NCBI GenBank assembly: GCA_028289065.1 | Contig: JAQGHA010000013.1 | Coordinates: 1 to 64,000, forward strand | Reading direction: 5' to 3' | DNA from: Candidatus Saccharimonadota bacterium | GTDB taxonomy: Bacteria; Patescibacteriota; Saccharimonadia; Saccharimonadales; Saccharimonadaceae | Length of the DNA: 64,000 nt | Shown here: positions 1 to 64,000 of the stretch, in pieces | Numbering within the stretch: position 1 is the first letter of the stretch | How the letters are laid out: each line of letters starts with the position of its first letter | The notes under the pieces: generated by a model | The model's input: the letters and a program-made list of their open reading frames with translations, nothing else | What the model was told of the DNA's origin: nothing | Database searches by the model: none | Program-made: the position numbers and the translations under genes

Positions 1-38
1 GTCATTCGTCTAGCTTAGCACCTGCTTACACCACGCTC

Positions 39-81
39 GCCACCTGTTGAAGGAAGCTATCCTTCGACGGGTGGCTTTTTT
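39..81 (+). terminator. Rho-independent terminator of an upstream gene
   Basis: A 16-base-pair arm with one mismatch (GCCACC...GAAGGA against TCCTTC...GGTGGC, loop AGCTA) is followed by six T residues. It would end a plus-strand transcript whose gene lies left of the window. Bases 1-38 are too short to assign. Confidence 0.8.
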
Positions 82-159
82 CATATTTTTTGAACATAGA
101 AAAGGCCCACCGAAGCGGTGAAGAATAAATTCCTCAAACCTTTTCGACGGGCGTACCCT

Positions 160-714
160 TCAATGAGATGCCGGACGCTGGTAGCGATGCTGCAGAAGGC
201 CGGGTGCTCCGGCGGCTTCAGCCTTCTCGCCGACAGGAACGAACCCATGGCGTAAAGCAATCTTCAGCAGCGGGTCCTGTTCGTAGATGGAAATGTTCAC
301 CGTACGAGGTTCGCCGCTTTCAGGGTCCTTGAAAGAATACACCAGCAAGCTCTCCAGGACGTACTCGCGTATGTCTCTGTCCAGCTCATCTGATGCGACC
401 AGTCCGAAGATGCCCCACTGGTTAATCGGTTCGGGACCTTTGTAAGGTTCCTCATCACCGGCCAGCCAGTAGTTCTGCACCATGAATGCGATCAGCTGTC
501 CATTCAGTGTGTAACCACTGTAGCGTTCGGGGTGGCGAATGTGCCGCCATAACTGCTTCAGCACTAACTTGGTGTTAGAGGGGTCGGCATCCTCGAGAGG
601 GTTCTTGAAGCCAGCCGCCACCCTGTCCTGAAGCTTCAGGCTTTCGACGCCTTTGGCCGTCTTGAAGGTTTGGCTGATTACGGGAACGAATCTGAGTCCG
701 AGGGAAGAGAACAT
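160..714 (-). CDS. GNAT-like acetyltransferase, GC-rich orphan
   Basis: The 184-residue product has a C-terminal half resembling the GNAT N-acetyltransferase fold: a strand-like segment IFGLVAS near residue 103, and near residue 153 the motif DPLLKIALRHGFVPVGE, which matches the usual end of GNAT domains (helix, then GF strand). The acetyl-CoA loop (Q/RxxGxG/A) is not obvious, so catalytic activity is uncertain. The start has an AAGGAG Shine-Dalgarno, and TATAAT lies on the minus strand at 762-767, giving a leader of about 40 bases. Codon use is GC-richer than in the core genes. The leader contains GTACCC (731-737 region) and the complementary GGGTAC lies one base after the stop. Function is inferred only from the fold. 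Confidence 0.75.
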   Translation of the reverse strand: MFSSLGLRFVPVISQTFKTAKGVESLKLQDRVAAGFKNPLEDADPSNTKLVLKQLWRHIRHPERYSGYTLNGQLIAFMVQNYWLAGDEEPYKGPEPINQWGIFGLVASDELDRDIREYVLESLLVYSFKDPESGEPRTVNISIYEQDPLLKIALRHGFVPVGEKAEAAGAPGLLQHRYQRPASH

Positions 715-806
715 GAGAGCTCCTTGGTCTTGGGTACAACTCCGAGTGAAGCATAAATAATATTATATCATATTTATTCATTATGGTCTATGAAGAATGG
801 AGGAAA

Positions 807-1265
807 CTACCAATTTTGCGATCGATAGACGGACATAATTTTTCGTTGCACCTGACCAAAATGAATATCGTGTTTAAAAACTTTTTGTTCATTCGATGAG
901 GTGCTAATAGCAAGGTTGTCGCCAATATAAAAACCAATATGTTGACTAGGGTTATCGTCATCACGGCCGGACCATACTATAACGTCACCAGCTTTCATAT
1001 CATTTTCATCTACAAGCTCCCAACCCGATTCTTCAAGGTCTGTAATAACACTTTTAACGGTTGCATGGACGCTTTTTTGCTTGCCGAAAACCAATAAGAT
1101 AGTGGAGACATAAAAGGCGCAGGCATTTTCACCAGAACCAATAATATCAGTTACTGGGCCATCATTCACCCGCACATAAAAACTACGAAACATTTCTGTA
1201 CCAACAGAATTATCAATCATAGCTAAATAAGATTTGAAGTATTGGCGTTCAACTTTATCGGTCAT
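807..1265 (-). CDS. NlpC/P60-like cysteine hydrolase
   Basis: The 152-residue protein has the order expected of papain-like NlpC/P60 or CHAP peptidoglycan hydrolases: GENACAFYVS with candidate nucleophile Cys49, the AGDVIVW strand near residue 92, and QHIGFYIG with candidate His109. A basic/acidic third residue could be His132 or Asp133. No signal peptide or membrane helix is visible, so it may act in the cytosol or be exported by another route. It is AT-rich like the core genes and divergent from the small gene at 1356. The family assignment rests on motif spacing only. Confidence 0.65.
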   Translation of the reverse strand: MTDKVERQYFKSYLAMIDNSVGTEMFRSFYVRVNDGPVTDIIGSGENACAFYVSTILLVFGKQKSVHATVKSVITDLEESGWELVDENDMKAGDVIVWSGRDDDNPSQHIGFYIGDNLAISTSSNEQKVFKHDIHFGQVQRKIMSVYRSQNW

Positions 1266-1300
1266 GAAATTAGTATAGCAAATGATTATTGTAGTGGTGG

Positions 1301-1306
1301 TATACT
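1301..1306 (+). promoter_or_regulatory. Extended -10 promoter (TGG-TATACT)
   Basis: TGG followed by TATACT places the transcript start near 1313, about 43 bases before the start codon at 1356. The predicted first bases (1313-1328) can pair with bases 1594-1611, which begin at the stop codon. Confidence 0.6.
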
Positions 1307-1355
1307 GGTGCTATTAAAAGAACTTACTGTTTAATTCATATAGAGGAAATACATT

Positions 1356-1595
1356 ATGCCGAACGAAACCGAATTCCCACCATGCATTAGTCAACACAAC
1401 TGTGAAACAGCAGCGCGAATATATAACGAATTACAAGAAGCAGAAATTCCAGACAACTTACTTTTTCTAAAAGAAAGGTGCCTTGGTATGAAGGCCTTAT
1501 TAGAAAGTATGGGTGACCCCGTGACCGCAAGTGATTGCCCTCAGGTACTTTTTAAGAAGTATTTGCCAGAAGCTGCTTTTACGCAGGAAGCATAG
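1356..1595 (+). CDS. Small hypothetical protein
   Basis: A 79-residue soluble, mildly acidic protein with three Cys (CISQHNC, ERCLG, SDCPQ), largely helical by composition. The start is supported by GAGGAAA eight bases before ATG and by an extended -10 box at 1301. It does not resemble a family I know. It ends in tandem stop codons TAGTAG, which lie inside a stretch complementary to the predicted 5' end of its own mRNA (about 15 pairs with bulges and one G-T). It is flanked on the right by a two-way hairpin region. Confidence 0.6.
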   Translation: MPNETEFPPCISQHNCETAARIYNELQEAEIPDNLLFLKERCLGMKALLESMGDPVTASDCPQVLFKKYLPEAAFTQEA

Positions 1596-1614
1596 TAGTT
1601 AGACTTTTGATTTT

Positions 1615-1697
1615 GAAAAGAGTCCGTACGTTAAACGACGAACGAATCGACGTTGAACAAATTCAACGGACTCTTTTCGTGTAAACGTACGGACTTC
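1615..1697. terminator. Competing hairpins, probable two-way terminator
   Basis: GAAAAGAGTCCG near 1614-1626 can pair with CGGACTCTTTTC near 1669-1680, while the overlapping AGTCCGTACGTT can pair with AACGTACGGACT near 1685-1696. The two 12-base helices share AGTCCG, so they exclude each other. It lies between convergent genes. Confidence 0.55.
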
Positions 1698-1986
1698 AAA
1701 GCCCGGACTTAGCCACTTGGACTTGACCATTCTTCCCAGTTGCCTTCAGCTCGGCTCTCGGCGATCGCCCGCTCCAGCGAGGGGAGGTACTCGTTGGGAT
1801 GACTACCGCCATAGTTAAAAGAAAGGCAGTCGTCAGCCATTGTGCGGCGAGCGCCGTAATGCCGAGGTCGGCCATGAGGTGCGGAATCGCAACACCCATA
1901 ACGGTTTCATTAAGAATAACGACAAAAGCCGAAATAATCAGCAAATTGATAATAAGTTTGTTTTGTTTAGCCGTTGATTCAGTCAT
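1696..1986 (-). pseudogene. MFS drug transporter N-terminal remnant
   Basis: From ATG at 1986 (Shine-Dalgarno AAAGGAGA) about 65 residues match the start of a DHA2/EmrB-type MFS transporter: a first membrane helix LIINLLIISAFVVILNETVMGVAIP and a second TALAAQWLTTAFLLTMAVVIP. Homology stops near 1793, before the family's conserved loop motif, and the frame runs into unrelated low-quality sequence to a stop at 1696. A full transporter has over 400 residues and 12-14 helices, so this is a truncated gene. The change in base composition near 1793 marks a deletion or insertion junction. Confidence 0.75.
1709..1792 (-). pseudogene. C-terminal fragment of a GC-rich orphan gene
   Basis: In a different frame from the transporter remnant, 27 codons ending in TAA encode EYLPSLERAIAESRAEGN followed by WEEWSSPSG. 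Composition and codon choice (CTG, CTC, GCC, GAG) match the GC-rich orphan genes of this window, not the MFS part. The 5' end is missing at the junction near 1793. The two genes appear to have been fused by one deletion. The parent protein is not identified. Confidence 0.45.
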
Positions 1987-2133
1987 GAGAAGGTCTCCTT
2001 TGAGCAACCTTCTAAGTGTATAGAGTTAGGGGGATATTAGCAAAGGTTTAAATGTTTGAAAAACTTTTCAGTCAACAAAGCCAACTTCTCAACATGGCTG
2101 TACCGTATCACAACAAATCTATATGAAGTTCAC

Positions 2134-2167
2134 AAAAAATATAACCACTGTGGTGGTTCTATTTTTT
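2134..2167. terminator. Bidirectional terminator
   Basis: Fourteen-base-pair stem (AAAAAATA, AACCAC against GTGGTT, TATTTTTT) with A- and T-runs on both sides, suitable for the minus-strand gene ending at 2172 and for plus-strand transcripts. Confidence 0.7.
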
Positions 2168-2171
2168 GTTA

Positions 2172-2435
2172 TTAATCTTGAATTCGGCGGAAAGCTTCGT
2201 AGCCTTCATAGATATCAATTGCGTTTGCGGCTAAATCCTCGGGTTCAGCAGGTTGCATGTAGGCAGTCGCTTCCGGAATGAGTGACCATGCATAGCTTAT
2301 AACTTCATCTTCACTTAATGCAGGGTTATCGTGAGCGATTTGGTTAATTAACTTTTTTGCATCCTCGCCAAATACTCGACTGATGTCTAATTTTTGTTCG
2401 GTTTGTTTATCAAACTTCGGTGTGTTAAATTCCAT
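2172..2435 (-). CDS. Small acidic hypothetical protein (cassette 1)
   Basis: An 87-residue, Asp/Glu-rich, soluble and probably helical protein. No family is recognised. The region before the start (2462-2477, TTGATGCAAACACAAT) is 14 of 16 identical to the region before the lipoprotein gene of the next cassette (3079-3094), and both proteins start ATGGAATT, so the two cassettes probably share an ancestral promoter segment. It ends in a clear terminator and its upstream side is bounded by the hairpin and repeat at 2487-2552. Confidence 0.6.
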   Translation of the reverse strand: MEFNTPKFDKQTEQKLDISRVFGEDAKKLINQIAHDNPALSEDEVISYAWSLIPEATAYMQPAEPEDLAANAIDIYEGYEAFRRIQD

Positions 2436-2486
2436 AGACTTACTTTAGATTACATATTATTTTGATGCAAACACAATCGATAATAA

Positions 2487-2515
2487 AAAGACTTAAAAAC
2501 CGAGTCTTTAAGTAT
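2487..2515. terminator. Cassette-boundary hairpin
   Basis: AAAAAGACT pairs with AGTCTTT around a short loop; its right flank (AAGTATAAAT) resembles that of the hairpin at 3340-3371, showing the hairpin is part of the repeated boundary. Confidence 0.5.
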
Positions 2516-2520
2516 AAATA

Positions 2521-2552
2521 TCTTGGATATGGATAGTGGATGTGTTCAAGAA
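2521..2552. repeat. Cassette-boundary repeat, copy R1 (degenerate)
   Basis: Begins TCTTGGATATGGATAGTGG and continues TGTGTTCAAGAA. It aligns along its length with R2-R6 but is the most diverged copy. Confidence 0.5.
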
Positions 2553-2637
2553 TTAATTACTTAATTAATTCTGCGCCCTCCTGCTAAAGTCTTGTAAAAT
2601 TGCGACTTCACCAACAAGGGAGGATACGATACCTTTT

Positions 2638-2670
2638 TCTTGGCTTGAGTTAGTGGTCGTGTTTCAGGAA
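2638..2670. repeat. Cassette-boundary repeat, copy R2
   Basis: TCTTGGCTTGAGTTAGTGG then TCGTGTTTCAGGAA. It closely matches R3, R5 and R6. It directly follows the 3' end of the lipoprotein gene on the minus strand. Confidence 0.75.
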
Positions 2671-2671
2671 A

Positions 2672-3052
2672 TTACTTTGAATCCTGCGTAGGGTAGCCTT
2701 TTAAGTCCTTGTCAAACGTTAACACATCGCCGACTGAGTATTGATTAAACATAGCTTCGTTTACCTCAATCTGCAATTCGATACATCCGCTGTCATCGGA
2801 AATTGTTTCATCCCCACGGTCGCATTGCTCAATAGTCATATGGTATACATCTTCATAATGTGGGAAGCCGGGGCTTTCTTGCGCAGATACAAATCTTTCA
2901 GACTCTTGTTTATCTAAAACTTCAACAGGTTGGTGAGCTATTACCTGATATGAACCGACGGAACAGCCAGCAAGACCAAGCGCGACACCTCCGAATAAAG
3001 CGACGCTCATAAGTGGTTTGCGAAATTTTTCATATCTATTTTTTAATTCCAT
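2672..3052 (-). CDS. Putative lipoprotein (cassette 2)
   Basis: From ATG at 3052 the 126-residue protein starts with a basic segment, then a hydrophobic helix and a lipobox LGLAGCS near residues 25-31, so Cys30 is a probable lipid anchor. The mature part is acidic with Cys residues near DRGDETISDDSGC and has no recognised domain. The longer frame to 3091 begins inside the boundary repeat region and is not preferred. It sits alone between repeats R2 and R3, consistent with one mobile cassette. Confidence 0.65.
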   Translation of the reverse strand: MELKNRYEKFRKPLMSVALFGGVALGLAGCSVGSYQVIAHQPVEVLDKQESERFVSAQESPGFPHYEDVYHMTIEQCDRGDETISDDSGCIELQIEVNEAMFNQYSVGDVLTFDKDLKGYPTQDSK

Positions 3053-3096
3053 GTACTTTAGCCTACCATTAGGTAGCGTTGATGCAAGCATAATTA

Positions 3097-3130
3097 TCTT
3101 GGCTGGGGTTAGTGGTCGTGTTCCAGGAAG
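3097..3130. repeat. Cassette-boundary repeat, copy R3
   Basis: TCTTGGCTGGGGTTAGTGG then TCGTGTTCCAGGAAG. The first ten bases TTGGCTGGGG are identical to the complement of the tRNA-Gln 3' end including CCA (7082-7091). Confidence 0.8.
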
Positions 3131-3136
3131 AAACTT

Positions 3137-3325
3137 CTATTTTTGAGATTTTTGAAGAAGTAGTTCGTATGTAAGACTTAAATTATCTCGCTCAGCTTTT
3201 GTCTTTTGTAATTCAAAATTAAAATACAAAAATAATGCTGTTACGATAATCGAATAAGTAATAAAAATACTTAATAAAATAATAAGTTTGTTGTTTTTTG
3301 ATTCCAGATTATCTTTTTTAAACAT
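3137..3325 (-). CDS. Small membrane-anchored protein (cassette 3)
   Basis: A 62-residue protein with one membrane helix (KLIILLSIFITYSIIVTALF, residues about 14-33) followed by a heptad-like segment FELQKTKAERDNLSLTYELL suggestive of a short coiled coil. N-in topology is likely from the basic first 13 residues. No family is recognised. It fills the cassette between repeats R3 and R4, and a hairpin at 3340-3371 lies upstream. Confidence 0.55.
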   Translation of the reverse strand: MFKKDNLESKNNKLIILLSIFITYSIIVTALFLYFNFELQKTKAERDNLSLTYELLLQKSQK

Positions 3326-3345
3326 AATCTGATTATAACAAACAA

Positions 3346-3371
3346 AAAGACTCCAATATGGAGTCTTTAAG
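3346..3371. terminator. Cassette-boundary hairpin
   Basis: AAAGACTCCA, loop ATA, TGGAGTCTTT: ten base pairs. Same layout as the hairpin before R1, followed by AAGCATAATCTTCTTGG. Confidence 0.65.
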
Positions 3372-3378
3372 CATAATC

Positions 3379-3412
3379 TTCTTGGCCGGGATTAATGAAT
3401 ATGCTTCAGGAA
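3379..3412. repeat. Cassette-boundary repeat, copy R4
   Basis: TTCTTGGCCGGGATTAATG then AATATGCTTCAGGAAA. A diverged copy sharing the AAGCATAATNTTCTTGGC left flank with R3. Confidence 0.65.
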
Positions 3413-3487
3413 ATGGAAGCACCCTCTTTCGAGGGGCCTCCGTGATGGACGCACTCCTTTCGAGAGGGTGAATAGGTAGACGACGAG

Positions 3488-3742
3488 CTACGTCTCGATT
3501 CGGATGTGATCGCCTTGTTCCTCGTCGCGTTCCAGAGAAACTCTCCAGCCAGCTTTCCGGTATTCGTTTATCACGAGTTGCTCCAGAGCCGGGGTGTTGA
3601 AGCGGCTACGAAGGATGCCGAGCGCGGTGCCCGTACCGACATTGTCGACGAGTTCGGCGTCAATCTGTTTGCAAATCCACTCGAGCGGATGAGTATCTCG
3701 CATACGGGATAGATCTTCCGCTTCGTTAGGCGCGATGGGCAT
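3488..3742 (-). CDS. Small GC-rich orphan protein
   Basis: An 84-residue acidic protein (MPIAPNEAEDLSRMR start, C-terminal WRVSLERDEEQGDHIRIET). The C-terminal part looks like a helix followed by two strands, as in small regulatory or inhibitor proteins, but no family is recognised. It is clearly GC-richer than the cassettes on both sides. The leader holds a hairpin (GTCTCTA against TAGAGAC) and the Shine-Dalgarno GGTAGGA; the sequence CTACCT just after the stop could mask it. A GC-rich hairpin (CACCCTC against GAGGGTG, 3420-3470) follows the gene. Confidence 0.6.
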   Translation of the reverse strand: MPIAPNEAEDLSRMRDTHPLEWICKQIDAELVDNVGTGTALGILRSRFNTPALEQLVINEYRKAGWRVSLERDEEQGDHIRIET

Positions 3743-3857
3743 CTCTGATCCTACCTGTCTCTAAAGTTGAGTAGAGACAAAACTCATTTCCAACAGATGT
3801 TAGAACTATATCTTATCATATTGTGATAAAAAAGCAATTAGCTTAGCCTTCTGAGTC

Positions 3858-3890
3858 GGATGAGGGATTCGAATTCAAAATTCCAAGGTG
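3858..3890. repeat. tRNA-Gln-derived 16-mer repeat, copy i
   Basis: GGATGAGGGATTCGAA is identical to the T-arm/acceptor part of tRNA-Gln (7090-7105) and to copy iii at 6971. It continues TTCAAAATTCCAAGGTG, resembling copies ii and iii rather than the tRNA. Confidence 0.8.
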
Positions 3891-3935
3891 AAATTAGTGA
3901 ATGTATTCATGAAAATATATTTTATAAATCGTTCT

Positions 3936-4904
3936 TTAATATTCACGGAAAAGGGGTTTAATATCACCGATTTTCAACGCTTCCGAGGCATCAGCCGTGG
4001 AATACATGTAATGCTTATTTCGTCTAGAATCAAGAGATGGATCTTTAACGACCACAGTAATATTAACATTTGGAGATTTTATTGTGAGCTCATTAGCTCT
4101 ATTGATTACTTGATTAATGATCAATTTCAGTTTAGCATTATCTATTTCTGATAAATTATTTACTTCGTATAGATAGTAAGCATTATAGCCTTGTTTAGCT
4201 CTTACATCAGGCGAAAGTTGCTCTAGAGATTCTTTAAGCTTGTGGGTTCTATCATCAATCATATCGTCCTGAAATTTCCCATAACCCGTATAAACATATG
4301 CTTTTCCGTCTAATCCACTACTTAACCTTAAGGCGTTTAAGCTTTCACTTTCGCGTTTACTCCAAAGTGCAAAAAAGTAATCATCCGTAAAATCAGTGTC
4401 TTGTTTTGTTTTGCACTGAGACAAACATTTGCGTACATAAAAATTGATAGAAGTATCATTTTTCGGCGAGTATCGTTTACTGTAGCTAATAGGTTCCCCT
4501 AAAGTACTAGAACTCCCACCCTTGGTCAGAACAAATTCTTCATTATACTTTTCTCTTAGATATGTAGTTGCGAGTGGATCTTGAGGAATGATAGCTTGTA
4601 AGCTGAACTGATTTAGCCATAAAAATATAAATGCTAATATTAGAACTGCTGACTGAATTATTACCCATATGCTAGCAATTATCGTTATCACAACTTTAGG
4701 TGCCGTACGCCATCCAGAGAACGACCATAGTAATACAATTCCAAGAAAGGGTGTGAAAATTAAAGCTACTACCGTCCAGGCACTTTTGGCAAATGAATGT
4801 TTATTCTGCGTAAGCGTAGAAGTCGGTACTTCGTTTTCATTAATCATTGCTTTCACATTAACATTAGAAGAATAATTTTGCGAACGTTTCTGCGTAAATC
4901 GCAT
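3936..4904 (-). CDS. Two-helix membrane protein with exported domain
   Basis: A 322-residue protein with a cytosolic N-terminus of about 45 residues, two membrane helices (near residues 46-65 and 72-97) and a large C-terminal domain of about 220 residues that is probably outside the membrane; it has a CLSQCKTKQD pair of cysteines. No family is recognised. The start is uncertain: ATG at 4904 has no Shine-Dalgarno, and Met20 is an alternative. The gene is exactly bracketed by tRNA-derived repeats i (3858) and ii (4910), which suggests one mobile unit. Confidence 0.55.
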   Translation of the reverse strand: MRFTQKRSQNYSSNVNVKAMINENEVPTSTLTQNKHSFAKSAWTVVALIFTPFLGIVLLWSFSGWRTAPKVVITIIASIWVIIQSAVLILAFIFLWLNQFSLQAIIPQDPLATTYLREKYNEEFVLTKGGSSSTLGEPISYSKRYSPKNDTSINFYVRKCLSQCKTKQDTDFTDDYFFALWSKRESESLNALRLSSGLDGKAYVYTGYGKFQDDMIDDRTHKLKESLEQLSPDVRAKQGYNAYYLYEVNNLSEIDNAKLKLIINQVINRANELTIKSPNVNITVVVKDPSLDSRRNKHYMYSTADASEALKIGDIKPLFREY

Positions 4905-4909
4905 TGTTC

Positions 4910-4960
4910 AGGGATAAAAAATTTGAACTAAAAATTTCAAGGCGGGGTTTTGCGTTGCAA
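4910..4960. repeat. tRNA-Gln-derived repeat, copy ii
   Basis: AGGGATAAAAAATTTGAAC then TAAAAATTTCAAGGCGGGG: matches copy iii over about 50 bases with several changes, including the segment GGGGTTTTGCNTTGCAAAA. Confidence 0.65.
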
Positions 4961-4988
4961 AAAAAGTGAGTCGAGCCACAGCTCTAGT

Positions 4989-5026
4989 CAAGAAAAAAGA
5001 CAGTAGTTCGACTGTCTTTTTTCTTG
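4989..5026. terminator. Perfect 16-bp hairpin beside R5
   Basis: CAAGAAAAAAGACAGT, loop AGTTCG, ACTGTCTTTTTTCTTG. It has the same position and flanks (CAAGAA...TTCTTG) as the tRNA-Gln terminator at 7046-7084. Confidence 0.85.
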
Positions 5027-5055
5027 AGTGTGGTTACTGGTCGTGTTCCAGGAAG
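5019..5055. repeat. Cassette-boundary repeat, copy R5
   Basis: TTCTTGAGTGTGGTTACTGG then TCGTGTTCCAGGAAG. The left half is diverged from the tRNA-like core, and the right half is identical to R3. Confidence 0.75.
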
Positions 5056-5094
5056 AACACTAGATAGAATGCCTTCTGAGCGTATAATGTAAAT

Positions 5095-5970
5095 ATGAAG
5101 AAAGGTCGATACTACGAAGAAAAAACTGCCGAAATTGTGCAGCAAAATAACCCTAAAGCTCAAGTCTTTCAAGGCATTAGGGTATTGGGTAAGTTAACGG
5201 ACTTAAAGCGAGAAATTGATGTCCAACTCGTAGACGCTTCTCAATACGATAATCTCGTATTTGAATGCAAAGACCATAAAGCAAAAGTTGACATAGAGCT
5301 AGTTGAAGCCTTGGTTACAAAGTTATTAGATATCGGCTCAACGAAGGGCGCTATTGTTTCGAACTCAGGCTTTACGAAGGGAGCATACAAAGCAGGCGCA
5401 GCACACGGAATAGATTTGCTATCAATTGTTGACAGTAATGACGAAAAAATTCGAACTAAGGTTTTTGCACCTCAAATTACTGAGGACTTGTATTTATCAA
5501 AGGCGTCATTATCACTTAACAATATACGCATGGCACATAACTTCGGCCCTGACTTGACGGGTACTCTCATTAAAACACCGCAAGGAAATATAGGTTGGGA
5601 TATAGTGCTAGGCAAACATTGGAATAATGTACATATGAAAAATAATCCCAAACCAGGCGAGTATTTCTTAAAAATCGAAGATGGTACTGTTATTGACCTT
5701 TCGAAAAATAATATTCCAGTCGGCGAAATTACAATTCGCTATTTCGTTGAAAAACGTTATTATCTACGAAACCTTGAACTTATCGAAACACAAGGTATAT
5801 ATGACGTAGCACGCCAGACCTATCAAACTAGTAGTTTAACGACCGAAATGATAAAAGTGGAAGATTTCAATAACCCTCAAAAGTGGGAAGTTATAGATGA
5901 AGAAACAGCAAAGAAAATGATAGTTCCAGTGCGAATGAAAATAATCACTCCACTGCCAGACAAAATATAG
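5095..5970 (+). CDS. Mrr-like PD-(D/E)XK nuclease protein
   Basis: The first 110 residues of this 291-residue protein fit the restriction-endonuclease-like Mrr fold: REIDVQL with Asp42, LVFECKDH with Glu57 and Lys59 (D...ExK), then the typical helix and strand KGAIVSNSGFTKGAYKAGAAHGIDLL. Residues 120-291 form a second, unrecognised domain with many aromatic residues and could sense a ligand or bind DNA. It is the only plus-strand gene in the tRNA-Gln array, between repeats R5 and R6. Family knowledge points to DNA cleavage, often in defence against foreign DNA; the target is unknown. Confidence 0.75.
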   Translation: MKKGRYYEEKTAEIVQQNNPKAQVFQGIRVLGKLTDLKREIDVQLVDASQYDNLVFECKDHKAKVDIELVEALVTKLLDIGSTKGAIVSNSGFTKGAYKAGAAHGIDLLSIVDSNDEKIRTKVFAPQITEDLYLSKASLSLNNIRMAHNFGPDLTGTLIKTPQGNIGWDIVLGKHWNNVHMKNNPKPGEYFLKIEDGTVIDLSKNNIPVGEITIRYFVEKRYYLRNLELIETQGIYDVARQTYQTSSLTTEMIKVEDFNNPQKWEVIDEETAKKMIVPVRMKIITPLPDKI

Positions 5971-6028
5971 TTATCAAGATTGTACTTCAGAACGTGGAAT
6001 TTCACGAAGAACAACTTAGGTGAAATAA

Positions 6029-6056
6029 AAAAAGCCATACATTCGATGGCTTTTTA
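6029..6056. terminator. Terminator between nuclease and protease cassettes
   Basis: AAAAAGCCAT against ATGGCTTTTT with a short loop, usable in both directions, directly before repeat R6. Confidence 0.75.
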
Positions 6057-6067
6057 TACAGATACTT

Positions 6068-6103
6068 TTCTTGGCTGGGGTTAATGGTTGTGTTCCAGGA
6101 AGA
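6068..6103. repeat. Cassette-boundary repeat, copy R6
   Basis: TTCTTGGCTGGGGTTAATGG then TTGTGTTCCAGGAAGA. The first 13 bases TTCTTGGCTGGGG are identical to the tRNA-Gln 3' end with its flank. Confidence 0.8.
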
Positions 6104-6105
6104 AT

Positions 6106-6891
6106 TTATAAATTCTCTGCTAGAATCTTGTCGCAACTATGAGCAAAACCTATCCCCGTATTTGAAGACCTTTTGATATTTTCAGATACGACTTTCATCT
6201 GTTCCTGTGTTGCAATCAAGACTTTTACCGGATCTATGCCCCCTATGGACATATTTGCCTTAACACTACTCATAACTTTTATATTATTATCGTAGCTTTT
6301 AATCAAATCATCGAATTCACTGAATAGACCTGTTCTTTTTTTAGTCACTACACCAATTAACTCTTTTGTTTTGATGTCTATCAACGGGCCGCCAGAGTTG
6401 CCATTGTTAACACTCGCATCAAGCTGTAAAGTTTTTACATTATTTTCAGTAAAAATAGCTGAGATTCTACCGACATGTGATGTCATATACTTAGTGTTAA
6501 AAGGGTAGCCGCAGAGTAACACACTTTGCCCCTCGTATGAATTGTCGGGTTTAAGTACAAACTGATACCTGTTGCTAGTATCTATAGGAAGTTTATACAC
6601 GATGTAATCATAAGAATATTGGTCTGAACCTGCATAAGGTGTGAATGAACCATATCTAATAACAACATCATCGTTCGCATACTGTGGAGTATCTCCGAAC
6701 CTTAAACGAACTTCGGTTTCGGGCTTAAATTGTGAGTATTTAGGATTAAATACATGATTATTGGATATTAAATATCCTTTATAAACAAAGCCCGACCCAC
6801 CTGCTAAAACCTCATTTTCATAATAAAATGTAATTCCTACTACCGCGCTTCTAACGTCACTAATAATCGCTGATACTTCTTCAGAATCCAT
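6106..6891 (-). CDS. Cytosolic trypsin-like serine protease
   Basis: A 261-residue chymotrypsin-fold protease with a complete triad: NNHVF (His46), SYDYIVYKL (Asp95) and NGNSGGPLI (Ser166). There is no signal peptide, PDZ domain or membrane helix, unlike HtrA/DegP, so it is expected in the cytosol. The last 60 residues are a separate, mostly helical tail. Cytosolic trypsin-like proteases of this kind are found as effectors in several bacterial anti-phage systems; that role here is inference from family and from its place in a mobile array next to a nuclease. AGGAGG lies six bases before the start. Confidence 0.8.
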   Translation of the reverse strand: MDSEEVSAIISDVRSAVVGITFYYENEVLAGGSGFVYKGYLISNNHVFNPKYSQFKPETEVRLRFGDTPQYANDDVVIRYGSFTPYAGSDQYSYDYIVYKLPIDTSNRYQFVLKPDNSYEGQSVLLCGYPFNTKYMTSHVGRISAIFTENNVKTLQLDASVNNGNSGGPLIDIKTKELIGVVTKKRTGLFSEFDDLIKSYDNNIKVMSSVKANMSIGGIDPVKVLIATQEQMKVVSENIKRSSNTGIGFAHSCDKILAENL

Positions 6892-6970
6892 ATATCCTCC
6901 TTTATTATGGTAATTTTATCAGTATAGCCCGTAGATATAAAAACAAATAGAATTCGAAATATAAATTAGA

Positions 6971-7045
6971 GGATGAGGGATTCGAACTAAAAATTCCAAG
7001 GTGGGGTTTTGCTTTGCAAAACGGGGGTTCGAGCCGAATCTCGGG
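6971..7045. repeat. tRNA-Gln-derived repeat, copy iii, with inverted half
   Basis: Starts with the exact 16-mer GGATGAGGGATTCGAA, continues as copy ii, and ends with GGGGGTTCGAGCC...CTCGGGCAAG, which reads like a tRNA T-arm and acceptor in the opposite orientation. With the hairpin and the real tRNA it forms a large imperfect inverted repeat. Confidence 0.75.
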
Positions 7046-7084
7046 CAAGAAAAAATACGAACAGATAGTTCGTATTTTTTCTTG
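7046..7084 (-). terminator. tRNA-Gln terminator (perfect 17-bp hairpin)
   Basis: CAAGAAAAAATACGAAC, loop AGATA, GTTCGTATTTTTTCTTG. On the minus strand it begins at the CCA end of the tRNA. Confidence 0.85.
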
Positions 7085-7157
7085 GCTGGGGATGAGGGAT
7101 TCGAACCCCCGAATACTGGTACCAGAAACCAGTGCCTTACCACTTGGCGAATCCCCA
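7083..7157 (-). tRNA. tRNA-Gln (anticodon CUG)
   Basis: On the minus strand: acceptor TGGGGAT/ATCCCCA, D-arm CGCCAAGTGGTAAGGC, anticodon stem CTGGT/ACCAG around loop TTCTGGT (anticodon CTG at positions 34-36), T-arm with TTCGAAT, discriminator G and an encoded CCA. Its 3' half and terminator are the source or the relative of all the boundary repeats in 2.5-7.1 kb, so it is a probable integration target. Confidence 0.95.
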
Positions 7158-7224
7158 GTGCTATGAACGTTCATTATTTTACCATATCTGGTGGCAATGT
7201 TGCTGCTTATGCTACAATTATGCT

Positions 7225-8868
7225 ATGACGAAACGGGGTGGTTTTACTCTAGTAGAACTTGTGGTGGTAATTGCGGCAATCGGCATTTTAGCCGGTTTAG
7301 CTGTGATTGGTATTTCACGCTACCAAGCCGATAGGCGAGATGCGCAGCGGAGTGCTAGTGTCAGCACCGTTGCCAATGCCCTGGAACAATACTTTACCGA
7401 GAACGGAAATTACCCTAGCTGTAAGGCAATTACTGCCGATGGGGCGACGCTGACTGCAAATACATTAAAAGGGTTGAATAAAACCGCCTTAGTTATGCCG
7501 GGCGCATCAGCTGATGAAACGAACTCCATTCGTTGCGGGCAAACGCTTGCTTTAGCAGGTGATGATTTTATTGAATACCGAGGTGATGGCAGTTCCGATT
7601 GTGCCGGAGCTGGTTCATGTTCGACGTATACATTAATCTATCGCAATGAACTAAATAGTACGGTTGAAGAAGTCGCAAGCAGGGGACTACCAACCGGCAA
7701 TAACCCTCAGCCAGCCCCAACACCCGCACCAACCACTCAAGTGACTGATTTAAAGTTAGGCATTCCTAATTTAACCGTAACGGCAAATTCAGACACGCAA
7801 ATTACCGCCAACTGGACAGCACCGGCTAATGCGTCTGAAGATACAACGTATACATTAGTTCGGGCCACCAATAATACTTTTACAACCGGCGTCATTACAA
7901 CAACTGGTATTAACTCGACGAGTCAGGTATCCAGCGGCTTGGCTGCTAACCGAGCCTATTATTATAAAGTTCAAGCTGTCTCGCCAAATGACCGCAGCGA
8001 ATTTTCTAACATCGCATCCAACCTAGTTACGCCAGCCACGCCAACCGAAGTAAGTGCAACCGCTAATGCTGCTACCCAAATAACCATCACCTGGCAGGCG
8101 GCTGCAAACGCAACTGGCTATACAGTTAAATATGGCTTAACCGACGGCGCCGACACTTTTTCAGTAACCACAAAAACTACCAGCCTACCAATTATCGCTA
8201 ACATCACCCAAGGAACGCAGTGGTTTTTTAAAGTCTATGCCACCGCGAATGGGCTAGAGAGTATCGGTTCAGCTACAGTCACAGCAACCACACCGATTGG
8301 TGCTCCGGCGGCATATACCATTGATACATCCAACGACGGTTTGTCGCTGACCGGTAGCGCCGCGACGGCAGCTTGCCCAGCTGGTACAACCAAGTACTTT
8401 TTATGGAAGGCCAATGACACCACCTGGTTGCAGGGAACAAATTATGTTCGTCCAACGTATCCATTAGCCTATGGCCAAAGCGTCACATTGAAATCAGCTG
8501 TACGCTGCCAAAAGGGGTCAGTCGCCAGCGCCTACACGCAGGCAACTAACTCAATTAGCTATACGCGGCCAGGTATGAACTTAACACTTACGCCAGGTGA
8601 AGATGATTGCCGGGCAAATTATTGTGGTCGCACTATCAATGCCAACTGGACGAATATTTGCGGAACAAACGCACCAACTATAAAAGCTAAACAACTCGGC
8701 TCGGTTGCCACCTGGAAAGCCGCCAGCGCATCGTCGGATTCCATTAAATGGAAGGGTGCCACAAGCCCTGGCGTGCGGGTCAGTTACTATGAAGTAAATA
8801 TTGGTTGTACTTCATCGGCGGCGACCATCAACGTTATCAGTGCCTATAAATGTACGGGGTGTAGTTAA
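7225..8868 (+). CDS. Type IV pilin-like protein with two FN3 domains
   Basis: From ATG at 7225 the protein has 547 residues. It starts MTKRGGFTLVELVVVIAAIG, a class-III (prepilin) signal cut after Gly6 with Glu at mature position 5, followed by a pilin-type helix and a minor-pilin head. After a Pro-rich linker (NPQPAPTPAPTTQ, about residue 160) come two fibronectin type III domains (about 173-272 and 275-364) and a Cys-containing C-terminal region. Ordinary pilins have 130-200 residues, so this is a surface display form. TGC-TACAAT at 7210-7218 puts transcription at or next to the ATG, so the longer frame from 7132, which overlaps tRNA-Gln, is rejected. Confidence 0.85.
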   Translation: MTKRGGFTLVELVVVIAAIGILAGLAVIGISRYQADRRDAQRSASVSTVANALEQYFTENGNYPSCKAITADGATLTANTLKGLNKTALVMPGASADETNSIRCGQTLALAGDDFIEYRGDGSSDCAGAGSCSTYTLIYRNELNSTVEEVASRGLPTGNNPQPAPTPAPTTQVTDLKLGIPNLTVTANSDTQITANWTAPANASEDTTYTLVRATNNTFTTGVITTTGINSTSQVSSGLAANRAYYYKVQAVSPNDRSEFSNIASNLVTPATPTEVSATANAATQITITWQAAANATGYTVKYGLTDGADTFSVTTKTTSLPIIANITQGTQWFFKVYATANGLESIGSATVTATTPIGAPAAYTIDTSNDGLSLTGSAATAACPAGTTKYFLWKANDTTWLQGTNYVRPTYPLAYGQSVTLKSAVRCQKGSVASAYTQATNSISYTRPGMNLTLTPGEDDCRANYCGRTINANWTNICGTNAPTIKAKQLGSVATWKAASASSDSIKWKGATSPGVRVSYYEVNIGCTSSAATINVISAYKCTGCS

Positions 8869-8870
8869 CT

Positions 8871-9488
8871 ATGAAAGCAAAAAAATCACCAATCAAATCA
8901 TTCTTCGCTCGAATAGTGGTACTACTTATTATATTAGCAACCGTTGCTGGGCTGTACTTCATTACACCCAAAGCTGCGCCGCCGCCACCAGTTTCAAAAA
9001 TTAGCCTTACTCAAACACCTGATTATAATGCCTGCCAAATCATTTCTACCGAAGCTATTAAAACCACCTACTTTGCCGATTTAGTGACAGGTATTAGCGA
9101 AGGGGTGCGTGCGGGGATGAACGCACCAAATGGTACCATCGCCGATAGCTGTGGCTTTGGGTTTACGACCGCTAAATCACTCGACAATAATTTGTTTGTG
9201 GAGGTGTACCCTTACACGGCAACTATCAATGGTGCCAATAAAGAAATGGTCGACGCTTCGTGGTCTGAAGTGGCTACCTCAAACCCTAAGGCCTATTTCG
9301 GTAAGGATATTGATGGGGATACCATTATATATAAGCTAAGGGTTATTCCTGGTGGTAAAAATGTAATGTTTGAAATTCGTCAGCCACTATTAGAGCGGGC
9401 AATTGATGAGCCAAGCGCTTTAGATTTCTTAGTCGGTTTAGCAGCCAAAGCTAAATACGATGTAGTTGACCCACCAATAACTGACTAG
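8871..9488 (+). CDS. Membrane-anchored extracytoplasmic protein
   Basis: A 205-residue protein with a basic N-terminus, one membrane helix (residues 13-31, VVLLIILATVAGLYFI) and an exported domain that has two Cys (CQIIS, DSCGFGF). No family is recognised. It starts two bases after the pilin stop, so it is cotranscribed and may be a partner of the pilin on the cell surface. The C-terminal domain has an alternating pattern suggesting beta strands, like single-domain extracellular proteins of CPR bacteria. Confidence 0.7.
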   Translation: MKAKKSPIKSFFARIVVLLIILATVAGLYFITPKAAPPPPVSKISLTQTPDYNACQIISTEAIKTTYFADLVTGISEGVRAGMNAPNGTIADSCGFGFTTAKSLDNNLFVEVYPYTATINGANKEMVDASWSEVATSNPKAYFGKDIDGDTIIYKLRVIPGGKNVMFEIRQPLLERAIDEPSALDFLVGLAAKAKYDVVDPPITD

Positions 9489-9973
9489 CTGGTTCGAATG
9501 CGGCGGTAGCTGAACTTAGCGTGTGGGCGCCAATTGTTTTTACTGTCGCTATCATATTGAAAAATGGTGCCGGTTTTTACTTCTTGAATAAGTATCAAAG
9601 CCGGGCTATAGGGTGCAAGGGTACGGTAGAAGGAAATATCTTCCGGGTTAACGACTTTTCGGCCTGGAAAGATTTCACGAAACTTTCGCGTACCAATATC
9701 GTCAAAGTAGTGTGGTTGGTTTTTAGGTGGCATATATAATTCTGCCGTTAAGCCAACCCGTGAAACAATTTTTTGAACATCGGAAAATAATAATTTCACT
9801 TCACCGTGGATATATAGAAATAATTGCTTTTTAGCCGTTAAGAAAAGTGTCGCTTCCACACTTCGGCCAACCGGAATACGGCGGGCAATCACCGAATCTA
9901 TCTCTGCGATTACGCCAAATTGCTCTTTTAGCAGCCGCTCTAAAGCGTAATCATCATATATCTGCTCATTCAT
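9485..9973 (-). CDS. Conserved-type hypothetical protein
   Basis: A 162-residue soluble protein starting MNEQIYDDYALERLLKEQFG. It contains a strand-rich middle (EATLFLTAKKQLFLYIHGEV) and the segment YFDDIGTRKFREIFPGRKVV. No family is recognised. The start at 9973 is chosen because TGG-TACAAT on the minus strand (9985-9980) puts the transcript start at that ATG. Its last four bases overlap the convergent gene. It is divergent from the helicase-nuclease gene at 10012 with facing leaderless promoters. Confidence 0.7.
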   Translation of the reverse strand: MNEQIYDDYALERLLKEQFGVIAEIDSVIARRIPVGRSVEATLFLTAKKQLFLYIHGEVKLLFSDVQKIVSRVGLTAELYMPPKNQPHYFDDIGTRKFREIFPGRKVVNPEDISFYRTLAPYSPALILIQEVKTGTIFQYDSDSKNNWRPHAKFSYRRIRTS

Positions 9974-10011
9974 GTCAACATTGTACCATCTGTGACGTGT
10001 ATAATGAATGA

Positions 10012-13000
10012 ATGGGTTTCGAAGCACGCTATAAACAGCTAAATGATGCACAAAAACAAGCCGTTGATACAATCGACGGCCCGGTTATGATTGTCGCCGG
10101 TCCGGGCACTGGTAAAACCGAGCTTTTGAGCGTGCGAATTGCCAACATTCTTAAAAAAACCGACACATTACCGCAAAATATTTTGTGTTTAACCTTTACC
10201 GATAGCGGCGCGCAGGCCATGCGCGAACGCTTAGTCGATATTATTGGTAAAGATGCTTACAAAGTGTCAATTCACACCTTCCACAGTTTTGGTAGCGAAA
10301 TTATCAACCAAAACCGTGAATACTTTTACAACAATGCCTTATTCGAGCCAGCCGACGAGCTGCGCCAATACGAAATTTTGCGCGGTATCTTTGATAGCCT
10401 GGATAAAAATAAAAACCCACTAGCCAGCATGATGAACGGCGAGTACACCTATTTATCTGATGCTAAAAGTGTCATCTCGCAGTTGAAACGAAATAGCGCT
10501 TTAACCAGCGACGAATTATTAGCGGTTATTCAACAAAGCGAAGATTCATTGGATAGCATTGAACGCTTAGTCGTGCCGATATTAGAGCAGGGGATTAAGA
10601 AAACAACCGCCGCCAGCCTGGAAGCTGCCTATGCCCAGTTAGCCCAAGAAGCCAACGATACCGAAGCTTTGTATGGCGTGGCGCCGTTAGTGCGCATTTT
10701 TTCAGATTCATTGGCGACTGTATTGGAACAAGCCAGTACCGTCCACCCTACCAAACCAGTGACAGCTTGGAAAAACCGTTGGTTCGAACGTAACGATCAA
10801 AAGCAATTAGTCGGCAAAGACCGCAAGCGACTCACCAAGCTAAAAGCCTTGTCTTTCATTTACTACGAGTACTTAACGGAAATGGAAAAATCCGGCTTAT
10901 TTGATTACGACGATATGATTATGCAAGTAGTGCACGCTGTGGAAGTGAATGATGATTTGAAGTTTAACCTGCAAGAAAAATATTTGTACTTTATGGTTGA
11001 TGAGTTCCAAGATACCAACCTGGCGCAGATGCGTATTCTACATAACCTTACCGACAACCCGGTCAACGAAGGTTCGCCAAATATTTTAGTAGTCGGTGAT
11101 GACGACCAGGCGGTCTATGGTTTCCAAGGTGCCGACATTTCTAACATTTTAAATTTTAGTTTAGTTTACCCAGACGCCCAGCAAATTGTGCTCACCAACA
11201 ACTATCGTTCTGGGCCGACTATTCTAGAAGCATCACGAGCAGTTATTCAACAAGGTGAAGATCGCCTGGAGTACCGTTTCCCTGAACTCAACAAGCAGCT
11301 GCTATCCCATAGTAGCCAGCCTGACAGTGTCTCGCTCTACCAGGCACCGGCGCCACACTCCGAACGGCACTGGTTGGTTAACGATATTAAACGCCGCCTG
11401 GATGCTGGTGAAGCGCCAGGTGAGATTGCCGTATTAGCCCGACGCCACGCTGAAATTCAGAGTTTATTACCATACTTCAACCGCTACGGAATTTCGGTTC
11501 GCTACGAGCGTGAGGATAACGTTTTAGAGCAGCCGCCGATTATTTTACTAGAGCAAACTGCCAATATATTAGTCAGTTTAGCAAATGGCGACCACGACCG
11601 GGTGAACGCCGAGTTGCCTCAATTGTTAGCGCACCCAGCTTGGGGTATTTCTGCCAAGGATTTATGGAAGCTGAGCGTTAATGCCTACGACGCCCGCCAA
11701 TCGTGGATGAGTATTATGGAAACAACGCCAGAATTTGTAGACATCCATACTTGGTTAATTGAACGGGCCTCTGAAAGTATACACACGCCACTTGAACCAA
11801 TGTTAGATAAAATCATCGGCCAAGACGAAGAAGCGCCTAGCCCGTTATTCACATATTTCTTCGATACCAAGCAGCTCGAAAACCACCCAGAAGAATATCT
11901 GCTATACCTTGAAGCTCTGCGGACAATTCGCTCGAAACTACGTGAGCACCGGCCTGGTGTTACCCTGAAGTTAAAAGAATTTGTGGACTGTATTGAGCTG
12001 TATCGTCGCCTGGGTATTAGTATTGGCACCACCAGCTATTCGCTGGCCAGCGACATTCCGGCCGTGCAACTATTAACGGCCCATAAATCAAAAGGCCTCG
12101 AGTTCAACACAGTATATGTATTTAACGGTGTCGATAGTACGTGGGGTCACACCGCCCGTCACCGCAGCAGTTCTATTTCATACCCAGAGAACCTACCGCT
12201 TGAACCAGCCGGCAATAGTGCCGATGAACGCCTGCGTTTGTTTTACGTCGCCATGACCCGCGCCCGCCATAACCTGATTATTAGTTTCAGCGATCGTAAC
12301 GACAGTGACAAAGCCACACTCATGGCAGACTTTTTACTAGCGACCAACATCGAACCTGTGGCAATGCCCGAAAGCATCCAAGCTGAATACGTTGAGGCTG
12401 TTGAACTAGCTTGGTACCAATCGTTAATTGAAACTACCCATGATTTGAAAACATTATTAGCACCCCAACTTGAACATTTCAAGCTGAGTGCAACTTCATT
12501 AAATAATTTCTTAGATGTTTCCCGTGGCGGTCCACAGCACTTCTTGCTTAATAGCTTACTGCATTTCCCGGGTGCAAAATCGCCATCGGCTTCATACGGA
12601 ACCGCCGTGCACCGCGCTATGCAACAAGCCCATGTACACTTGAACGCAACTGGCGAGCAGAAACCGTTGGAAGATATTTTGCATGACTTTGAAATTGCCC
12701 TCGAAAGCCAGCGGCTGAGCCCAGAAGATTTTAATACCTACCTGCATAAGGGGAGTGAACAGTTATCCGCCTTTATTGGCTCGGGCGCCCTGCCGTTTTC
12801 GCCTACCCAAAAAGCCGAGTTTGGCTTTGCAAACCAGAACGTAAATGTCGATGGTGCTTGGTTGACTGGGTCGCTCGACATGGTTGATATTAATGAAGAG
12901 AATAGCGAAATGGTCGTGACCGATTATAAAACTGGTCACCCGGCGGAATCGTGGAGCAGGGGAGACGAACGCACTAAAATGAAGCTGCACCGCTACCGTC

Positions 13001-13281
13001 AACAATTAATTTTTTATAAAATTTTAGTTGAGAACTCGCGCGATTACAACCGGTATACCGTTACCAGTGGCCAATTAGCCTTCATTGAACCAGCACGATC
13101 TGGCGAGGTGATTATACTGACGACCGACTTTACGCCTGAAGAAGTCGAACGGACTAAAAAGCTGATTTGTGCAGTCTGTAAGCACATTACCGAACTTAAC
13201 TTACCAGACGTTAGTAATTACGCCCCAACCTTGGCGGATATGATTCGTTTTGAAGACGACCTTATTGACGAAACAGTATAG
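10012..13281 (+). CDS. UvrD/Rep-family helicase with RecB-type nuclease
   Basis: A 1089-residue SF1A helicase. Visible motifs: Walker A VAGPGTGKT near residues 28-36, LTFTDSGAQAMRER (motif Ia), MVDEFQDTN (motif II), VVGDDDQAVYGFQGAD (motif III), NYRSG (motif IV), LTAHKSKGLEF (motif V) and FYVAMTRARHNL (motif VI). After residue about 820 comes a PD-(D/E)XK nuclease of the AddB/RecB type with VVTDYKTG (Asp971, Lys973). The fusion is expected to unwind and resect DNA ends in repair or in attack on foreign DNA. TATAAT at 10000-10005 predicts a leaderless mRNA starting at the ATG. The 3' end holds the -35 box of the next promoter. Confidence 0.95.
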   Translation: MGFEARYKQLNDAQKQAVDTIDGPVMIVAGPGTGKTELLSVRIANILKKTDTLPQNILCLTFTDSGAQAMRERLVDIIGKDAYKVSIHTFHSFGSEIINQNREYFYNNALFEPADELRQYEILRGIFDSLDKNKNPLASMMNGEYTYLSDAKSVISQLKRNSALTSDELLAVIQQSEDSLDSIERLVVPILEQGIKKTTAASLEAAYAQLAQEANDTEALYGVAPLVRIFSDSLATVLEQASTVHPTKPVTAWKNRWFERNDQKQLVGKDRKRLTKLKALSFIYYEYLTEMEKSGLFDYDDMIMQVVHAVEVNDDLKFNLQEKYLYFMVDEFQDTNLAQMRILHNLTDNPVNEGSPNILVVGDDDQAVYGFQGADISNILNFSLVYPDAQQIVLTNNYRSGPTILEASRAVIQQGEDRLEYRFPELNKQLLSHSSQPDSVSLYQAPAPHSERHWLVNDIKRRLDAGEAPGEIAVLARRHAEIQSLLPYFNRYGISVRYEREDNVLEQPPIILLEQTANILVSLANGDHDRVNAELPQLLAHPAWGISAKDLWKLSVNAYDARQSWMSIMETTPEFVDIHTWLIERASESIHTPLEPMLDKIIGQDEEAPSPLFTYFFDTKQLENHPEEYLLYLEALRTIRSKLREHRPGVTLKLKEFVDCIELYRRLGISIGTTSYSLASDIPAVQLLTAHKSKGLEFNTVYVFNGVDSTWGHTARHRSSSISYPENLPLEPAGNSADERLRLFYVAMTRARHNLIISFSDRNDSDKATLMADFLLATNIEPVAMPESIQAEYVEAVELAWYQSLIETTHDLKTLLAPQLEHFKLSATSLNNFLDVSRGGPQHFLLNSLLHFPGAKSPSASYGTAVHRAMQQAHVHLNATGEQKPLEDILHDFEIALESQRLSPEDFNTYLHKGSEQLSAFIGSGALPFSPTQKAEFGFANQNVNVDGAWLTGSLDMVDINEENSEMVVTDYKTGHPAESWSRGDERTKMKLHRYRQQLIFYKILVENSRDYNRYTVTSGQLAFIEPARSGEVIILTTDFTPEEVERTKKLICAVCKHITELNLPDVSNYAPTLADMIRFEDDLIDETV

Positions 13282-13294
13282 AATGTGCTATAAT
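13265..13294 (+). promoter_or_regulatory. Promoter of the 13.3-13.8 kb structured transcript
   Basis: TTGACG, 18-base spacer, TATAAT with an extended TGC. It overlaps the end of the helicase-nuclease gene. The transcript should start near 13301 with a leader of about 270 bases. Confidence 0.75.
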
Positions 13295-13567
13295 AGGTAA
13301 GTACTCAAGTGGAGTTACGAGACGAAAACATCAGTAATGGTGTTTTTATTACGCAAACCCTTGTTCGTACTTTTACAGAGTTAGTGATTACGTGTAGCTG
13401 ATAAGGCTTACTGGCAAACCTGCCACATCGATTTCCCACAGACAGGGGGAGTCTTGCAAGAAGCTTTAAACAGTATCGACAACGATGTCGAAGCTGTTTA
13501 CTGAACAATGTGGGGCTCCTCCGCTCATTCCCATTCGAATCGAGTTCACCCGAGGAGGTGAAAACAG

Positions 13568-13723
13568 TTGGCAAGTGCAGAAGAAATTCGCGCCTGGGCG
13601 CAGCAGAAGGCAGAGGGCAAGACCCTCGACTCCTTCCAGCAAGCAGCCGTCGATCGCACCACGTCGCAGGCCGGCTCCGAAGGCCGAGCCGTCACCCGCA
13701 TCCTCGGAGGCGGCAAGGCCTAG
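13568..13723 (+). CDS. 51-residue orphan protein with TTG start
   Basis: An open frame of 51 residues ([20 protein letters not shown] at the start, [12 protein letters not shown] at the end) begins at TTG, seven bases after a full GAGGAGGTG Shine-Dalgarno. Codon use is very GC-rich (GCC, CTC, CGC, AAG), as in the other orphans. It is predicted helical and soluble; no family is recognised. It lies in the loop closed by the 14-base inverted repeat, so translation may depend on RNA folding. An apparent fusion to dus by read-through from 13485 is a different frame and not real. Confidence 0.55.
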
Positions 13724-13736
13724 CGGCCGTCACACC

Positions 13737-13764
13737 GGATGGGCGCCCGCAAGGGCGCCCATCC
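13737..13764 (+). other. Perfect 12-bp hairpin with GNRA tetraloop
   Basis: GGATGGGCGCCC, loop GCAA, GGGCGCCCATCC, 13 bases after the stop of the 51-codon ORF. It has no T-run, so it is more likely a stability element or protein site than a terminator. Confidence 0.8.
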
Positions 13765-13789
13765 AACCCGCACTATCACTAACTCTGTG

Positions 13790-13836
13790 CGCAACACTCA
13801 TCATGAATTATCGTGGTCGGTGTTGCGTATTTTTTT
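13790..13836 (+). terminator. Terminator of the structured transcript
   Basis: CGCAACAC pairs with GTGTTGCG (13820-13827), followed by TAT and a run of T. Confidence 0.75.
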
Positions 13837-13853
13837 ATGAGATAATAAGAACA

Positions 13854-14813
13854 ATGAACAATTTTTGGAACGAACTACCTAAACCCTTTTTTATTCTCGC
13901 CCCAATGGAGGCGGTGACTGATGTAGTCTTTCGCCATGTAGTTGCTAAAGCCGGACGGCCTGATATATTTTTTACAGAGTTTACCAATACCGCCAGCTTT
14001 TGTAGCCCAAAAGGTTTACATAGTACCCGCGGGCGTTTAGCCTTTAGCGAAGATGAGCACCCAATGGTTGCGCAAATTTGGGGTAAAAACCCTGACCATT
14101 TTCGACAAATGGCGCATGGCTTAAAAGAACTTGGCTTTAAGGGTATCGATATTAATATGGGCTGTCCAGATAAATCCGTCGTTCATGGTGGGGCGGGGAG
14201 TGGTTTAATTCGCACGCCAGAACTTGCCGCCGAAATTATTGCTGCCACCAAAGAAGCCGGCTTGCCGGTAAGTGTAAAAACCCGACTTGGTGATGTTCGT
14301 CCCGACGAATGGCGTGAATGGCTAACGCATATCCTTAAACAAGATATCGTTAACCTTACTATTCACTTACGCACCCGCAAAGAAATGAGTAAAGTTGAAG
14401 CCCACTTCGAACTTATTCCTGAAATCAAAGCTTTACGCGATGAAATTGCTCCAAACACATTGCTTACTATTAATGGTGACATTCGCGACCGCGCCCATGG
14501 CCTGGAATTGGTTGAAGAATACGGCGTGGACGGTATTATGATTGGTCGTGGTATTTTTCAAAATCCCTACGCCTTTGCTGAAGTGCAACCTGAAAAAACA
14601 TCGGACGTGTTACTCGGACTTCTTAACTTCCAATTAGACTTATTCGACAAATACAATGAAGAGCTCGAACCTAGAAAGTTCGATCCGCTTAAGCGCTATT
14701 TTAAAATTTACGTCCGTGACTTTGCTGGCGCATCCGAATTACGTGAAAAGTTGATGCATACTAAAACGACTACGGACGTGCGCGTGCTTCTTCGTGATTA
14801 TTCCAATTCCTAA
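13854..14813 (+). CDS. dus: tRNA-dihydrouridine synthase
   Basis: A 319-residue TIM-barrel flavoenzyme that reduces uridine to dihydrouridine in the tRNA D-loop. Diagnostic motifs: [15 protein letters not shown] at the start (FMN binding), [23 protein letters not shown] (the active-site Cys is in NMGCP), [16 protein letters not shown] and [16 protein letters not shown] (phosphate-binding end). The start at 13854 is chosen by the Dus N-terminus; GATAAT lies 10 bases before it. Length is normal. The C-terminal helical tRNA-binding part ([12 protein letters not shown]) is present. Substrate position cannot be assigned. Confidence 0.95.
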
Positions 14814-14845
14814 GTCCACATAAGTATATGAAATTAGGAACTGCC

Positions 14846-14881
14846 AGGAGAATGAGCGACGTAATAGCCGCTCGTTCTCCT
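14846..14881. terminator. GC-rich hairpin after the 14909 gene
   Basis: AGGAGAATGAGCG against CGCTCGTTCTCCT, 12 pairs and one G-T. There is no clear T-run on the minus strand. Confidence 0.7.
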
Positions 14882-14908
14882 GATGTAGTGCTAGTTGTGC
14901 GAGTAGAT

Positions 14909-15202
14909 CTACTCCACGGTCCCATTCTCGGCAGCATCCAGACCGTCTGCGAAGACGGGCCAGTACGGTACCTGTCCTGCAAAGCGGCTGAGCGGCTGTT
15001 CGGAATCAGAGTGGCTGAACTTGATGTTCTCGTGTCGGATCGGGTGGAGGATGGTCTCGGGATACGTGTGCTCTATCTTGTGGTTTTCGTGTTCCACCAG
15101 GTCGAGCATGCGCTCATCGATCTTCAGCACGGGTGCCGGCTCGATGAACCTCAGGGTTCGAGGCGCGATACCGAAGATCTCATTTTCGCGATCAGTTGAC
15201 AT
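14909..15202 (-). CDS. GC-rich orphan protein
   Basis: A 97-residue acidic protein (MSTDRENEIFGIAPRTLRF start) with no recognised domain or membrane segment. It sits alone between dus and the ATP synthase operon, convergent with dus. The leader of about 90 bases has its own -10 box (TAAAAT) and AAGGAAA before ATG. The leader bases 15217-15225 and 15228-15232 are complementary (9 and 5 pairs) to 14900-14908 and 14890-14894, directly after the stop; the stop itself sits in a 14-base palindrome GAGTAGATCTACTC. Composition differs from both neighbours, consistent with acquisition. Confidence 0.65.
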   Translation of the reverse strand: MSTDRENEIFGIAPRTLRFIEPAPVLKIDERMLDLVEHENHKIEHTYPETILHPIRHENIKFSHSDSEQPLSRFAGQVPYWPVFADGLDAAENGTVE

Positions 15203-15312
15203 GGTTGTTTTCCTTAATCTACTCGGGCTAGCAATGAAAGGTGCATGGAATATTTCTACTCAACAAAAGTAGTAATATTTTAGCATTTAATTGGGTAAAC
15301 GTCAATAAACGG

Positions 15313-15738
15313 CTAGCGTTGTCGTCGGTGTCGTTGCAAGTCAGCAACCCGTAAACGTACCTGCGATTGAGTAATTAGCTGCATAGCTTTTTCAATGTCA
15401 ACCTGGCTAGTGGCGTTATCGCGTAATTTCATTGCTCGGTCGAGGGCAGCTTTTGAATCGGCCTCGGTGATATCAGCTCCAGCATCAGCTTCATCAACCA
15501 ACACACGGACGTACTTAGGATTGATTTCAATAATGCCACCACTAATTGCGAAGTATTCCAGCTTTTCATCTTTGTCGCCTTTTTCAGTGCGAACCGCAAG
15601 CACCCCAGGCGCGGCCATTGTTACTAATGGTTCGTGGCCTGGGAAAACAGCAATATCACCGGCCGTGGTTGGGGCCATTAACTCATAAACATCTTTGTCG
15701 ATGCTTACGCCAGTTAAAGTGATAAGTTGCAAATGCAT
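15313..15738 (-). CDS. atpC: ATP synthase F1 subunit epsilon
   Basis: A 141-residue protein with the epsilon N-terminal beta-sandwich: MHLQLITLTGVSIDKDVYELMAP, the FPGHEPLVTMAAPG segment that contacts the c-ring, and FAISGGIIEINPKYVRVLVDEA. The C-terminal two-helix part (EADSKAALDRAMKLRDNATS onward) is the inhibitory arm. It is the last gene of the atp operon, two bases after atpD. In the F1 stalk it couples c-ring rotation to catalysis. The basic end RHRRQR is not typical and may be strain-specific. Confidence 0.95.
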   Translation of the reverse strand: MHLQLITLTGVSIDKDVYELMAPTTAGDIAVFPGHEPLVTMAAPGVLAVRTEKGDKDEKLEYFAISGGIIEINPKYVRVLVDEADAGADITEADSKAALDRAMKLRDNATSQVDIEKAMQLITQSQVRLRVADLQRHRRQR

Positions 15739-15740
15739 GA

Positions 15741-17171
<1,431 letters not shown>

Positions 17172-17183
17172 TCAGTTTGGGAT

Positions 17184-18053
17184 TTATTCATTCAATGCCT
17201 CCGCGCCGGCGCTGATTTCGGCAAGTTCCTGGGTAATTGCACCTTGCCGGGCTTTATTCATTGCCAACGATAAATCATCGATTAAGTCTGAAGCGTTATC
17301 GGTTGCATTCTTCATGGCAATCATACGCATACTGTATTCACTGGCTCGCGAATCAAGCAAAGCTTGGAATAATTGCGCACCAACTAAGCGGTAGGCGATA
17401 CCATTCAAAACTTCTTCAGTGCTTGGCTCGTAAGTAGCATCGGAAACGGCAGTCGGTTCGTCATCGTCTTCAAACCCAGCTGGTAAGACGCGTTGCACTT
17501 TAGCTACTTGGGTAATACTGGTGACGTAGTCGGTGTAAATAACATCAACGGCATCAACATCACCAGAAACAAATAGTTCACGTGCGGTATTAAGAATTGC
17601 GCGAAGTTCACTGCCATCTGGACGGTCGGGGAGTTCTTCGTATGAACCAATGACGTTAATATTTTTAACGCGTGATACGAACTGCGCTGCTTTTTTACCA
17701 ACCGTAAGTGTTTGGTTTTTAACGCCAGCTTTTTCGTCAGATCGTACTTCATTGGTATACACCTTAATGATGTTGCTGTTATACGCACCAGCCAGACCTT
17801 TGTCGGATGCAATCAGAATAATTAAACGAGAGTTCACTTTTCGGGTTGCAAACAACGGGTGAGTCTTAACGGAATTATGCGTTGAAATAGCCGCCAAAAG
17901 TTCGCGCGCTGCCAAGGTATACGGCGAAGAAGCCTTAGTAGCTTCTTGCGCTTTACGCATTTTGCTCGCAGCCACAAGTTGCATCGCCTTGGTAATTTGG
18001 CGAGTGCTTTTGACGCTGCGAATGCGCTGTTTTAAACCTTGGGTATTAGCCAT
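17184..18053 (-). CDS. atpG: ATP synthase F1 subunit gamma
   Basis: A 289-residue rotor subunit. It starts with the typical helix MANTQGLKQRIRSVKSTRQITKAMQLVAASKMRKAQ, has the Rossmann-like core (LIILIASDKGLAGAYNSN) and ends with the long C-terminal helix SEYSMRMIAMKNATDNASDL...ALNKARQGAITQELAEI, which passes through the alpha-beta ring. An acidic insertion (AGFEDDDEPTAVSDATYEPSTEE) near residue 200 is a likely surface loop. It is three bases from atpA. Confidence 0.97.
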   Translation of the reverse strand: MANTQGLKQRIRSVKSTRQITKAMQLVAASKMRKAQEATKASSPYTLAARELLAAISTHNSVKTHPLFATRKVNSRLIILIASDKGLAGAYNSNIIKVYTNEVRSDEKAGVKNQTLTVGKKAAQFVSRVKNINVIGSYEELPDRPDGSELRAILNTARELFVSGDVDAVDVIYTDYVTSITQVAKVQRVLPAGFEDDDEPTAVSDATYEPSTEEVLNGIAYRLVGAQLFQALLDSRASEYSMRMIAMKNATDNASDLIDDLSLAMNKARQGAITQELAEISAGAEALNE

Positions 18054-18056
18054 GTA

Positions 18057-19583
18057 TTATCCTTCAAATCCCTTTGCAGCTGCAATAGCGGTTACTTCAA
18101 TTGATTTCAAAATCTCATCAGTTGGTTTTGCGCCCTTATCAAGTTCAGACATGTCCTTTTTATGGTCAGCCCATAAACGGGTAATCATTGAAGCTTGCGC
18201 TGCTTTAATTTTTGCGGCCGGTACTTTATCAAAGTAGCCCTTGGTTACTGAAAGGATACTGGCAACTTGTTGCCAGACGCTCATTGGGTTGTATTGGTGT
18301 TGCTTCAAAAGCTCGGTCAAACGTTGACCACGCTCAATTTGGCTTTTGGTCGCTTCATCGAGGTCACTACCAAATTGCGCAAAGCTGGCAAGTTCACGGA
18401 ATTGGCTTAAGCCAAGCTTCAAACCACCAGATACGCTTTTAATAGCACCAGATTGCGCCGCACCACCAACACGTGATACTGAAAGTCCGGCAGAAATAGC
18501 TGGTCGAATACCTTGGTAAAATAAGTCAGTTTCAAGGAAAATCTGGCCGTCAGTAATAGAAATCACGTTAGTAGGAATGTACGCCGAGATGTCACCAGCT
18601 TGGGTTTCGATAATTGGTAGGGCAGTTAATGAACCAGCACCTAAGTCATCAGACAGTTTTGCTGAACGTTCCAGCAAACGAGAGTGCAGGTAGAAGACAT
18701 CACCTGGATAAGCTTCGCGTCCTGGTGGACGGCGAAGTAGCAGTGACATTTGACGGTAAGCAACAGCGTGCTTGGTCAGGTCATCGTAAATCATCAAAGC
18801 GTGCTGAGAGTTGTCACGGAAGTATTCGCCCATGGCAGTTGCGGCGTACGGTGCTAAGTAGAGGAGGGAAGCTGGGTCAGCTGGGCTAGTCGCCACGATA
18901 ATGGTTTGATCCATCACGCCTTCTTGCTTCAAACGCTCAACCAAACGAGCAATCTTTGAACGCTTCTGACCAATAGCAACGTACACATTCACCACGCCGG
19001 TGTTTTGCTTACCTTGGTTAATCATAGTGTCGATAGCCAGCGCAGTTTTACCAGTTTGGCGGTCACCAATAATAAGTTCACGTTGGCCACGGCCAATAGG
19101 GAACATAACGTCGATAGCCGAGATACCAGTCATAAGTGGTTCGTGGACAGATTTTCGGCCCATCACACCAATCGCTTCACGCTCTACTAAACCTTGTTGT
19201 TTAGTCTTAATTGCTGGTCCACCGTCGATAGCCCGACCAAGTGGGTCGACAACGCGGCCAAGTAGTTCTGGGCCAATTGGAACGCTTAACACGCTTCCTT
19301 TAAGACGAACTGTTTGTCCGGCTTTAACCTTCGAGTCTTCACCCAAAAGTACAGCACCGATTTCATCTTCCATAAGGTTCAAAGCAAAGGCTTCAACAAT
19401 ACCTTCTTCGGTTTCAATTTGTAGCACTTCGTTATAGCCAGCGTTACGAAGGCCGCGTACCCAAGCTACGCCGTCACCAACGCGAAGGACAACACCAACT
19501 TCATCTAAATTGCCGGTGGTTTCAAGCTTAGCAATGGCGTTGCGTAAGTCGTTTGATAATTCTGTAATAGATAATTCGCTCAT
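18057..19583 (-). CDS. atpA: ATP synthase F1 subunit alpha
   Basis: A 508-residue nucleotide-binding subunit with Walker A GDRQTGKT at residues 173-180, the Walker B region ALMIYDDLTKHAVAYRQ, and the arginine-finger segment LSVSRVGGAAQ near residue 365. It has the usual length and an intact N-terminal crown. It alternates with beta in the F1 head. It follows atpH by nine bases with an AGGAG Shine-Dalgarno. Confidence 0.98.
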   Translation of the reverse strand: MSELSITELSNDLRNAIAKLETTGNLDEVGVVLRVGDGVAWVRGLRNAGYNEVLQIETEEGIVEAFALNLMEDEIGAVLLGEDSKVKAGQTVRLKGSVLSVPIGPELLGRVVDPLGRAIDGGPAIKTKQQGLVEREAIGVMGRKSVHEPLMTGISAIDVMFPIGRGQRELIIGDRQTGKTALAIDTMINQGKQNTGVVNVYVAIGQKRSKIARLVERLKQEGVMDQTIIVATSPADPASLLYLAPYAATAMGEYFRDNSQHALMIYDDLTKHAVAYRQMSLLLRRPPGREAYPGDVFYLHSRLLERSAKLSDDLGAGSLTALPIIETQAGDISAYIPTNVISITDGQIFLETDLFYQGIRPAISAGLSVSRVGGAAQSGAIKSVSGGLKLGLSQFRELASFAQFGSDLDEATKSQIERGQRLTELLKQHQYNPMSVWQQVASILSVTKGYFDKVPAAKIKAAQASMITRLWADHKKDMSELDKGAKPTDEILKSIEVTAIAAAKGFEG

Positions 19584-19592
19584 AAATCTCCT

Positions 19593-19991
19593 CTATGCTT
19601 TTTTAAATCGGGTTTTTAGAACGGTAAGGCTGCGGCTGACAGTGGCATCGAGTTCTCGGCCAGGGATACTGACTTTGACGCCACCAATGACTGATGGGTC
19701 AATAAGACTATCAAGCGCAACAGTTTTTGCACCGGTCTGTTCTTTAATATATCTCTCAATTGCTTTTTTAGTTTCAGCCGTAAGAGTTGTTGCGGTGGTA
19801 ATCGTACCGGAAACCGAACCGGTTTCAGATAGGTAAAACTGAATATCGCGAACAATCAACGACAGCTCTTTTGTCCGACGAGTATCTACTAGAAAAGCCG
19901 CTAACTGCAAAATAACTTTTTTAGAGTCAGCTTGGCTGGTTAGTTGCTCAGCAACATAGGTAGCAATCGCTCGTCGAGACAATTTAGCCAT
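19593..19991 (-). CDS. atpH: ATP synthase F1 subunit delta
   Basis: A 132-residue protein, shorter than the usual 170-180. It has the OSCP/delta pattern: an N-terminal helix with SRRAIATYVAEQL, helical core to about residue 60, and the C-terminal domain with AVALDSLIDPSVIGGVKVSIPGRELDATVSRSLTVLKTRF. It links the b dimer to the top of F1. The stop of atpF abuts its start. Short delta subunits are common in small genomes. Confidence 0.88.
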   Translation of the reverse strand: MAKLSRRAIATYVAEQLTSQADSKKVILQLAAFLVDTRRTKELSLIVRDIQFYLSETGSVSGTITTATTLTAETKKAIERYIKEQTGAKTVALDSLIDPSVIGGVKVSIPGRELDATVSRSLTVLKTRFKKA

Positions 19992-20537
19992 TTATTTTGT
20001 TTCCTTCAGTGCTGCGGCAATTAAAGCGGCGTCAGCCTTTTTATCGAGCTTAGTATGAATAACTTTTTCAGTCGCCAGCGCAATTAACTCGAGTGTTTCA
20101 TCGTGTAATTCACGCTTAGCGTTTTCGATACTTTTTTCAACTTCAATACGCGCTTCAGCAGCAATTTTTTCAGCCGTCGAACGAGCTTTTTCTTCGCTGG
20201 CGCTGAGCATTTGGGTTGCTTCGAGTTTGGCCGTATCAACAATTTCCGCTGCTTGAGTGCGCGCTTCGTGCATTAAGGCTTCAACTTCTTGCTGACTTTC
20301 AGCTGCTGAGGCCTGGGCTTCAGTGGCTGCTTTTGCAGCTGCTTCGATAGCAGTTTGTCGTTCATCAACTTGCTTCATCAACCATGGGTAGACAAATTTA
20401 CCCAGCAAAAACACCAAAATCAAAAAGGCGATAATTTGCAAAATCAACAAACGCCAGTCAATACCTAAGGCACTAAAAACGTCGCCTGAAGCTTCAGGAG
20501 CGGCAGCAGTTTCGGCAATGTAGTTGATAAAACTCAC
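19992..20537 (-). CDS. atpF: ATP synthase Fo subunit b
   Basis: A 181-residue protein with one N-terminal membrane helix (LLILQIIAFLILVFLLGKFVYPWL, residues about 30-53) followed by a long charged helix rich in Ala, Glu and Lys with no Pro or Gly, the peripheral stalk. Order and spacing in the operon support it: 10 bases after atpE and contiguous with atpH. Confidence 0.95.
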   Translation of the reverse strand: MSFINYIAETAAAPEASGDVFSALGIDWRLLILQIIAFLILVFLLGKFVYPWLMKQVDERQTAIEAAAKAATEAQASAAESQQEVEALMHEARTQAAEIVDTAKLEATQMLSASEEKARSTAEKIAAEARIEVEKSIENAKRELHDETLELIALATEKVIHTKLDKKADAALIAAALKETK

Positions 20538-20547
20538 GAGTTAACCC

Positions 20548-20760
20548 CTACAAGAACTTCGCGATAACAGCAACAACGATACCGATAATTGCCAATGAGT
20601 CGGCGAAGACGATAGCTGTAATCATTAGTGTACGAATGTCACCTAATTTTTCAGGGTTACGACCGAATGCGTTCAACGCACCAGCACCAATAAATCCAAT
20701 ACCCATTGCAGCACCAAGTGCCGGCAAGGCGTAGGTTAAACCAAAAGCCAATTGTTCCAT
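20548..20760 (-). CDS. atpE: ATP synthase Fo subunit c
   Basis: A 70-residue double-helix proteolipid. The polar loop is GRNPEKLGD (residues 33-41) instead of the common RQPE. The ion-binding carboxylate in helix 2 is Asp54 (VFADSLAII), as in E. coli, and the helix 1 position that is Gln in sodium enzymes is hydrophobic here, so proton coupling is expected. A clear AAGGAGAAATTAATA leader precedes the ATG. A 78-base gap separates it from atpB. Confidence 0.95.
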   Translation of the reverse strand: MEQLAFGLTYALPALGAAMGIGFIGAGALNAFGRNPEKLGDIRTLMITAIVFADSLAIIGIVVAVIAKFL

Positions 20761-20838
20761 ATTATTAATTTCTCCTTAATTTACTTTCTTAATTATATCA
20801 TGACAGGGGTAGGCAATTTCACCACTCCTGGGCACGCA

Positions 20839-21657
20839 TCACGCCCTACCGACCGCTTTTTTCTTCTTAGCAGGCGCGGGTGAGTGATCAGGTGAGGGGC
20901 CATGGTGTGACACGGCGAGTGAGGTAAAAATCAGACAGAGGACAAAGAATACGTAGGCCTGAATAAAGCCAATAAACAGCTCGAAGGCTAGGAAAGCCGG
21001 TAGTACGACGGCAGAAAGGTAGCTTGTTAAAACAGCGATTACAATTAGCAGCACTTCGCCAGCAAAGGCGTTTCCGAATAAACGAAGTGCCAAGGCGACA
21101 CCACGAGAGAACTCACCAATGAGCTCTAAAATACCTTCAAACGAACCAATTGGGTCTTTGATTGGGTTTCGGAAGTAACGGCCACCGTTTCCAAAAGCAC
21201 CGAGGTATTTAATGGCATACATTTGCACCGTCACAATAGTAATAACCGCTAAAGCGAGCGTAAAGTTCAAGTCGGCAGCCAGGCTTCGAAGCACCGGTAC
21301 ACCGTTCCAGGTAATTGATTCGAGCCCAGGCACCACACTTAGCCAGTAGTTAATAAGGACCATAAAGAAAATCGTCACAGCTAATGGGGTAATTTTACGA
21401 GCTAGTTTTTTATCAGGGATAATATCGTTAATTTGTTTCAACAAACCTTCAAATACCCATTGCACCAGGCCAACAAAGCGGTTGTATTTGCCGCGTTTAA
21501 CTTTGCCGCCAACGTACCATAAAATTGCTAGCGTAATAATAACACCCACTAAACCAGTCAACATAGCGTTGGTAACAGGAATACTCCACAGGTGGAACAC
21601 CGGCTGGGATGAAATAGAAACATGTAGTTCCATAGCGGCAAATAGTGAAGCGGACAT
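20839..21657 (-). CDS. atpB: ATP synthase Fo subunit a
   Basis: A 272-residue polytopic membrane protein with the conserved helix LALRLFGNAFAGEVLL, whose Arg faces the c-ring carboxylate, and a last helix FIGFIQAYVFFVLCLIF. The N-terminus MSASLFAAMELHVSISSQPVFHLWSIPVTNAML is normal. A Lys/His-rich tail (HHGPSPDHSPAPAKKKKAVGRA) extends into the cytosol and is unusual. Its start overlaps the stop of the AtpZ/I-like gene by one base. Confidence 0.95.
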   Translation of the reverse strand: MSASLFAAMELHVSISSQPVFHLWSIPVTNAMLTGLVGVIITLAILWYVGGKVKRGKYNRFVGLVQWVFEGLLKQINDIIPDKKLARKITPLAVTIFFMVLINYWLSVVPGLESITWNGVPVLRSLAADLNFTLALAVITIVTVQMYAIKYLGAFGNGGRYFRNPIKDPIGSFEGILELIGEFSRGVALALRLFGNAFAGEVLLIVIAVLTSYLSAVVLPAFLAFELFIGFIQAYVFFVLCLIFTSLAVSHHGPSPDHSPAPAKKKKAVGRA

Positions 21658-21926
21658 TATTTATTCTTCCTTACTGAAATAAGTTGACGGGCTATAAGCA
21701 GTGTACTGGCTGCAAAGCCAAGAATCAAACAAATAATAGTGGCGATAGGCGCAATATTAAATAAATGATCTAGGCCAATACCAAGGAACGTCCCGCCAAT
21801 TGTTGGAACGAAGGCCCTCCAGGTAGTATCGAGTGCAGTCATTAGGAGCACCATTGGACCGGATAGGCCCGACGGTTGCACCTCTGACTTGCCTGGCTGT
21901 TTTGTCAGTCGAGGCGACGTAGTCAT
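21657..21926 (-). CDS. AtpZ/AtpI-like ATP synthase accessory protein
   Basis: An 89-residue protein with two membrane helices (about 38-55 and 60-82: FVPTIGGTFLGIGLDHL and APIATIICLILGFAAST), the AtpZ/AtpI pattern, after a 30-residue soluble N-terminus. It is the first gene of the atp operon and overlaps atpB by one base. Family members help assemble the c-ring or support divalent ion handling. The position makes the call stronger than the sequence alone. Confidence 0.8.
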   Translation of the reverse strand: MTTSPRLTKQPGKSEVQPSGLSGPMVLLMTALDTTWRAFVPTIGGTFLGIGLDHLFNIAPIATIICLILGFAASTLLIARQLISVRKNK

Positions 21927-22061
21927 ATGCGTCTATTATACCAAATATAGAGGCGGTTGTATATGTGCAACCCAGACTAATCGTTATATACTATAGCCAA
22001 TGAACTAAGTTTACTGTATAATGTATAGTGAAATGTATATCAATCAGGGGGATATAAAATT

Positions 22062-22334
22062 ATGAGCACCGACACTCCACAAGTAACTATTTACCGCACC
22101 AGCTGGTGCGCCTTTTGTCACACTGAAATGCAATGGCTTGACCGTATGGGCATTCCATACATCGCTAAAGACATTGAAGCTGACCAAGCTGCCAACGACG
22201 AGTTAATGGCTAAAATTAACGGTGACTTCCGCGGCGTGCCTGTCACCGACATCGCTGGCGATATCATCCTTGGCTTTGACCGCCCTAAATTGCAAGAAGC
22301 AATTAAGGCCCATAACTTAGCACCAGCTGCGTAA
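22062..22334 (+). CDS. Glutaredoxin-like thiol oxidoreductase
   Basis: A 90-residue thioredoxin-fold protein with redox motif CAFC (TSWCAFCHTEM, residues about 15-18), the cis-Pro segment RGVPVTDI and C-terminal GFDRPKLQEAI. Mycoredoxins and glutaredoxin-like proteins share this pattern; the CxFC motif does not distinguish them. TATAAT is at 22018 and a GGGGGAT Shine-Dalgarno precedes ATG. No leader-stop pairing was seen here, so it is a useful contrast to the orphan genes. Confidence 0.9.
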   Translation: MSTDTPQVTIYRTSWCAFCHTEMQWLDRMGIPYIAKDIEADQAANDELMAKINGDFRGVPVTDIAGDIILGFDRPKLQEAIKAHNLAPAA

Positions 22335-22350
22335 TCTAATCACAAAAAAG

Positions 22351-22380
22351 AAACACCCTCGATACAATTCGAGGGTGTTT
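22351..22380 (+). terminator. Terminator after the glutaredoxin gene
   Basis: AAACACCCTCGA, loop TACAAT, TCGAGGGTGTTT, then TT: a perfect 12-bp stem. Confidence 0.92.
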
Positions 22381-22404
22381 TTGTTTATACCGTATAATAG
22401 ACAT

Positions 22405-23211
22405 ATGCCCACCAATTCTTCCGCCAAAGCGGCTACCAAACAAACTATCGTTATGATTCACGGCTTCCGCGGTACTCACCACGGGCTTATACCGATTGCA
22501 AACCACCTAAAAGGTAACCGTTTAGTCGTGCCTGACTTGCCTGGGTTTGGTAAAGGCGAGAAGTTAAAAACATATGATCTTGATAATTACGTTCTATGGC
22601 TACATCGTTATATTAAGGCATTAAATTTACCCAACCCACCGGTTCTTTTAGGTCACTCATTTGGGAGCATTATTTGTGCAGCCTACGCCGAGAAATACCC
22701 TAAAACGATTGTTCGGTTAATCCTAGTAAACCCGATTGGTTCACCAGCTTTAGAAGGACCAAACAAGGTCATGACAAAATTAGCCGTGGCCTATTATAAA
22801 ATTGGTGCGAAGTTACCCGAAAAATCAGCCTATAAATGGCTATCAGCCCAACCGATTGTAAAAGTAATGAGCGTGACGTTAGCAAAAACTCACAATAAAG
22901 AGCTTCGGGCCTTTATTCATAAAGAACACCGTCAGCACTTTAGCCGGTTTCACAGCGCCCAATCAGTTTTAGAAGGGTTTAAAACCTCCATCAGCCACAC
23001 CGTTCGTGATTTTGCTCCGAATATTCCAACACCTACTTTATTAATTGCAGGTTCATTAGATGATATTACACCGCTCGGTGACCAATATGCCTTGGTAAAA
23101 TTATTTCCAAAAGCAACCTTAAAAGTGATTAACGATGTAGGGCATTTGACCCACTACGAAACACCCGAAGTGGTTGCCAAGTACGTTCAGGCGTTTATTA
23201 AATCAGTATAG
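22405..23211 (+). CDS. Alpha/beta hydrolase
   Basis: From ATG at 22405 the 268-residue protein shows the alpha/beta-hydrolase order: oxyanion segment IHGFRGTHHG, nucleophile elbow LLGHSFGS, acid LIAGSLDDITP and final His in VGHLTHYE. Substrate is unknown; lipase, esterase and C-C hydrolase relatives share this layout. TATAAT at 22393-22398 predicts transcription starting at this ATG, which excludes the longer frame from 22375. The 3' end overlaps the convergent glycosyltransferase by 25 bases. Confidence 0.9.
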   Translation: MPTNSSAKAATKQTIVMIHGFRGTHHGLIPIANHLKGNRLVVPDLPGFGKGEKLKTYDLDNYVLWLHRYIKALNLPNPPVLLGHSFGSIICAAYAEKYPKTIVRLILVNPIGSPALEGPNKVMTKLAVAYYKIGAKLPEKSAYKWLSAQPIVKVMSVTLAKTHNKELRAFIHKEHRQHFSRFHSAQSVLEGFKTSISHTVRDFAPNIPTPTLLIAGSLDDITPLGDQYALVKLFPKATLKVINDVGHLTHYETPEVVAKYVQAFIKSV

Positions 23212-24356
23212 ATTTGTTCGAATTTATTAAGCGTCGCTTGCAGGTCGTGGGTTTGAGCAATTTCTAAACTTTGCTTACTCATAGCCGTTCGCTTTTTTGA
23301 ATCAGTAACAATTGCCGTTAGGCATTCACCAATAGTCGCGCTATCATCTTGGTCGCAGAGGTAACCGTTACGTTCGTTTTGGCAAAGTTCTTTAAGCGCA
23401 CCGGCATCAACCGCTACAATTGGCTGGCCGCTGGCCATAGCTTCAAGGGTTGCGATACTTTGTAGTTCGGCAGGGGACGGCATACAATATACTGTTCCAA
23501 CTTTATGCAGCTCAACTAAATCCTCATCGGAAACGCGGCCAGTAAATGTAACGCTGTCTTTAAAACCAAGCTCCCGTGATAACGATTCAAGCATTGGACG
23601 GTCATTACCGTCACCAACAATCAATAGGTGAGCGTTGGGAACAGCTTCTTTTACAATTTTGAAGGCTTTTAGCAGTACTGGCATGTGTTTTTCGGTGTCG
23701 AGACGACCGATATAACTAACAATCGGAACCTTCGTTGGAATTTTGAATTTCTTATAAGTATCGGCTGTGGCAGATGTTGGCGTAAAGCGAGCTAAATCGA
23801 TACCGTTTGAAACAGCTTCCATTGGTACACCGATACGGTCACCAGCGTTTAACATGTCGATTGCGGATTGCGTTGGTAGGGTTACGTAATCGGCTTTTGA
23901 GTGGAAACGGGCACCGTAGGCTTTTAGAATATAGTTAATTGGTCGAGAAACTGGTGCTAATAATCGTAAGTTGTCCATCAAGTTTTCTGGAATGGCGTGG
24001 TTAGTACTAACAATCGGAATACCCATTTTATTCCCAATCTTCATAGCAGCTTGGCCAATACCCATTAACATTTGAATGTGAATAACGTCAGGGTCAAAAT
24101 CAGTAACGATCTTTTTAACTTCACGAATTGGGTTAAGAGAGATTCGATAGTTTTGGTAGAAAGGGAAGGGAACCGAAACGGTGCGAACAATAACGTGGTT
24201 GCCGTCAACTTCTTTTGATTTTTTGCCATTTTGGCTTGGGGCAATCACTAACACTTCATGGCCATGTGCAGCCAAGCCGCGCGCCAAGTTGCGGCTAAAC
24301 GACGCAACACCATTTATAGTCGGGTAATGTAAATCCGACGCAATAAGTATTTTCAT
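23187..24356 (-). CDS. GT4-family glycosyltransferase
   Basis: From ATG at 24356 the protein has 389 residues. The GT-B fold is shown by the N-terminal donor/acceptor segment MKILIASDLHYPTINGVASF, GHEVLVIAP, and the C-terminal nucleotide-sugar site with YIGRLDTEKHM and the E-x7-E motif in ELQSIATLEAMASG. It resembles glycolipid glycosyltransferases, so it may decorate membrane lipids. The start is supported by TGT-TATAAT on the minus strand (24371-24366). Its promoter mirrors that of the divergent glycosyltransferase at 24561 through a perfect 30-base inverted repeat. Confidence 0.9.
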   Translation of the reverse strand: MKILIASDLHYPTINGVASFSRNLARGLAAHGHEVLVIAPSQNGKKSKEVDGNHVIVRTVSVPFPFYQNYRISLNPIREVKKIVTDFDPDVIHIQMLMGIGQAAMKIGNKMGIPIVSTNHAIPENLMDNLRLLAPVSRPINYILKAYGARFHSKADYVTLPTQSAIDMLNAGDRIGVPMEAVSNGIDLARFTPTSATADTYKKFKIPTKVPIVSYIGRLDTEKHMPVLLKAFKIVKEAVPNAHLLIVGDGNDRPMLESLSRELGFKDSVTFTGRVSDEDLVELHKVGTVYCMPSPAELQSIATLEAMASGQPIVAVDAGALKELCQNERNGYLCDQDDSATIGECLTAIVTDSKKRTAMSKQSLEIAQTHDLQATLNKFEQIYTDLINA

Positions 24357-24370
24357 ATTGGTTTGATTAT

Positions 24371-24547
24371 AACACGGCCTGCCTGGTAGTTTTAGATTGC
24401 CTCTGGTGAAACCATAAATTTTTATAAGGGAGCCTTGCGCGGCGAGTATGTCTGAGCACCGCGAGTTCCGCAGACGCCAAAGCGACCGCATGAAAATTTA
24501 TAAGGCTTGAGCCATCCGCAATCTAAAACTACCAGGCAGGCCGTGTT
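24371..24547. repeat. Perfect 30-bp inverted repeat between divergent promoters
   Basis: Bases 24371-24400 are the exact reverse complement of 24518-24547. Each arm ends at an extended -10 box (TGT-TATAAT leftward, TGT-TAAAAT rightward), so each covers the -12 to -42 region of one promoter. The 117 bases between hold further small hairpins (GTCTG/CAGAC and ATAAATTTT/AAAATTTAT). Confidence 0.95.
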
Positions 24548-24560
24548 AAAATAACATCAT

Positions 24561-25631
24561 ATGAAAATTTTCTTTGATGCGCGCTTTATTCGCACCGACT
24601 TTCACGATGGCATTAGCCGGTATAGTACCGAGCTTGGAAAGGCGTTGGCGAAGTTAACGAAGGTGACGTTTATTATATGTGATGAGCAACAATTAGACTT
24701 TCTCCCTAAAAAAGCAAAGTTTATTAAAATCCATGCACCGGTTTCAGTAAAAGAACCGTTTACGTCGCTGATTTTAAATAAATATAAACCCGACGTGGTA
24801 TTTTCACCGATGCAGGTCATGGGAACGATGGGGCGAAAATTCAAACTTATCTTAACTTCACACGATATGATTTTTTATCACTACAATGTGGCACCGATTG
24901 GCCAACCATTGTTACTGCAACTAGGCTGGAAAGCGTACCACGCTACGAAAATTCCGGAACGGATTGCCTTAAATGGTGCTGATTTAGTCGCCACCGTCAG
25001 CAAAGCGATGCGAGCCGAATTTGAAGATGCTCATTTGACAAAGCGGCCAATTATCGTCGTTCCTAATGCACCACAAAAATTAGCAAAGTTAATTAAAAAA
25101 CAGCCTGCCGGCCTAAAGCCACGTAATTTGGTATACATGGGTTCATTGATGGAATACAAAAACGCCGAAACGCTCATTAAAGGCATGCGCTATTTGCCAG
25201 GATACACATTACATATTTTAAGCAAAAGCACCCCAGCTCGTATTGAAGAACTAAAAGCCTTAATTCCAAAGAAAGCTAACGTTATTTTCTATAACGGCGT
25301 CACCGACCAAAAGTACGCCGAATTGCTCGCTCAGCGAGCGGCCTTGGTAAGCGGAAGTTTAGCCGAAGGCTTTGGCGTTCCAGCGGTCGAAGCCTTAGCG
25401 CTGGGTGTGCCGGCGGTCTTAAGCAACATTCCGGTTTTCCACGAAGTAGCTGACGGTGGGGCATTATACTTTGAGCCCCTCAACCCTAAAGATTTCGCTC
25501 GAAAAGTAAAAGAGCTGGATAATAAATCCACCCGCGACCAAATCGTTGCCCAAGGCAAAAGCCACGCCGCTAGCTTTACCTGGAAGTCATCGGCTCAAAC
25601 CCTGTTTAACGCCATCAAATCACTAGTGTAA
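24561..25631 (+). CDS. GT4-family glycosyltransferase
   Basis: A 356-residue GT-B enzyme starting MKIFFDARFIRTDFHDGISRYS, typical of mannosyl- or rhamnosyl-type GT4 members, with LVYMGSLMEYKNAETLIKG (nucleotide site), and the donor loop SLAEGFGVPAVEALALGVPAV with the E-x7-E pattern. It may act with the divergent GT4 gene in building a surface glycan or glycolipid; the shared promoter arms support common regulation. The mRNA is predicted leaderless. Confidence 0.9.
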   Translation: MKIFFDARFIRTDFHDGISRYSTELGKALAKLTKVTFIICDEQQLDFLPKKAKFIKIHAPVSVKEPFTSLILNKYKPDVVFSPMQVMGTMGRKFKLILTSHDMIFYHYNVAPIGQPLLLQLGWKAYHATKIPERIALNGADLVATVSKAMRAEFEDAHLTKRPIIVVPNAPQKLAKLIKKQPAGLKPRNLVYMGSLMEYKNAETLIKGMRYLPGYTLHILSKSTPARIEELKALIPKKANVIFYNGVTDQKYAELLAQRAALVSGSLAEGFGVPAVEALALGVPAVLSNIPVFHEVADGGALYFEPLNPKDFARKVKELDNKSTRDQIVAQGKSHAASFTWKSSAQTLFNAIKSLV

Positions 25632-25651
25632 TCTGTTATAATATAGCCATT

Positions 25652-26113
25652 ATGGCTCAAAAGAAGAAAAAGAAAGTATCTACTGGCGCGATTGTTAATC
25701 GCCGCGCTTCTTTTGACTATGCTTTAGACGAAGACTTAATCGTTGGTATTGCCCTAACTGGCCGTGAAGCTCGAGCAGCCCGTGATAGGCGAGTGCAACT
25801 AAAGGGCTCATTCGTAACAATTCGAAATAATGAACTTTGGTTGAATAATGCTAGCTTTAGCTTGGTACTAAATTCCAAAGGGGTAAACGATGCGACCGTC
25901 GACACATCAGCTCGAAAACTTCTTGCCAGCCGCAAGCAAATTGACGATTTAGCCGAGCGTAAACAAGCCGGTATGAGTATTGTGCCACTGAAGCTTCTTA
26001 CTCAAGGCCGCTTCATTAAGGTCGTTATTGCCCTCGGTAAGGGTAAAAAGAATTACGATAAACGCCAAGCAATCAAAAAACGCGACCAAGAACGCGATAG
26101 TCACAAACAATAA
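25652..26113 (+). CDS. smpB: SsrA-binding protein SmpB
   Basis: A 153-residue protein that binds tmRNA and delivers it to stalled ribosomes. Recognised by GAIVNRRASFDYALDEDLIVGIALTGREARAARDRRVQLKGSFV, the barrel segments and the basic tail GKGKKNYDKRQAIKKRDQERD that enters the mRNA channel. Length is normal. TGT-TATAAT at 25637 predicts a leader of only three bases. The tmRNA gene was not found in this window. Confidence 0.95.
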   Translation: MAQKKKKKVSTGAIVNRRASFDYALDEDLIVGIALTGREARAARDRRVQLKGSFVTIRNNELWLNNASFSLVLNSKGVNDATVDTSARKLLASRKQIDDLAERKQAGMSIVPLKLLTQGRFIKVVIALGKGKKNYDKRQAIKKRDQERDSHKQ

Positions 26114-26117
26114 AAAG

Positions 26118-26141
26118 CCCGGATCCATTGCTGAATCCGGG
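26118..26141. terminator. Shared terminator of smpB and the convergent orphan
   Basis: CCCGGAT against ATCCGGG with flanking A and T runs on the two sides (TAAAAAG left, TTCTTTTT right). Confidence 0.8.
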
Positions 26142-26162
26142 TTGTTCTTTTTAACCGCTTAG

Positions 26163-26564
26163 CTAGGAGCCAGTGAACCGCTTGCTGGCAACACCCTTGC
26201 GGATGGTAATTTGCTTGTCGCCGTCCGCGTAAATCGTCGCAATCGACAAGCCTTTTTGGCAGCTACCGTAGGCACGATAGACAGTCACACCCCAGCCGGC
26301 TTTGACTTCAATCTTCTCCTCACGTACCAGTAGCGACTGCATTGAACCTTTGCCCGTGTAGGCGTTTTCGACGTAGCGGTTTTCGTAGATGGGTATGAAG
26401 ATGGTTGCGTCCGCTGGCGCGATCGCGATGAGGTTACCGCTTTTGCCGTAGTTGCTTTTGTGTCCCTCGATCCTAATTTCCTGTTTTGGATTGGCCTTCT
26501 TGTAGGCCTCGATGACCGAATCAAGCCAATCCGAAACGTTCACCTTTAATTCCGAAGCGTTCAT
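26163..26564 (-). CDS. Orphan protein of mixed alpha/beta type
   Basis: From ATG at 26564 (AAAGGAT Shine-Dalgarno) the protein has 133 residues: an N-terminal helix (LDSVIEAYKKANPKQ), then alternating strands (NLIAIAPADATIFIPIYENRY; IEVKAGWGVTVYRAYGSC). No family is recognised. TATAAA near 26620 gives a leader of about 45 bases. Leader bases 26582-26594 can pair with 26144-26157, five bases after the stop (7 and 4 pairs around a small loop). It is a moderately GC-rich single gene placed between smpB and xth. Confidence 0.6.
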   Translation of the reverse strand: MNASELKVNVSDWLDSVIEAYKKANPKQEIRIEGHKSNYGKSGNLIAIAPADATIFIPIYENRYVENAYTGKGSMQSLLVREEKIEVKAGWGVTVYRAYGSCQKGLSIATIYADGDKQITIRKGVASKRFTGS

Positions 26565-26668
26565 GATCAATCCTTTAAAGTCGGTGTAAAGAACTTGGCA
26601 TATTTATACCATTTAACACAAAAGCGTACAACATTATCAACCCGTATTCAAGCTGCTATACTTATTGT

Positions 26669-27469
26669 ATGAAACTTTACTCCTGGAACGTCAACGGTAT
26701 TCGCGCCGTACTTAACAAAGGCACTTTTCAAGCTTTTATGGCCGAACATCAGCCTGATGTTTTATGTTTGCAAGAAACCAAAGCCAAGCCCGAACAAGTT
26801 GAACTAGACCTCCCAGGCTACCACCTACATTGGAATAGCGCCGAAAAAGCCGGTTATAGCGGCACTGCAATTTTTAGTAAACAAAAACCGCTCACTGTTT
26901 TGAACGGGTTCACTGAAGACATTGCCCAAAAGTATGGTTTAGCTGGCGATAGTTATGGTGACCCAACCAAAGAAGGTCGGGTTATTTCTGCAGAGTTTGA
27001 ACACTTTTGGGTAGTAACCGTGTACACGCCAAATGCGAAAGGGGATTTATCGCGCCTGGGGCTTCGGCATAAACAATGGGACCCCGCCTTTTTAGAACAC
27101 CTTAAAGAATTAGAAAAAACTAAACCAGTTTTATTTTGCGGTGACCTGAACGTAGCGCATAACGAAATTGACTTGTCAAACCCGAAACCAAACGTTGGTA
27201 AACACGGTTTTACCAACGAAGAACGCGAGGGCTTCGATAACTTTGAAGAAGCCGGCTTTGTAGATACACTGCGAGCTGCTCATCCGGAAACCACTGAACT
27301 GTATACCTGGTGGACCCACTGGGCGAACGCTCGGGCTCGAAACATTGGTTGGCGGATTGATTATTGGTTAGCGAGTAAGTCCATTGCTGACAAAACCTCA
27401 AAACCAGATATTCACCCGAACGTTTTAGGCTCCGACCACTGCCCGGTGAGCATTGAAGTAAACCTGTAA
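26669..27469 (+). CDS. xth: Exodeoxyribonuclease III
   Basis: A 266-residue AP endonuclease/3'-5' exonuclease of the EEP fold. Motifs: MKLYSWNVNGIRAVL, CLQETKA (metal-binding Glu), YSGTAIFSK, VTVYTPN, CGDLNVAHNEIDL (Asp/Asn), WTHWANARARNIGWRIDYWL and GSDHCPV (Asp-His). It acts in base excision repair. TGC-TATACT at 26657 places the transcript start on the ATG. The stop overlaps the start of the next gene (TAATG). Confidence 0.97.
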   Translation: MKLYSWNVNGIRAVLNKGTFQAFMAEHQPDVLCLQETKAKPEQVELDLPGYHLHWNSAEKAGYSGTAIFSKQKPLTVLNGFTEDIAQKYGLAGDSYGDPTKEGRVISAEFEHFWVVTVYTPNAKGDLSRLGLRHKQWDPAFLEHLKELEKTKPVLFCGDLNVAHNEIDLSNPKPNVGKHGFTNEEREGFDNFEEAGFVDTLRAAHPETTELYTWWTHWANARARNIGWRIDYWLASKSIADKTSKPDIHPNVLGSDHCPVSIEVNL

Positions 27470-28263
27470 TGGATTTCGACTACTGGAAAAAACAGTCTCC
27501 CGATACGCCAATTTTTCCAGACGTTGAATGGAGTAAACCGGAAACCAAGACGCACTCTGGTAAGTTGGGGATTATTGGTGGCAATAAGCTTGGTTTCGCG
27601 GGCGTCGCCGAGGCATATTCAATTGCTATTAAAAGTGGAGTAGGGCAAGTACGAGTATTGCTACCGGATGCTTTAAAAAAGGCTATACCGAAAACAATTT
27701 CCGACACGGTATATGCACCAACAAACCCATCCGGCAGTCTGTCAAAAGATGCCATTGCCGAGATGGTAGCGCTTGGCGCTTGGGCGGACGAAGTGTTACT
27801 TATTGGGGATGCCGGCCGGAGTAGCGAAACCGCCATCGTCTATGAACAATTCCTACAAAGCTATTCTGGTAAATTAGTTGTTACCCGCGATGCTATCGAT
27901 TTAGTGAAAAATAACACCCAGGCACTTATTGAGCGACCTAACACCTTATTAATCGCATCGTTTGCCCAATTACAAAAAATATTTCAAGCTGTCTATTACC
28001 CAAAAGTGCTGACTTTTAGCATGCAATTAACTCAATTAATTGAAGCGGTCCATAAATTTACCATCACATATCCAGTGAGTATTGCAGTCCTTCATAAAGA
28101 CTATTTAATTATTGCCCATGATGGTCAGGTGGTTTCAACCGAGTGGGGTAACCCAATGGCAATCTGGCGTGGTGACGTCGCCAGTAAAGCAGCCGCCTAT
28201 TGGCTGTGGAACCCAACCAAGCCGCTCGAAGCTGCGGCAACCGCCATTGTGGCTAAATTCTAG
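27469..28263 (+). CDS. NAD(P)HX dehydratase/ribokinase-like protein
   Basis: A 264-residue protein resembling the YjeF C-terminal (NnrD) carbohydrate-kinase-like domain: HSGKLGIIGGNKLGFAGVAEAYSIAIKSGVGQVRVLLP at residues 25-62 matches the start of that family. The usual GTGD active-site loop is not clear; MAIWRGDVASKAAAYWL near residue 225 sits at its position. It may repair damaged nicotinamide cofactors or be a divergent relative. Translationally coupled to xth by a one-base overlap. Confidence 0.75.
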   Translation: MDFDYWKKQSPDTPIFPDVEWSKPETKTHSGKLGIIGGNKLGFAGVAEAYSIAIKSGVGQVRVLLPDALKKAIPKTISDTVYAPTNPSGSLSKDAIAEMVALGAWADEVLLIGDAGRSSETAIVYEQFLQSYSGKLVVTRDAIDLVKNNTQALIERPNTLLIASFAQLQKIFQAVYYPKVLTFSMQLTQLIEAVHKFTITYPVSIAVLHKDYLIIAHDGQVVSTEWGNPMAIWRGDVASKAAAYWLWNPTKPLEAAATAIVAKF

Positions 28264-28272
28264 GCATAAAAA

Positions 28273-28291
28273 ACGAGCTATAAAAGCTCGT
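28273..28291. terminator. Bidirectional terminator before tRNA-Leu
   Basis: ACGAGCT, loop ATAAA, AGCTCGT; on the minus strand it is followed by six T, so it also ends tRNA-Leu. Confidence 0.85.
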
Positions 28292-28300
28292 TAATAATTG

Positions 28301-28387
28301 TGGTGGGCGAGGGGGGACTTGAACCCCCACTCTATTGCTAGAACCAGATTTTGAGTCTAGCGCGTCTACCGATTCCGCCACTCGCCC
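28301..28387 (-). tRNA. tRNA-Leu (anticodon CAA)
   Basis: Minus strand: acceptor GGGCGAG/CTCGCCC, anticodon loop CTCAAAA (anticodon CAA) on stem CTAGA/TCTGG, a long variable arm (TTCTAGCAATAGAG), T-arm with GTTCAAGTC, discriminator A and encoded CCA. The long variable arm is typical of leucine tRNAs. Confidence 0.93.
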
Positions 28388-28400
28388 GTGTATTGTATGC

Positions 28401-28443
28401 GCTAGCGCGTCTACGCATGTTACGTAATCCGCCACTCGCCCGT
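28401..28443 (-). pseudogene. Partial duplicate of the tRNA-Leu 5' half
   Basis: CTAGCGCGTCTAC (28402-28414) and TCCGCCACTCGCCCGT (28428-28443) are exact copies of tRNA-Leu sequence at 28358-28388, with the short middle replaced by 13 bases. The anticodon loop and everything 3' are missing, so it cannot make a tRNA. ATGTTACG and CGTAACAT flank the copy as an 8-base inverted repeat. Confidence 0.8.
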
Positions 28444-28507
28444 AACATAAGAGCTCTCGCTCAAACACTTTAAGTATTGTACAATAAAAACTAGTAGGAA
28501 TATAGAT

Positions 28508-29734
28508 ATGAAGCCTGAAATCAGCAGTTCTGGTGGGAACCTTTCGAACGGCACACCAGCAAATCAAAATCAAAATGCCGCTGCGAATGTAATCCGTTCG
28601 CAGATTGATGCTATGTACGGCGGTAATGCCGTCGCTTCGCCACAGCCGCAAACCCAACCCCAAGCTGCCGCTCCACTTCAGGATCAATCTCAACCACAAG
28701 CTCAACATACGGCCAATCCATACGACCGTAATCACGAGCAACACCCTCAGCCTGAAGCCGAACAATGGAAACAATACCATAGTGCTTGGCAAACGTATTA
28801 CCAAAAGTATTACGAAGGCTATTATGCCGCTCAACAAACCCCAGCCGCACCCACCAGCCAACAGCCTACCCAAGCAATTGGCTCGGCATCTAGCAGCGAT
28901 GGTTTTTTTACCCAACAAACCGACCTGGAAGCAACTACTGATGAATTAAACAAAGACCAAGCTTTATACGAACTTCGCCAAAAGCTTCTTGGCAAAGTGC
29001 AAGATTCCGCTAAGAAAATTCGCGGTAGCCGACACTTTATTCCAATCGCCGCATCACTGGCAGTTGTTCTTATCTTCGTATTCTTGCAGTACAACCGTAT
29101 ATTTATTGCGAGCGTGAATGCCTACGTATCACCCGGTACGATTAGCCAGCAAAATATTGTCATCGACCCATCTGGCGACACATCGGTAACAGCAGAATCT
29201 CGTTTGATCATTCCTAAAATCAACGTTGATGTACCGGCAATTTATAACGTTGGCAACGACTACAATTCACAAATGGCTGCTATGTCTAATGGAGTAGCGC
29301 ACTTTGCTATTCCAGGCGCCTCAAGCCACCCCGGCCAAGTTGGTAATACGGTTTTGTCAGGTCACAGTAGCAACGACTTATTCGATGGCGGTGATTATAA
29401 GTTCATCTTTGCTCAACTCGAAAAAATGGCCGTAGGCGATACCATTTACACAAACTATGAAAGTAAACGCTATACCTACGTGGTTACTAAAACCGAAGTG
29501 GTCAAGCCATCTGAAGTAGGCAAGTTAGTCTATCCAACTACTAAACCAATGCTGACACTTATTACTTGTACGCCACTAGGAACAGCGTTGAACCGTCTAT
29601 TAGTAACTGCCGAACAAGTCAGCCCGGACCCAGCACAAGCTGTCGTAGCACCAGTTGATGACGGTACAACGGCTGATGCGGATATCCCTGGTAACTCACC
29701 GACCTTTTTCGAACGATTGTTTGGCGCTCGCTAA
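28508..29734 (+). CDS. Sortase-family transpeptidase
   Basis: A 408-residue protein: a Gln/Pro-rich cytosolic region (residues 1-170), one membrane helix (about 178-198, IPIAASLAVVLIFVFLQYN), and an extracellular sortase domain. The catalytic set is complete: His286 (LSGHSS), Cys354 (ITCTPLG) and Arg363 (ALNRLLV). It would join surface proteins by a peptide bond. The class cannot be fixed from this reading; the long Gln-rich cytosolic tail is unusual. No LPXTG substrate is encoded beside it. TACAAT lies about 30 bases before the ATG. Confidence 0.92.
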   Translation: MKPEISSSGGNLSNGTPANQNQNAAANVIRSQIDAMYGGNAVASPQPQTQPQAAAPLQDQSQPQAQHTANPYDRNHEQHPQPEAEQWKQYHSAWQTYYQKYYEGYYAAQQTPAAPTSQQPTQAIGSASSSDGFFTQQTDLEATTDELNKDQALYELRQKLLGKVQDSAKKIRGSRHFIPIAASLAVVLIFVFLQYNRIFIASVNAYVSPGTISQQNIVIDPSGDTSVTAESRLIIPKINVDVPAIYNVGNDYNSQMAAMSNGVAHFAIPGASSHPGQVGNTVLSGHSSNDLFDGGDYKFIFAQLEKMAVGDTIYTNYESKRYTYVVTKTEVVKPSEVGKLVYPTTKPMLTLITCTPLGTALNRLLVTAEQVSPDPAQAVVAPVDDGTTADADIPGNSPTFFERLFGAR

Positions 29735-29747
29735 ATAAGCTATTCGT

Positions 29748-31220
29748 TTATTCGAGAATCATTTTGACGCGCTGTAATGTAAAGCCATCACCAGCTTTAC
29801 CAATACTATAGAAGAAACGTCCATTTTGGCTAATGCTGGCATCAAAATCGCCTGTTACTGCACTAATTGAGTAGATGTTCGAGTTATCAAAGTCACGCAT
29901 GACCAGTTTGCCGTTTTGTTGGTTCCAGACGTGGGCTATATCTAGCCATTTTAGCGGCGTAGAGGCAGCCGCTTCGGTAGCATCCAGGTTACCGGTAGCG
30001 CTGCGAGAATGTTCTAATTCGTAGGTGATAAACGATGTACCAGCTTGCGCTAAAATGTAATCACTTTTAGGGCTAAACGTTAATTGAGTAACAGGGCCGA
30101 CAAGGTCCATGGTTGCAAATTGTTTTAAGTTCGTCATGTCATCGTTTCCAGAAACTTGGTAATTGCCTTTAAGAATAGTTACTTTGGCTCCTTCGGCAAT
30201 GGCAACGTAGTTATCATTGAAATAATTTCCAACTGCAATTTTCAGGACTGTATCAAGTGAGTCAACCTGGCGGAGTACATGCGGTTGGTCGTCGCCATCA
30301 CGATATACGCCTGCAACCCGCTTCGTGTTGTCTGACGGGTTAATGCCAACATAGCTGATTGTATTAGTATCAAAGAGTTCGAATGACTCTACGTTCGATA
30401 CTAATGCCCGTGAAATTGTAGCTGAAGATATATCTAATTTACGAATAATATTGTCGTCGGCCAGGCCAAACAGGGTGCGACCATTAGTACCAGCAAACTT
30501 CATGTCTTTAAAGCCAACGCTGAGAAGTCGAGTAATATTAATACTTTGTGAAACGTTTTCAGTATCAACCATCAGCCATTCTAGCTGGCCATTGAATTCG
30601 TGCTTGATAAGAACATAACGACCGCCATTATTCCATTCATTCAACGTGAAGCTATGCACCACACCAACAGTTGCTGGGTCGCTATATAATGTAGCCGGCA
30701 ATGTCAGGCTTGATAGACTTACGTCAGCCGATTGTAAATCAGCCAGCTGAAAGACTGGTTGGTCGGCTGTTTCTTGCAACAACATAAATTTATTATTCGG
30801 TGAGGATTTTGCTCCGACGATATTCTTATAGTTTGCTACTGTTTGCGGAGAGCGTTCTTTTGGAACAAAGCGAGCATAATCAAGCCAGGTCAGCGTACCA
30901 GCCGCAAAATCCAACTGACGAGACCAGTCCTCGTATTTATCCCTTTTAAAGAGTACCGAGTGAATACCAGCGGCAACGGTTTGCTTCCCAGCCGTACGAA
31001 CGCCAGTATTTTTGCCATCTATATATACTTCGGCATTATTAGGGGTTGAGTCAAATTGTAGCAGGGCGCCCTGAGCCAGCCGGCCATTGCCACTATCGAG
31101 GCGAAAGCCCAATAAGAAAAGAATCGTAACTGTTAATATAATCAGCACCGAAATAGTGGCGATAACTGAAAAGAAAATGCGCCGGAAAAGTAGTTGTTTT
31201 TTAGTAGGTCGTTTAAACAT
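29748..31220 (-). CDS. Membrane-anchored PEGA-domain protein
   Basis: From ATG at 31220 the protein has 490 residues: a basic start, one membrane helix (residues 13-37, FFSVIATISVLIILTVTILFLLGF), a PEGA domain (about 50-120: FDSTPNNAEVYIDGKNTGVR, AAGIHSVLFKRDKYEDW) and a long repeated beta-rich region that looks like a propeller. PEGA domains bind surface ligands or cell-wall parts. It is probably surface exposed. It is convergent with the sortase gene, which may act on the same surface. The longer frame start at 31244 has no support. Confidence 0.85.
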   Translation of the reverse strand: MFKRPTKKQLLFRRIFFSVIATISVLIILTVTILFLLGFRLDSGNGRLAQGALLQFDSTPNNAEVYIDGKNTGVRTAGKQTVAAGIHSVLFKRDKYEDWSRQLDFAAGTLTWLDYARFVPKERSPQTVANYKNIVGAKSSPNNKFMLLQETADQPVFQLADLQSADVSLSSLTLPATLYSDPATVGVVHSFTLNEWNNGGRYVLIKHEFNGQLEWLMVDTENVSQSINITRLLSVGFKDMKFAGTNGRTLFGLADDNIIRKLDISSATISRALVSNVESFELFDTNTISYVGINPSDNTKRVAGVYRDGDDQPHVLRQVDSLDTVLKIAVGNYFNDNYVAIAEGAKVTILKGNYQVSGNDDMTNLKQFATMDLVGPVTQLTFSPKSDYILAQAGTSFITYELEHSRSATGNLDATEAAASTPLKWLDIAHVWNQQNGKLVMRDFDNSNIYSISAVTGDFDASISQNGRFFYSIGKAGDGFTLQRVKMILE

Positions 31221-31370
31221 AAAAGTGCCTTTATAGTATAGCAAAATTTAATGACTTTTTATGAAGTGCTTGCATAAGCATAATGCTTTGCTCTACTATA
31301 GGCTATAACGATGTGTGGGCACGGAGGCTTACATATTAATGCGAGTAAACCTGCGAGGATTTAACACCAG

Positions 31371-32390
31371 ATGCCAAACAATAAAACGATTACAATCAAC
31401 GGACGCGCCTACGACGCGGTGACCGGCCTTCCTATTAGTGAACGAGTATACGACCAAGTCAGTCGTGTCTCAAATGCTAACAAAGTAGCTGCCAAAAAAC
31501 CTGAAGCCGAGGCTAAACCGAAACCGGCCCCTAAACCAGCTGTCAAACGTGATGCCGCTACGGCAGCGACCGCTGTTCACAGCCAAACTCAACGCTCACA
31601 AACATTACTACGCCGAGCTACCAAAAAACCGGCGGCAGCTGCTAAACGCCCAACCACTGGCCGTCACATGGACATGGCCCGTAGCACCAGCGTTAGTAAA
31701 TTCGCTCCGCACCCAGTTGTCAGTGAAACTCCTAAACCGAAGGCTCCGGTTACACCAGATAAAGCCCCTCAAGTTCACCCAGTAGCCGCCAAAGCTGTTG
31801 CACGATCATCAGCTGCTAAAGCAGTAGCCGCCAAACCAGCTACTGCCAAGCAAGTGAAGGATACGGCAATTGCAAACGCCTTAGCCGCTCCTAAGCAAAA
31901 GCCAGCTAAAGCCGATAAAATGACTAATAAATTGCGAGGCCGAGTGTTTATCGTCATTGCCATCATTTTAGCAGTCGCCTTAGGCCTCTATGCCGTATAC
32001 CATTTCGTCCCAAGCGTATCGGTAAGTATTGCCTCAGCTCAATCCGGTGTCAAAGCCAGCTATCCTGAATACGTTCCAGATGGATTTAGCCTTAACCACC
32101 CGGTTACGTATAGCGATGGTGAAGTAGTACTGAAGTTTAAATCGAACAGCAATGAAAACAGTTACACCATTACCCAAACTCGCAGCTCATGGGATTCATC
32201 AGCCGTTCTTGATAACGTAGTCCGCCCAGATGCTGGCGAAAACTACATTACTACTAAAGAACGTGGCCTGACAGTTTACTCTTACGGCAACAATGCTGCC
32301 TGGGTTAACGGCGGCGTCCTGTACGTCATCTCCAGCAACAACGCACCACTTTCCGGCGAACAAATTAGACACATCGCCACAAGCCTTTAA
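31371..32390 (+). CDS. Membrane protein with Lys/Ala-rich cytosolic region and DUF4367
   Basis: A 339-residue protein. Residues 1-185 are Ala/Lys/Pro-rich and probably disordered and cytosolic; a membrane helix follows (about 188-208, VFIVIAIILAVALGLYAVYHF); residues 215-339 match DUF4367 (YPEYVPDGFSLNHPVTYSDGEVVLKF; ENYITTKERGLTVYSYGN; AAWVNGGVLYVISS), a domain often linked to anti-sigma or cell-surface regulation. The basic N-terminal region could bind nucleic acid. The promoter is not clear. Confidence 0.8.
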   Translation: MPNNKTITINGRAYDAVTGLPISERVYDQVSRVSNANKVAAKKPEAEAKPKPAPKPAVKRDAATAATAVHSQTQRSQTLLRRATKKPAAAAKRPTTGRHMDMARSTSVSKFAPHPVVSETPKPKAPVTPDKAPQVHPVAAKAVARSSAAKAVAAKPATAKQVKDTAIANALAAPKQKPAKADKMTNKLRGRVFIVIAIILAVALGLYAVYHFVPSVSVSIASAQSGVKASYPEYVPDGFSLNHPVTYSDGEVVLKFKSNSNENSYTITQTRSSWDSSAVLDNVVRPDAGENYITTKERGLTVYSYGNNAAWVNGGVLYVISSNNAPLSGEQIRHIATSL

Positions 32391-32413
32391 TTATTGAATA
32401 TCTCGCATAGGCA

Positions 32414-32535
32414 GAGGCATACCACCGTACTTACAGGTGGGTAGAGCTAGCGCCATGGGCGTAAGCTTCCTCCGTTCCAAAAACGGAAGAAGCTACCCCA
32501 TAAAGCGCCCACCTGAAAGTACGGTGGTATGCCTC
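32414..32535. repeat. 28-bp inverted repeat upstream of gltX
   Basis: Bases 32414-32441 match the reverse complement of 32508-32535 with one mismatch, and the inner part folds further (AGCTTC/GAAGCT, TCCGTT/AACGGA). It follows the DUF4367 gene and ends 22 bases before the -10 box of gltX. There is no T-box consensus. Confidence 0.9.
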
Positions 32536-32572
32536 AGCCTAATCCGTTAAACATGCTATAATTAAAGTAATT

Positions 32573-34006
32573 ATGACAATCGTTCGATCTCGTTTCGCCC
32601 CAAGCCCGACTGGCTATATGCATGTCGGTGGTGTTCGTACTGCGCTGTTTTCGTGGCTACTTGCGCGCCAAGCAGGGACTGATGGCACGTTTATTCTTCG
32701 GATTGAAGATACCGACAAGGTACGTGAAGTTGAAGGTAGTATTGTTCAAATTGAAAATAGCCTGCGCTGGTTAGGCATTGAATGGGATGAAGGTATTGAT
32801 AAGGGTGGGCCAGATGCGCCGTACCTACAATCGGAACGGTTAACCATTTATAAAGAATGGGCACAAAAGCTAATTGATTCTGGCCGGGCTTATGCCGACC
32901 CTTATACGTCTGAAGAAGTTGAAGCTTTTCGACAATTAGCTAAGGACGAAAAACGGCCATTTCTTTACCGCGACCATCGTCCCGAGAACCCACCGGTTTG
33001 GGATGGAACGCAACCTTTGCGTTTCAAATCTGATCCAAAGCCATATAAATGGACCGATGCTGTTATGGGCGAACTTTCCACCGGCCCGGATGCAATTGAT
33101 GATTTTATTCTTGTTAAAGGTGATGGTTACCCAACTTATAATTTTTGTCACATCGTTGATGACGCTATTATGGGCATTACACACGTGCTGCGCAGCCAAG
33201 AATTTATCGCCAGTACGCCTAAATTCTTAAACCTTTATGATGCTTTAGAGGTTACTCCTCCGACCTTGGCCACTTTACCGTATGTCATGGCAATCGACGG
33301 CAAGAAGAAACTTGGCAAACGTGACGGTGCTAAAGATATTTTGGAATATGGTAACGAAGGCTACTTACCAGAAGCAATGGCGAATTTCTTAGCAACACTT
33401 GGATGGAACGATGGTACCGAGCAAGAAATCTTTACTATCGACGAACTTCTTGAAAAGTTCTCACTGGACCGTGTTCAAAAAAGCCCAGCCCGTTTTGATG
33501 AGCAGCGCCTGCTTTGGCTGAATGGCCAGCACATTCGCTTGCTTTCACTCGACGACCTTTATATTCGAAGCCTCAGTTTCTGGAGCAAGAATGCGCTTGA
33601 AGCCGGCGAAGCCCGACAAAAGCAAGTATTAGAACTCGTGAAAGATCGCTTGAAAACACTGGCTGACATTCCAACTATTACTGACTATTTCTTTGAAGAA
33701 CCAACTCCTAATTGGTCAATGATCGAGGGCAACAAACAATTAGTTGCCTTAGGTAAAGAGGGGATTTTGCCACTTCTTCAACAAGCGAAGGTAGCACTTT
33801 CTGAAAGTGACTATACACCCGAAGCCTTGCAAGAAACCCTTAACGGTTTGCTTGAAACTACTGGTCAAAAACCAGGTATTCTTTTTAGCCTCATTCGTTT
33901 AGCGGTATCATGGGCACCATTTAGCCCAGCACTTAACGACACACTCGCTGTCCTAGGAAAAGAGACGGTAATTAACCGCCTCGAAGTATCTATCAACGCG
34001 TTATAA
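32573..34006 (+). CDS. gltX: Glutamyl-tRNA synthetase
   Basis: A 477-residue class I synthetase that charges tRNA-Glu (and, in bacteria lacking GlnRS, tRNA-Gln with Glu). HIGH region RFAPSPTGYMHVGG at residues 6-19, KMSKS-like KKKLGKRDGA near residue 245, and a C-terminal helical anticodon-binding domain. Length is normal. TGC-TATAAT at 32557-32562 puts the start four bases before ATG. Both cognate tRNA genes that it may serve, tRNA-Gln and tRNA-Glu, are in this window. Confidence 0.97.
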   Translation: MTIVRSRFAPSPTGYMHVGGVRTALFSWLLARQAGTDGTFILRIEDTDKVREVEGSIVQIENSLRWLGIEWDEGIDKGGPDAPYLQSERLTIYKEWAQKLIDSGRAYADPYTSEEVEAFRQLAKDEKRPFLYRDHRPENPPVWDGTQPLRFKSDPKPYKWTDAVMGELSTGPDAIDDFILVKGDGYPTYNFCHIVDDAIMGITHVLRSQEFIASTPKFLNLYDALEVTPPTLATLPYVMAIDGKKKLGKRDGAKDILEYGNEGYLPEAMANFLATLGWNDGTEQEIFTIDELLEKFSLDRVQKSPARFDEQRLLWLNGQHIRLLSLDDLYIRSLSFWSKNALEAGEARQKQVLELVKDRLKTLADIPTITDYFFEEPTPNWSMIEGNKQLVALGKEGILPLLQQAKVALSESDYTPEALQETLNGLLETTGQKPGILFSLIRLAVSWAPFSPALNDTLAVLGKETVINRLEVSINAL

Positions 34007-34007
34007 A

Positions 34008-34196
34008 TCAGTCGGATGATCGGCTAATCGTTTGACCATCGTCTTCATCGTAGTCAGGCTCAGATTGATCCATGACATTACCAGAAATACCAAATGCTCG
34101 GGCAGCAATTTCTCGTTGTATATTCTCTAAATCTTCAAATAGGTAGACTTCCCGAAGTTGATGGGTTACTTCTTGGTTGCGTTCTAGAATTTTCAT
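34008..34196 (-). CDS. Small acidic hypothetical protein
   Basis: A 62-residue protein: helical first half (RNQEVTHQLREVYLFEDLENIQREIAARAF) and an acidic end (EPDYDEDDGQ). No family is recognised. TGG-TATACT on the minus strand (34212-34207) gives a start within a few bases of the ATG. It is divergent from the DUF3048 gene with 47 bases between the starts, which supports a real gene. Confidence 0.6.
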   Translation of the reverse strand: MKILERNQEVTHQLREVYLFEDLENIQREIAARAFGISGNVMDQSEPDYDEDDGQTISRSSD

Positions 34197-34206
34197 AATT
34201 AAACAC

Positions 34207-34236
34207 AGTATACCACTTTTTCGCGTCTGTTATAAT
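34207..34236. promoter_or_regulatory. Divergent leaderless promoters
   Basis: TATACT on the minus strand (34212-34207) and TATAAT on the plus strand (34231-34236), both with an upstream TGn. Each puts the transcript start at or beside its start codon. Confidence 0.7.
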
Positions 34237-34243
34237 AATGCTT

Positions 34244-35350
34244 ATGCAAAGGCCTTCCGCGAAGAAGCCAGCCGATTCATTTCTGCCCAAAATGCTCGTG
34301 TGGTTCAAACAACACAAAAAGCTCGCAATAATCTTGGGTATTATTTTAGTGCTGTGTATTGCGGCCGCATCGGTTGCAGCCTTTTATTCTTTAACTCAAA
34401 AGCCGCCTGTAGAAGTAACGCAAACAGTGAAACCGGCGCCATTACCCGTTCCTGAGCCAATTAAATATTATTCACCATTAACTGGTGCACTCGTTGAAAC
34501 CGAAGCTGCCACTCACCAAGCTGTAACTGGCCTTATGATGGAAAACAGCCCAGATGCTCGGCCGCAATCTGGGTTAAAAAATAGTGGCGTAGTATTTGAG
34601 GCCATTGCCGAAGGTGGCATAACCCGTTTCTTAGCCTTATACCAAGAACAAAAGCCTCAGCTTATCGGCCCGGTCCGTAGTGTTCGTTTGTACTACGTTG
34701 ATTGGGTGGCTGCCTTTGACGCTAGCGTCGCCCATATTGGCGGTAGCGCCGCGGCCTTAAAAGAAGTTCGTAACGGCAACTATCGCGACATCGACCAGTT
34801 CTTTAACGCCCCGGCTTATTGGCGAGCCAGTGACCGTTATGCACCTCATAATGTATATACGAGTTTTGAAAAACTGGATGCTTTGAATGCGAAAAAAGGC
34901 TACACCACTTCTGATTTCACAGGTTTCACTCGTAAAGATAGCGTTGCAACAATTCCTGCAGCCAGCAGTATCGACGTTAAAATAAGTGGCCCTTTGTTTA
35001 ATAGCCATTACAATTACAACCCGACAAATAACACCTACGACCGTTCGCAAGCTGGCGCGGCCCATACCGATAGGGAAGCCGGCCAAATAAGCCCACGAGT
35101 GGTTATTGCTATGAAAGTAGACCAGAAAAAGATATTTGAAGATGGCTACCGTGAACAAATTGATGCTATTGGCAGTGGTTCAGCCACTATATTCCAAGAT
35201 GGCACCGTCCAGGAAGTAACCTGGCGCAAAACCAGCAAAACCGCTCAAATTACGTTCACCGATGCCGCCGGCAAAGATGTACCATTAGCTCGAGGGCAAA
35301 CTTGGATTACGGCGATTCCAAATGGCAGCGGGAGCGTATCATGGCAGTAA
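34244..35350 (+). CDS. DUF3048 (YerB-like) membrane-anchored protein
   Basis: The 368-residue protein has an N-terminal membrane helix (about residues 25-46, LAIILGIILVLCIAAASVAAF) and an extracytoplasmic DUF3048 pair of domains: SPLTGALVE, GLMMENSPDARPQSGLKNSGVVFEAIAEGGITRF, PVRSVRLYYVDWV, and NDxx-like repeats in the C-terminal part. The function of YerB proteins is unknown; they are surface exposed. The start at 34244 lies eight bases after the -10 box. The 3' end overlaps the histidine kinase start by ten bases, so it belongs to the two-component operon and could be its sensor partner. Confidence 0.88.
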   Translation: MQRPSAKKPADSFLPKMLVWFKQHKKLAIILGIILVLCIAAASVAAFYSLTQKPPVEVTQTVKPAPLPVPEPIKYYSPLTGALVETEAATHQAVTGLMMENSPDARPQSGLKNSGVVFEAIAEGGITRFLALYQEQKPQLIGPVRSVRLYYVDWVAAFDASVAHIGGSAAALKEVRNGNYRDIDQFFNAPAYWRASDRYAPHNVYTSFEKLDALNAKKGYTTSDFTGFTRKDSVATIPAASSIDVKISGPLFNSHYNYNPTNNTYDRSQAGAAHTDREAGQISPRVVIAMKVDQKKIFEDGYREQIDAIGSGSATIFQDGTVQEVTWRKTSKTAQITFTDAAGKDVPLARGQTWITAIPNGSGSVSWQ

Positions 35351-36912
35351 TTAATAAACCACAACTGGTTAAGGATTTCTTCCCTCGCTTCAAACGTGGC
35401 GCTATTTTTCTTATCATTATTTTGCAGGTAGTTATTCTTTTATCCATCGCCGTTGCCTTACAATACTTTGGCTTCTTCAATGACAACCCGCTGGCATTTG
35501 TGGGCACATTAGTTGCCCAAAGCGTACTAGGTGTCATCGCGTCACTCATATTATTCCGTTTCGTGGCTCAGCCAATTAAACACCTACTAGCCGCCATCAC
35601 CCATATTGCTGGGGAACCAACCAGCACCACACCACCAAACCCTAACGAAGAACACTTTGCTAAAAACGGCTTCAAACCGGTGCTTCAAACTATCTACCAA
35701 TTAGCAGCCGATACACCAAACCCCTTAGCCGAAGGCGAGGCTCAACTTAATAAAGCAACGTCAACCGGCGTTATTGAAACCAGCTCAAAAGCGTCAATTG
35801 AAGGGGCGCTGGATGCAACGATCTGTGGGTTTGTGGTGATGAATTCTGATCGAAAAATTACCTATGCTAATAAAGCGACGCCGTTACGAGTCGACCAAAA
35901 TGGCGTTCAATCTTTGGACCTCTTGTTTAACGAAAACGACACCATTGATACCTGGTGGGATGAGTGCGACAAGAATGCAGTTCGGGCTGAGAACACTTGG
36001 CCGCGCATTACCAACAAAATGCCAAACGAAGAGGATCGCCGCTATTTCGACGTAATTGCTTCATATAACAAAGGTACTTCCAGCGAAGTTGTTATTACTT
36101 TGATTGATCGCACCCATCTATATAGCGTTGGCGAAGAAGAGCTGGATTTCATTGCCTTTGCTGCCCACGAACTTCGGGGGCCAATTACGGTTATTCGCGG
36201 TTACCTTGACGTGTTACAAGATGAATTAAGTGAAGTATTGCAACCGGACCAAAAAGAATTATTCCACCGGCTGACGGTTTCGGCAAACCGATTGTCGGGC
36301 TATATTAATAATATTTTGAACACCTCACGCTTTGACAGGCGACACCTTAAAATGCACTTGGCCCAAACTACCTTGGCGGACGTCTACGATACCATCCGCG
36401 ACGACATGCAGTTACGGGCTAGCTCTCAAGCCCGCTCGTTGGCCGTTACTATACCCGATGGCCTACCAAATATTGCCGCCGATACAGCCAGCCTCAGCGA
36501 AGTGTTCGCTAACCTGATCGATAACGCGATTAAATATAGTAACGATGGTGGAGTGATTAATGTCATTGCCACCTCGAAGGGTGACACGGTTGAAATTGCT
36601 ATTGAAGACTTCGGAATCGGTATGCCCGGAAACGTAGTTAGTAACCTATTCCAAAAGTTCTACCGCTCACACCGTTCACGGGAATCCGTAGCCGGGACAG
36701 GCATCGGCTTATACATAAGTAAGGCAATCGTCGAATCACATGGCGGAAATATAAGTGTACGCAGCGAAGACGGCAAGGGCAGCACATTTACCGTATCGCT
36801 ACCAACCTACCAAATAGTTGCAGACAAGCTCAAAGCAGGTAATAATGGAAATGAAGTATTGATTAATAACGAAGGTGGATGGATTAAAAACCATACCATG
36901 TATAGGGGATAA
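35341..36912 (+). CDS. Sensor histidine kinase
   Basis: A 523-residue kinase from ATG at 35341: two membrane helices (about 15-42 and 50-75), a linker and PAS-like region (IEGALDATICGFVVMNSDRKITYANKA), HisKA with FAAHELRGPIT (phospho-His276), then HATPase motifs NLIDNAIKYS (N box), DFGIGMPG (G1) and GTGIGLYISKAI (G2). With only a short loop between the helices it may sense the membrane or a partner such as the DUF3048 protein. The longer frame from 35302 is only read-through of the previous gene. Confidence 0.95.
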   Translation: MAVINKPQLVKDFFPRFKRGAIFLIIILQVVILLSIAVALQYFGFFNDNPLAFVGTLVAQSVLGVIASLILFRFVAQPIKHLLAAITHIAGEPTSTTPPNPNEEHFAKNGFKPVLQTIYQLAADTPNPLAEGEAQLNKATSTGVIETSSKASIEGALDATICGFVVMNSDRKITYANKATPLRVDQNGVQSLDLLFNENDTIDTWWDECDKNAVRAENTWPRITNKMPNEEDRRYFDVIASYNKGTSSEVVITLIDRTHLYSVGEEELDFIAFAAHELRGPITVIRGYLDVLQDELSEVLQPDQKELFHRLTVSANRLSGYINNILNTSRFDRRHLKMHLAQTTLADVYDTIRDDMQLRASSQARSLAVTIPDGLPNIAADTASLSEVFANLIDNAIKYSNDGGVINVIATSKGDTVEIAIEDFGIGMPGNVVSNLFQKFYRSHRSRESVAGTGIGLYISKAIVESHGGNISVRSEDGKGSTFTVSLPTYQIVADKLKAGNNGNEVLINNEGGWIKNHTMYRG

Positions 36913-36914
36913 CC

Positions 36915-37286
36915 GTGGCTATTAAAACTATTCTGATTGTCGAAGACGACCGATTCATTGGTGAAATGTACGTACGCAGCTTGAAAAAGTCCGGCTACGA
37001 AGTTGACTGGATGGTGGATGGCAACGATGGGTTGATCGCCGCTCGCAATAAACAATACGACCTTATACTTCTCGACGTTATGCTACCCGAACGACGTGGC
37101 AGTGAAATTTTAGAAGCGCTACGTGGCACCGAAGATTTAATTCCACATTCAAAAGTTCTGGTACTCACCAACTTCGAACAAGATGACGAATCACGTATGG
37201 CTATGGAAGCCCGGGCCGATGGTTACCTTATTAAAGCGGAGATTACCCCAAGTAAATTACTCTCTGTCATTGAACGGCTTGGCTAA
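36915..37286 (+). CDS. Single-domain response regulator
   Basis: A 123-residue CheY-like receiver with GTG start (AGGGGAT before it), acidic pair EDD near residue 12, phosphoacceptor Asp54 (ILLDVMLPE), Thr in VLTNFE and Lys in YLIKAE. There is no output domain, so it works by protein contact or is a phosphate sink. It starts two bases after the kinase stop. Confidence 0.95.
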   Translation: MAIKTILIVEDDRFIGEMYVRSLKKSGYEVDWMVDGNDGLIAARNKQYDLILLDVMLPERRGSEILEALRGTEDLIPHSKVLVLTNFEQDDESRMAMEARADGYLIKAEITPSKLLSVIERLG

Positions 37287-37287
37287 T

Positions 37288-37950
37288 ATGGACAGCAATC
37301 ATCAGCTTGATGCGCCTAATGATACCGAGTTTAAAAACATCGAACACATCCAAGATCGAAGTGACCTCACGGGCATTTACCGCGAAGCTGGCAAGCCATA
37401 TGAAGGTGAAATTCTTTCGGCTGAAGACCGTGCCAAAACAAAGGCCGAAGAACTTGAAGCCATTACCAGCGGACTTGGACGGTCAGCGCTTAGCATTGGC
37501 CTGTTCGTGCCATACCCGTTCATAAGCGGGCTATTACTGTCTGTAGGGCTGTATACTGCCGTAGGTATACATCCAATTGTCTTAGCAATATTGGTTTTTC
37601 TGGCTGGTGGCTTTTGGTTAATTAGTTCGTACAAAGCATACTCGTCAATTTTTAAAACCTTTTATAAACACGCTCTGCGCGCTGGACCATTCTTGGTAGT
37701 GGCACTTATTAATATAATGTTGGCATCGCAAATAATTTACGACTTGGTCGTTAACGAATTCGCCAGCGAGTCATTGTTATTCAACGCCGCCTTAATGTCG
37801 TTGTTACTGCTAATGTACAGCCTTATCGTGACGTACATATTATTAGGGATCTGGGGTAACTCGAAACTCAGTTCTGCTATAAAAGTGCTCGTATCGGCAC
37901 TTACTATCGCCGTTTCTGGCTTTTTCGTACTGATTACCTACCTGAACTAG
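37288..37950 (+). CDS. Four-helix membrane protein of the two-component operon
   Basis: From ATG at 37288, directly after the regulator stop, the protein has 220 residues: a charged N-terminal 70 residues, then about five hydrophobic segments (LSIGLFVPYPFISGLLLSVGLY, PIVLAILVFLAGGFWLIS, GPFLVVALINIMLASQIIY, LFNAALMSLLLLMYSLIVTYILL, VSALTIAVSGFFVLITYL). No family is recognised. The longer frame from 37183 overlaps the regulator and is rejected. It could be a target or partner of the signal pathway. Confidence 0.8.
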   Translation: MDSNHQLDAPNDTEFKNIEHIQDRSDLTGIYREAGKPYEGEILSAEDRAKTKAEELEAITSGLGRSALSIGLFVPYPFISGLLLSVGLYTAVGIHPIVLAILVFLAGGFWLISSYKAYSSIFKTFYKHALRAGPFLVVALINIMLASQIIYDLVVNEFASESLLFNAALMSLLLLMYSLIVTYILLGIWGNSKLSSAIKVLVSALTIAVSGFFVLITYLN

Positions 37951-38088
37951 AGTGGACAGGGAAGAGGGGATTTGGTAAGATTGCTTAGTTGTAATAACAA
38001 CAAATTCACAAAATTTGGTCCCGTACTTTGTACGGACCCACTCGGCTCGGTAATCTAAACCAAGCTTTCAGATTACGCTCACCTTCAT

Positions 38089-38163
38089 GGTCCCGTCGTC
38101 TAACGGTTAGGACACCAGGTTCTCATCCTGGCAATCGGAGTTCGATTCTCCGCGGGATCACCA
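38089..38163 (+). tRNA. tRNA-Glu (anticodon CUC)
   Basis: Acceptor GGTCCCG/CGGGATC, D-arm GTCTAACGGTTAGGAC, anticodon stem CCAGG/CCTGG around TTCTCAT (anticodon CTC), T-arm CGGAG/CTCCG with TTCGATT, then A and encoded CCA. The region before it (38020-38075) contains GGTCCCGTAC folded against GTACGGACC, a partial copy of the tRNA start. Confidence 0.95.
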
Positions 38164-38178
38164 TAGAAAGTACGTCAC
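38152..38178 (+). repeat. tRNA-Glu 3' end repeat, left copy
   Basis: GATCACCATAGAAAGTACGTCAC (38156-38178) spans the tRNA 3' end and its terminator. The copy at 39227-39249 agrees at 19 of 23 positions. The 1.07 kb between holds one gene. Confidence 0.75.
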
Positions 38179-38195
38179 GTTATGTGGCGTTTTTT
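38172..38195 (+). terminator. tRNA-Glu terminator
   Basis: ACGTCAC, loop GTTAT, GTGGCGT and six T. Confidence 0.8.
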
Positions 38196-38243
38196 CTATT
38201 CTATACTACTATTGTTCGTCAACTTATTTGATACAATAATGGC

Positions 38244-39146
38244 ATGGAACCTAATTCTGAATATAGTCAGTCAAATGAGAATAGTAATAATGATACTTCC
38301 GGTAGCGTATTTATGCGATTTTTTCGGAAACACCGTCGGAGCTCCACAGAAGATAGTTATCCCACTACAACACTACAACAACCCGAAAAAAAAGAACTTT
38401 TTTCGCTTGAGGCAAAACCAACATGGGGCAATCCGACAGTTTTAAAGCTAATGCCACAGCAAATTACAGAGACGTTATACAATGCAGGCATTGAGCAAAG
38501 ACCAGAAGAGGCACAGGTCGTCCGGTATGTCGGCGGAATTGATCCAGACTTAACCATTGACGCTCAACTTACCTTTAGTGACTATGCCAAAAAACACAAT
38601 CTCGACACCTCAAAACCACTGGAGGCGGTTTCACTTTACACAGGTAGTCTAACCCTAGACGATTACTCCATTTTGCGTGATATAACAGGCTATTTACCTG
38701 ATAGTGATTCAAAACCAAATGTTAAGGCTCTTCTAAGTAAGATGACTCCGGCAGGTAAGGAGTTTATGGAAAACGTGGTACTACCTGCAAATCTTAAGAT
38801 TGGAGCCGCGTGGGAGGCCATGCTCGATGGCAATAAAAAACCTATTTCGTATTTTTATAATTTAAAGTTATCATTCACACCAAATATAGAAACCAAAACC
38901 GCGTATTGGGTCGGAGAAAATTATGGTGGAGAAATCTCCCGAACGTTCGGTCCTGCTATTGAAAACGGTGGTAGCGCAGGTCCAATTGCTAGTGGAGAAA
39001 TTATAGTTAAATTGAGAGATAACGTAGCGGGTCTACTATACATCAATAGCCTGCAAGCTAACACAACACAGTGGGCGGTCGACTCTTTTATACGGACTCA
39101 TATTTTGAATGAAAACGAAAATCGAATTGTCGCGACTCGTGGTTAA
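38244..39146 (+). CDS. Hypothetical protein, tRNA-Glu cassette cargo
   Basis: A 300-residue soluble-looking protein: an Asn/Ser-rich and basic N-terminus (FMRFFRKHRRSS near residue 25), then a globular part (GGIDPDLTIDAQLTFSDYAKK; AGKEFMENVVLPANLKIGAAW) ending in alternating strands. It has no Cys and no signal peptide. No family is recognised. It lies between two copies of the tRNA-Glu 3' end, so it is probably the cargo of an integrated unit. AT-rich, like the tRNA-Gln cassettes. Confidence 0.65.
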   Translation: MEPNSEYSQSNENSNNDTSGSVFMRFFRKHRRSSTEDSYPTTTLQQPEKKELFSLEAKPTWGNPTVLKLMPQQITETLYNAGIEQRPEEAQVVRYVGGIDPDLTIDAQLTFSDYAKKHNLDTSKPLEAVSLYTGSLTLDDYSILRDITGYLPDSDSKPNVKALLSKMTPAGKEFMENVVLPANLKIGAAWEAMLDGNKKPISYFYNLKLSFTPNIETKTAYWVGENYGGEISRTFGPAIENGGSAGPIASGEIIVKLRDNVAGLLYINSLQANTTQWAVDSFIRTHILNENENRIVATRG

Positions 39147-39226
39147 TGCTATTCTTTTTTCAAGTTTATCGTATCGTTACAACTGACTACTTCCGCCACT
39201 ATAGAGTTAAAAATCAGATAGGGAAG

Positions 39227-39265
39227 GGTCACCAAGCAAAGTACGTCACTTCGGTGGCGTTTTTT
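39227..39265 (+). repeat. tRNA-Glu 3' end repeat with terminator, right copy
   Basis: GGTCACCAAGCAAAGTACGTCAC followed by loop TTCG, GTGGCGT and T-run: the CCA end, the spacer and the terminator of tRNA-Glu are copied together. Confidence 0.75.
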
Positions 39266-39277
39266 GTTTGGATTTTT

Positions 39278-39299
39278 ACTAAACATAAGTATGTTTAGT
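39278..39299. promoter_or_regulatory. 22-base palindrome, possible operator
   Basis: ACTAAACATA, AG, TATGTTTAGT: perfect ten-base arms. A half site TATGTTTA recurs at 39336, beside the -10 region of the next gene. Confidence 0.6.
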
Positions 39300-39370
39300 A
39301 CTTCATATTTGATGTTACTATGCATTTATGTTAAAGTATGTTTATACTATTATTCAATGGAGGTCGAAAA

Positions 39371-39637
39371 ATGAACGAAGCATCATTTGAGTCGAAAAAA
39401 TCAACAGAATCTGACAGTCTTTCAAACGAAGACATTGAATTTTTTGAAGAAGATATTACAAGTTATATCATTGGTGAGTTTGGTGAAATACTCACAGAAG
39501 ACCCTGAGAAAAATCCTCTCGATTATGTTGATAGCATATCAAGTAAGTTAGGCGCAAACAGAAACACCGTACAGCTCTTGGCAACTCAACTTCGAGAAAT
39601 GCAAGTTCAAGGTCGCCGTCCATTTTTAGATAAGTAA
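39371..39637 (+). CDS. Small acidic protein with possible winged-helix end
   Basis: An 88-residue protein with GGAGG ten bases before ATG. The N-terminal half is very acidic (NEDIEFFEEDITSYIIGEFGEILTEDPE); the end (VDSISSKLGANRNTVQLLATQLREM) resembles a helix-turn-helix. With the palindrome at 39278 and its half site near the start, it could be an autoregulator; this is inference. No family is recognised. The longer frame from 39338 lacks a Shine-Dalgarno. Confidence 0.6.
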   Translation: MNEASFESKKSTESDSLSNEDIEFFEEDITSYIIGEFGEILTEDPEKNPLDYVDSISSKLGANRNTVQLLATQLREMQVQGRRPFLDK

Positions 39638-39786
39638 TTATGATTCATTTATAAATCGGGTAGCTTAGGTTCACCATAGTAGCATTACATATATAGAAAA
39701 GTGTCTTATAGTTGAAACGACTATGAGGCACTTTTTGGTATGTGCTAAATTGTTTGTTTTTGTCATGGTATTAAGCTCTGAAAAGT

Positions 39787-39831
39787 GTTGAGCCCCGTCC
39801 TTACGGAGCAAGGCTCAACGTTTAGACGGGG
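39787..39831 (-). other. 3' hairpin or pseudoknot after the 39832 gene
   Basis: GTTGAGCC (39787-39794) pairs with GGCTCAAC (39812-39819), and the overlapping CCCCGTC (39793-39799) pairs with GACGGGG (39825-39831). The second helix starts directly at the stop codon, so the two form either a pseudoknot or alternatives. Confidence 0.6.
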
Positions 39832-40179
39832 CTAGATGTCTTCAAAAAAAGGCAGGTTCGGTTCGGTTTGGTCGAACGACCAACCTTCGAAGTCTCGCAG
39901 GTCTGGCCATGAGTTTGCCATGGATCCATCTTCGAAGAGCAGGGTCATGTTCGCCTGAAGGTTACTGCGCTCAACGGCGTAGGAAATAGTCACGTGCACG
40001 ACCGCGCCGTGACCTTCTGGCACTTCCAGGTTCTCCCAGTTAACGGGACCGTAATGTCCAGAACCAGTGGCTTTCCACGCCACCGAACCGTCTTCGCGCA
40101 GTGCTCCCCAAACCGTTTCCATGTGAGTGTGAATGGTTGCCGATGCGCGGTCAACCTGTACAACCTTAGGTGCGTCCAT
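39832..40179 (-). CDS. GC-rich orphan protein, beta-rich
   Basis: A 115-residue acidic protein; the second of two adjacent ATG codons is preferred, five bases after AGGAG. Alternating strand pattern (KVVQVDRASATIHTHMETVWGAL; AVVHVTISYAVERSNLQANMTLLFED) suggests a small beta barrel or sandwich. No family is recognised. It has its own full promoter on the minus strand and a structured 3' end. GC-rich codon use contrasts with both neighbours. The leader contains TCAACG, complementary to CGTTGA shortly after the stop (weak, 6 pairs). Confidence 0.65.
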   Translation of the reverse strand: MDAPKVVQVDRASATIHTHMETVWGALREDGSVAWKATGSGHYGPVNWENLEVPEGHGAVVHVTISYAVERSNLQANMTLLFEDGSMANSWPDLRDFEGWSFDQTEPNLPFFEDI

Positions 40180-40211
40180 CATATCTCCTATCGTTGATGC
40201 GGACTAATGAT

Positions 40212-40240
40212 ACAATACAACTTTAATGGATTTTAGTCAA
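40212..40240 (-). promoter_or_regulatory. Sigma-70-type promoter of the 39832 gene
   Basis: On the minus strand TTGACT, a 17-base spacer and TATTGT. Confidence 0.75.
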
Positions 40241-40277
40241 TATAAGTCGAAAGGCTTATTTTTGTTATTATAACTAA

Positions 40278-40919
40278 ATGATTGAAAAGCGAACAAAACT
40301 TATTATCGTTCCGGGGCATGCTTCCTTTAAAGAAGATGTGACATTGCCACTCTCCGCAAAAGTGGACGATGACAGCCTATGGGCACTTCAAAGCTTTCAA
40401 GCCGGTGAGCCTGGATTCTACATTAAACATATCAAAAAGGGATTGGAATTAACGGACGAAGATTCGCTCCTAATGTTTTCCGGTGGTCGCACAAGAGCTG
40501 CATCAGGGAAGTTCTGGAGTGAAGCTAAAACCTACTCTGAAATCGCAAAGCTTCTTTCGACTAAAGCACCACATGCCGTTCTGGAGGAATACGCACGAGA
40601 TTCATACCAAAATCTCGACTATAGTTTGCGCGAATTCAAATCTATTACTGGGGCGATGCCTACGAAAGTCTTTGTAGTTGGATGGGCGTTTAAAGCAGAC
40701 CGCTACCAATTTCATGCACAGACGCTTGGCATCCCAATGCAAAATTTTGAATATATAGGCGTCAATAATCCTATAGAAAGCGAGCTTGCTGGTGCACTAA
40801 AAGGTGAACTAGTCACATTAGAAGCATTCAAGGCTACGCCGCTTGGCAACGAGGGTGTTCTTTTAGAGAAAAGGCTTCAGCGGGATCCTTGGGGTGATGG
40901 AGAACCGCAGGATTATTAA
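40278..40919 (+). CDS. DUF218 (YdcF/SanA-like) protein
   Basis: A 213-residue protein with the DUF218 pattern: TKLIIVPGHA at the start, LLMFSGGRTRAASG, LEEYARDSYQNLDYSL and KVFVVGWAFKADRYQFHAQTLGI. DUF218 proteins such as YdcF and SanA have a Rossmann-like fold and affect the envelope; the biochemical role is unsettled. It has no membrane helix, so it is a cytosolic version. TATTAT lies a few bases before the ATG, so the mRNA is nearly leaderless. It is AT-rich, unlike the orphans on both sides. Confidence 0.85.
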   Translation: MIEKRTKLIIVPGHASFKEDVTLPLSAKVDDDSLWALQSFQAGEPGFYIKHIKKGLELTDEDSLLMFSGGRTRAASGKFWSEAKTYSEIAKLLSTKAPHAVLEEYARDSYQNLDYSLREFKSITGAMPTKVFVVGWAFKADRYQFHAQTLGIPMQNFEYIGVNNPIESELAGALKGELVTLEAFKATPLGNEGVLLEKRLQRDPWGDGEPQDY

Positions 40920-40943
40920 AACTTTACTTGCCTGCACGATATA

Positions 40944-40972
40944 TTGACTTTATTAGCATTTTATTTTACAAT
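40944..40972 (+). promoter_or_regulatory. Sigma-70-type promoter of the 41020 gene
   Basis: TTGACT, 17-base spacer, TACAAT. Confidence 0.8.
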
Positions 40973-41019
40973 ATAACTGTCCTTTAAAATCGATTGTCTA
41001 CCTTGGAATAGGAACATCA

Positions 41020-41478
41020 ATGCGCCTCATCACGAATCTGTCATCCGCACAGTTGGAAGTCAACGGGAACACATTGCGACTCGACTGCCAAGCACTTCTA
41101 CTAGAGGGCACGGCGATTGGCAAGGCTACGCCTATCCAGCGCCTTCGAGGTTTCGGCCCCGATTCCGCCTGGCCAGTTTTCAGCCTGTGGCTGAGCTGCA
41201 ACCATCTCGAGTACAAGATGGAGAACGCCGAAAGCGACCAGCTCATCCTGAACAGCGATGTACAGCCGGAGGGTCGTCCGATCTTCAGCGGTGCAACCAT
41301 GAAGTTCGTCGATGGCACCGAGCTGTCCCTACATGCCCAAGATGACGAGCAACCATTCGACATCTCCGACCACGAGGACTACGAGGTTGTCTGGAAAGAG
41401 CTATTTTATAGGTCGGTTAGTTACTACAACGGCCCTAATTTCCCTCTACTCCAATTCGTTCCAAAGTACCTCGTGTAG
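41020..41478 (+). CDS. GC-rich orphan protein
   Basis: A 152-residue soluble acidic protein with strand-like segments (LSSAQLEVNGNTLRLDCQALLLEG; FSGATMKFVDGTELSLHAQ). No family is recognised. It has its own promoter and a leader of about 40 bases. Leader bases 40995-41001 (TGTCTAC) are complementary to GTAGACA at 41475-41481 across the stop codon, and 40978-40982 (TGTCC) to GGACA at 41483-41487, so the two helices are nested. A CGCCCCGC/GCGGGGCG terminator with a T-run follows. Codon use is GC-rich. Confidence 0.65.
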   Translation: MRLITNLSSAQLEVNGNTLRLDCQALLLEGTAIGKATPIQRLRGFGPDSAWPVFSLWLSCNHLEYKMENAESDQLILNSDVQPEGRPIFSGATMKFVDGTELSLHAQDDEQPFDISDHEDYEVVWKELFYRSVSYYNGPNFPLLQFVPKYLV

Positions 41479-41491
41479 ACACGGACATCCC

Positions 41492-41551
41492 GCCCCGCAA
41501 GCAAGCAACGTCATCACTGGCGATGTTAGCTAGCGGGGCGTTCGCTTTTTA
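41492..41551 (+). terminator. Terminator of the 41020 gene
   Basis: CGCCCCGC pairs with GCGGGGCG about 40 bases later, then TTCGCTTTTT. Confidence 0.75.
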
Positions 41552-41580
41552 TATACAACTCACGCCAATCAACAATTTCT

Positions 41581-42318
41581 TCATTTTAATAAGAAAATCG
41601 CGCCTACCAACGCACCAAATGCTAATGCATATTTCGCAAACGTCTCACCCTTTTTAATAGCGAATCGGGTGCCAATATAGCTCCCTATACTACCACCAAG
41701 AATAGCTGCTAAAGCATGCAGGAGTAAAAAATTACCCTGAAAAGCGAGAATAGCAAATATCACCCCTGATTGCACCAGCCCAATGAGCCTTCGTAGTGCT
41801 GTACTTTGTAAAATGGTTAAATCGAATAACTGCGATAATCCGATGGCAATCAATATTGAAAATGCACTACTAGAAATGATAGAGCTTGCTAGAAGTAACA
41901 GTGTCAATAATCCAACACCTACATTTCGATATTGTGTAGGTATTTTTATTTTACGTCGATCAATAAACAACATAGGAATGGATAGGATTGTAATCACCGC
42001 TAGCATAGTTTTAAACGAACTTGTATCAATATGTATGAGTGTGAGCGCGCCGATGATTGAAACAATGGCTGTAATTATTACCAAAGTTATTGTCCGTTTT
42101 TTATGAGAAGGGAAATGGTCTGTTTTACGAAAAGCCGCTAATGAGCTTGCGCCCATGCCAATTGCCATAAACCCGCCAGTTGTTGCACCCTGTGCTGGCG
42201 TCATACCGCTCAAAAGCCAATATGGTGCCATCAGGTAGCCACCACCGCCACCAGCGATACCGCTTAAAATACTTGATATCAGAGCAACGAGAAATGTTGC
42301 CAAATAAATAACTTCCAT
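41581..42318 (-). CDS. TauE/SafE-family membrane transporter
   Basis: A 245-residue protein with about eight membrane helices and the duplicated TauE/SafE signature: first half LSGIAGGGGGYLMAPYWLLSGMTPAQGATTG, second half ILGGSIGSYIGTRFAIKKG. The family exports sulfite, sulfoacetate or related anions or imports them; the substrate here is unknown. Length is typical. It is AT-rich like the core genes and monocistronic. Confidence 0.9.
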   Translation of the reverse strand: MEVIYLATFLVALISSILSGIAGGGGGYLMAPYWLLSGMTPAQGATTGGFMAIGMGASSLAAFRKTDHFPSHKKRTITLVIITAIVSIIGALTLIHIDTSSFKTMLAVITILSIPMLFIDRRKIKIPTQYRNVGVGLLTLLLLASSIISSSAFSILIAIGLSQLFDLTILQSTALRRLIGLVQSGVIFAILAFQGNFLLLHALAAILGGSIGSYIGTRFAIKKGETFAKYALAFGALVGAIFLLK

Positions 42319-42651
42319 TATTTTCCTTGTTTGTTTTGTTATAAGAGAATGCGCTGAATAGCGGCTAATATAATTCTATTATAGCATAGGCATTTTAATA
42401 TGTCAAGTAAGTAAAGTTCCATCAACGTTCCTAGTTGTAAGCAACCCGCCTCAGTCGTATAATTAATACCAGACGACACATACACTGGCATTCGCAAAGC
42501 ATCCCTGGAAGTCTATATACAATCTCGGCTCCCTGTCGCGAGGATACTATCAACGGTTAGTACACTCCACCAGTTAGCCTTATAAATTAAACCCGTACAG
42601 CTAAGCAGTTTGTTTTAGTTGTTTTTTATTTATAAAGACTATGGAGATTAC
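42319..42651. other. Intergenic region with a promoter and no clear gene
   Basis: No convincing ORF over 40 codons. A promoter at 42435-42463 faces right. The 190 bases after it hold only modest hairpins and lead into the 50-codon ORF at 42652, so they are either a long leader or a small RNA. Confidence 0.5.
42435..42463 (+). promoter_or_regulatory. Promoter without an adjacent gene
   Basis: TTGTAA, 17-base spacer, TATAAT. The next start codon is 188 bases downstream. Confidence 0.6.
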
Positions 42652-51892: not shown

Positions 51893-53467
51893 ATGGCTTC
51901 AAAACTTCCTACAGTTGCGATTATTGGTCAAGCGAACGTCGGAAAGAGTTCGCTTTTTAATCGTTTTGTAAAATCCAAGCAAGCAATTGTTGCCCGCGAA
52001 GCCGGGACTACACGTGACAACGTGTTGGGAAAAGTTACTCACCTTAACCATACCTTTTGGATGGTTGATACCGCTGGTTTAAAAGACCCTAACGACGAAT
52101 TCGAAGCATCAATTCAAGAGCAAATTACCGAAGCGGCTGATGCTGCTGACGTCATTTTAGTAATGGTTGATGGTACTCAGTACGTTAGCGACGAAGACCG
52201 CATTGTGGCTAAAAAAGCCCTTAAAAGCAAAAAACCAGTTATCTTGCTAATCAATAAAACCGACCTGGCTGGTGCTCTCCCAACCGATGAATTCCGTCGC
52301 CTTGGTATTAAAGAAATTATTCGTACTAGTGCTGAACACAGTACCGGTGTTTTAGAAACGCTCGATACGGTTACTGACCTTATCCCTGAAGCTACCGAGC
52401 GCGAAGATACTGATGTTATTCGGGTTTCGTTAATTGGCCGTCCAAATGTTGGTAAAAGCAACCTCTTCAACACCCTTGCCGGTAAGCAACAAGCTTTGGT
52501 TGCGAACATCGCCGGGACTACCCGCGACATCAACCGTGTAAAGGTAAAGTATAAAACGCAAACCATTGAATTGCTCGACACCGCTGGCATGCGTAAACCA
52601 GGTAAGCAAGAAGTCGGCATTGAAAAGTTCAGCGTACTTCGTAGCCTGCAAGCGATTGAAGAGAGCGACATCTGTTTCCTCTTAATGGACGTGAACGAAA
52701 TCAACACTCAACTTGACCAACGCCTGGCCGGTATTATCGATGAAGCTGGCAAAGGTTTAGTTATCGTTGTCAGCAAGTGGGACAGTGTAGAAGGCAAGGA
52801 TGCCTATACTCGCGACGCCCTAGCGCCTAAAATTTCTCAAAACTTTAAGTTTGTTCCATGGGCACCGCTTATTTTTACTAGCAGCGTTACTGGCCAAAAC
52901 GTTTCAAAGTTATTCGACCTTATTTTAGAAATTGACGAACGTCGTCACCAAGAAGTTAAAACTCGTAAACTTAACGATATGCTCCAAAATGTTGTTTCAC
53001 GCCACCCGCCGGCTGGCCTTAAAAATACCCATCCGAAACTTCGCTATATGGTACAAACCGATAATTCGCCACCATGGTTCGTTATCTACGGTAGCAACCT
53101 GAAGTTCATTCACTGGAGCTACAAACGCCACCTGGAACGCATTTTACGTGAAGAGTTCGACTTTGTCGGTACAGCCATTCGCTTTAGCTTCCGCGACGAG
53201 AAGCAAATTAAAGCTAACCGTGAAAAAGCCGAATACGAAGAGAAAGCTGCCGCGAAAGCACTGGCTAACCCTGAAGCATTTGTTGATGCTGAAGTTGAGA
53301 CGGAAGTAAAAGCCGAAGTTAAACCTAAAGTCGTAAAGCCAAAAGTTGAAGTAAAGCCTATTGGCTTAGCTAAGGCTAGCAAACCTCAAGTGAAACCAAA
53401 CTACAAAGCTAAAGTAATCACTAAAGCTTCCAAAGGAACAAAAAAACCGTTCAAAAACGGTAAATAA
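51893..53467 (+). CDS. der: Ribosome-associated GTPase Der (EngA)
   Basis: A 524-residue protein with two G domains: first G1 GQANVGKSSLF near residue 12 and NKTD; second G1 GRPNVGKSNLF near residue 185, DTAG and SKWD; followed by the KH-like domain (NVVSRHPPAGLKNTHPKLRYMVQ). It is needed for 50S assembly. The extra C-terminal tail of about 85 residues is Lys/Val/Ala-rich (VEVKPIGLAKASKPQVKPN), not present in most bacteria, and probably binds RNA. TGC-TATAAT four bases before gives a leaderless start. Confidence 0.97.
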   Translation: MASKLPTVAIIGQANVGKSSLFNRFVKSKQAIVAREAGTTRDNVLGKVTHLNHTFWMVDTAGLKDPNDEFEASIQEQITEAADAADVILVMVDGTQYVSDEDRIVAKKALKSKKPVILLINKTDLAGALPTDEFRRLGIKEIIRTSAEHSTGVLETLDTVTDLIPEATEREDTDVIRVSLIGRPNVGKSNLFNTLAGKQQALVANIAGTTRDINRVKVKYKTQTIELLDTAGMRKPGKQEVGIEKFSVLRSLQAIEESDICFLLMDVNEINTQLDQRLAGIIDEAGKGLVIVVSKWDSVEGKDAYTRDALAPKISQNFKFVPWAPLIFTSSVTGQNVSKLFDLILEIDERRHQEVKTRKLNDMLQNVVSRHPPAGLKNTHPKLRYMVQTDNSPPWFVIYGSNLKFIHWSYKRHLERILREEFDFVGTAIRFSFRDEKQIKANREKAEYEEKAAAKALANPEAFVDAEVETEVKAEVKPKVVKPKVEVKPIGLAKASKPQVKPNYKAKVITKASKGTKKPFKNGK

Positions 53468-53488
53468 ATTCTTTAAGTTGTAAGCACC

Positions 53489-53526
53489 CTGAGGCCTCGT
53501 CATCCGTTTGGAAGACGAGGCCTCAG
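53489..53526. terminator. Perfect 13-bp hairpin
   Basis: CTGAGGCCTCGTC pairs with GACGAGGCCTCAG around a 12-base loop. It lies between der and the convergent 53543 gene; no T-run. Confidence 0.85.
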
Positions 53527-53542
53527 TAGCACTGGGTGAACG

Positions 53543-53914
53543 TTACGAGCGGCGGTTGAGCTTGGTCCCGATCTTCGGGACCTTCTTCTTGTACTTGGAC
53601 ATCACTCTTCTGCAGTGCTTCGACATGGCGAAGAGCACAACTACTGCGATCGCCGCTCCGAACAGTACTGCGAAGTGAACCAGGGGGTCGGCACTTTCGT
53701 ACGCGATAGCCGGAAGACATGCGAACAAGACGTAGAAACCGGCCACGAACGCGACCACCTTTGATCCAAAGATGGCTTCCTTCGCGTCGTAATCTACCTC
53801 CGTGTACTTCTTCAGCGGCGACAATGCGTGCATCAGATACGCCACCGAGAGCAGGATTATCAGGACAACCCCCCACAGGATGGTGTTAAGCGGGTGCTGG
53901 ATGATGTAGTCCAT
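53543..53914 (-). CDS. GC-rich orphan membrane protein
   Basis: A 123-residue protein with three membrane helices (NTILWGVVLIILLSVAYLM, VVAFVAGFYVLFACLPAIA, HFAVLFGAAIAVVVLFAM) and a basic C-terminus (RRVMSKYKKKVPKIGTKLNRRS). The second of two ATG codons is chosen, four bases after GGAGG. No family is recognised. The leader of about 130 bases contains 54003-54017, which pairs at 13 of 15 positions with 53538-53552, a stretch centred on the stop codon. A perfect 13-bp hairpin follows. GC-rich codon use. Confidence 0.65.
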   Translation of the reverse strand: MDYIIQHPLNTILWGVVLIILLSVAYLMHALSPLKKYTEVDYDAKEAIFGSKVVAFVAGFYVLFACLPAIAYESADPLVHFAVLFGAAIAVVVLFAMSKHCRRVMSKYKKKVPKIGTKLNRRS

Positions 53915-54099
53915 CATCCCTCCAATCTTTTTTGGTAAAAACGAATGATGACACGATCAACTGCGGGCTGGTGTTAAGTAGCCTTAAAAATTCCTCTCAA
54001 CTCTGCTCGTAATGTTCGAGTTCCGGATAATTCAACAAAACTAGGTGATATTATGGCATATTTCTTGATTTTATTCAATACGGTACAATAGAAGCAGTT

Positions 54100-54669
54100 A
54101 TGAAACTACTTTTTGCTCAAGGAAATCCCGGTCGCCAATATGCGCGCACTCGTCACAATACTGGCTTTATTGCCCTTGATGCTTTAGCAGAGGCGCAAGG
54201 TGGCACTTGGCGGACTCAAGAGAAGTTCCGAGCGGACATTGCCGAAATTTCATTACAAGGCGAAAAAATACTTCTAGTTAAGCCGTTGTCTTTCTACAAT
54301 GAAACCGGCCAAGTAGCTCGTGGCTTGGTTGATTTCTACAAACTGAACATCGCCGGGGACGTCCTTGTTATTCATGATGAGCTCGCCTTACCGTTTGGTA
54401 CCATTCGAGTGCGCGAAAAGGGGAGTGATGCTGGTAACAATGGCATTAAAAGTTTGAATGCCCACCTAGGTCAAAGTTACGCTCGTATTCGCATCGGTAT
54501 TTGGAATGAGCGACGCGATAGTATGAATGACGCGGATTTTGTATTAAGCGCATTTTCGGAAGAAGAAATAAAGCAGCTCCATCAACTTATCGAAACGAAA
54601 ATTACCGAACTTATTGAAGCCTTTGTAAAAGGCGACCTGGAGCCAGTCAGCCATACACTCGAGGCATAA
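54100..54669 (+). CDS. pth: Peptidyl-tRNA hydrolase
   Basis: A 189-residue enzyme that frees tRNA from stalled peptides. Motifs: LFAQGNPGRQYARTRHNTGF (catalytic His in HNTG, near residue 20), KPLSFYNETG, VIHDELALPFGTIRVREKGSDAGNNGIKSL and RIRIGIWNE. Length is normal. TACAAT at 54084-54089 predicts a leader of about four bases. Confidence 0.97.
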   Translation: MKLLFAQGNPGRQYARTRHNTGFIALDALAEAQGGTWRTQEKFRADIAEISLQGEKILLVKPLSFYNETGQVARGLVDFYKLNIAGDVLVIHDELALPFGTIRVREKGSDAGNNGIKSLNAHLGQSYARIRIGIWNERRDSMNDADFVLSAFSEEEIKQLHQLIETKITELIEAFVKGDLEPVSHTLEA

Positions 54670-54719
54670 CGAGCCTATGCTTGCACCAGATCGTCTTTTA
54701 TCGCATACTTACTGCTAGT

Positions 54720-54765
54720 TTTCGGTCGAGCTGACCACACCGCAGTCAGACTCCCGAAAAGGTAG
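54720..54765 (+). other. Hairpin in the leader of the 54790 gene
   Basis: TTTTCGG pairs with CCGAAAA and GAG-CTGAC with GTCAG-ACTC inside it. The gene lacks a clear promoter, so it may be read from pth through this structure. Confidence 0.6.
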
Positions 54766-54789
54766 TTTGACAGAACATTGGAGTAAGTT

Positions 54790-55224
54790 ATGGGGAATAA
54801 GCTAGAACGAGTACTGCTGATCGACGATGTCGTTGAGGCGATCAAAGCGTTCATCCCTCGCACACCGAATACGGTCCATTTTTACCTGCGAAGGCAAAAA
54901 ACCGTGACTGTGAGCAGCCTGATTCTGGGCCGCCCGAAGAAGAAGGTGGTGTACGTACACGAGCACATCGAAGCTTCCGAAGTCGGCTGCACACATGACG
55001 ACTACCACCTGCACATTACCGTCTACATCGACAAGCGGCCCAACAAGGAAAACCGCTGCTTCATCCTGCTGGTAGTTCCCTACAGGCAGAGTAAGGTCAT
55101 CGAGCTGAACCGTGAGTCGCTGATTAAGATGAACGCGAAGCAGCTCAAAGCGATTCGTAACCTGCTAGCAGGGAAGCCCACGGCCAGTACCTCGGAAGCA
55201 GAAGTAGCCACAGTCGCCGCCTGA
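54790..55224 (+). CDS. GC-rich orphan protein
   Basis: A 144-residue basic protein with alternating strands (ERVLLIDDVVEAIKAFIPR; KVVYVHEHIEASE; YHLHITVYIDKRPNKENRCFILLVVPYRQ) and a C-terminal helix. No family is recognised. Shine-Dalgarno GGAGTAAG. Codon use is GC-rich with nearly all Lys as AAG. No leader-stop complementarity of six or more bases was found, so it is an exception in its class. A strong terminator follows. Confidence 0.65.
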   Translation: MGNKLERVLLIDDVVEAIKAFIPRTPNTVHFYLRRQKTVTVSSLILGRPKKKVVYVHEHIEASEVGCTHDDYHLHITVYIDKRPNKENRCFILLVVPYRQSKVIELNRESLIKMNAKQLKAIRNLLAGKPTASTSEAEVATVAA

Positions 55225-55256
55225 ACCTTGCATCGCCCCATCTCCATCTGAAAAAC

Positions 55257-55290
55257 AAAACCCCCCGCTCTAAGTAGAGCGGGGGGTTTT
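55257..55290 (+). terminator. Rho-independent terminator
   Basis: AAAACCCCCCGCTC pairs with GAGCGGGGGGTTTT; fourteen base pairs. Confidence 0.93.
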
Positions 55291-55305
55291 CAAATATTAT
55301 TTCTA

Positions 55306-55690
55306 GGTACCAGGTAAGGGTGGGCATCACCTGGCACCAATTTACCCTTTAACCCACCCAGGAATGTTCGAGTGAAGCGTCGCGACCGATAAAATAAATA
55401 TGGAGCGCGCCTGATTGAATCTCGCAGAGGACAATCACTACTGTATAGTCACTGATGAACATTCCTTTAATTGGGAGTCCAGTTCTACTAATAAATTAAC
55501 AGAAAGGGCGTTAAAGGGATTAGTAAACACGCAAGGCTGTCAAGATTAATCTAAGCTTAGAAAGTGGAGGGTATTTACTTTAGAAGCGCCTTGCATGCTA
55601 CCTAACATAAGCAGTACAATAAATTGTACTACCGTTAGAAATAGGGGGTATAAGGTGCTTGATATAGCTATATTGCTGTATCAATCGTTT
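55306..55690 (+). ncRNA. Candidate structured noncoding RNA
   Basis: A 430-base region without ORFs is densely complementary. GGTACCAGGT (55306-55315) pairs with ACCTGGCACC (55329-55338), and its loop GGGTGGG (55318-55324) pairs with CCCACCC (55353-55359), an H-type pseudoknot. AGGAATGTTC (55360-55369) pairs with GAACATTCCT (55457-55466). GCAAGGC pairs with GCCTTGC further on, and TTGATATAGC with GCTGTATCAA (55659-55684). TATTAT at 55295 could be the -10 box. RNase P, tmRNA and SRP signatures were not found. Confidence 0.5.
55613..55630. promoter_or_regulatory. 18-base perfect palindrome upstream of dprA
   Basis: AGTACAAT, AA, ATTGTACT. It could be an operator or a hairpin within the candidate RNA. 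Confidence 0.5.
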
Positions 55691-55741
55691 TGAAGTATAG
55701 CACTTTGTTGACTTAGTGTCAATACTTATTTTAGGGTAAAC

Positions 55742-56602
55742 ATGAAAATCATTAATATCAATAGAGAAAGTATAGTAAGCGAAAGCTTTTTATCACCCCT
55801 GTTACAGCTAGCAAAAATACCAGAAAATTTGTACATAAAAGGGAATTTACCAGTCTTAAGGCAACCAGTTGTCGCCATAATAGGCACGCGCCGTCCAACA
55901 CCCTACGGGCGAGAAGTAACACAAACATTGGCCACCGATTTAGCCCGAAGCGGGGTAGTGGTGGTCAGCGGTTTAGCTGCCGGTATCGATACTATTGCTC
56001 ATACCGCCACACTTGAGGCAGGCGGCACCACAATCGCCGTTTTAGCCCAAGGGCTACATAGTGTATACCCAGCATCCAACCGGGGCTTAGCCGACCGCAT
56101 AAGCAAACATGGCGCCCTTATTACCGAGTACGATACTGGTGTTGATGCTTTGAAACATCACTTCTTAGCACGCAACCGGATTGTAAGCGGGTTAGCAGAC
56201 GCCGTTATTGTTACCGAAGCCGCAGATCGCAGCGGCACCTTTTCGACCGTGGCACACGCCCTGGAGCAGAATAAAGAGGTGTTTGCTGTGCCTGGACCGA
56301 TTACAAGTTTGTTATCAGCGGGGCCAAATAGGCTATTACAGCAAGGTGCGCATGTAGCCTTATCTGCCGATGACATATTAAATGTCATTGCACCGCATTT
56401 AGTAGCCGGGCAACGAAAGTTTGTGTTTGGAAATACACCCTTAGAAGTAAGGATTATTGAATTAATTCAGCAGGGTGTGCGAAGCGGGGATGAGTTACTC
56501 GCGAAGTCTGAAGCTAGCGCCAGTGAGTTCATGGAAGCGATGACGATGATGGAACTGAACGGCACCGTTCGCGCACTCGGCGGTAACCAGTGGACTATAT
56601 AA
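55742..56602 (+). CDS. dprA: DNA-processing protein DprA
   Basis: A 286-residue protein that loads RecA on incoming single strands during transformation. The Rossmann-like core is clear: VVAIIGTRRPTPYGREV, VVVSGLAAGIDTIAHTATLEAGG, AVLAQGLHSVYPASNRGLA, FLARNRIVSGLADAVIVTEAADRSGTFSTVAHALEQ and VFAVPGP. A C-terminal winged-helix-like domain (residues about 225-286) is present and the N-terminal SAM domain is absent. It supports natural competence together with the pilin. Its upstream region is unusual and structured. Confidence 0.96.
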   Translation: MKIININRESIVSESFLSPLLQLAKIPENLYIKGNLPVLRQPVVAIIGTRRPTPYGREVTQTLATDLARSGVVVVSGLAAGIDTIAHTATLEAGGTTIAVLAQGLHSVYPASNRGLADRISKHGALITEYDTGVDALKHHFLARNRIVSGLADAVIVTEAADRSGTFSTVAHALEQNKEVFAVPGPITSLLSAGPNRLLQQGAHVALSADDILNVIAPHLVAGQRKFVFGNTPLEVRIIELIQQGVRSGDELLAKSEASASEFMEAMTMMELNGTVRALGGNQWTI

Positions 56603-56612
56603 GGTAATATTG

Positions 56613-56618
56613 TATAAT
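56613..56618 (+). promoter_or_regulatory. -10 box of the 56658 gene
   Basis: TATAAT, so the transcript starts near 56625, the first base of a stretch complementary to the end of the gene. Confidence 0.65.
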
Positions 56619-56657
56619 TCGCAGAGGACTTTCGTACATCAATAGATTGGGACCTTC

Positions 56658-57053
56658 ATGAATGATGAAAGAAGTACACTTGACAAGCTCGACTTTGGTG
56701 TCGGGCTGGCGGCAGGACTAGTACTACGAGGTGAAACAACGATTAACGAGCGGAACCTCGCGGTACTGCATGAATCCTTCCTCGAAGCCTTCAAAGTTGT
56801 CGAGACTCAGCTCGACCACGACAACCTCCGGTTTGCCATCATCCTCCACAGGGTGCACCGCACCAGCACTGATGTGTTCAACATCATGAGCTACTGGTTG
56901 GGGTTATGGGCAACCAGAGATGCGCCCGGCACTATCTACAGGTTCAGAATGGACGAAGAGAGTGCCGAGAAGCTACTAGCCAAACTGCCCGGCGGCCGAC
57001 AGATGTTCCTGGACGCAGCCGACGCCTTCTTGTTGCGCTACCGCAACACCTAA
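56658..57053 (+). CDS. GC-rich orphan protein, helical
   Basis: A 131-residue helical protein (NERNLAVLHESFLEAFKVVETQL; FNIMSYWLGLWATRD; EESAEKLLAKLPGGRQMFLDAADAFLLRY). No family is recognised. The predicted mRNA start GGACTTTCG (56626-56634) is exactly complementary to CGAAAGTCC (57055-57063), which begins two bases after the stop. The Shine-Dalgarno is weak (GGGACC). A GGCCGCCACA/TGTGGCGGCC hairpin follows. GC-rich codon use, between dprA and topA. Confidence 0.65.
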   Translation: MNDERSTLDKLDFGVGLAAGLVLRGETTINERNLAVLHESFLEAFKVVETQLDHDNLRFAIILHRVHRTSTDVFNIMSYWLGLWATRDAPGTIYRFRMDEESAEKLLAKLPGGRQMFLDAADAFLLRYRNT

Positions 57054-57069
57054 CCGAAAGTCCACCCAA

Positions 57070-57094
57070 GGCCGCCACATTCTGTGTGGCGGCC
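57070..57094 (+). other. 10-bp GC hairpin after the 56658 gene
   Basis: GGCCGCCACA, loop TTCTG, TGTGGCGGCC. No T-run follows directly. Confidence 0.85.
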
Positions 57095-57262
57095 CTTAAC
57101 TTTTACAACGCTTTATATATGTAGCTGCCGAGAAGGGGTAATGCTTAATTTAATAGATACTTTACAAATGATAGTAATTTGTATAAACTCAGGCCTTGTG
57201 TTTAGCTAATACACGATTCGTCACATAAAAATATAAGAATAGAAACGTACAATAGAATATAT

Positions 57263-59656
57263 ATGAGCAAGAATTTAGTTATCGTAGAGTCCCCAGCAAA
57301 AGCTAAAACCATCGAGAAGTATCTCGGTAGCGACTTTACTGTACTCTCAAGTGTAGGTCATATTCGTTCTATCGCTAAAAAAACCAAAGACGGCACACCT
57401 CCAATCGATGTTAGCAACAACTTCAACACTACTTACGAAGTCGATGTTGAAAAGAAAAAAACAATTACCGAGCTGAAAAAAGCAACAAAAATTGCCGAGC
57501 AAGTCTGGCTGGCAACCGATGAAGACCGCGAAGGCGAAGCAATTGCTTGGCACCTCTGTGAAGTGTTAGGCCTCGACCCTACAAAAACCAAGCGAATTGT
57601 TTTTCATGAAATTACCAAAACGGCAATTGAAGAGGCGGTCAAAAACCCTCGTACCGTTGATATGGAATTAGTCCAAGCTCAACAAGCCCGTCAAATTTTA
57701 GACCGTTTGGTTGGTTTTGAGCTTAGCCCTGTTATCTGGCAAAAAGTTCCCGGCGGTAAATCTGCTGGCCGCGTACAATCACCAGCCGTGCGTTTACTCG
57801 TCGAGCGTGAACGCGAAATTCAAGGCTTCGAAGGTTCATTCCAATTTAAAGTTACTGCTGAATTTACCCAAAGTGGTGAAACCGTTAAGGCTGAATTGCC
57901 ACAACGCTTTGATACCGAAGAAGAAGCTCAAAGCTTCCTTGATTCTTTGAAAGACGCTACCTTTAGCGTTTCGGATGTTACTACTAGCCCTGGTACCCGT
58001 AACCCTGGCGCACCATTTACTACCAGTACCCTTCAACAAGAAGCCAACAGCAAGCTTAGCTTTGGTGCTCGGGCAACCATGAGCAGCGCTCAAAAGCTGT
58101 ACCAAGAGGGTAAAATTACCTACATGCGTACCGACTCTAACACCTTAAGCGGCCAGGCAATTGCTGCTGCCGCTGATTATATTAAGAGTGCTTTCGGTGA
58201 AGAATATTCACAAGTTCGTCAGTTTAAAACGAAATCATCCAGCGCTCAAGAAGCTCACGAAGCCATTCGCCCAACTGATATGTCTGCCGAGCGGGGGAGT
58301 TCTAATGAATACGACCAAAAGCTCTACGACCTTATCCGTCGCCGTACCTTAGCCAGCCAAATGGCTCCGGCTAAACTTGAAAAGACGGTTGTGACAATTA
58401 CTATTAGTACCTCTAATAAAACCTTTGAAGCCAAGGGTGAGGTTATTATATTCCCTGGTTTCTTAAAAGTGTATGGCGCTGGTAAAAAAGACCCTGATAT
58501 TCTTCCGGCTATGTCAACTGGCGATTCCTTACAGCTGGAACATGCTGACGCCCGCCAAACTTTTGCCCGTCCACCAGCTCGCTTTACCGAAGGTTCTTTA
58601 GTGAAAAAGCTTGAAGAGCTTGGCATCGGCCGGCCATCAACCTATGCCACTATTATCAATACTATTCAAGTCCGCGATTACGCCGAAAAGGGTGAAGGCG
58701 AAGGCGACGAACGTGATGTTATTACTTTAGGTGTTACACCAGGTAACGATGTTGTTCGCGAAGTCGTGAAAGAAAAAACCGGTGCCGACCGTGGCAAATT
58801 AGTACCAACCGCTATCGGTATGATGATTAGCGACTTCTTAACTGAACACTTTGAACAAATTGTTAACTTTGGCTTTACCGCTGAAGTAGAACAAGACTTC
58901 GACCAAATCGCCACCGGCGCTTTAGCTCGTAACGTTATGCTTGATAAATTCTACCAACCCTTCCATAAACTCATTGAAGGCGCTGGCGACATTGACCGCT
59001 CGAAAGTTGCGCAATCGACACCTATTGGCACCGACCCTAAGTCCGGAAAAATGATTTACGCCCGCTTCGGTCGTTTTGGCCCAATGCTGCAACTTGGTGA
59101 CACTGAAAGTGAAGAAAAACCGACCTTCGCGCCAATGCCAAAAGGTTCACGTATCGAAACAGTTACCCTCGACGAAGCCTTAAGGGCGTTCCAATTACCA
59201 CGCCTTGTAGGCGAAACTAAGGACGGCCTACCAATTAAAGCCAATATTGGTCGTTTCGGTCCTTATATTCAAGTTGATAAACTTTTCGTCAGCATTAAAC
59301 CACTCGACCCGCACGACATTACCCTCGAACAAGCCCTTGAAGTGTACGCGGAAAAGTTAAAAACTGAAGCTGAAAAGAATATCTCTGACTTCGGTGATGG
59401 TATTAAAGTATTAAATGGTCGCTACGGTCCATATATTACTGATGGTAAAAAGAATGCTAAAATTCCTAAAACCCAAAAACCTGAAGAAATTACCCACGAA
59501 CAAGCCAAGCAAATGCTCTCCGATGCACCCGCTGCGAAAACCAAAGGTCGGTTTGCGAAACGTACCACTACAAAGAAACCTGCAGCTAAAAAGACGGCGG
59601 TTAAAAAAGCCACAAAGCCTAAAACTGTTAAAGCGACACGGACTGTTAAAAAATAG
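57263..59656 (+). CDS. topA: DNA topoisomerase I
   Basis: A 797-residue type IA topoisomerase: TOPRIM motif VIVESPAKAKTIEKYLG at the start with ATDEDREGEAIAWH near residue 90, active-site Tyr287 in ITYMRTDSN, and the GRPSTYATII segment. The C-terminal part has topoisomerase C-terminal repeats (GRFGPMLQLG, GRFGPYIQV, GRYGPYITDG) rather than zinc ribbons, and then a Lys/Ala-rich tail (KRTTTKKPAAKKTAVKKATK). TACAAT at 57248-57253 predicts a leaderless mRNA. Confidence 0.98.
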   Translation: MSKNLVIVESPAKAKTIEKYLGSDFTVLSSVGHIRSIAKKTKDGTPPIDVSNNFNTTYEVDVEKKKTITELKKATKIAEQVWLATDEDREGEAIAWHLCEVLGLDPTKTKRIVFHEITKTAIEEAVKNPRTVDMELVQAQQARQILDRLVGFELSPVIWQKVPGGKSAGRVQSPAVRLLVEREREIQGFEGSFQFKVTAEFTQSGETVKAELPQRFDTEEEAQSFLDSLKDATFSVSDVTTSPGTRNPGAPFTTSTLQQEANSKLSFGARATMSSAQKLYQEGKITYMRTDSNTLSGQAIAAAADYIKSAFGEEYSQVRQFKTKSSSAQEAHEAIRPTDMSAERGSSNEYDQKLYDLIRRRTLASQMAPAKLEKTVVTITISTSNKTFEAKGEVIIFPGFLKVYGAGKKDPDILPAMSTGDSLQLEHADARQTFARPPARFTEGSLVKKLEELGIGRPSTYATIINTIQVRDYAEKGEGEGDERDVITLGVTPGNDVVREVVKEKTGADRGKLVPTAIGMMISDFLTEHFEQIVNFGFTAEVEQDFDQIATGALARNVMLDKFYQPFHKLIEGAGDIDRSKVAQSTPIGTDPKSGKMIYARFGRFGPMLQLGDTESEEKPTFAPMPKGSRIETVTLDEALRAFQLPRLVGETKDGLPIKANIGRFGPYIQVDKLFVSIKPLDPHDITLEQALEVYAEKLKTEAEKNISDFGDGIKVLNGRYGPYITDGKKNAKIPKTQKPEEITHEQAKQMLSDAPAAKTKGRFAKRTTTKKPAAKKTAVKKATKPKTVKATRTVKK

Positions 59657-59663
59657 TCATATA

Positions 59664-59692
59664 TTGACTTTTAAAGGTGTTTATGCTATTAT
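59664..59692 (+). promoter_or_regulatory. Sigma-70-type promoter of the 59809 gene
   Basis: TTGACT, 17-base spacer, TATTAT with TGC before it, eight bases after the topA stop. The leader is about 110 bases and contains the hairpin GTTGCC/GGCAAC. Confidence 0.8.
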
Positions 59693-59808
59693 ATCAGCGT
59701 TAAGTCTTGCCAAGCGTTTACGCTACAAAGCTTTGGCCCTTAAACCTTAACTGTTATCCAAGCAGTTTTTCCGTTGCCACCTGGCAACCCAAACGAGAGA
59801 AGTGAACC

Positions 59809-60564
59809 GTGAACAGCATGCGTAAGGTAGTACCCGCGTTTATCGTGGCAGTCGCCCTGGCAGTCGGCCTGACAGGCTGCACCAGCGGATGGTTCAGCGA
59901 AACCGTCGAACCTGAGTCCAACTACCCAACGGTCGAACCTTCGATGGAGGCGGTGTACGTCAACCCGAACACCGGCCTCATCACGAAGTACATCGGCTAC
60001 GAAGGCGAAGTCCTGTTCAACCAGGGCTACTCCAAGGTGGATCTCAAGAGCCGAATTTTCGGCAACGAGATCTCTCCCGCTTCTTCAATGGCGATCTACG
60101 AGACCGTCGAAGTTGAAGGAAAGTCGTACCCGGTCGTTTCAACTCTGCAATGGGACAACCTTCCGACGGCCACCGAGCTGGTCACGTACTACAACGAGCA
60201 CATCGCGAAGAGTACGCCGAACCTGCCCGACATCCTTAAGGGGTATTCGGTCAGTGGGATGGTTACCCGTTACATACACGGCGAGGTCACATCAGCAATC
60301 AGCAGTGGTACGCTGCCCAAGATTCAGTACAGCCTGACTGAACAGTCGTCGGTGAAATCCGACGCGCGCGTCGCGCAGCTCCAAGCCGATAGTGTTCCCG
60401 CCTGGGCGGCCTACAAGGAGCTCAACGGTTCTGTCGATCCAGGAAGGCAGTATCACTATTCGTACTACTGCGGCATGTACTCTGTTCAATCCAACGCCGA
60501 TGAGATGCTCGCTGCCTTGAATGCCCGTTTCGCGGGCAGCGGAACTCACTTCACTGGACTGTAG
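59809..60564 (+). CDS. GC-rich orphan lipoprotein
   Basis: A 251-residue protein with signal peptide MNSMRKVVPAFIVAVALAVG and lipobox LTGC (Cys24), so the mature protein is lipid anchored outside. Start is GTG at 59809 with GAGAGAAG before it; ATG nine bases later is the alternative. The mature part begins with an acidic Pro-rich stretch and then a domain with VYVNPNTGLITKYIGYEGEV and RQYHYSYYCGMYSVQSNA; it somewhat resembles stomatin/band-7-like surface proteins, but this is weak. Nine of ten lysines I counted are AAG, unlike core genes. AAGTCT near the mRNA start is complementary to AGACTT across the stop. Confidence 0.7.
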   Translation: MNSMRKVVPAFIVAVALAVGLTGCTSGWFSETVEPESNYPTVEPSMEAVYVNPNTGLITKYIGYEGEVLFNQGYSKVDLKSRIFGNEISPASSMAIYETVEVEGKSYPVVSTLQWDNLPTATELVTYYNEHIAKSTPNLPDILKGYSVSGMVTRYIHGEVTSAISSGTLPKIQYSLTEQSSVKSDARVAQLQADSVPAWAAYKELNGSVDPGRQYHYSYYCGMYSVQSNADEMLAALNARFAGSGTHFTGL

Positions 60565-60878
60565 ACTTCACAGATGATGCTTGTCGAGACCGCGCAACCC
60601 TGCGAGGTTCTCGATGATGTTCAGCAGCCTGTGAAGGACCCCAGCATGGATGTGTCCCCGTTCTAGAACAGGGAACCACAGGAGGGCATGGATAATTAAA
60701 TAACGAGCTTTAAGGGAAAGGGACGGTAGCAATACCGCCCCTTTTTCATGACTCGACATAATAAAGAAGTGTTTTATAGAGCCATATAACACCACATCTG
60801 TGGATAACTAAAAGCCTCACAACACACTGTACAAACCCTGTCTACTATATGCTATAATTGATTTAATATATAAAGTCT
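60565..60878. other. Intergenic region after the lipoprotein gene
   Basis: Bases 60565-60690 keep GC-rich composition and hold a hairpin (TCGAGA 60584-60589 with TCTCGA 60609-60614) and a 30-codon frame (60574-60666) without a Shine-Dalgarno, which I do not call. The rest is AT-rich and leads to the promoter at 60879. Confidence 0.5.
60719..60747 (+). terminator. Terminator with GCAA tetraloop
   Basis: GGGACGGTA, loop GCAA, TACCGCCCC (one mismatch), then five T. Confidence 0.85.
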
Positions 60879-60907
60879 TTGACATTATCGATATAATCTT
60901 ATATAAT
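60879..60907 (+). promoter_or_regulatory. Perfect consensus sigma-70 promoter
   Basis: TTGACA, 17-base spacer, TATAAT: all twelve consensus positions. It lies 65 bases before the HARE-HTH gene. Confidence 0.9.
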
Positions 60908-60971
60908 GATGTTAACAATATATAGAATCTAAATACCTGTAGTTTGGTGAAAAGAAAGAAAAGAATACACA

Positions 60972-62024
60972 ATGGCCGATACTGCAACCGAAACGAAACA
61001 AATTGACCTGAAAACTGGGGTGAGTGATATCATCGCCCTCATCGATCAAGAACGAGAACGTGAAATTATTACACGTCGTTTTGGACTCTACGACCGTCGC
61101 GAGACGCTTGAACAAATTGGTGAACTGCTTGGGATTACCCGAGAACGTGTTCGTCAGCTTGAAAAAGCAATCTTAATACGTCTAAAAATAGCTGCCGAAA
61201 ATGGCAAAACAGATGCTGTTTCACAACTGGAAAAGGTGTTCATTCGCACTTTAAGCGAAATTGGCCGTGCTGCCCGCACCCAAGACCTTGCCGATAAAAT
61301 TTATGGCAAAGCCACTAACCAACAAGAGCGTGCTCACGTTGCTTTCATTGCAACTTTAGCCCCAGGCTTAACCACTCTTGATGAAAATGACAATTACTTC
61401 CAAGCGGTAACTATCGCTGATTACGGTGATGAGAAAAAGCTCAAAGGCCGAGTGGATGAAATCGTGGCAACCGTAAAAGAAGCTGGCGTTCCACAAAGCG
61501 TTGACCAACTTTTCGACAAGCTCAATTACGAAAACCCACTTCAAGTTAGCGCCCTTGCGAGCATCAGCAAGCAATTAGCTCACCTTAAAGATTCTTGGGG
61601 TCTTACCAAATGGCCAACCGTTAACCCTAAAAATATTCGTGATAAAATTTACGTTATTCTTGCGGATAACAAAAAGCCTATGCACTTTTCTGAAATTGCC
61701 AAGTCAATTAAGGGAAGTACTTTCAAGCGTAAAGACGTTACTACTCAAGCCATTCACAACGAGCTCATCAAAGACAAGCGCTTTGTGCTTATTGGCCGTG
61801 GAATTTATGCCCTCGATAACTGGGGTTACAGCAAAGGTACCGTTAGCGACATCATTTCAAGTGTTTTGAAAGATGCCAAAGAACCATTGCACCGCGATGA
61901 AATCGTCAAACGTGTTCTTAAAAGCCGTCAAGTAAAAGAAACAACTATTCTTTTAAACTTGCAAAGCAAAGCTCAATTCAAACGTGTAGCTAAAGCTACC
62001 TACATTTTAGCTGACGAAGCGTAA
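60972..62024 (+). CDS. Sigma region 4 / HARE-HTH transcription protein
   Basis: A 350-residue protein. Residues 20-75 (REREREIITRRFGLYDRRETLEQIGELLGITRERVRQLEKAI) match sigma-70 region 4, which binds the -35 element. There is no region 2, so it cannot act alone as a sigma factor. Residues 215-345 contain one or two HARE-HTH domains (KIYVILADNKKPMHFSEIAKSI; ISSVLKDAKEPLHRDEIVKRVL), related to RNA polymerase delta. It probably binds RNA polymerase and DNA as a global regulator. Its promoter is the strongest by consensus in the window. Leader-stop pairing was not seen here. Confidence 0.85.
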   Translation: MADTATETKQIDLKTGVSDIIALIDQEREREIITRRFGLYDRRETLEQIGELLGITRERVRQLEKAILIRLKIAAENGKTDAVSQLEKVFIRTLSEIGRAARTQDLADKIYGKATNQQERAHVAFIATLAPGLTTLDENDNYFQAVTIADYGDEKKLKGRVDEIVATVKEAGVPQSVDQLFDKLNYENPLQVSALASISKQLAHLKDSWGLTKWPTVNPKNIRDKIYVILADNKKPMHFSEIAKSIKGSTFKRKDVTTQAIHNELIKDKRFVLIGRGIYALDNWGYSKGTVSDIISSVLKDAKEPLHRDEIVKRVLKSRQVKETTILLNLQSKAQFKRVAKATYILADEA

Positions 62025-62040
62025 AACTTCCAAGACTAAT

Positions 62041-62069
62041 AAAGGACCTCTTTACCCTGAGGTCCTTTT
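62041..62069 (+). terminator. Terminator of the HARE-HTH gene
   Basis: AAAGGACCTC, loop TTTACCCT, GAGGTCCTTT and T: ten base pairs. Confidence 0.9.
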
Positions 62070-62072
62070 ATA

Positions 62073-62100
62073 TTGAAATTTTATAATATTATGCTATAGT
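62073..62100 (+). promoter_or_regulatory. Promoter of the DnaJ-domain gene
   Basis: TTGAAA, 16-base spacer, TATAGT with TGC. The transcript start is near 62107, directly at CTAGAAAAGC. Confidence 0.7.
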
Positions 62101-62169
62101 ATATCTACTAGAAAAGCGTACCTTTCACCCCAAAACGTTCCCTGAAAATCACTTTGGAATTGGAGCCTC

Positions 62170-62934
62170 ATGACCGACACAAGCAAGCAGACTCACTACG
62201 AGAAACTTGGTGTGGCACGAGATGCTACAACCGAGGAGATCAAAAAGGCTTTCCGCAAATTAGCTCGCGAATATCACCCCGACAGGCTTACTCATTTATC
62301 GGCAACTGATCCCACGAGAATTGATGCGGATAAGAAGATGAAACAGCTCACCCAAGCCTACGACGTACTCAGCGATACAAACAAACGCCGTGCCTACGAC
62401 CTAAGACCAATAAGCGACATACCGCCACTTTTTACAAATGCTCGTCCAGACGATGGATACGACCATTCGGAATATCTGCAGGAACACAGAAGAATATACG
62501 CCGAACAACTGCGCCGAGATGTAGAGATAAAATCCGCAGACAAGCGTGTTCGAACCAGCACTTTGTTCAAGATGTTTTGGTTCATATTGCAATCTACCCG
62601 AATCATGAAATGGGTGACAATAGGATGCCTAATAAGTGTATTCGTCATATCGTATACGGCCGGAGATAACGTTGGTGCATTCATTTTCACGTCTTCATCA
62701 CAGCCTGAAAGTAATAGTGCATTGCCAATCTTCACCGGCTTTGCCTTTGTGCTTTTAGGTGGGATTGTTCAGTTTATTTGCCAGTTTTATATAAGCGTGA
62801 TGGTTGCGTTACATGCAGTAATGCCGTTGCCCTCTGTAAATAGTTTGGTGCAACTACAGCGAAGTGTCTCGGCGTGGACATATATCATACCCTGGTTCTT
62901 TAGTGGACTAGTAGTAGGTAGTTTGCTTTTCTAG
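62170..62934 (+). CDS. DnaJ-domain membrane protein
   Basis: A 254-residue protein. The J domain (residues 9-77) has EKLGVARDATTEEIKKAFRKLAREYHPDR with the HPD motif at 36-38, so it should stimulate a DnaK-type chaperone. The rest has three hydrophobic segments (WVTIGCLISVFVISYTAG, LPIFTGFAFVLLGGIVQFICQFY, YIIPWFFSGLVVGSLLF) and anchors it in the membrane; there is no Gly-rich or zinc region. Shine-Dalgarno TTGGAG. Its predicted mRNA start CTAGAAAAGC (62108-62117) is exactly complementary to GCTTTTCTAG (62925-62934), the last codons including the stop. Confidence 0.88.
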   Translation: MTDTSKQTHYEKLGVARDATTEEIKKAFRKLAREYHPDRLTHLSATDPTRIDADKKMKQLTQAYDVLSDTNKRRAYDLRPISDIPPLFTNARPDDGYDHSEYLQEHRRIYAEQLRRDVEIKSADKRVRTSTLFKMFWFILQSTRIMKWVTIGCLISVFVISYTAGDNVGAFIFTSSSQPESNSALPIFTGFAFVLLGGIVQFICQFYISVMVALHAVMPLPSVNSLVQLQRSVSAWTYIIPWFFSGLVVGSLLF

Positions 62935-62940
62935 CGGGTC

Positions 62941-63017
62941 GCCGGAGGCCCTTAATCTCCGGCACACCCCATAGGTTTTAGTCGATCAAAATCGATAACG
63001 CTAAAGGTTATGGGGTG
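62941..63017. other. Two successive hairpins after the DnaJ-domain gene
   Basis: GCCGGAG/CTCCGGC (62941-62963), then CACCCCATA (62965-62973) with TATGGGGTG (63009-63017) and inner TCGAT/ATCGA. Neither is followed by a T-run. Confidence 0.75.
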
Positions 63018-63086
63018 ATGTATTTATAAAACCAATACAGGTTATGTTGCCTTATCCCACCAGAGGTGAGAGAATAGAAATAATAT

Positions 63087-64000
63087 ATGGAATTCATTGG
63101 ATTCATTTTCAACTTTTTACTGCAATGGTACGTCTGGCTACCAATCGTTTTGGTACTCGCATACCTTACCTGGAAGAACTACCGAAAAGCTGAAGTCATC
63201 GCCAATATGGACGGTATTTTATTGATTTTGGAGATACCAAAAACCAATGATAAAAGCGAGCTTGCGGCTGAACAAATGTTTGCCAGCCTTCACGGTATTT
63301 TACGCGACAAAGGCGAGCTAAAAGAAAACGGGGGAGTACAAGAACACTTGAGTTTTGAATTTGCTTCAGTAAGTGGACAAATCCGTTTTTACGTATGGGT
63401 GCCTAAAAACTTACGTAGTTTCGTAGAAGGCCAAATTTACTCGCAATATCCAACCGTACAAATTCGGCCAGCTGATGAAGACTATACCGCCCACGAAGGT
63501 GAACATAGCATTGTCTATTCGACAAGCATCACTCTGTCTGAAACAGATTTCTTACCTATTAAATCCTTCCAAAGTTTCGAAGTAGACCCACTGGCCGGTA
63601 TAACTGGAACGCTAGCAAAACTTGAAGCCACCGGTGAAGAAATTTGGGTGCAAATTCTAGCTAGGCCTACCGCTGATGATTGGCACAAGCAAACCAGCAA
63701 ATGGGTAAAGGGTGTTCGCGACGGTAAAAGTAGCTCAATGAAATTAGGTTTTTCTTGGGTACCTCAAATGCTTGAAGCACTTTGGAAACCACCGGAAGCT
63801 GGCGCCGGCGGAACGGTTACTATTAAAGAACTCAGCGATCGCGATAAAACGCGTATTGCTGAAGCTGAAAAGAAAGCAACAAAGCTTGGTTACGAAGTAA
63901 AAATTCGGATAGCGTATTTAGGTGATAGCACAGTAAATGCCCGCCAACAAATGCAGGCGATTGTTGGTACTTTCAAGCAGTTCAATAGTACAAACCTAAA
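63087..64000 (+). CDS. Large membrane protein, probable secretion-type ATPase (partial)
   Basis: An open frame from ATG at 63087 runs off the window after 304 codons. It begins with a membrane helix (FIGFIFNFLLQWYVWLPIVLVLAYL) and then a globular part (DGILLILEIPKTNDKSELAAEQMFASLHGI; RFYVWVPKNLRSFVEGQIYSQYPTVQI), which resembles the N-terminal domain of the DUF87/VirB4-like conjugation-type ATPases common in CPR genomes. The nucleotide-binding part would lie beyond the end, so the assignment is tentative. No clear Shine-Dalgarno precedes the ATG. Confidence 0.6.
   Translation, partial: MEFIGFIFNFLLQWYVWLPIVLVLAYLTWKNYRKAEVIANMDGILLILEIPKTNDKSELAAEQMFASLHGILRDKGELKENGGVQEHLSFEFASVSGQIRFYVWVPKNLRSFVEGQIYSQYPTVQIRPADEDYTAHEGEHSIVYSTSITLSETDFLPIKSFQSFEVDPLAGITGTLAKLEATGEEIWVQILARPTADDWHKQTSKWVKGVRDGKSSSMKLGFSWVPQMLEALWKPPEAGAGGTVTIKELSDRDKTRIAEAEKKATKLGYEVKIRIAYLGDSTVNARQQMQAIVGTFKQFNSTNL

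Follow-up and report, generated by a model that had tools for sequence, protein, structure and literature searches.

In a class of foreign-looking orphan genes of Saccharibacteria, the segment just upstream of the start codon is complementary to the segment at the stop codon far above chance, and this complementarity recurs, with other arm sequences, beyond the genome in which it was first detected. On balance, we favour the reading that these genes are moron-like units whose mRNA forms a start-to-stop helix that does not occlude the Shine-Dalgarno sequence. We analysed a stretch of 64,000 nucleotides (the window) from a 933-kb Candidatus Saccharibacteria genome (17 contigs, 97.8% complete), together with the rest of this source genome and with related genomes.

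Start-to-stop complementarity across gene sets

A sequence-only reading of the window had proposed that the leaders of many single orphan genes are complementary to their own stop-codon region. Over all called genes the proposal fails, as swapped leaders are equally strong: for the 304 genes called in the first 300 kb, with wide search windows, the longest leader/stop run is 6.05 for a gene's own partner and 6.01 for swapped partners. Genes were taken from a purpose-built caller, which in this first look overlooked many orphans owing to their unusual composition. A second look, with narrow search windows, covered 300 kb of the source genome and took ATG-initiated ORFs that lie outside confident genes and span at least 60 aa; here the longest run was 4.77 for own and 4.38 for swapped partners, and the reverse-only and complement-only controls were flat. 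With windows fixed beforehand, pairing in gap ORFs exceeded that of swapped partners in 380 kb of unseen sequence from the same genome (z 3.7, 0/60 swaps), and in this narrower form the proposal holds.

The signal is confined to GC-rich gap ORFs. Such ORFs gave z 3.5 in a TM7i genome (G008; CP075337), analysed before the pre-set species test, and in species not used before, the pre-set GC test (at least 0.04 above genome) gave z 2.7 in G014, 1.1 in G001 and 3.3 in 67 topA-neighbourhood loci; the corresponding high-GC gap-ORF sets of the Saccharibacteria genomes G012 and G013 showed no signal. We defined a refined class as intergenic ORFs of at least 80 aa without homologs, with an intrinsic terminator and a CDS that exceeds the genome GC by at least 0.02 (137 genes from seven Saccharibacteria data sets), and compared leader positions −45 to −1 with the segment from stop−3 to +18. 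The longest run is 5.12 versus 4.43 for swaps (z 8.7), a value reached by 0/10,000 within-genome swaps. Leaving out the discovery genome gives a score of 5.9 (N = 104), and keeping only the sets fetched once the GC hypothesis stood gives 5.2 (N = 69); a stricter class (orphan, terminator, GC at least 0.04 above genome, at least 80 aa; N = 114) gives z 8.0, with runs of at least 6 bp in 42 versus 12.9 genes. The class limits (orphan, terminator, GC +0.02, at least 80 aa) were sharpened stepwise on pooled data once the first results were in, so the cleanest figures are the z values of the pre-set tests. Perhaps a quarter to half of the class genes carry such complementarity; in over half of the refined class no pairing is detectable.

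Terminators and lack of homologs mark the genes that carry the signal. Specifically, GC-rich gap ORFs reach z 6.4 with an intrinsic terminator versus 2.4 without, core genes with a terminator reach z 0.7, GC-rich terminator genes with homologs reach z −0.6, and in gap ORFs with homologs no pairing is conserved. In a similar pipeline, neither the genes nor the small ORFs of Escherichia coli K-12 give a signal; a slightly positive small-ORF value in the first 250 kb was gone with 450 kb. The relation to operon ends was examined in 14 tandem orphan pairs. The orphan units look foreign (GC3 0.65 versus 0.46; TGA stops 35% versus 8%), their terminators have a median of −19.7 kcal/mol versus −12.8 kcal/mol in core genes, and their proteins have a median of 137 aa and a GRAVY of −0.21. 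They are lodged between conserved core genes, in a gene order common to about 60 Saccharibacteria loci. Homologs of the orphans were absent from 16 congeneric genomes, except for 56658 in G008. A PHROG scan of ten class matches gave a strong match only for a thymidylate synthase fragment (L013:2410), which was dropped as a class example since its start is internal.

Phage morons are single genes of foreign composition, with their own promoter and terminator, lying between conserved genes. Like them, an orphan unit is a single gene with its own terminator and foreign composition between conserved genes; unlike them, the orphan units are chromosomal and, judged from the ten scanned matches and the core-gene neighbours of 56658, not in phage or prophage, and 56658 has no PHROG match. 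To our knowledge, no 5′–3′ pairing has been described for phage morons.

Several regions were recorded alongside. At positions 54100–62024 of the window, the core order 54100-55742-TopA-60972 is conserved in Saccharibacteria, and gaps of 30 to 3900 bp hold species-specific orphans. Leader/stop direct repeats are mildly enriched too among low-GC gap ORFs of the source genome (z 2.8–3.0). A cluster of ORFs with a GC content 0.12–0.19 above genome (G001:C1:382580–396707) is either an island or contamination. At C6:123479–129780 of the source genome (L141:3479–9780), ten copies of a repeat of about 45 bp (AAGTTCGAAGCTCGTCCACTAGGGGCTGCCAAGCA...) are placed immediately after consecutive ORFs (NUDIX, ATP-grasp, C39-like and orphans); the arrangement is like a cassette array, no integrase was recognised in the ORF in front, and the repeat fold is unlike attC.

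Arm pairs in the window and the 56658 unit

All nine arm pairs listed by the sequence-only reading are present in the window, seven of them ungapped (14/14, 10/10, 9/9, 9/9, 13/15, 9/10 and 7/7), while those at 26582 and 1313 need gaps (8/13 and 7/16). Its 15 genes beat swaps (p 0.0002), but they had been hand-picked by eye. Individually the listed pairs are no evidence, because the number of inverted repeats spaced 200–1000 bp apart in the window is what a Markov-2 null predicts for each length, and the all-gene test is flat. The author of that reading saw a real signal through a biased sample.

The showpiece among the listed pairs, the 14/14 match at 13375/13775, cannot be assigned to any ORF with coding support and is compatible with chance, one 14-mer inverted repeat being seen in the window versus 0.33 expected under the Markov-2 null. 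A small ORF (13568–13723, 51 aa) lies inside this repeat pair, behind GAGGAGG. The segment 13286–13838, between UvrD-like and Dus genes, combines a promoter-like site, the 14-bp inverted repeat and two 3′ hairpins, has no match in 40 related genomes, and is perhaps a structured RNA or a tiny gene; an Rfam scan of the window returned tRNAs only. Other examples fit poorly: the gene at 62170 encodes a DnaJ-domain protein and has its 3′ arm inside the CDS, and the arm at 54003 lies about 90 nt upstream of its own gene's start. Orphan 14909–15202 was unused by the unbiased caller because the opposite-strand ORF is longer. For orphan 41020–41478, 10.3 closing pairs are expected in the full transcript.

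Table 1. Arm pairs and associated features of orphan units in the window
Feature	Position	Strand	Remarks
−10 box TATAAT	56613–56618	+	from sequence; predicted +1 about 56625
5′ arm GGACTTTCG	56626–56634	+	−32 to −24 of start codon; 9/9 with 57055–57063
Orphan ORF, 131 aa	56658–57053	+	GC 0.54 in a 0.44 genome
3′ arm CGAAAGTCC	57055–57063	+	+2 to +10 past stop
Intrinsic terminator hairpin	57068–57096	+	from sequence and fold; directly behind 3′ arm
5′ arm GTTCTTT	26588–26594	−	orphan 26163–26570
3′ arm AAAGAAC	26144–26150	−	orphan 26163–26570; terminator directly behind arm
5′ arm TGTCTA	40995–41000	+	orphan 41020–41478
3′ arm TAGACA	41476–41481	+	orphan 41020–41478; arm begins at stop codon
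5′ arm GTACCC	732–737	−	orphan 160–714
3′ arm GGGTAC	153–158	−	orphan 160–714
5′ arm TCAACG	40192–40197	−	orphan 39832–40182
3′ arm CGTTGA	39815–39820	−	orphan 39832–40182
5′ arm	15217–15225	−	orphan 14909–15202; 9/9 match
3′ arm	14900–14908	−	orphan 14909–15202
14-bp perfect inverted repeat, 5′ copy	13375–13388	+	not leader of a supported gene
14-bp perfect inverted repeat, 3′ copy	13775–13788	+	adjoins hairpin with T-run, about 13786–13838

The 56658 unit has chromosomal core genes as neighbours, and its arms are predicted to be paired, with the message closed, in both the MFE and the centroid structure. The ORF has no match in Pfam, PHROG or PADLOC, and its distant homologs occur in G008 only. 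There, a homologous two-gene operon in front of topA (G008:C1:531605–532616) carries a different arm pair, CTATCAAC/GTTGATAG (8/8), after the last stop, together with a second leader/3′ match, CGAACCT/AGGTTCG, that cannot nest with it.

Position of the arms and alternative readings

Of 176 window combinations tried across a position grid, only the leader from −40 to −1 by the stop region from −3 to +15 stands out (z 6.0; whole grid, mean 0.10, sd 1.03). Seven-base matches cluster with the 5′ arm at −35 to −21 and the 3′ arm at −4 to +9. Upstream of predicted start sites there is no complementarity signal, and on the 3′ side the signal peaks directly before the terminator stem (z 6.4) and is z −0.3 inside it. 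The signal is limited to the spacer from start site to ribosome-binding site and the spacer from stop to terminator stem. The earlier suggestion that the loop hides the 5′ end is not quite accurate: even where the distance to the predicted +1 exceeds 45 nt, the 5′ arm stays at −40 to −15 of the start codon, indicating that it is anchored to the start codon and not to +1.

Full predicted transcripts close with a probability of at least 0.8 in 35 of 118 genes, versus 11.5 for chimeras with swapped 3′ ends. Between the two explanations offered by the sequence-only reading, an mRNA loop is better supported than mobile inverted repeats, though the hidden 5′ end does not quite fit. The pairing excess is slightly larger in sense than in antisense, by 0.68 pairs (CI 0.02–1.33). 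Among one-wobble helices in sense, the broad class has 7 versus 2.0 with G·U and 2 versus 2.0 with A·C; in the refined class G·U is no clearer than other mismatches, and RNAduplex z values are alike on both strands (sense −3.75, antisense −3.09). From the position of the arms and this weak strand asymmetry, we infer that the pairing acts in the mRNA. In predicted-closed genes, the unpaired probability of the Shine-Dalgarno sequence is 0.402 with the 3′ UTR versus 0.415 without (p 0.12).

Pairing in the mRNA could also serve inhibition. The 5′ UTR of icaR mRNA of Staphylococcus aureus pairs with the 3′ UTR, whose motif covers the Shine-Dalgarno sequence and makes an RNase III substrate (PMC3868564), and complete hok/aapA type I toxin mRNAs are closed by a long-distance helix between the 5′ and 3′ ends (PMC6733600). 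The orphan class resembles icaR in having complementarity between the 5′ and 3′ UTRs of one mRNA beyond chance, and hok/aapA in having a helix predicted to close the complete mRNA; a fold-back keeping the complete mRNA untranslated until processing would share this geometry. icaR is a single conserved regulator gene whose 3′ UTR is long and whose Shine-Dalgarno sequence is hidden, whereas the orphans are many unrelated genes with short spacers, and their predicted Shine-Dalgarno accessibility barely shifts. The hok/aapA messages carry small toxin ORFs, with an antisense antitoxin and an occluded Shine-Dalgarno sequence; the orphans encode medium-sized soluble proteins, not small hydrophobic toxins, and show no sign of occlusion. 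Such inhibition is very unlikely here. Autoregulation in trans is unlikely, to a lesser degree: a small RNA from the 3′ end, with the 3′ arm as seed followed by the terminator, would pair with the leaders of sister mRNA copies, as do OppZ and CarZ, autoregulatory sRNAs from 3′ UTRs that use RNase E and Hfq (PMC7398697). As in those systems, terminator-adjacent sequence is complementary to the gene's own mRNA; the 3′ arm lies directly before a strong terminator and the 5′ arm near the ribosome-binding region. However, the Shine-Dalgarno sequence itself is not targeted, and no match to RNase E/G (PF10150) or Hfq (PF17209) turned up in the genome, which is 97.8% complete; control searches elsewhere were positive.

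At the DNA level, the arms could be short inverted repeats that bound orphans which are, or once were, mobile or invertible, or a by-product of the origin or insertion of the units. The strict Watson-Crick blocks with abrupt ends, the small strand asymmetry of duplex energies and the foreign composition of the units are consistent with this. Against it, the arms are internal to the unit, between its predicted start site and its terminator, their sequences are not common to the units, and other position pairs in the grid show no excess. Furthermore, compared with other Saccharibacteria, the insertion at the 56658 locus (one locus, judged from diverged relatives) comprises promoter, ORF and terminator plus about 60 nt, and ends about 100 bp past the 3′ arm. 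Because the segment also holds promoter, terminator and further sequence, the arms are not its ends, as terminal inverted repeats of a mobile unit would be; the sequence-only reading's alternative of a mobile or invertible unit is thus disfavoured, and we regard a DNA-level origin as quite unlikely. Least probable is a residual artefact of ORF selection, local composition and post-hoc class limits. The class was refined in steps, and the direct-repeat control is positive in gap ORFs of the source genome (z 2.8–3.0), mainly in low-GC ones; in the high-GC class, however, direct and reverse controls are near zero (complement up to 2.4), and the single-cell specificity of the grid, the within-genome permutations, none of which reaches the observed value, and the E. 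coli null all speak against it.

A probable closed message for foreign orphan genes

In the start-to-stop helix that we favour, a single foreign orphan gene with its own terminator, lodged between core genes, would act as a moron-like transcription unit, and its 5′ UTR just upstream of the Shine-Dalgarno sequence would pair over 6–13 bp with the spacer between stop and terminator. Once the 3′ end is made, the two spacers would form a helix beside the terminator hairpin, closing the message and setting the stop beside the start with the Shine-Dalgarno sequence left free. The most likely effect would be that complete messages are shielded from the RNase J route of decay, and re-initiation by hand-over from stop to start may also be favoured. 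The source genome encodes two RNase J proteins (C10:82381–82674 and C10:90606–90911).

For a few single bacterial genes, end-to-end pairing of the mRNA has been described; the literature searched contained no account of it as a feature shared by an entire gene class. We propose, tentatively, that a short RNA helix, specific to each gene, clamps start to stop in the messages of a whole class of foreign orphans while the Shine-Dalgarno sequence stays open; these bacteria would thereby have a protein-free counterpart of the eukaryotic closed-loop mRNA. The pairing is directly testable in cultivated Saccharibacteria. If true, it would offer a way to approach many unannotated orphan genes from sequence alone, and would tie the horizontal acquisition of genes to the architecture of their mRNA, clade-wide, in an epibiont lineage in which neither RNase E nor Hfq is detectable.
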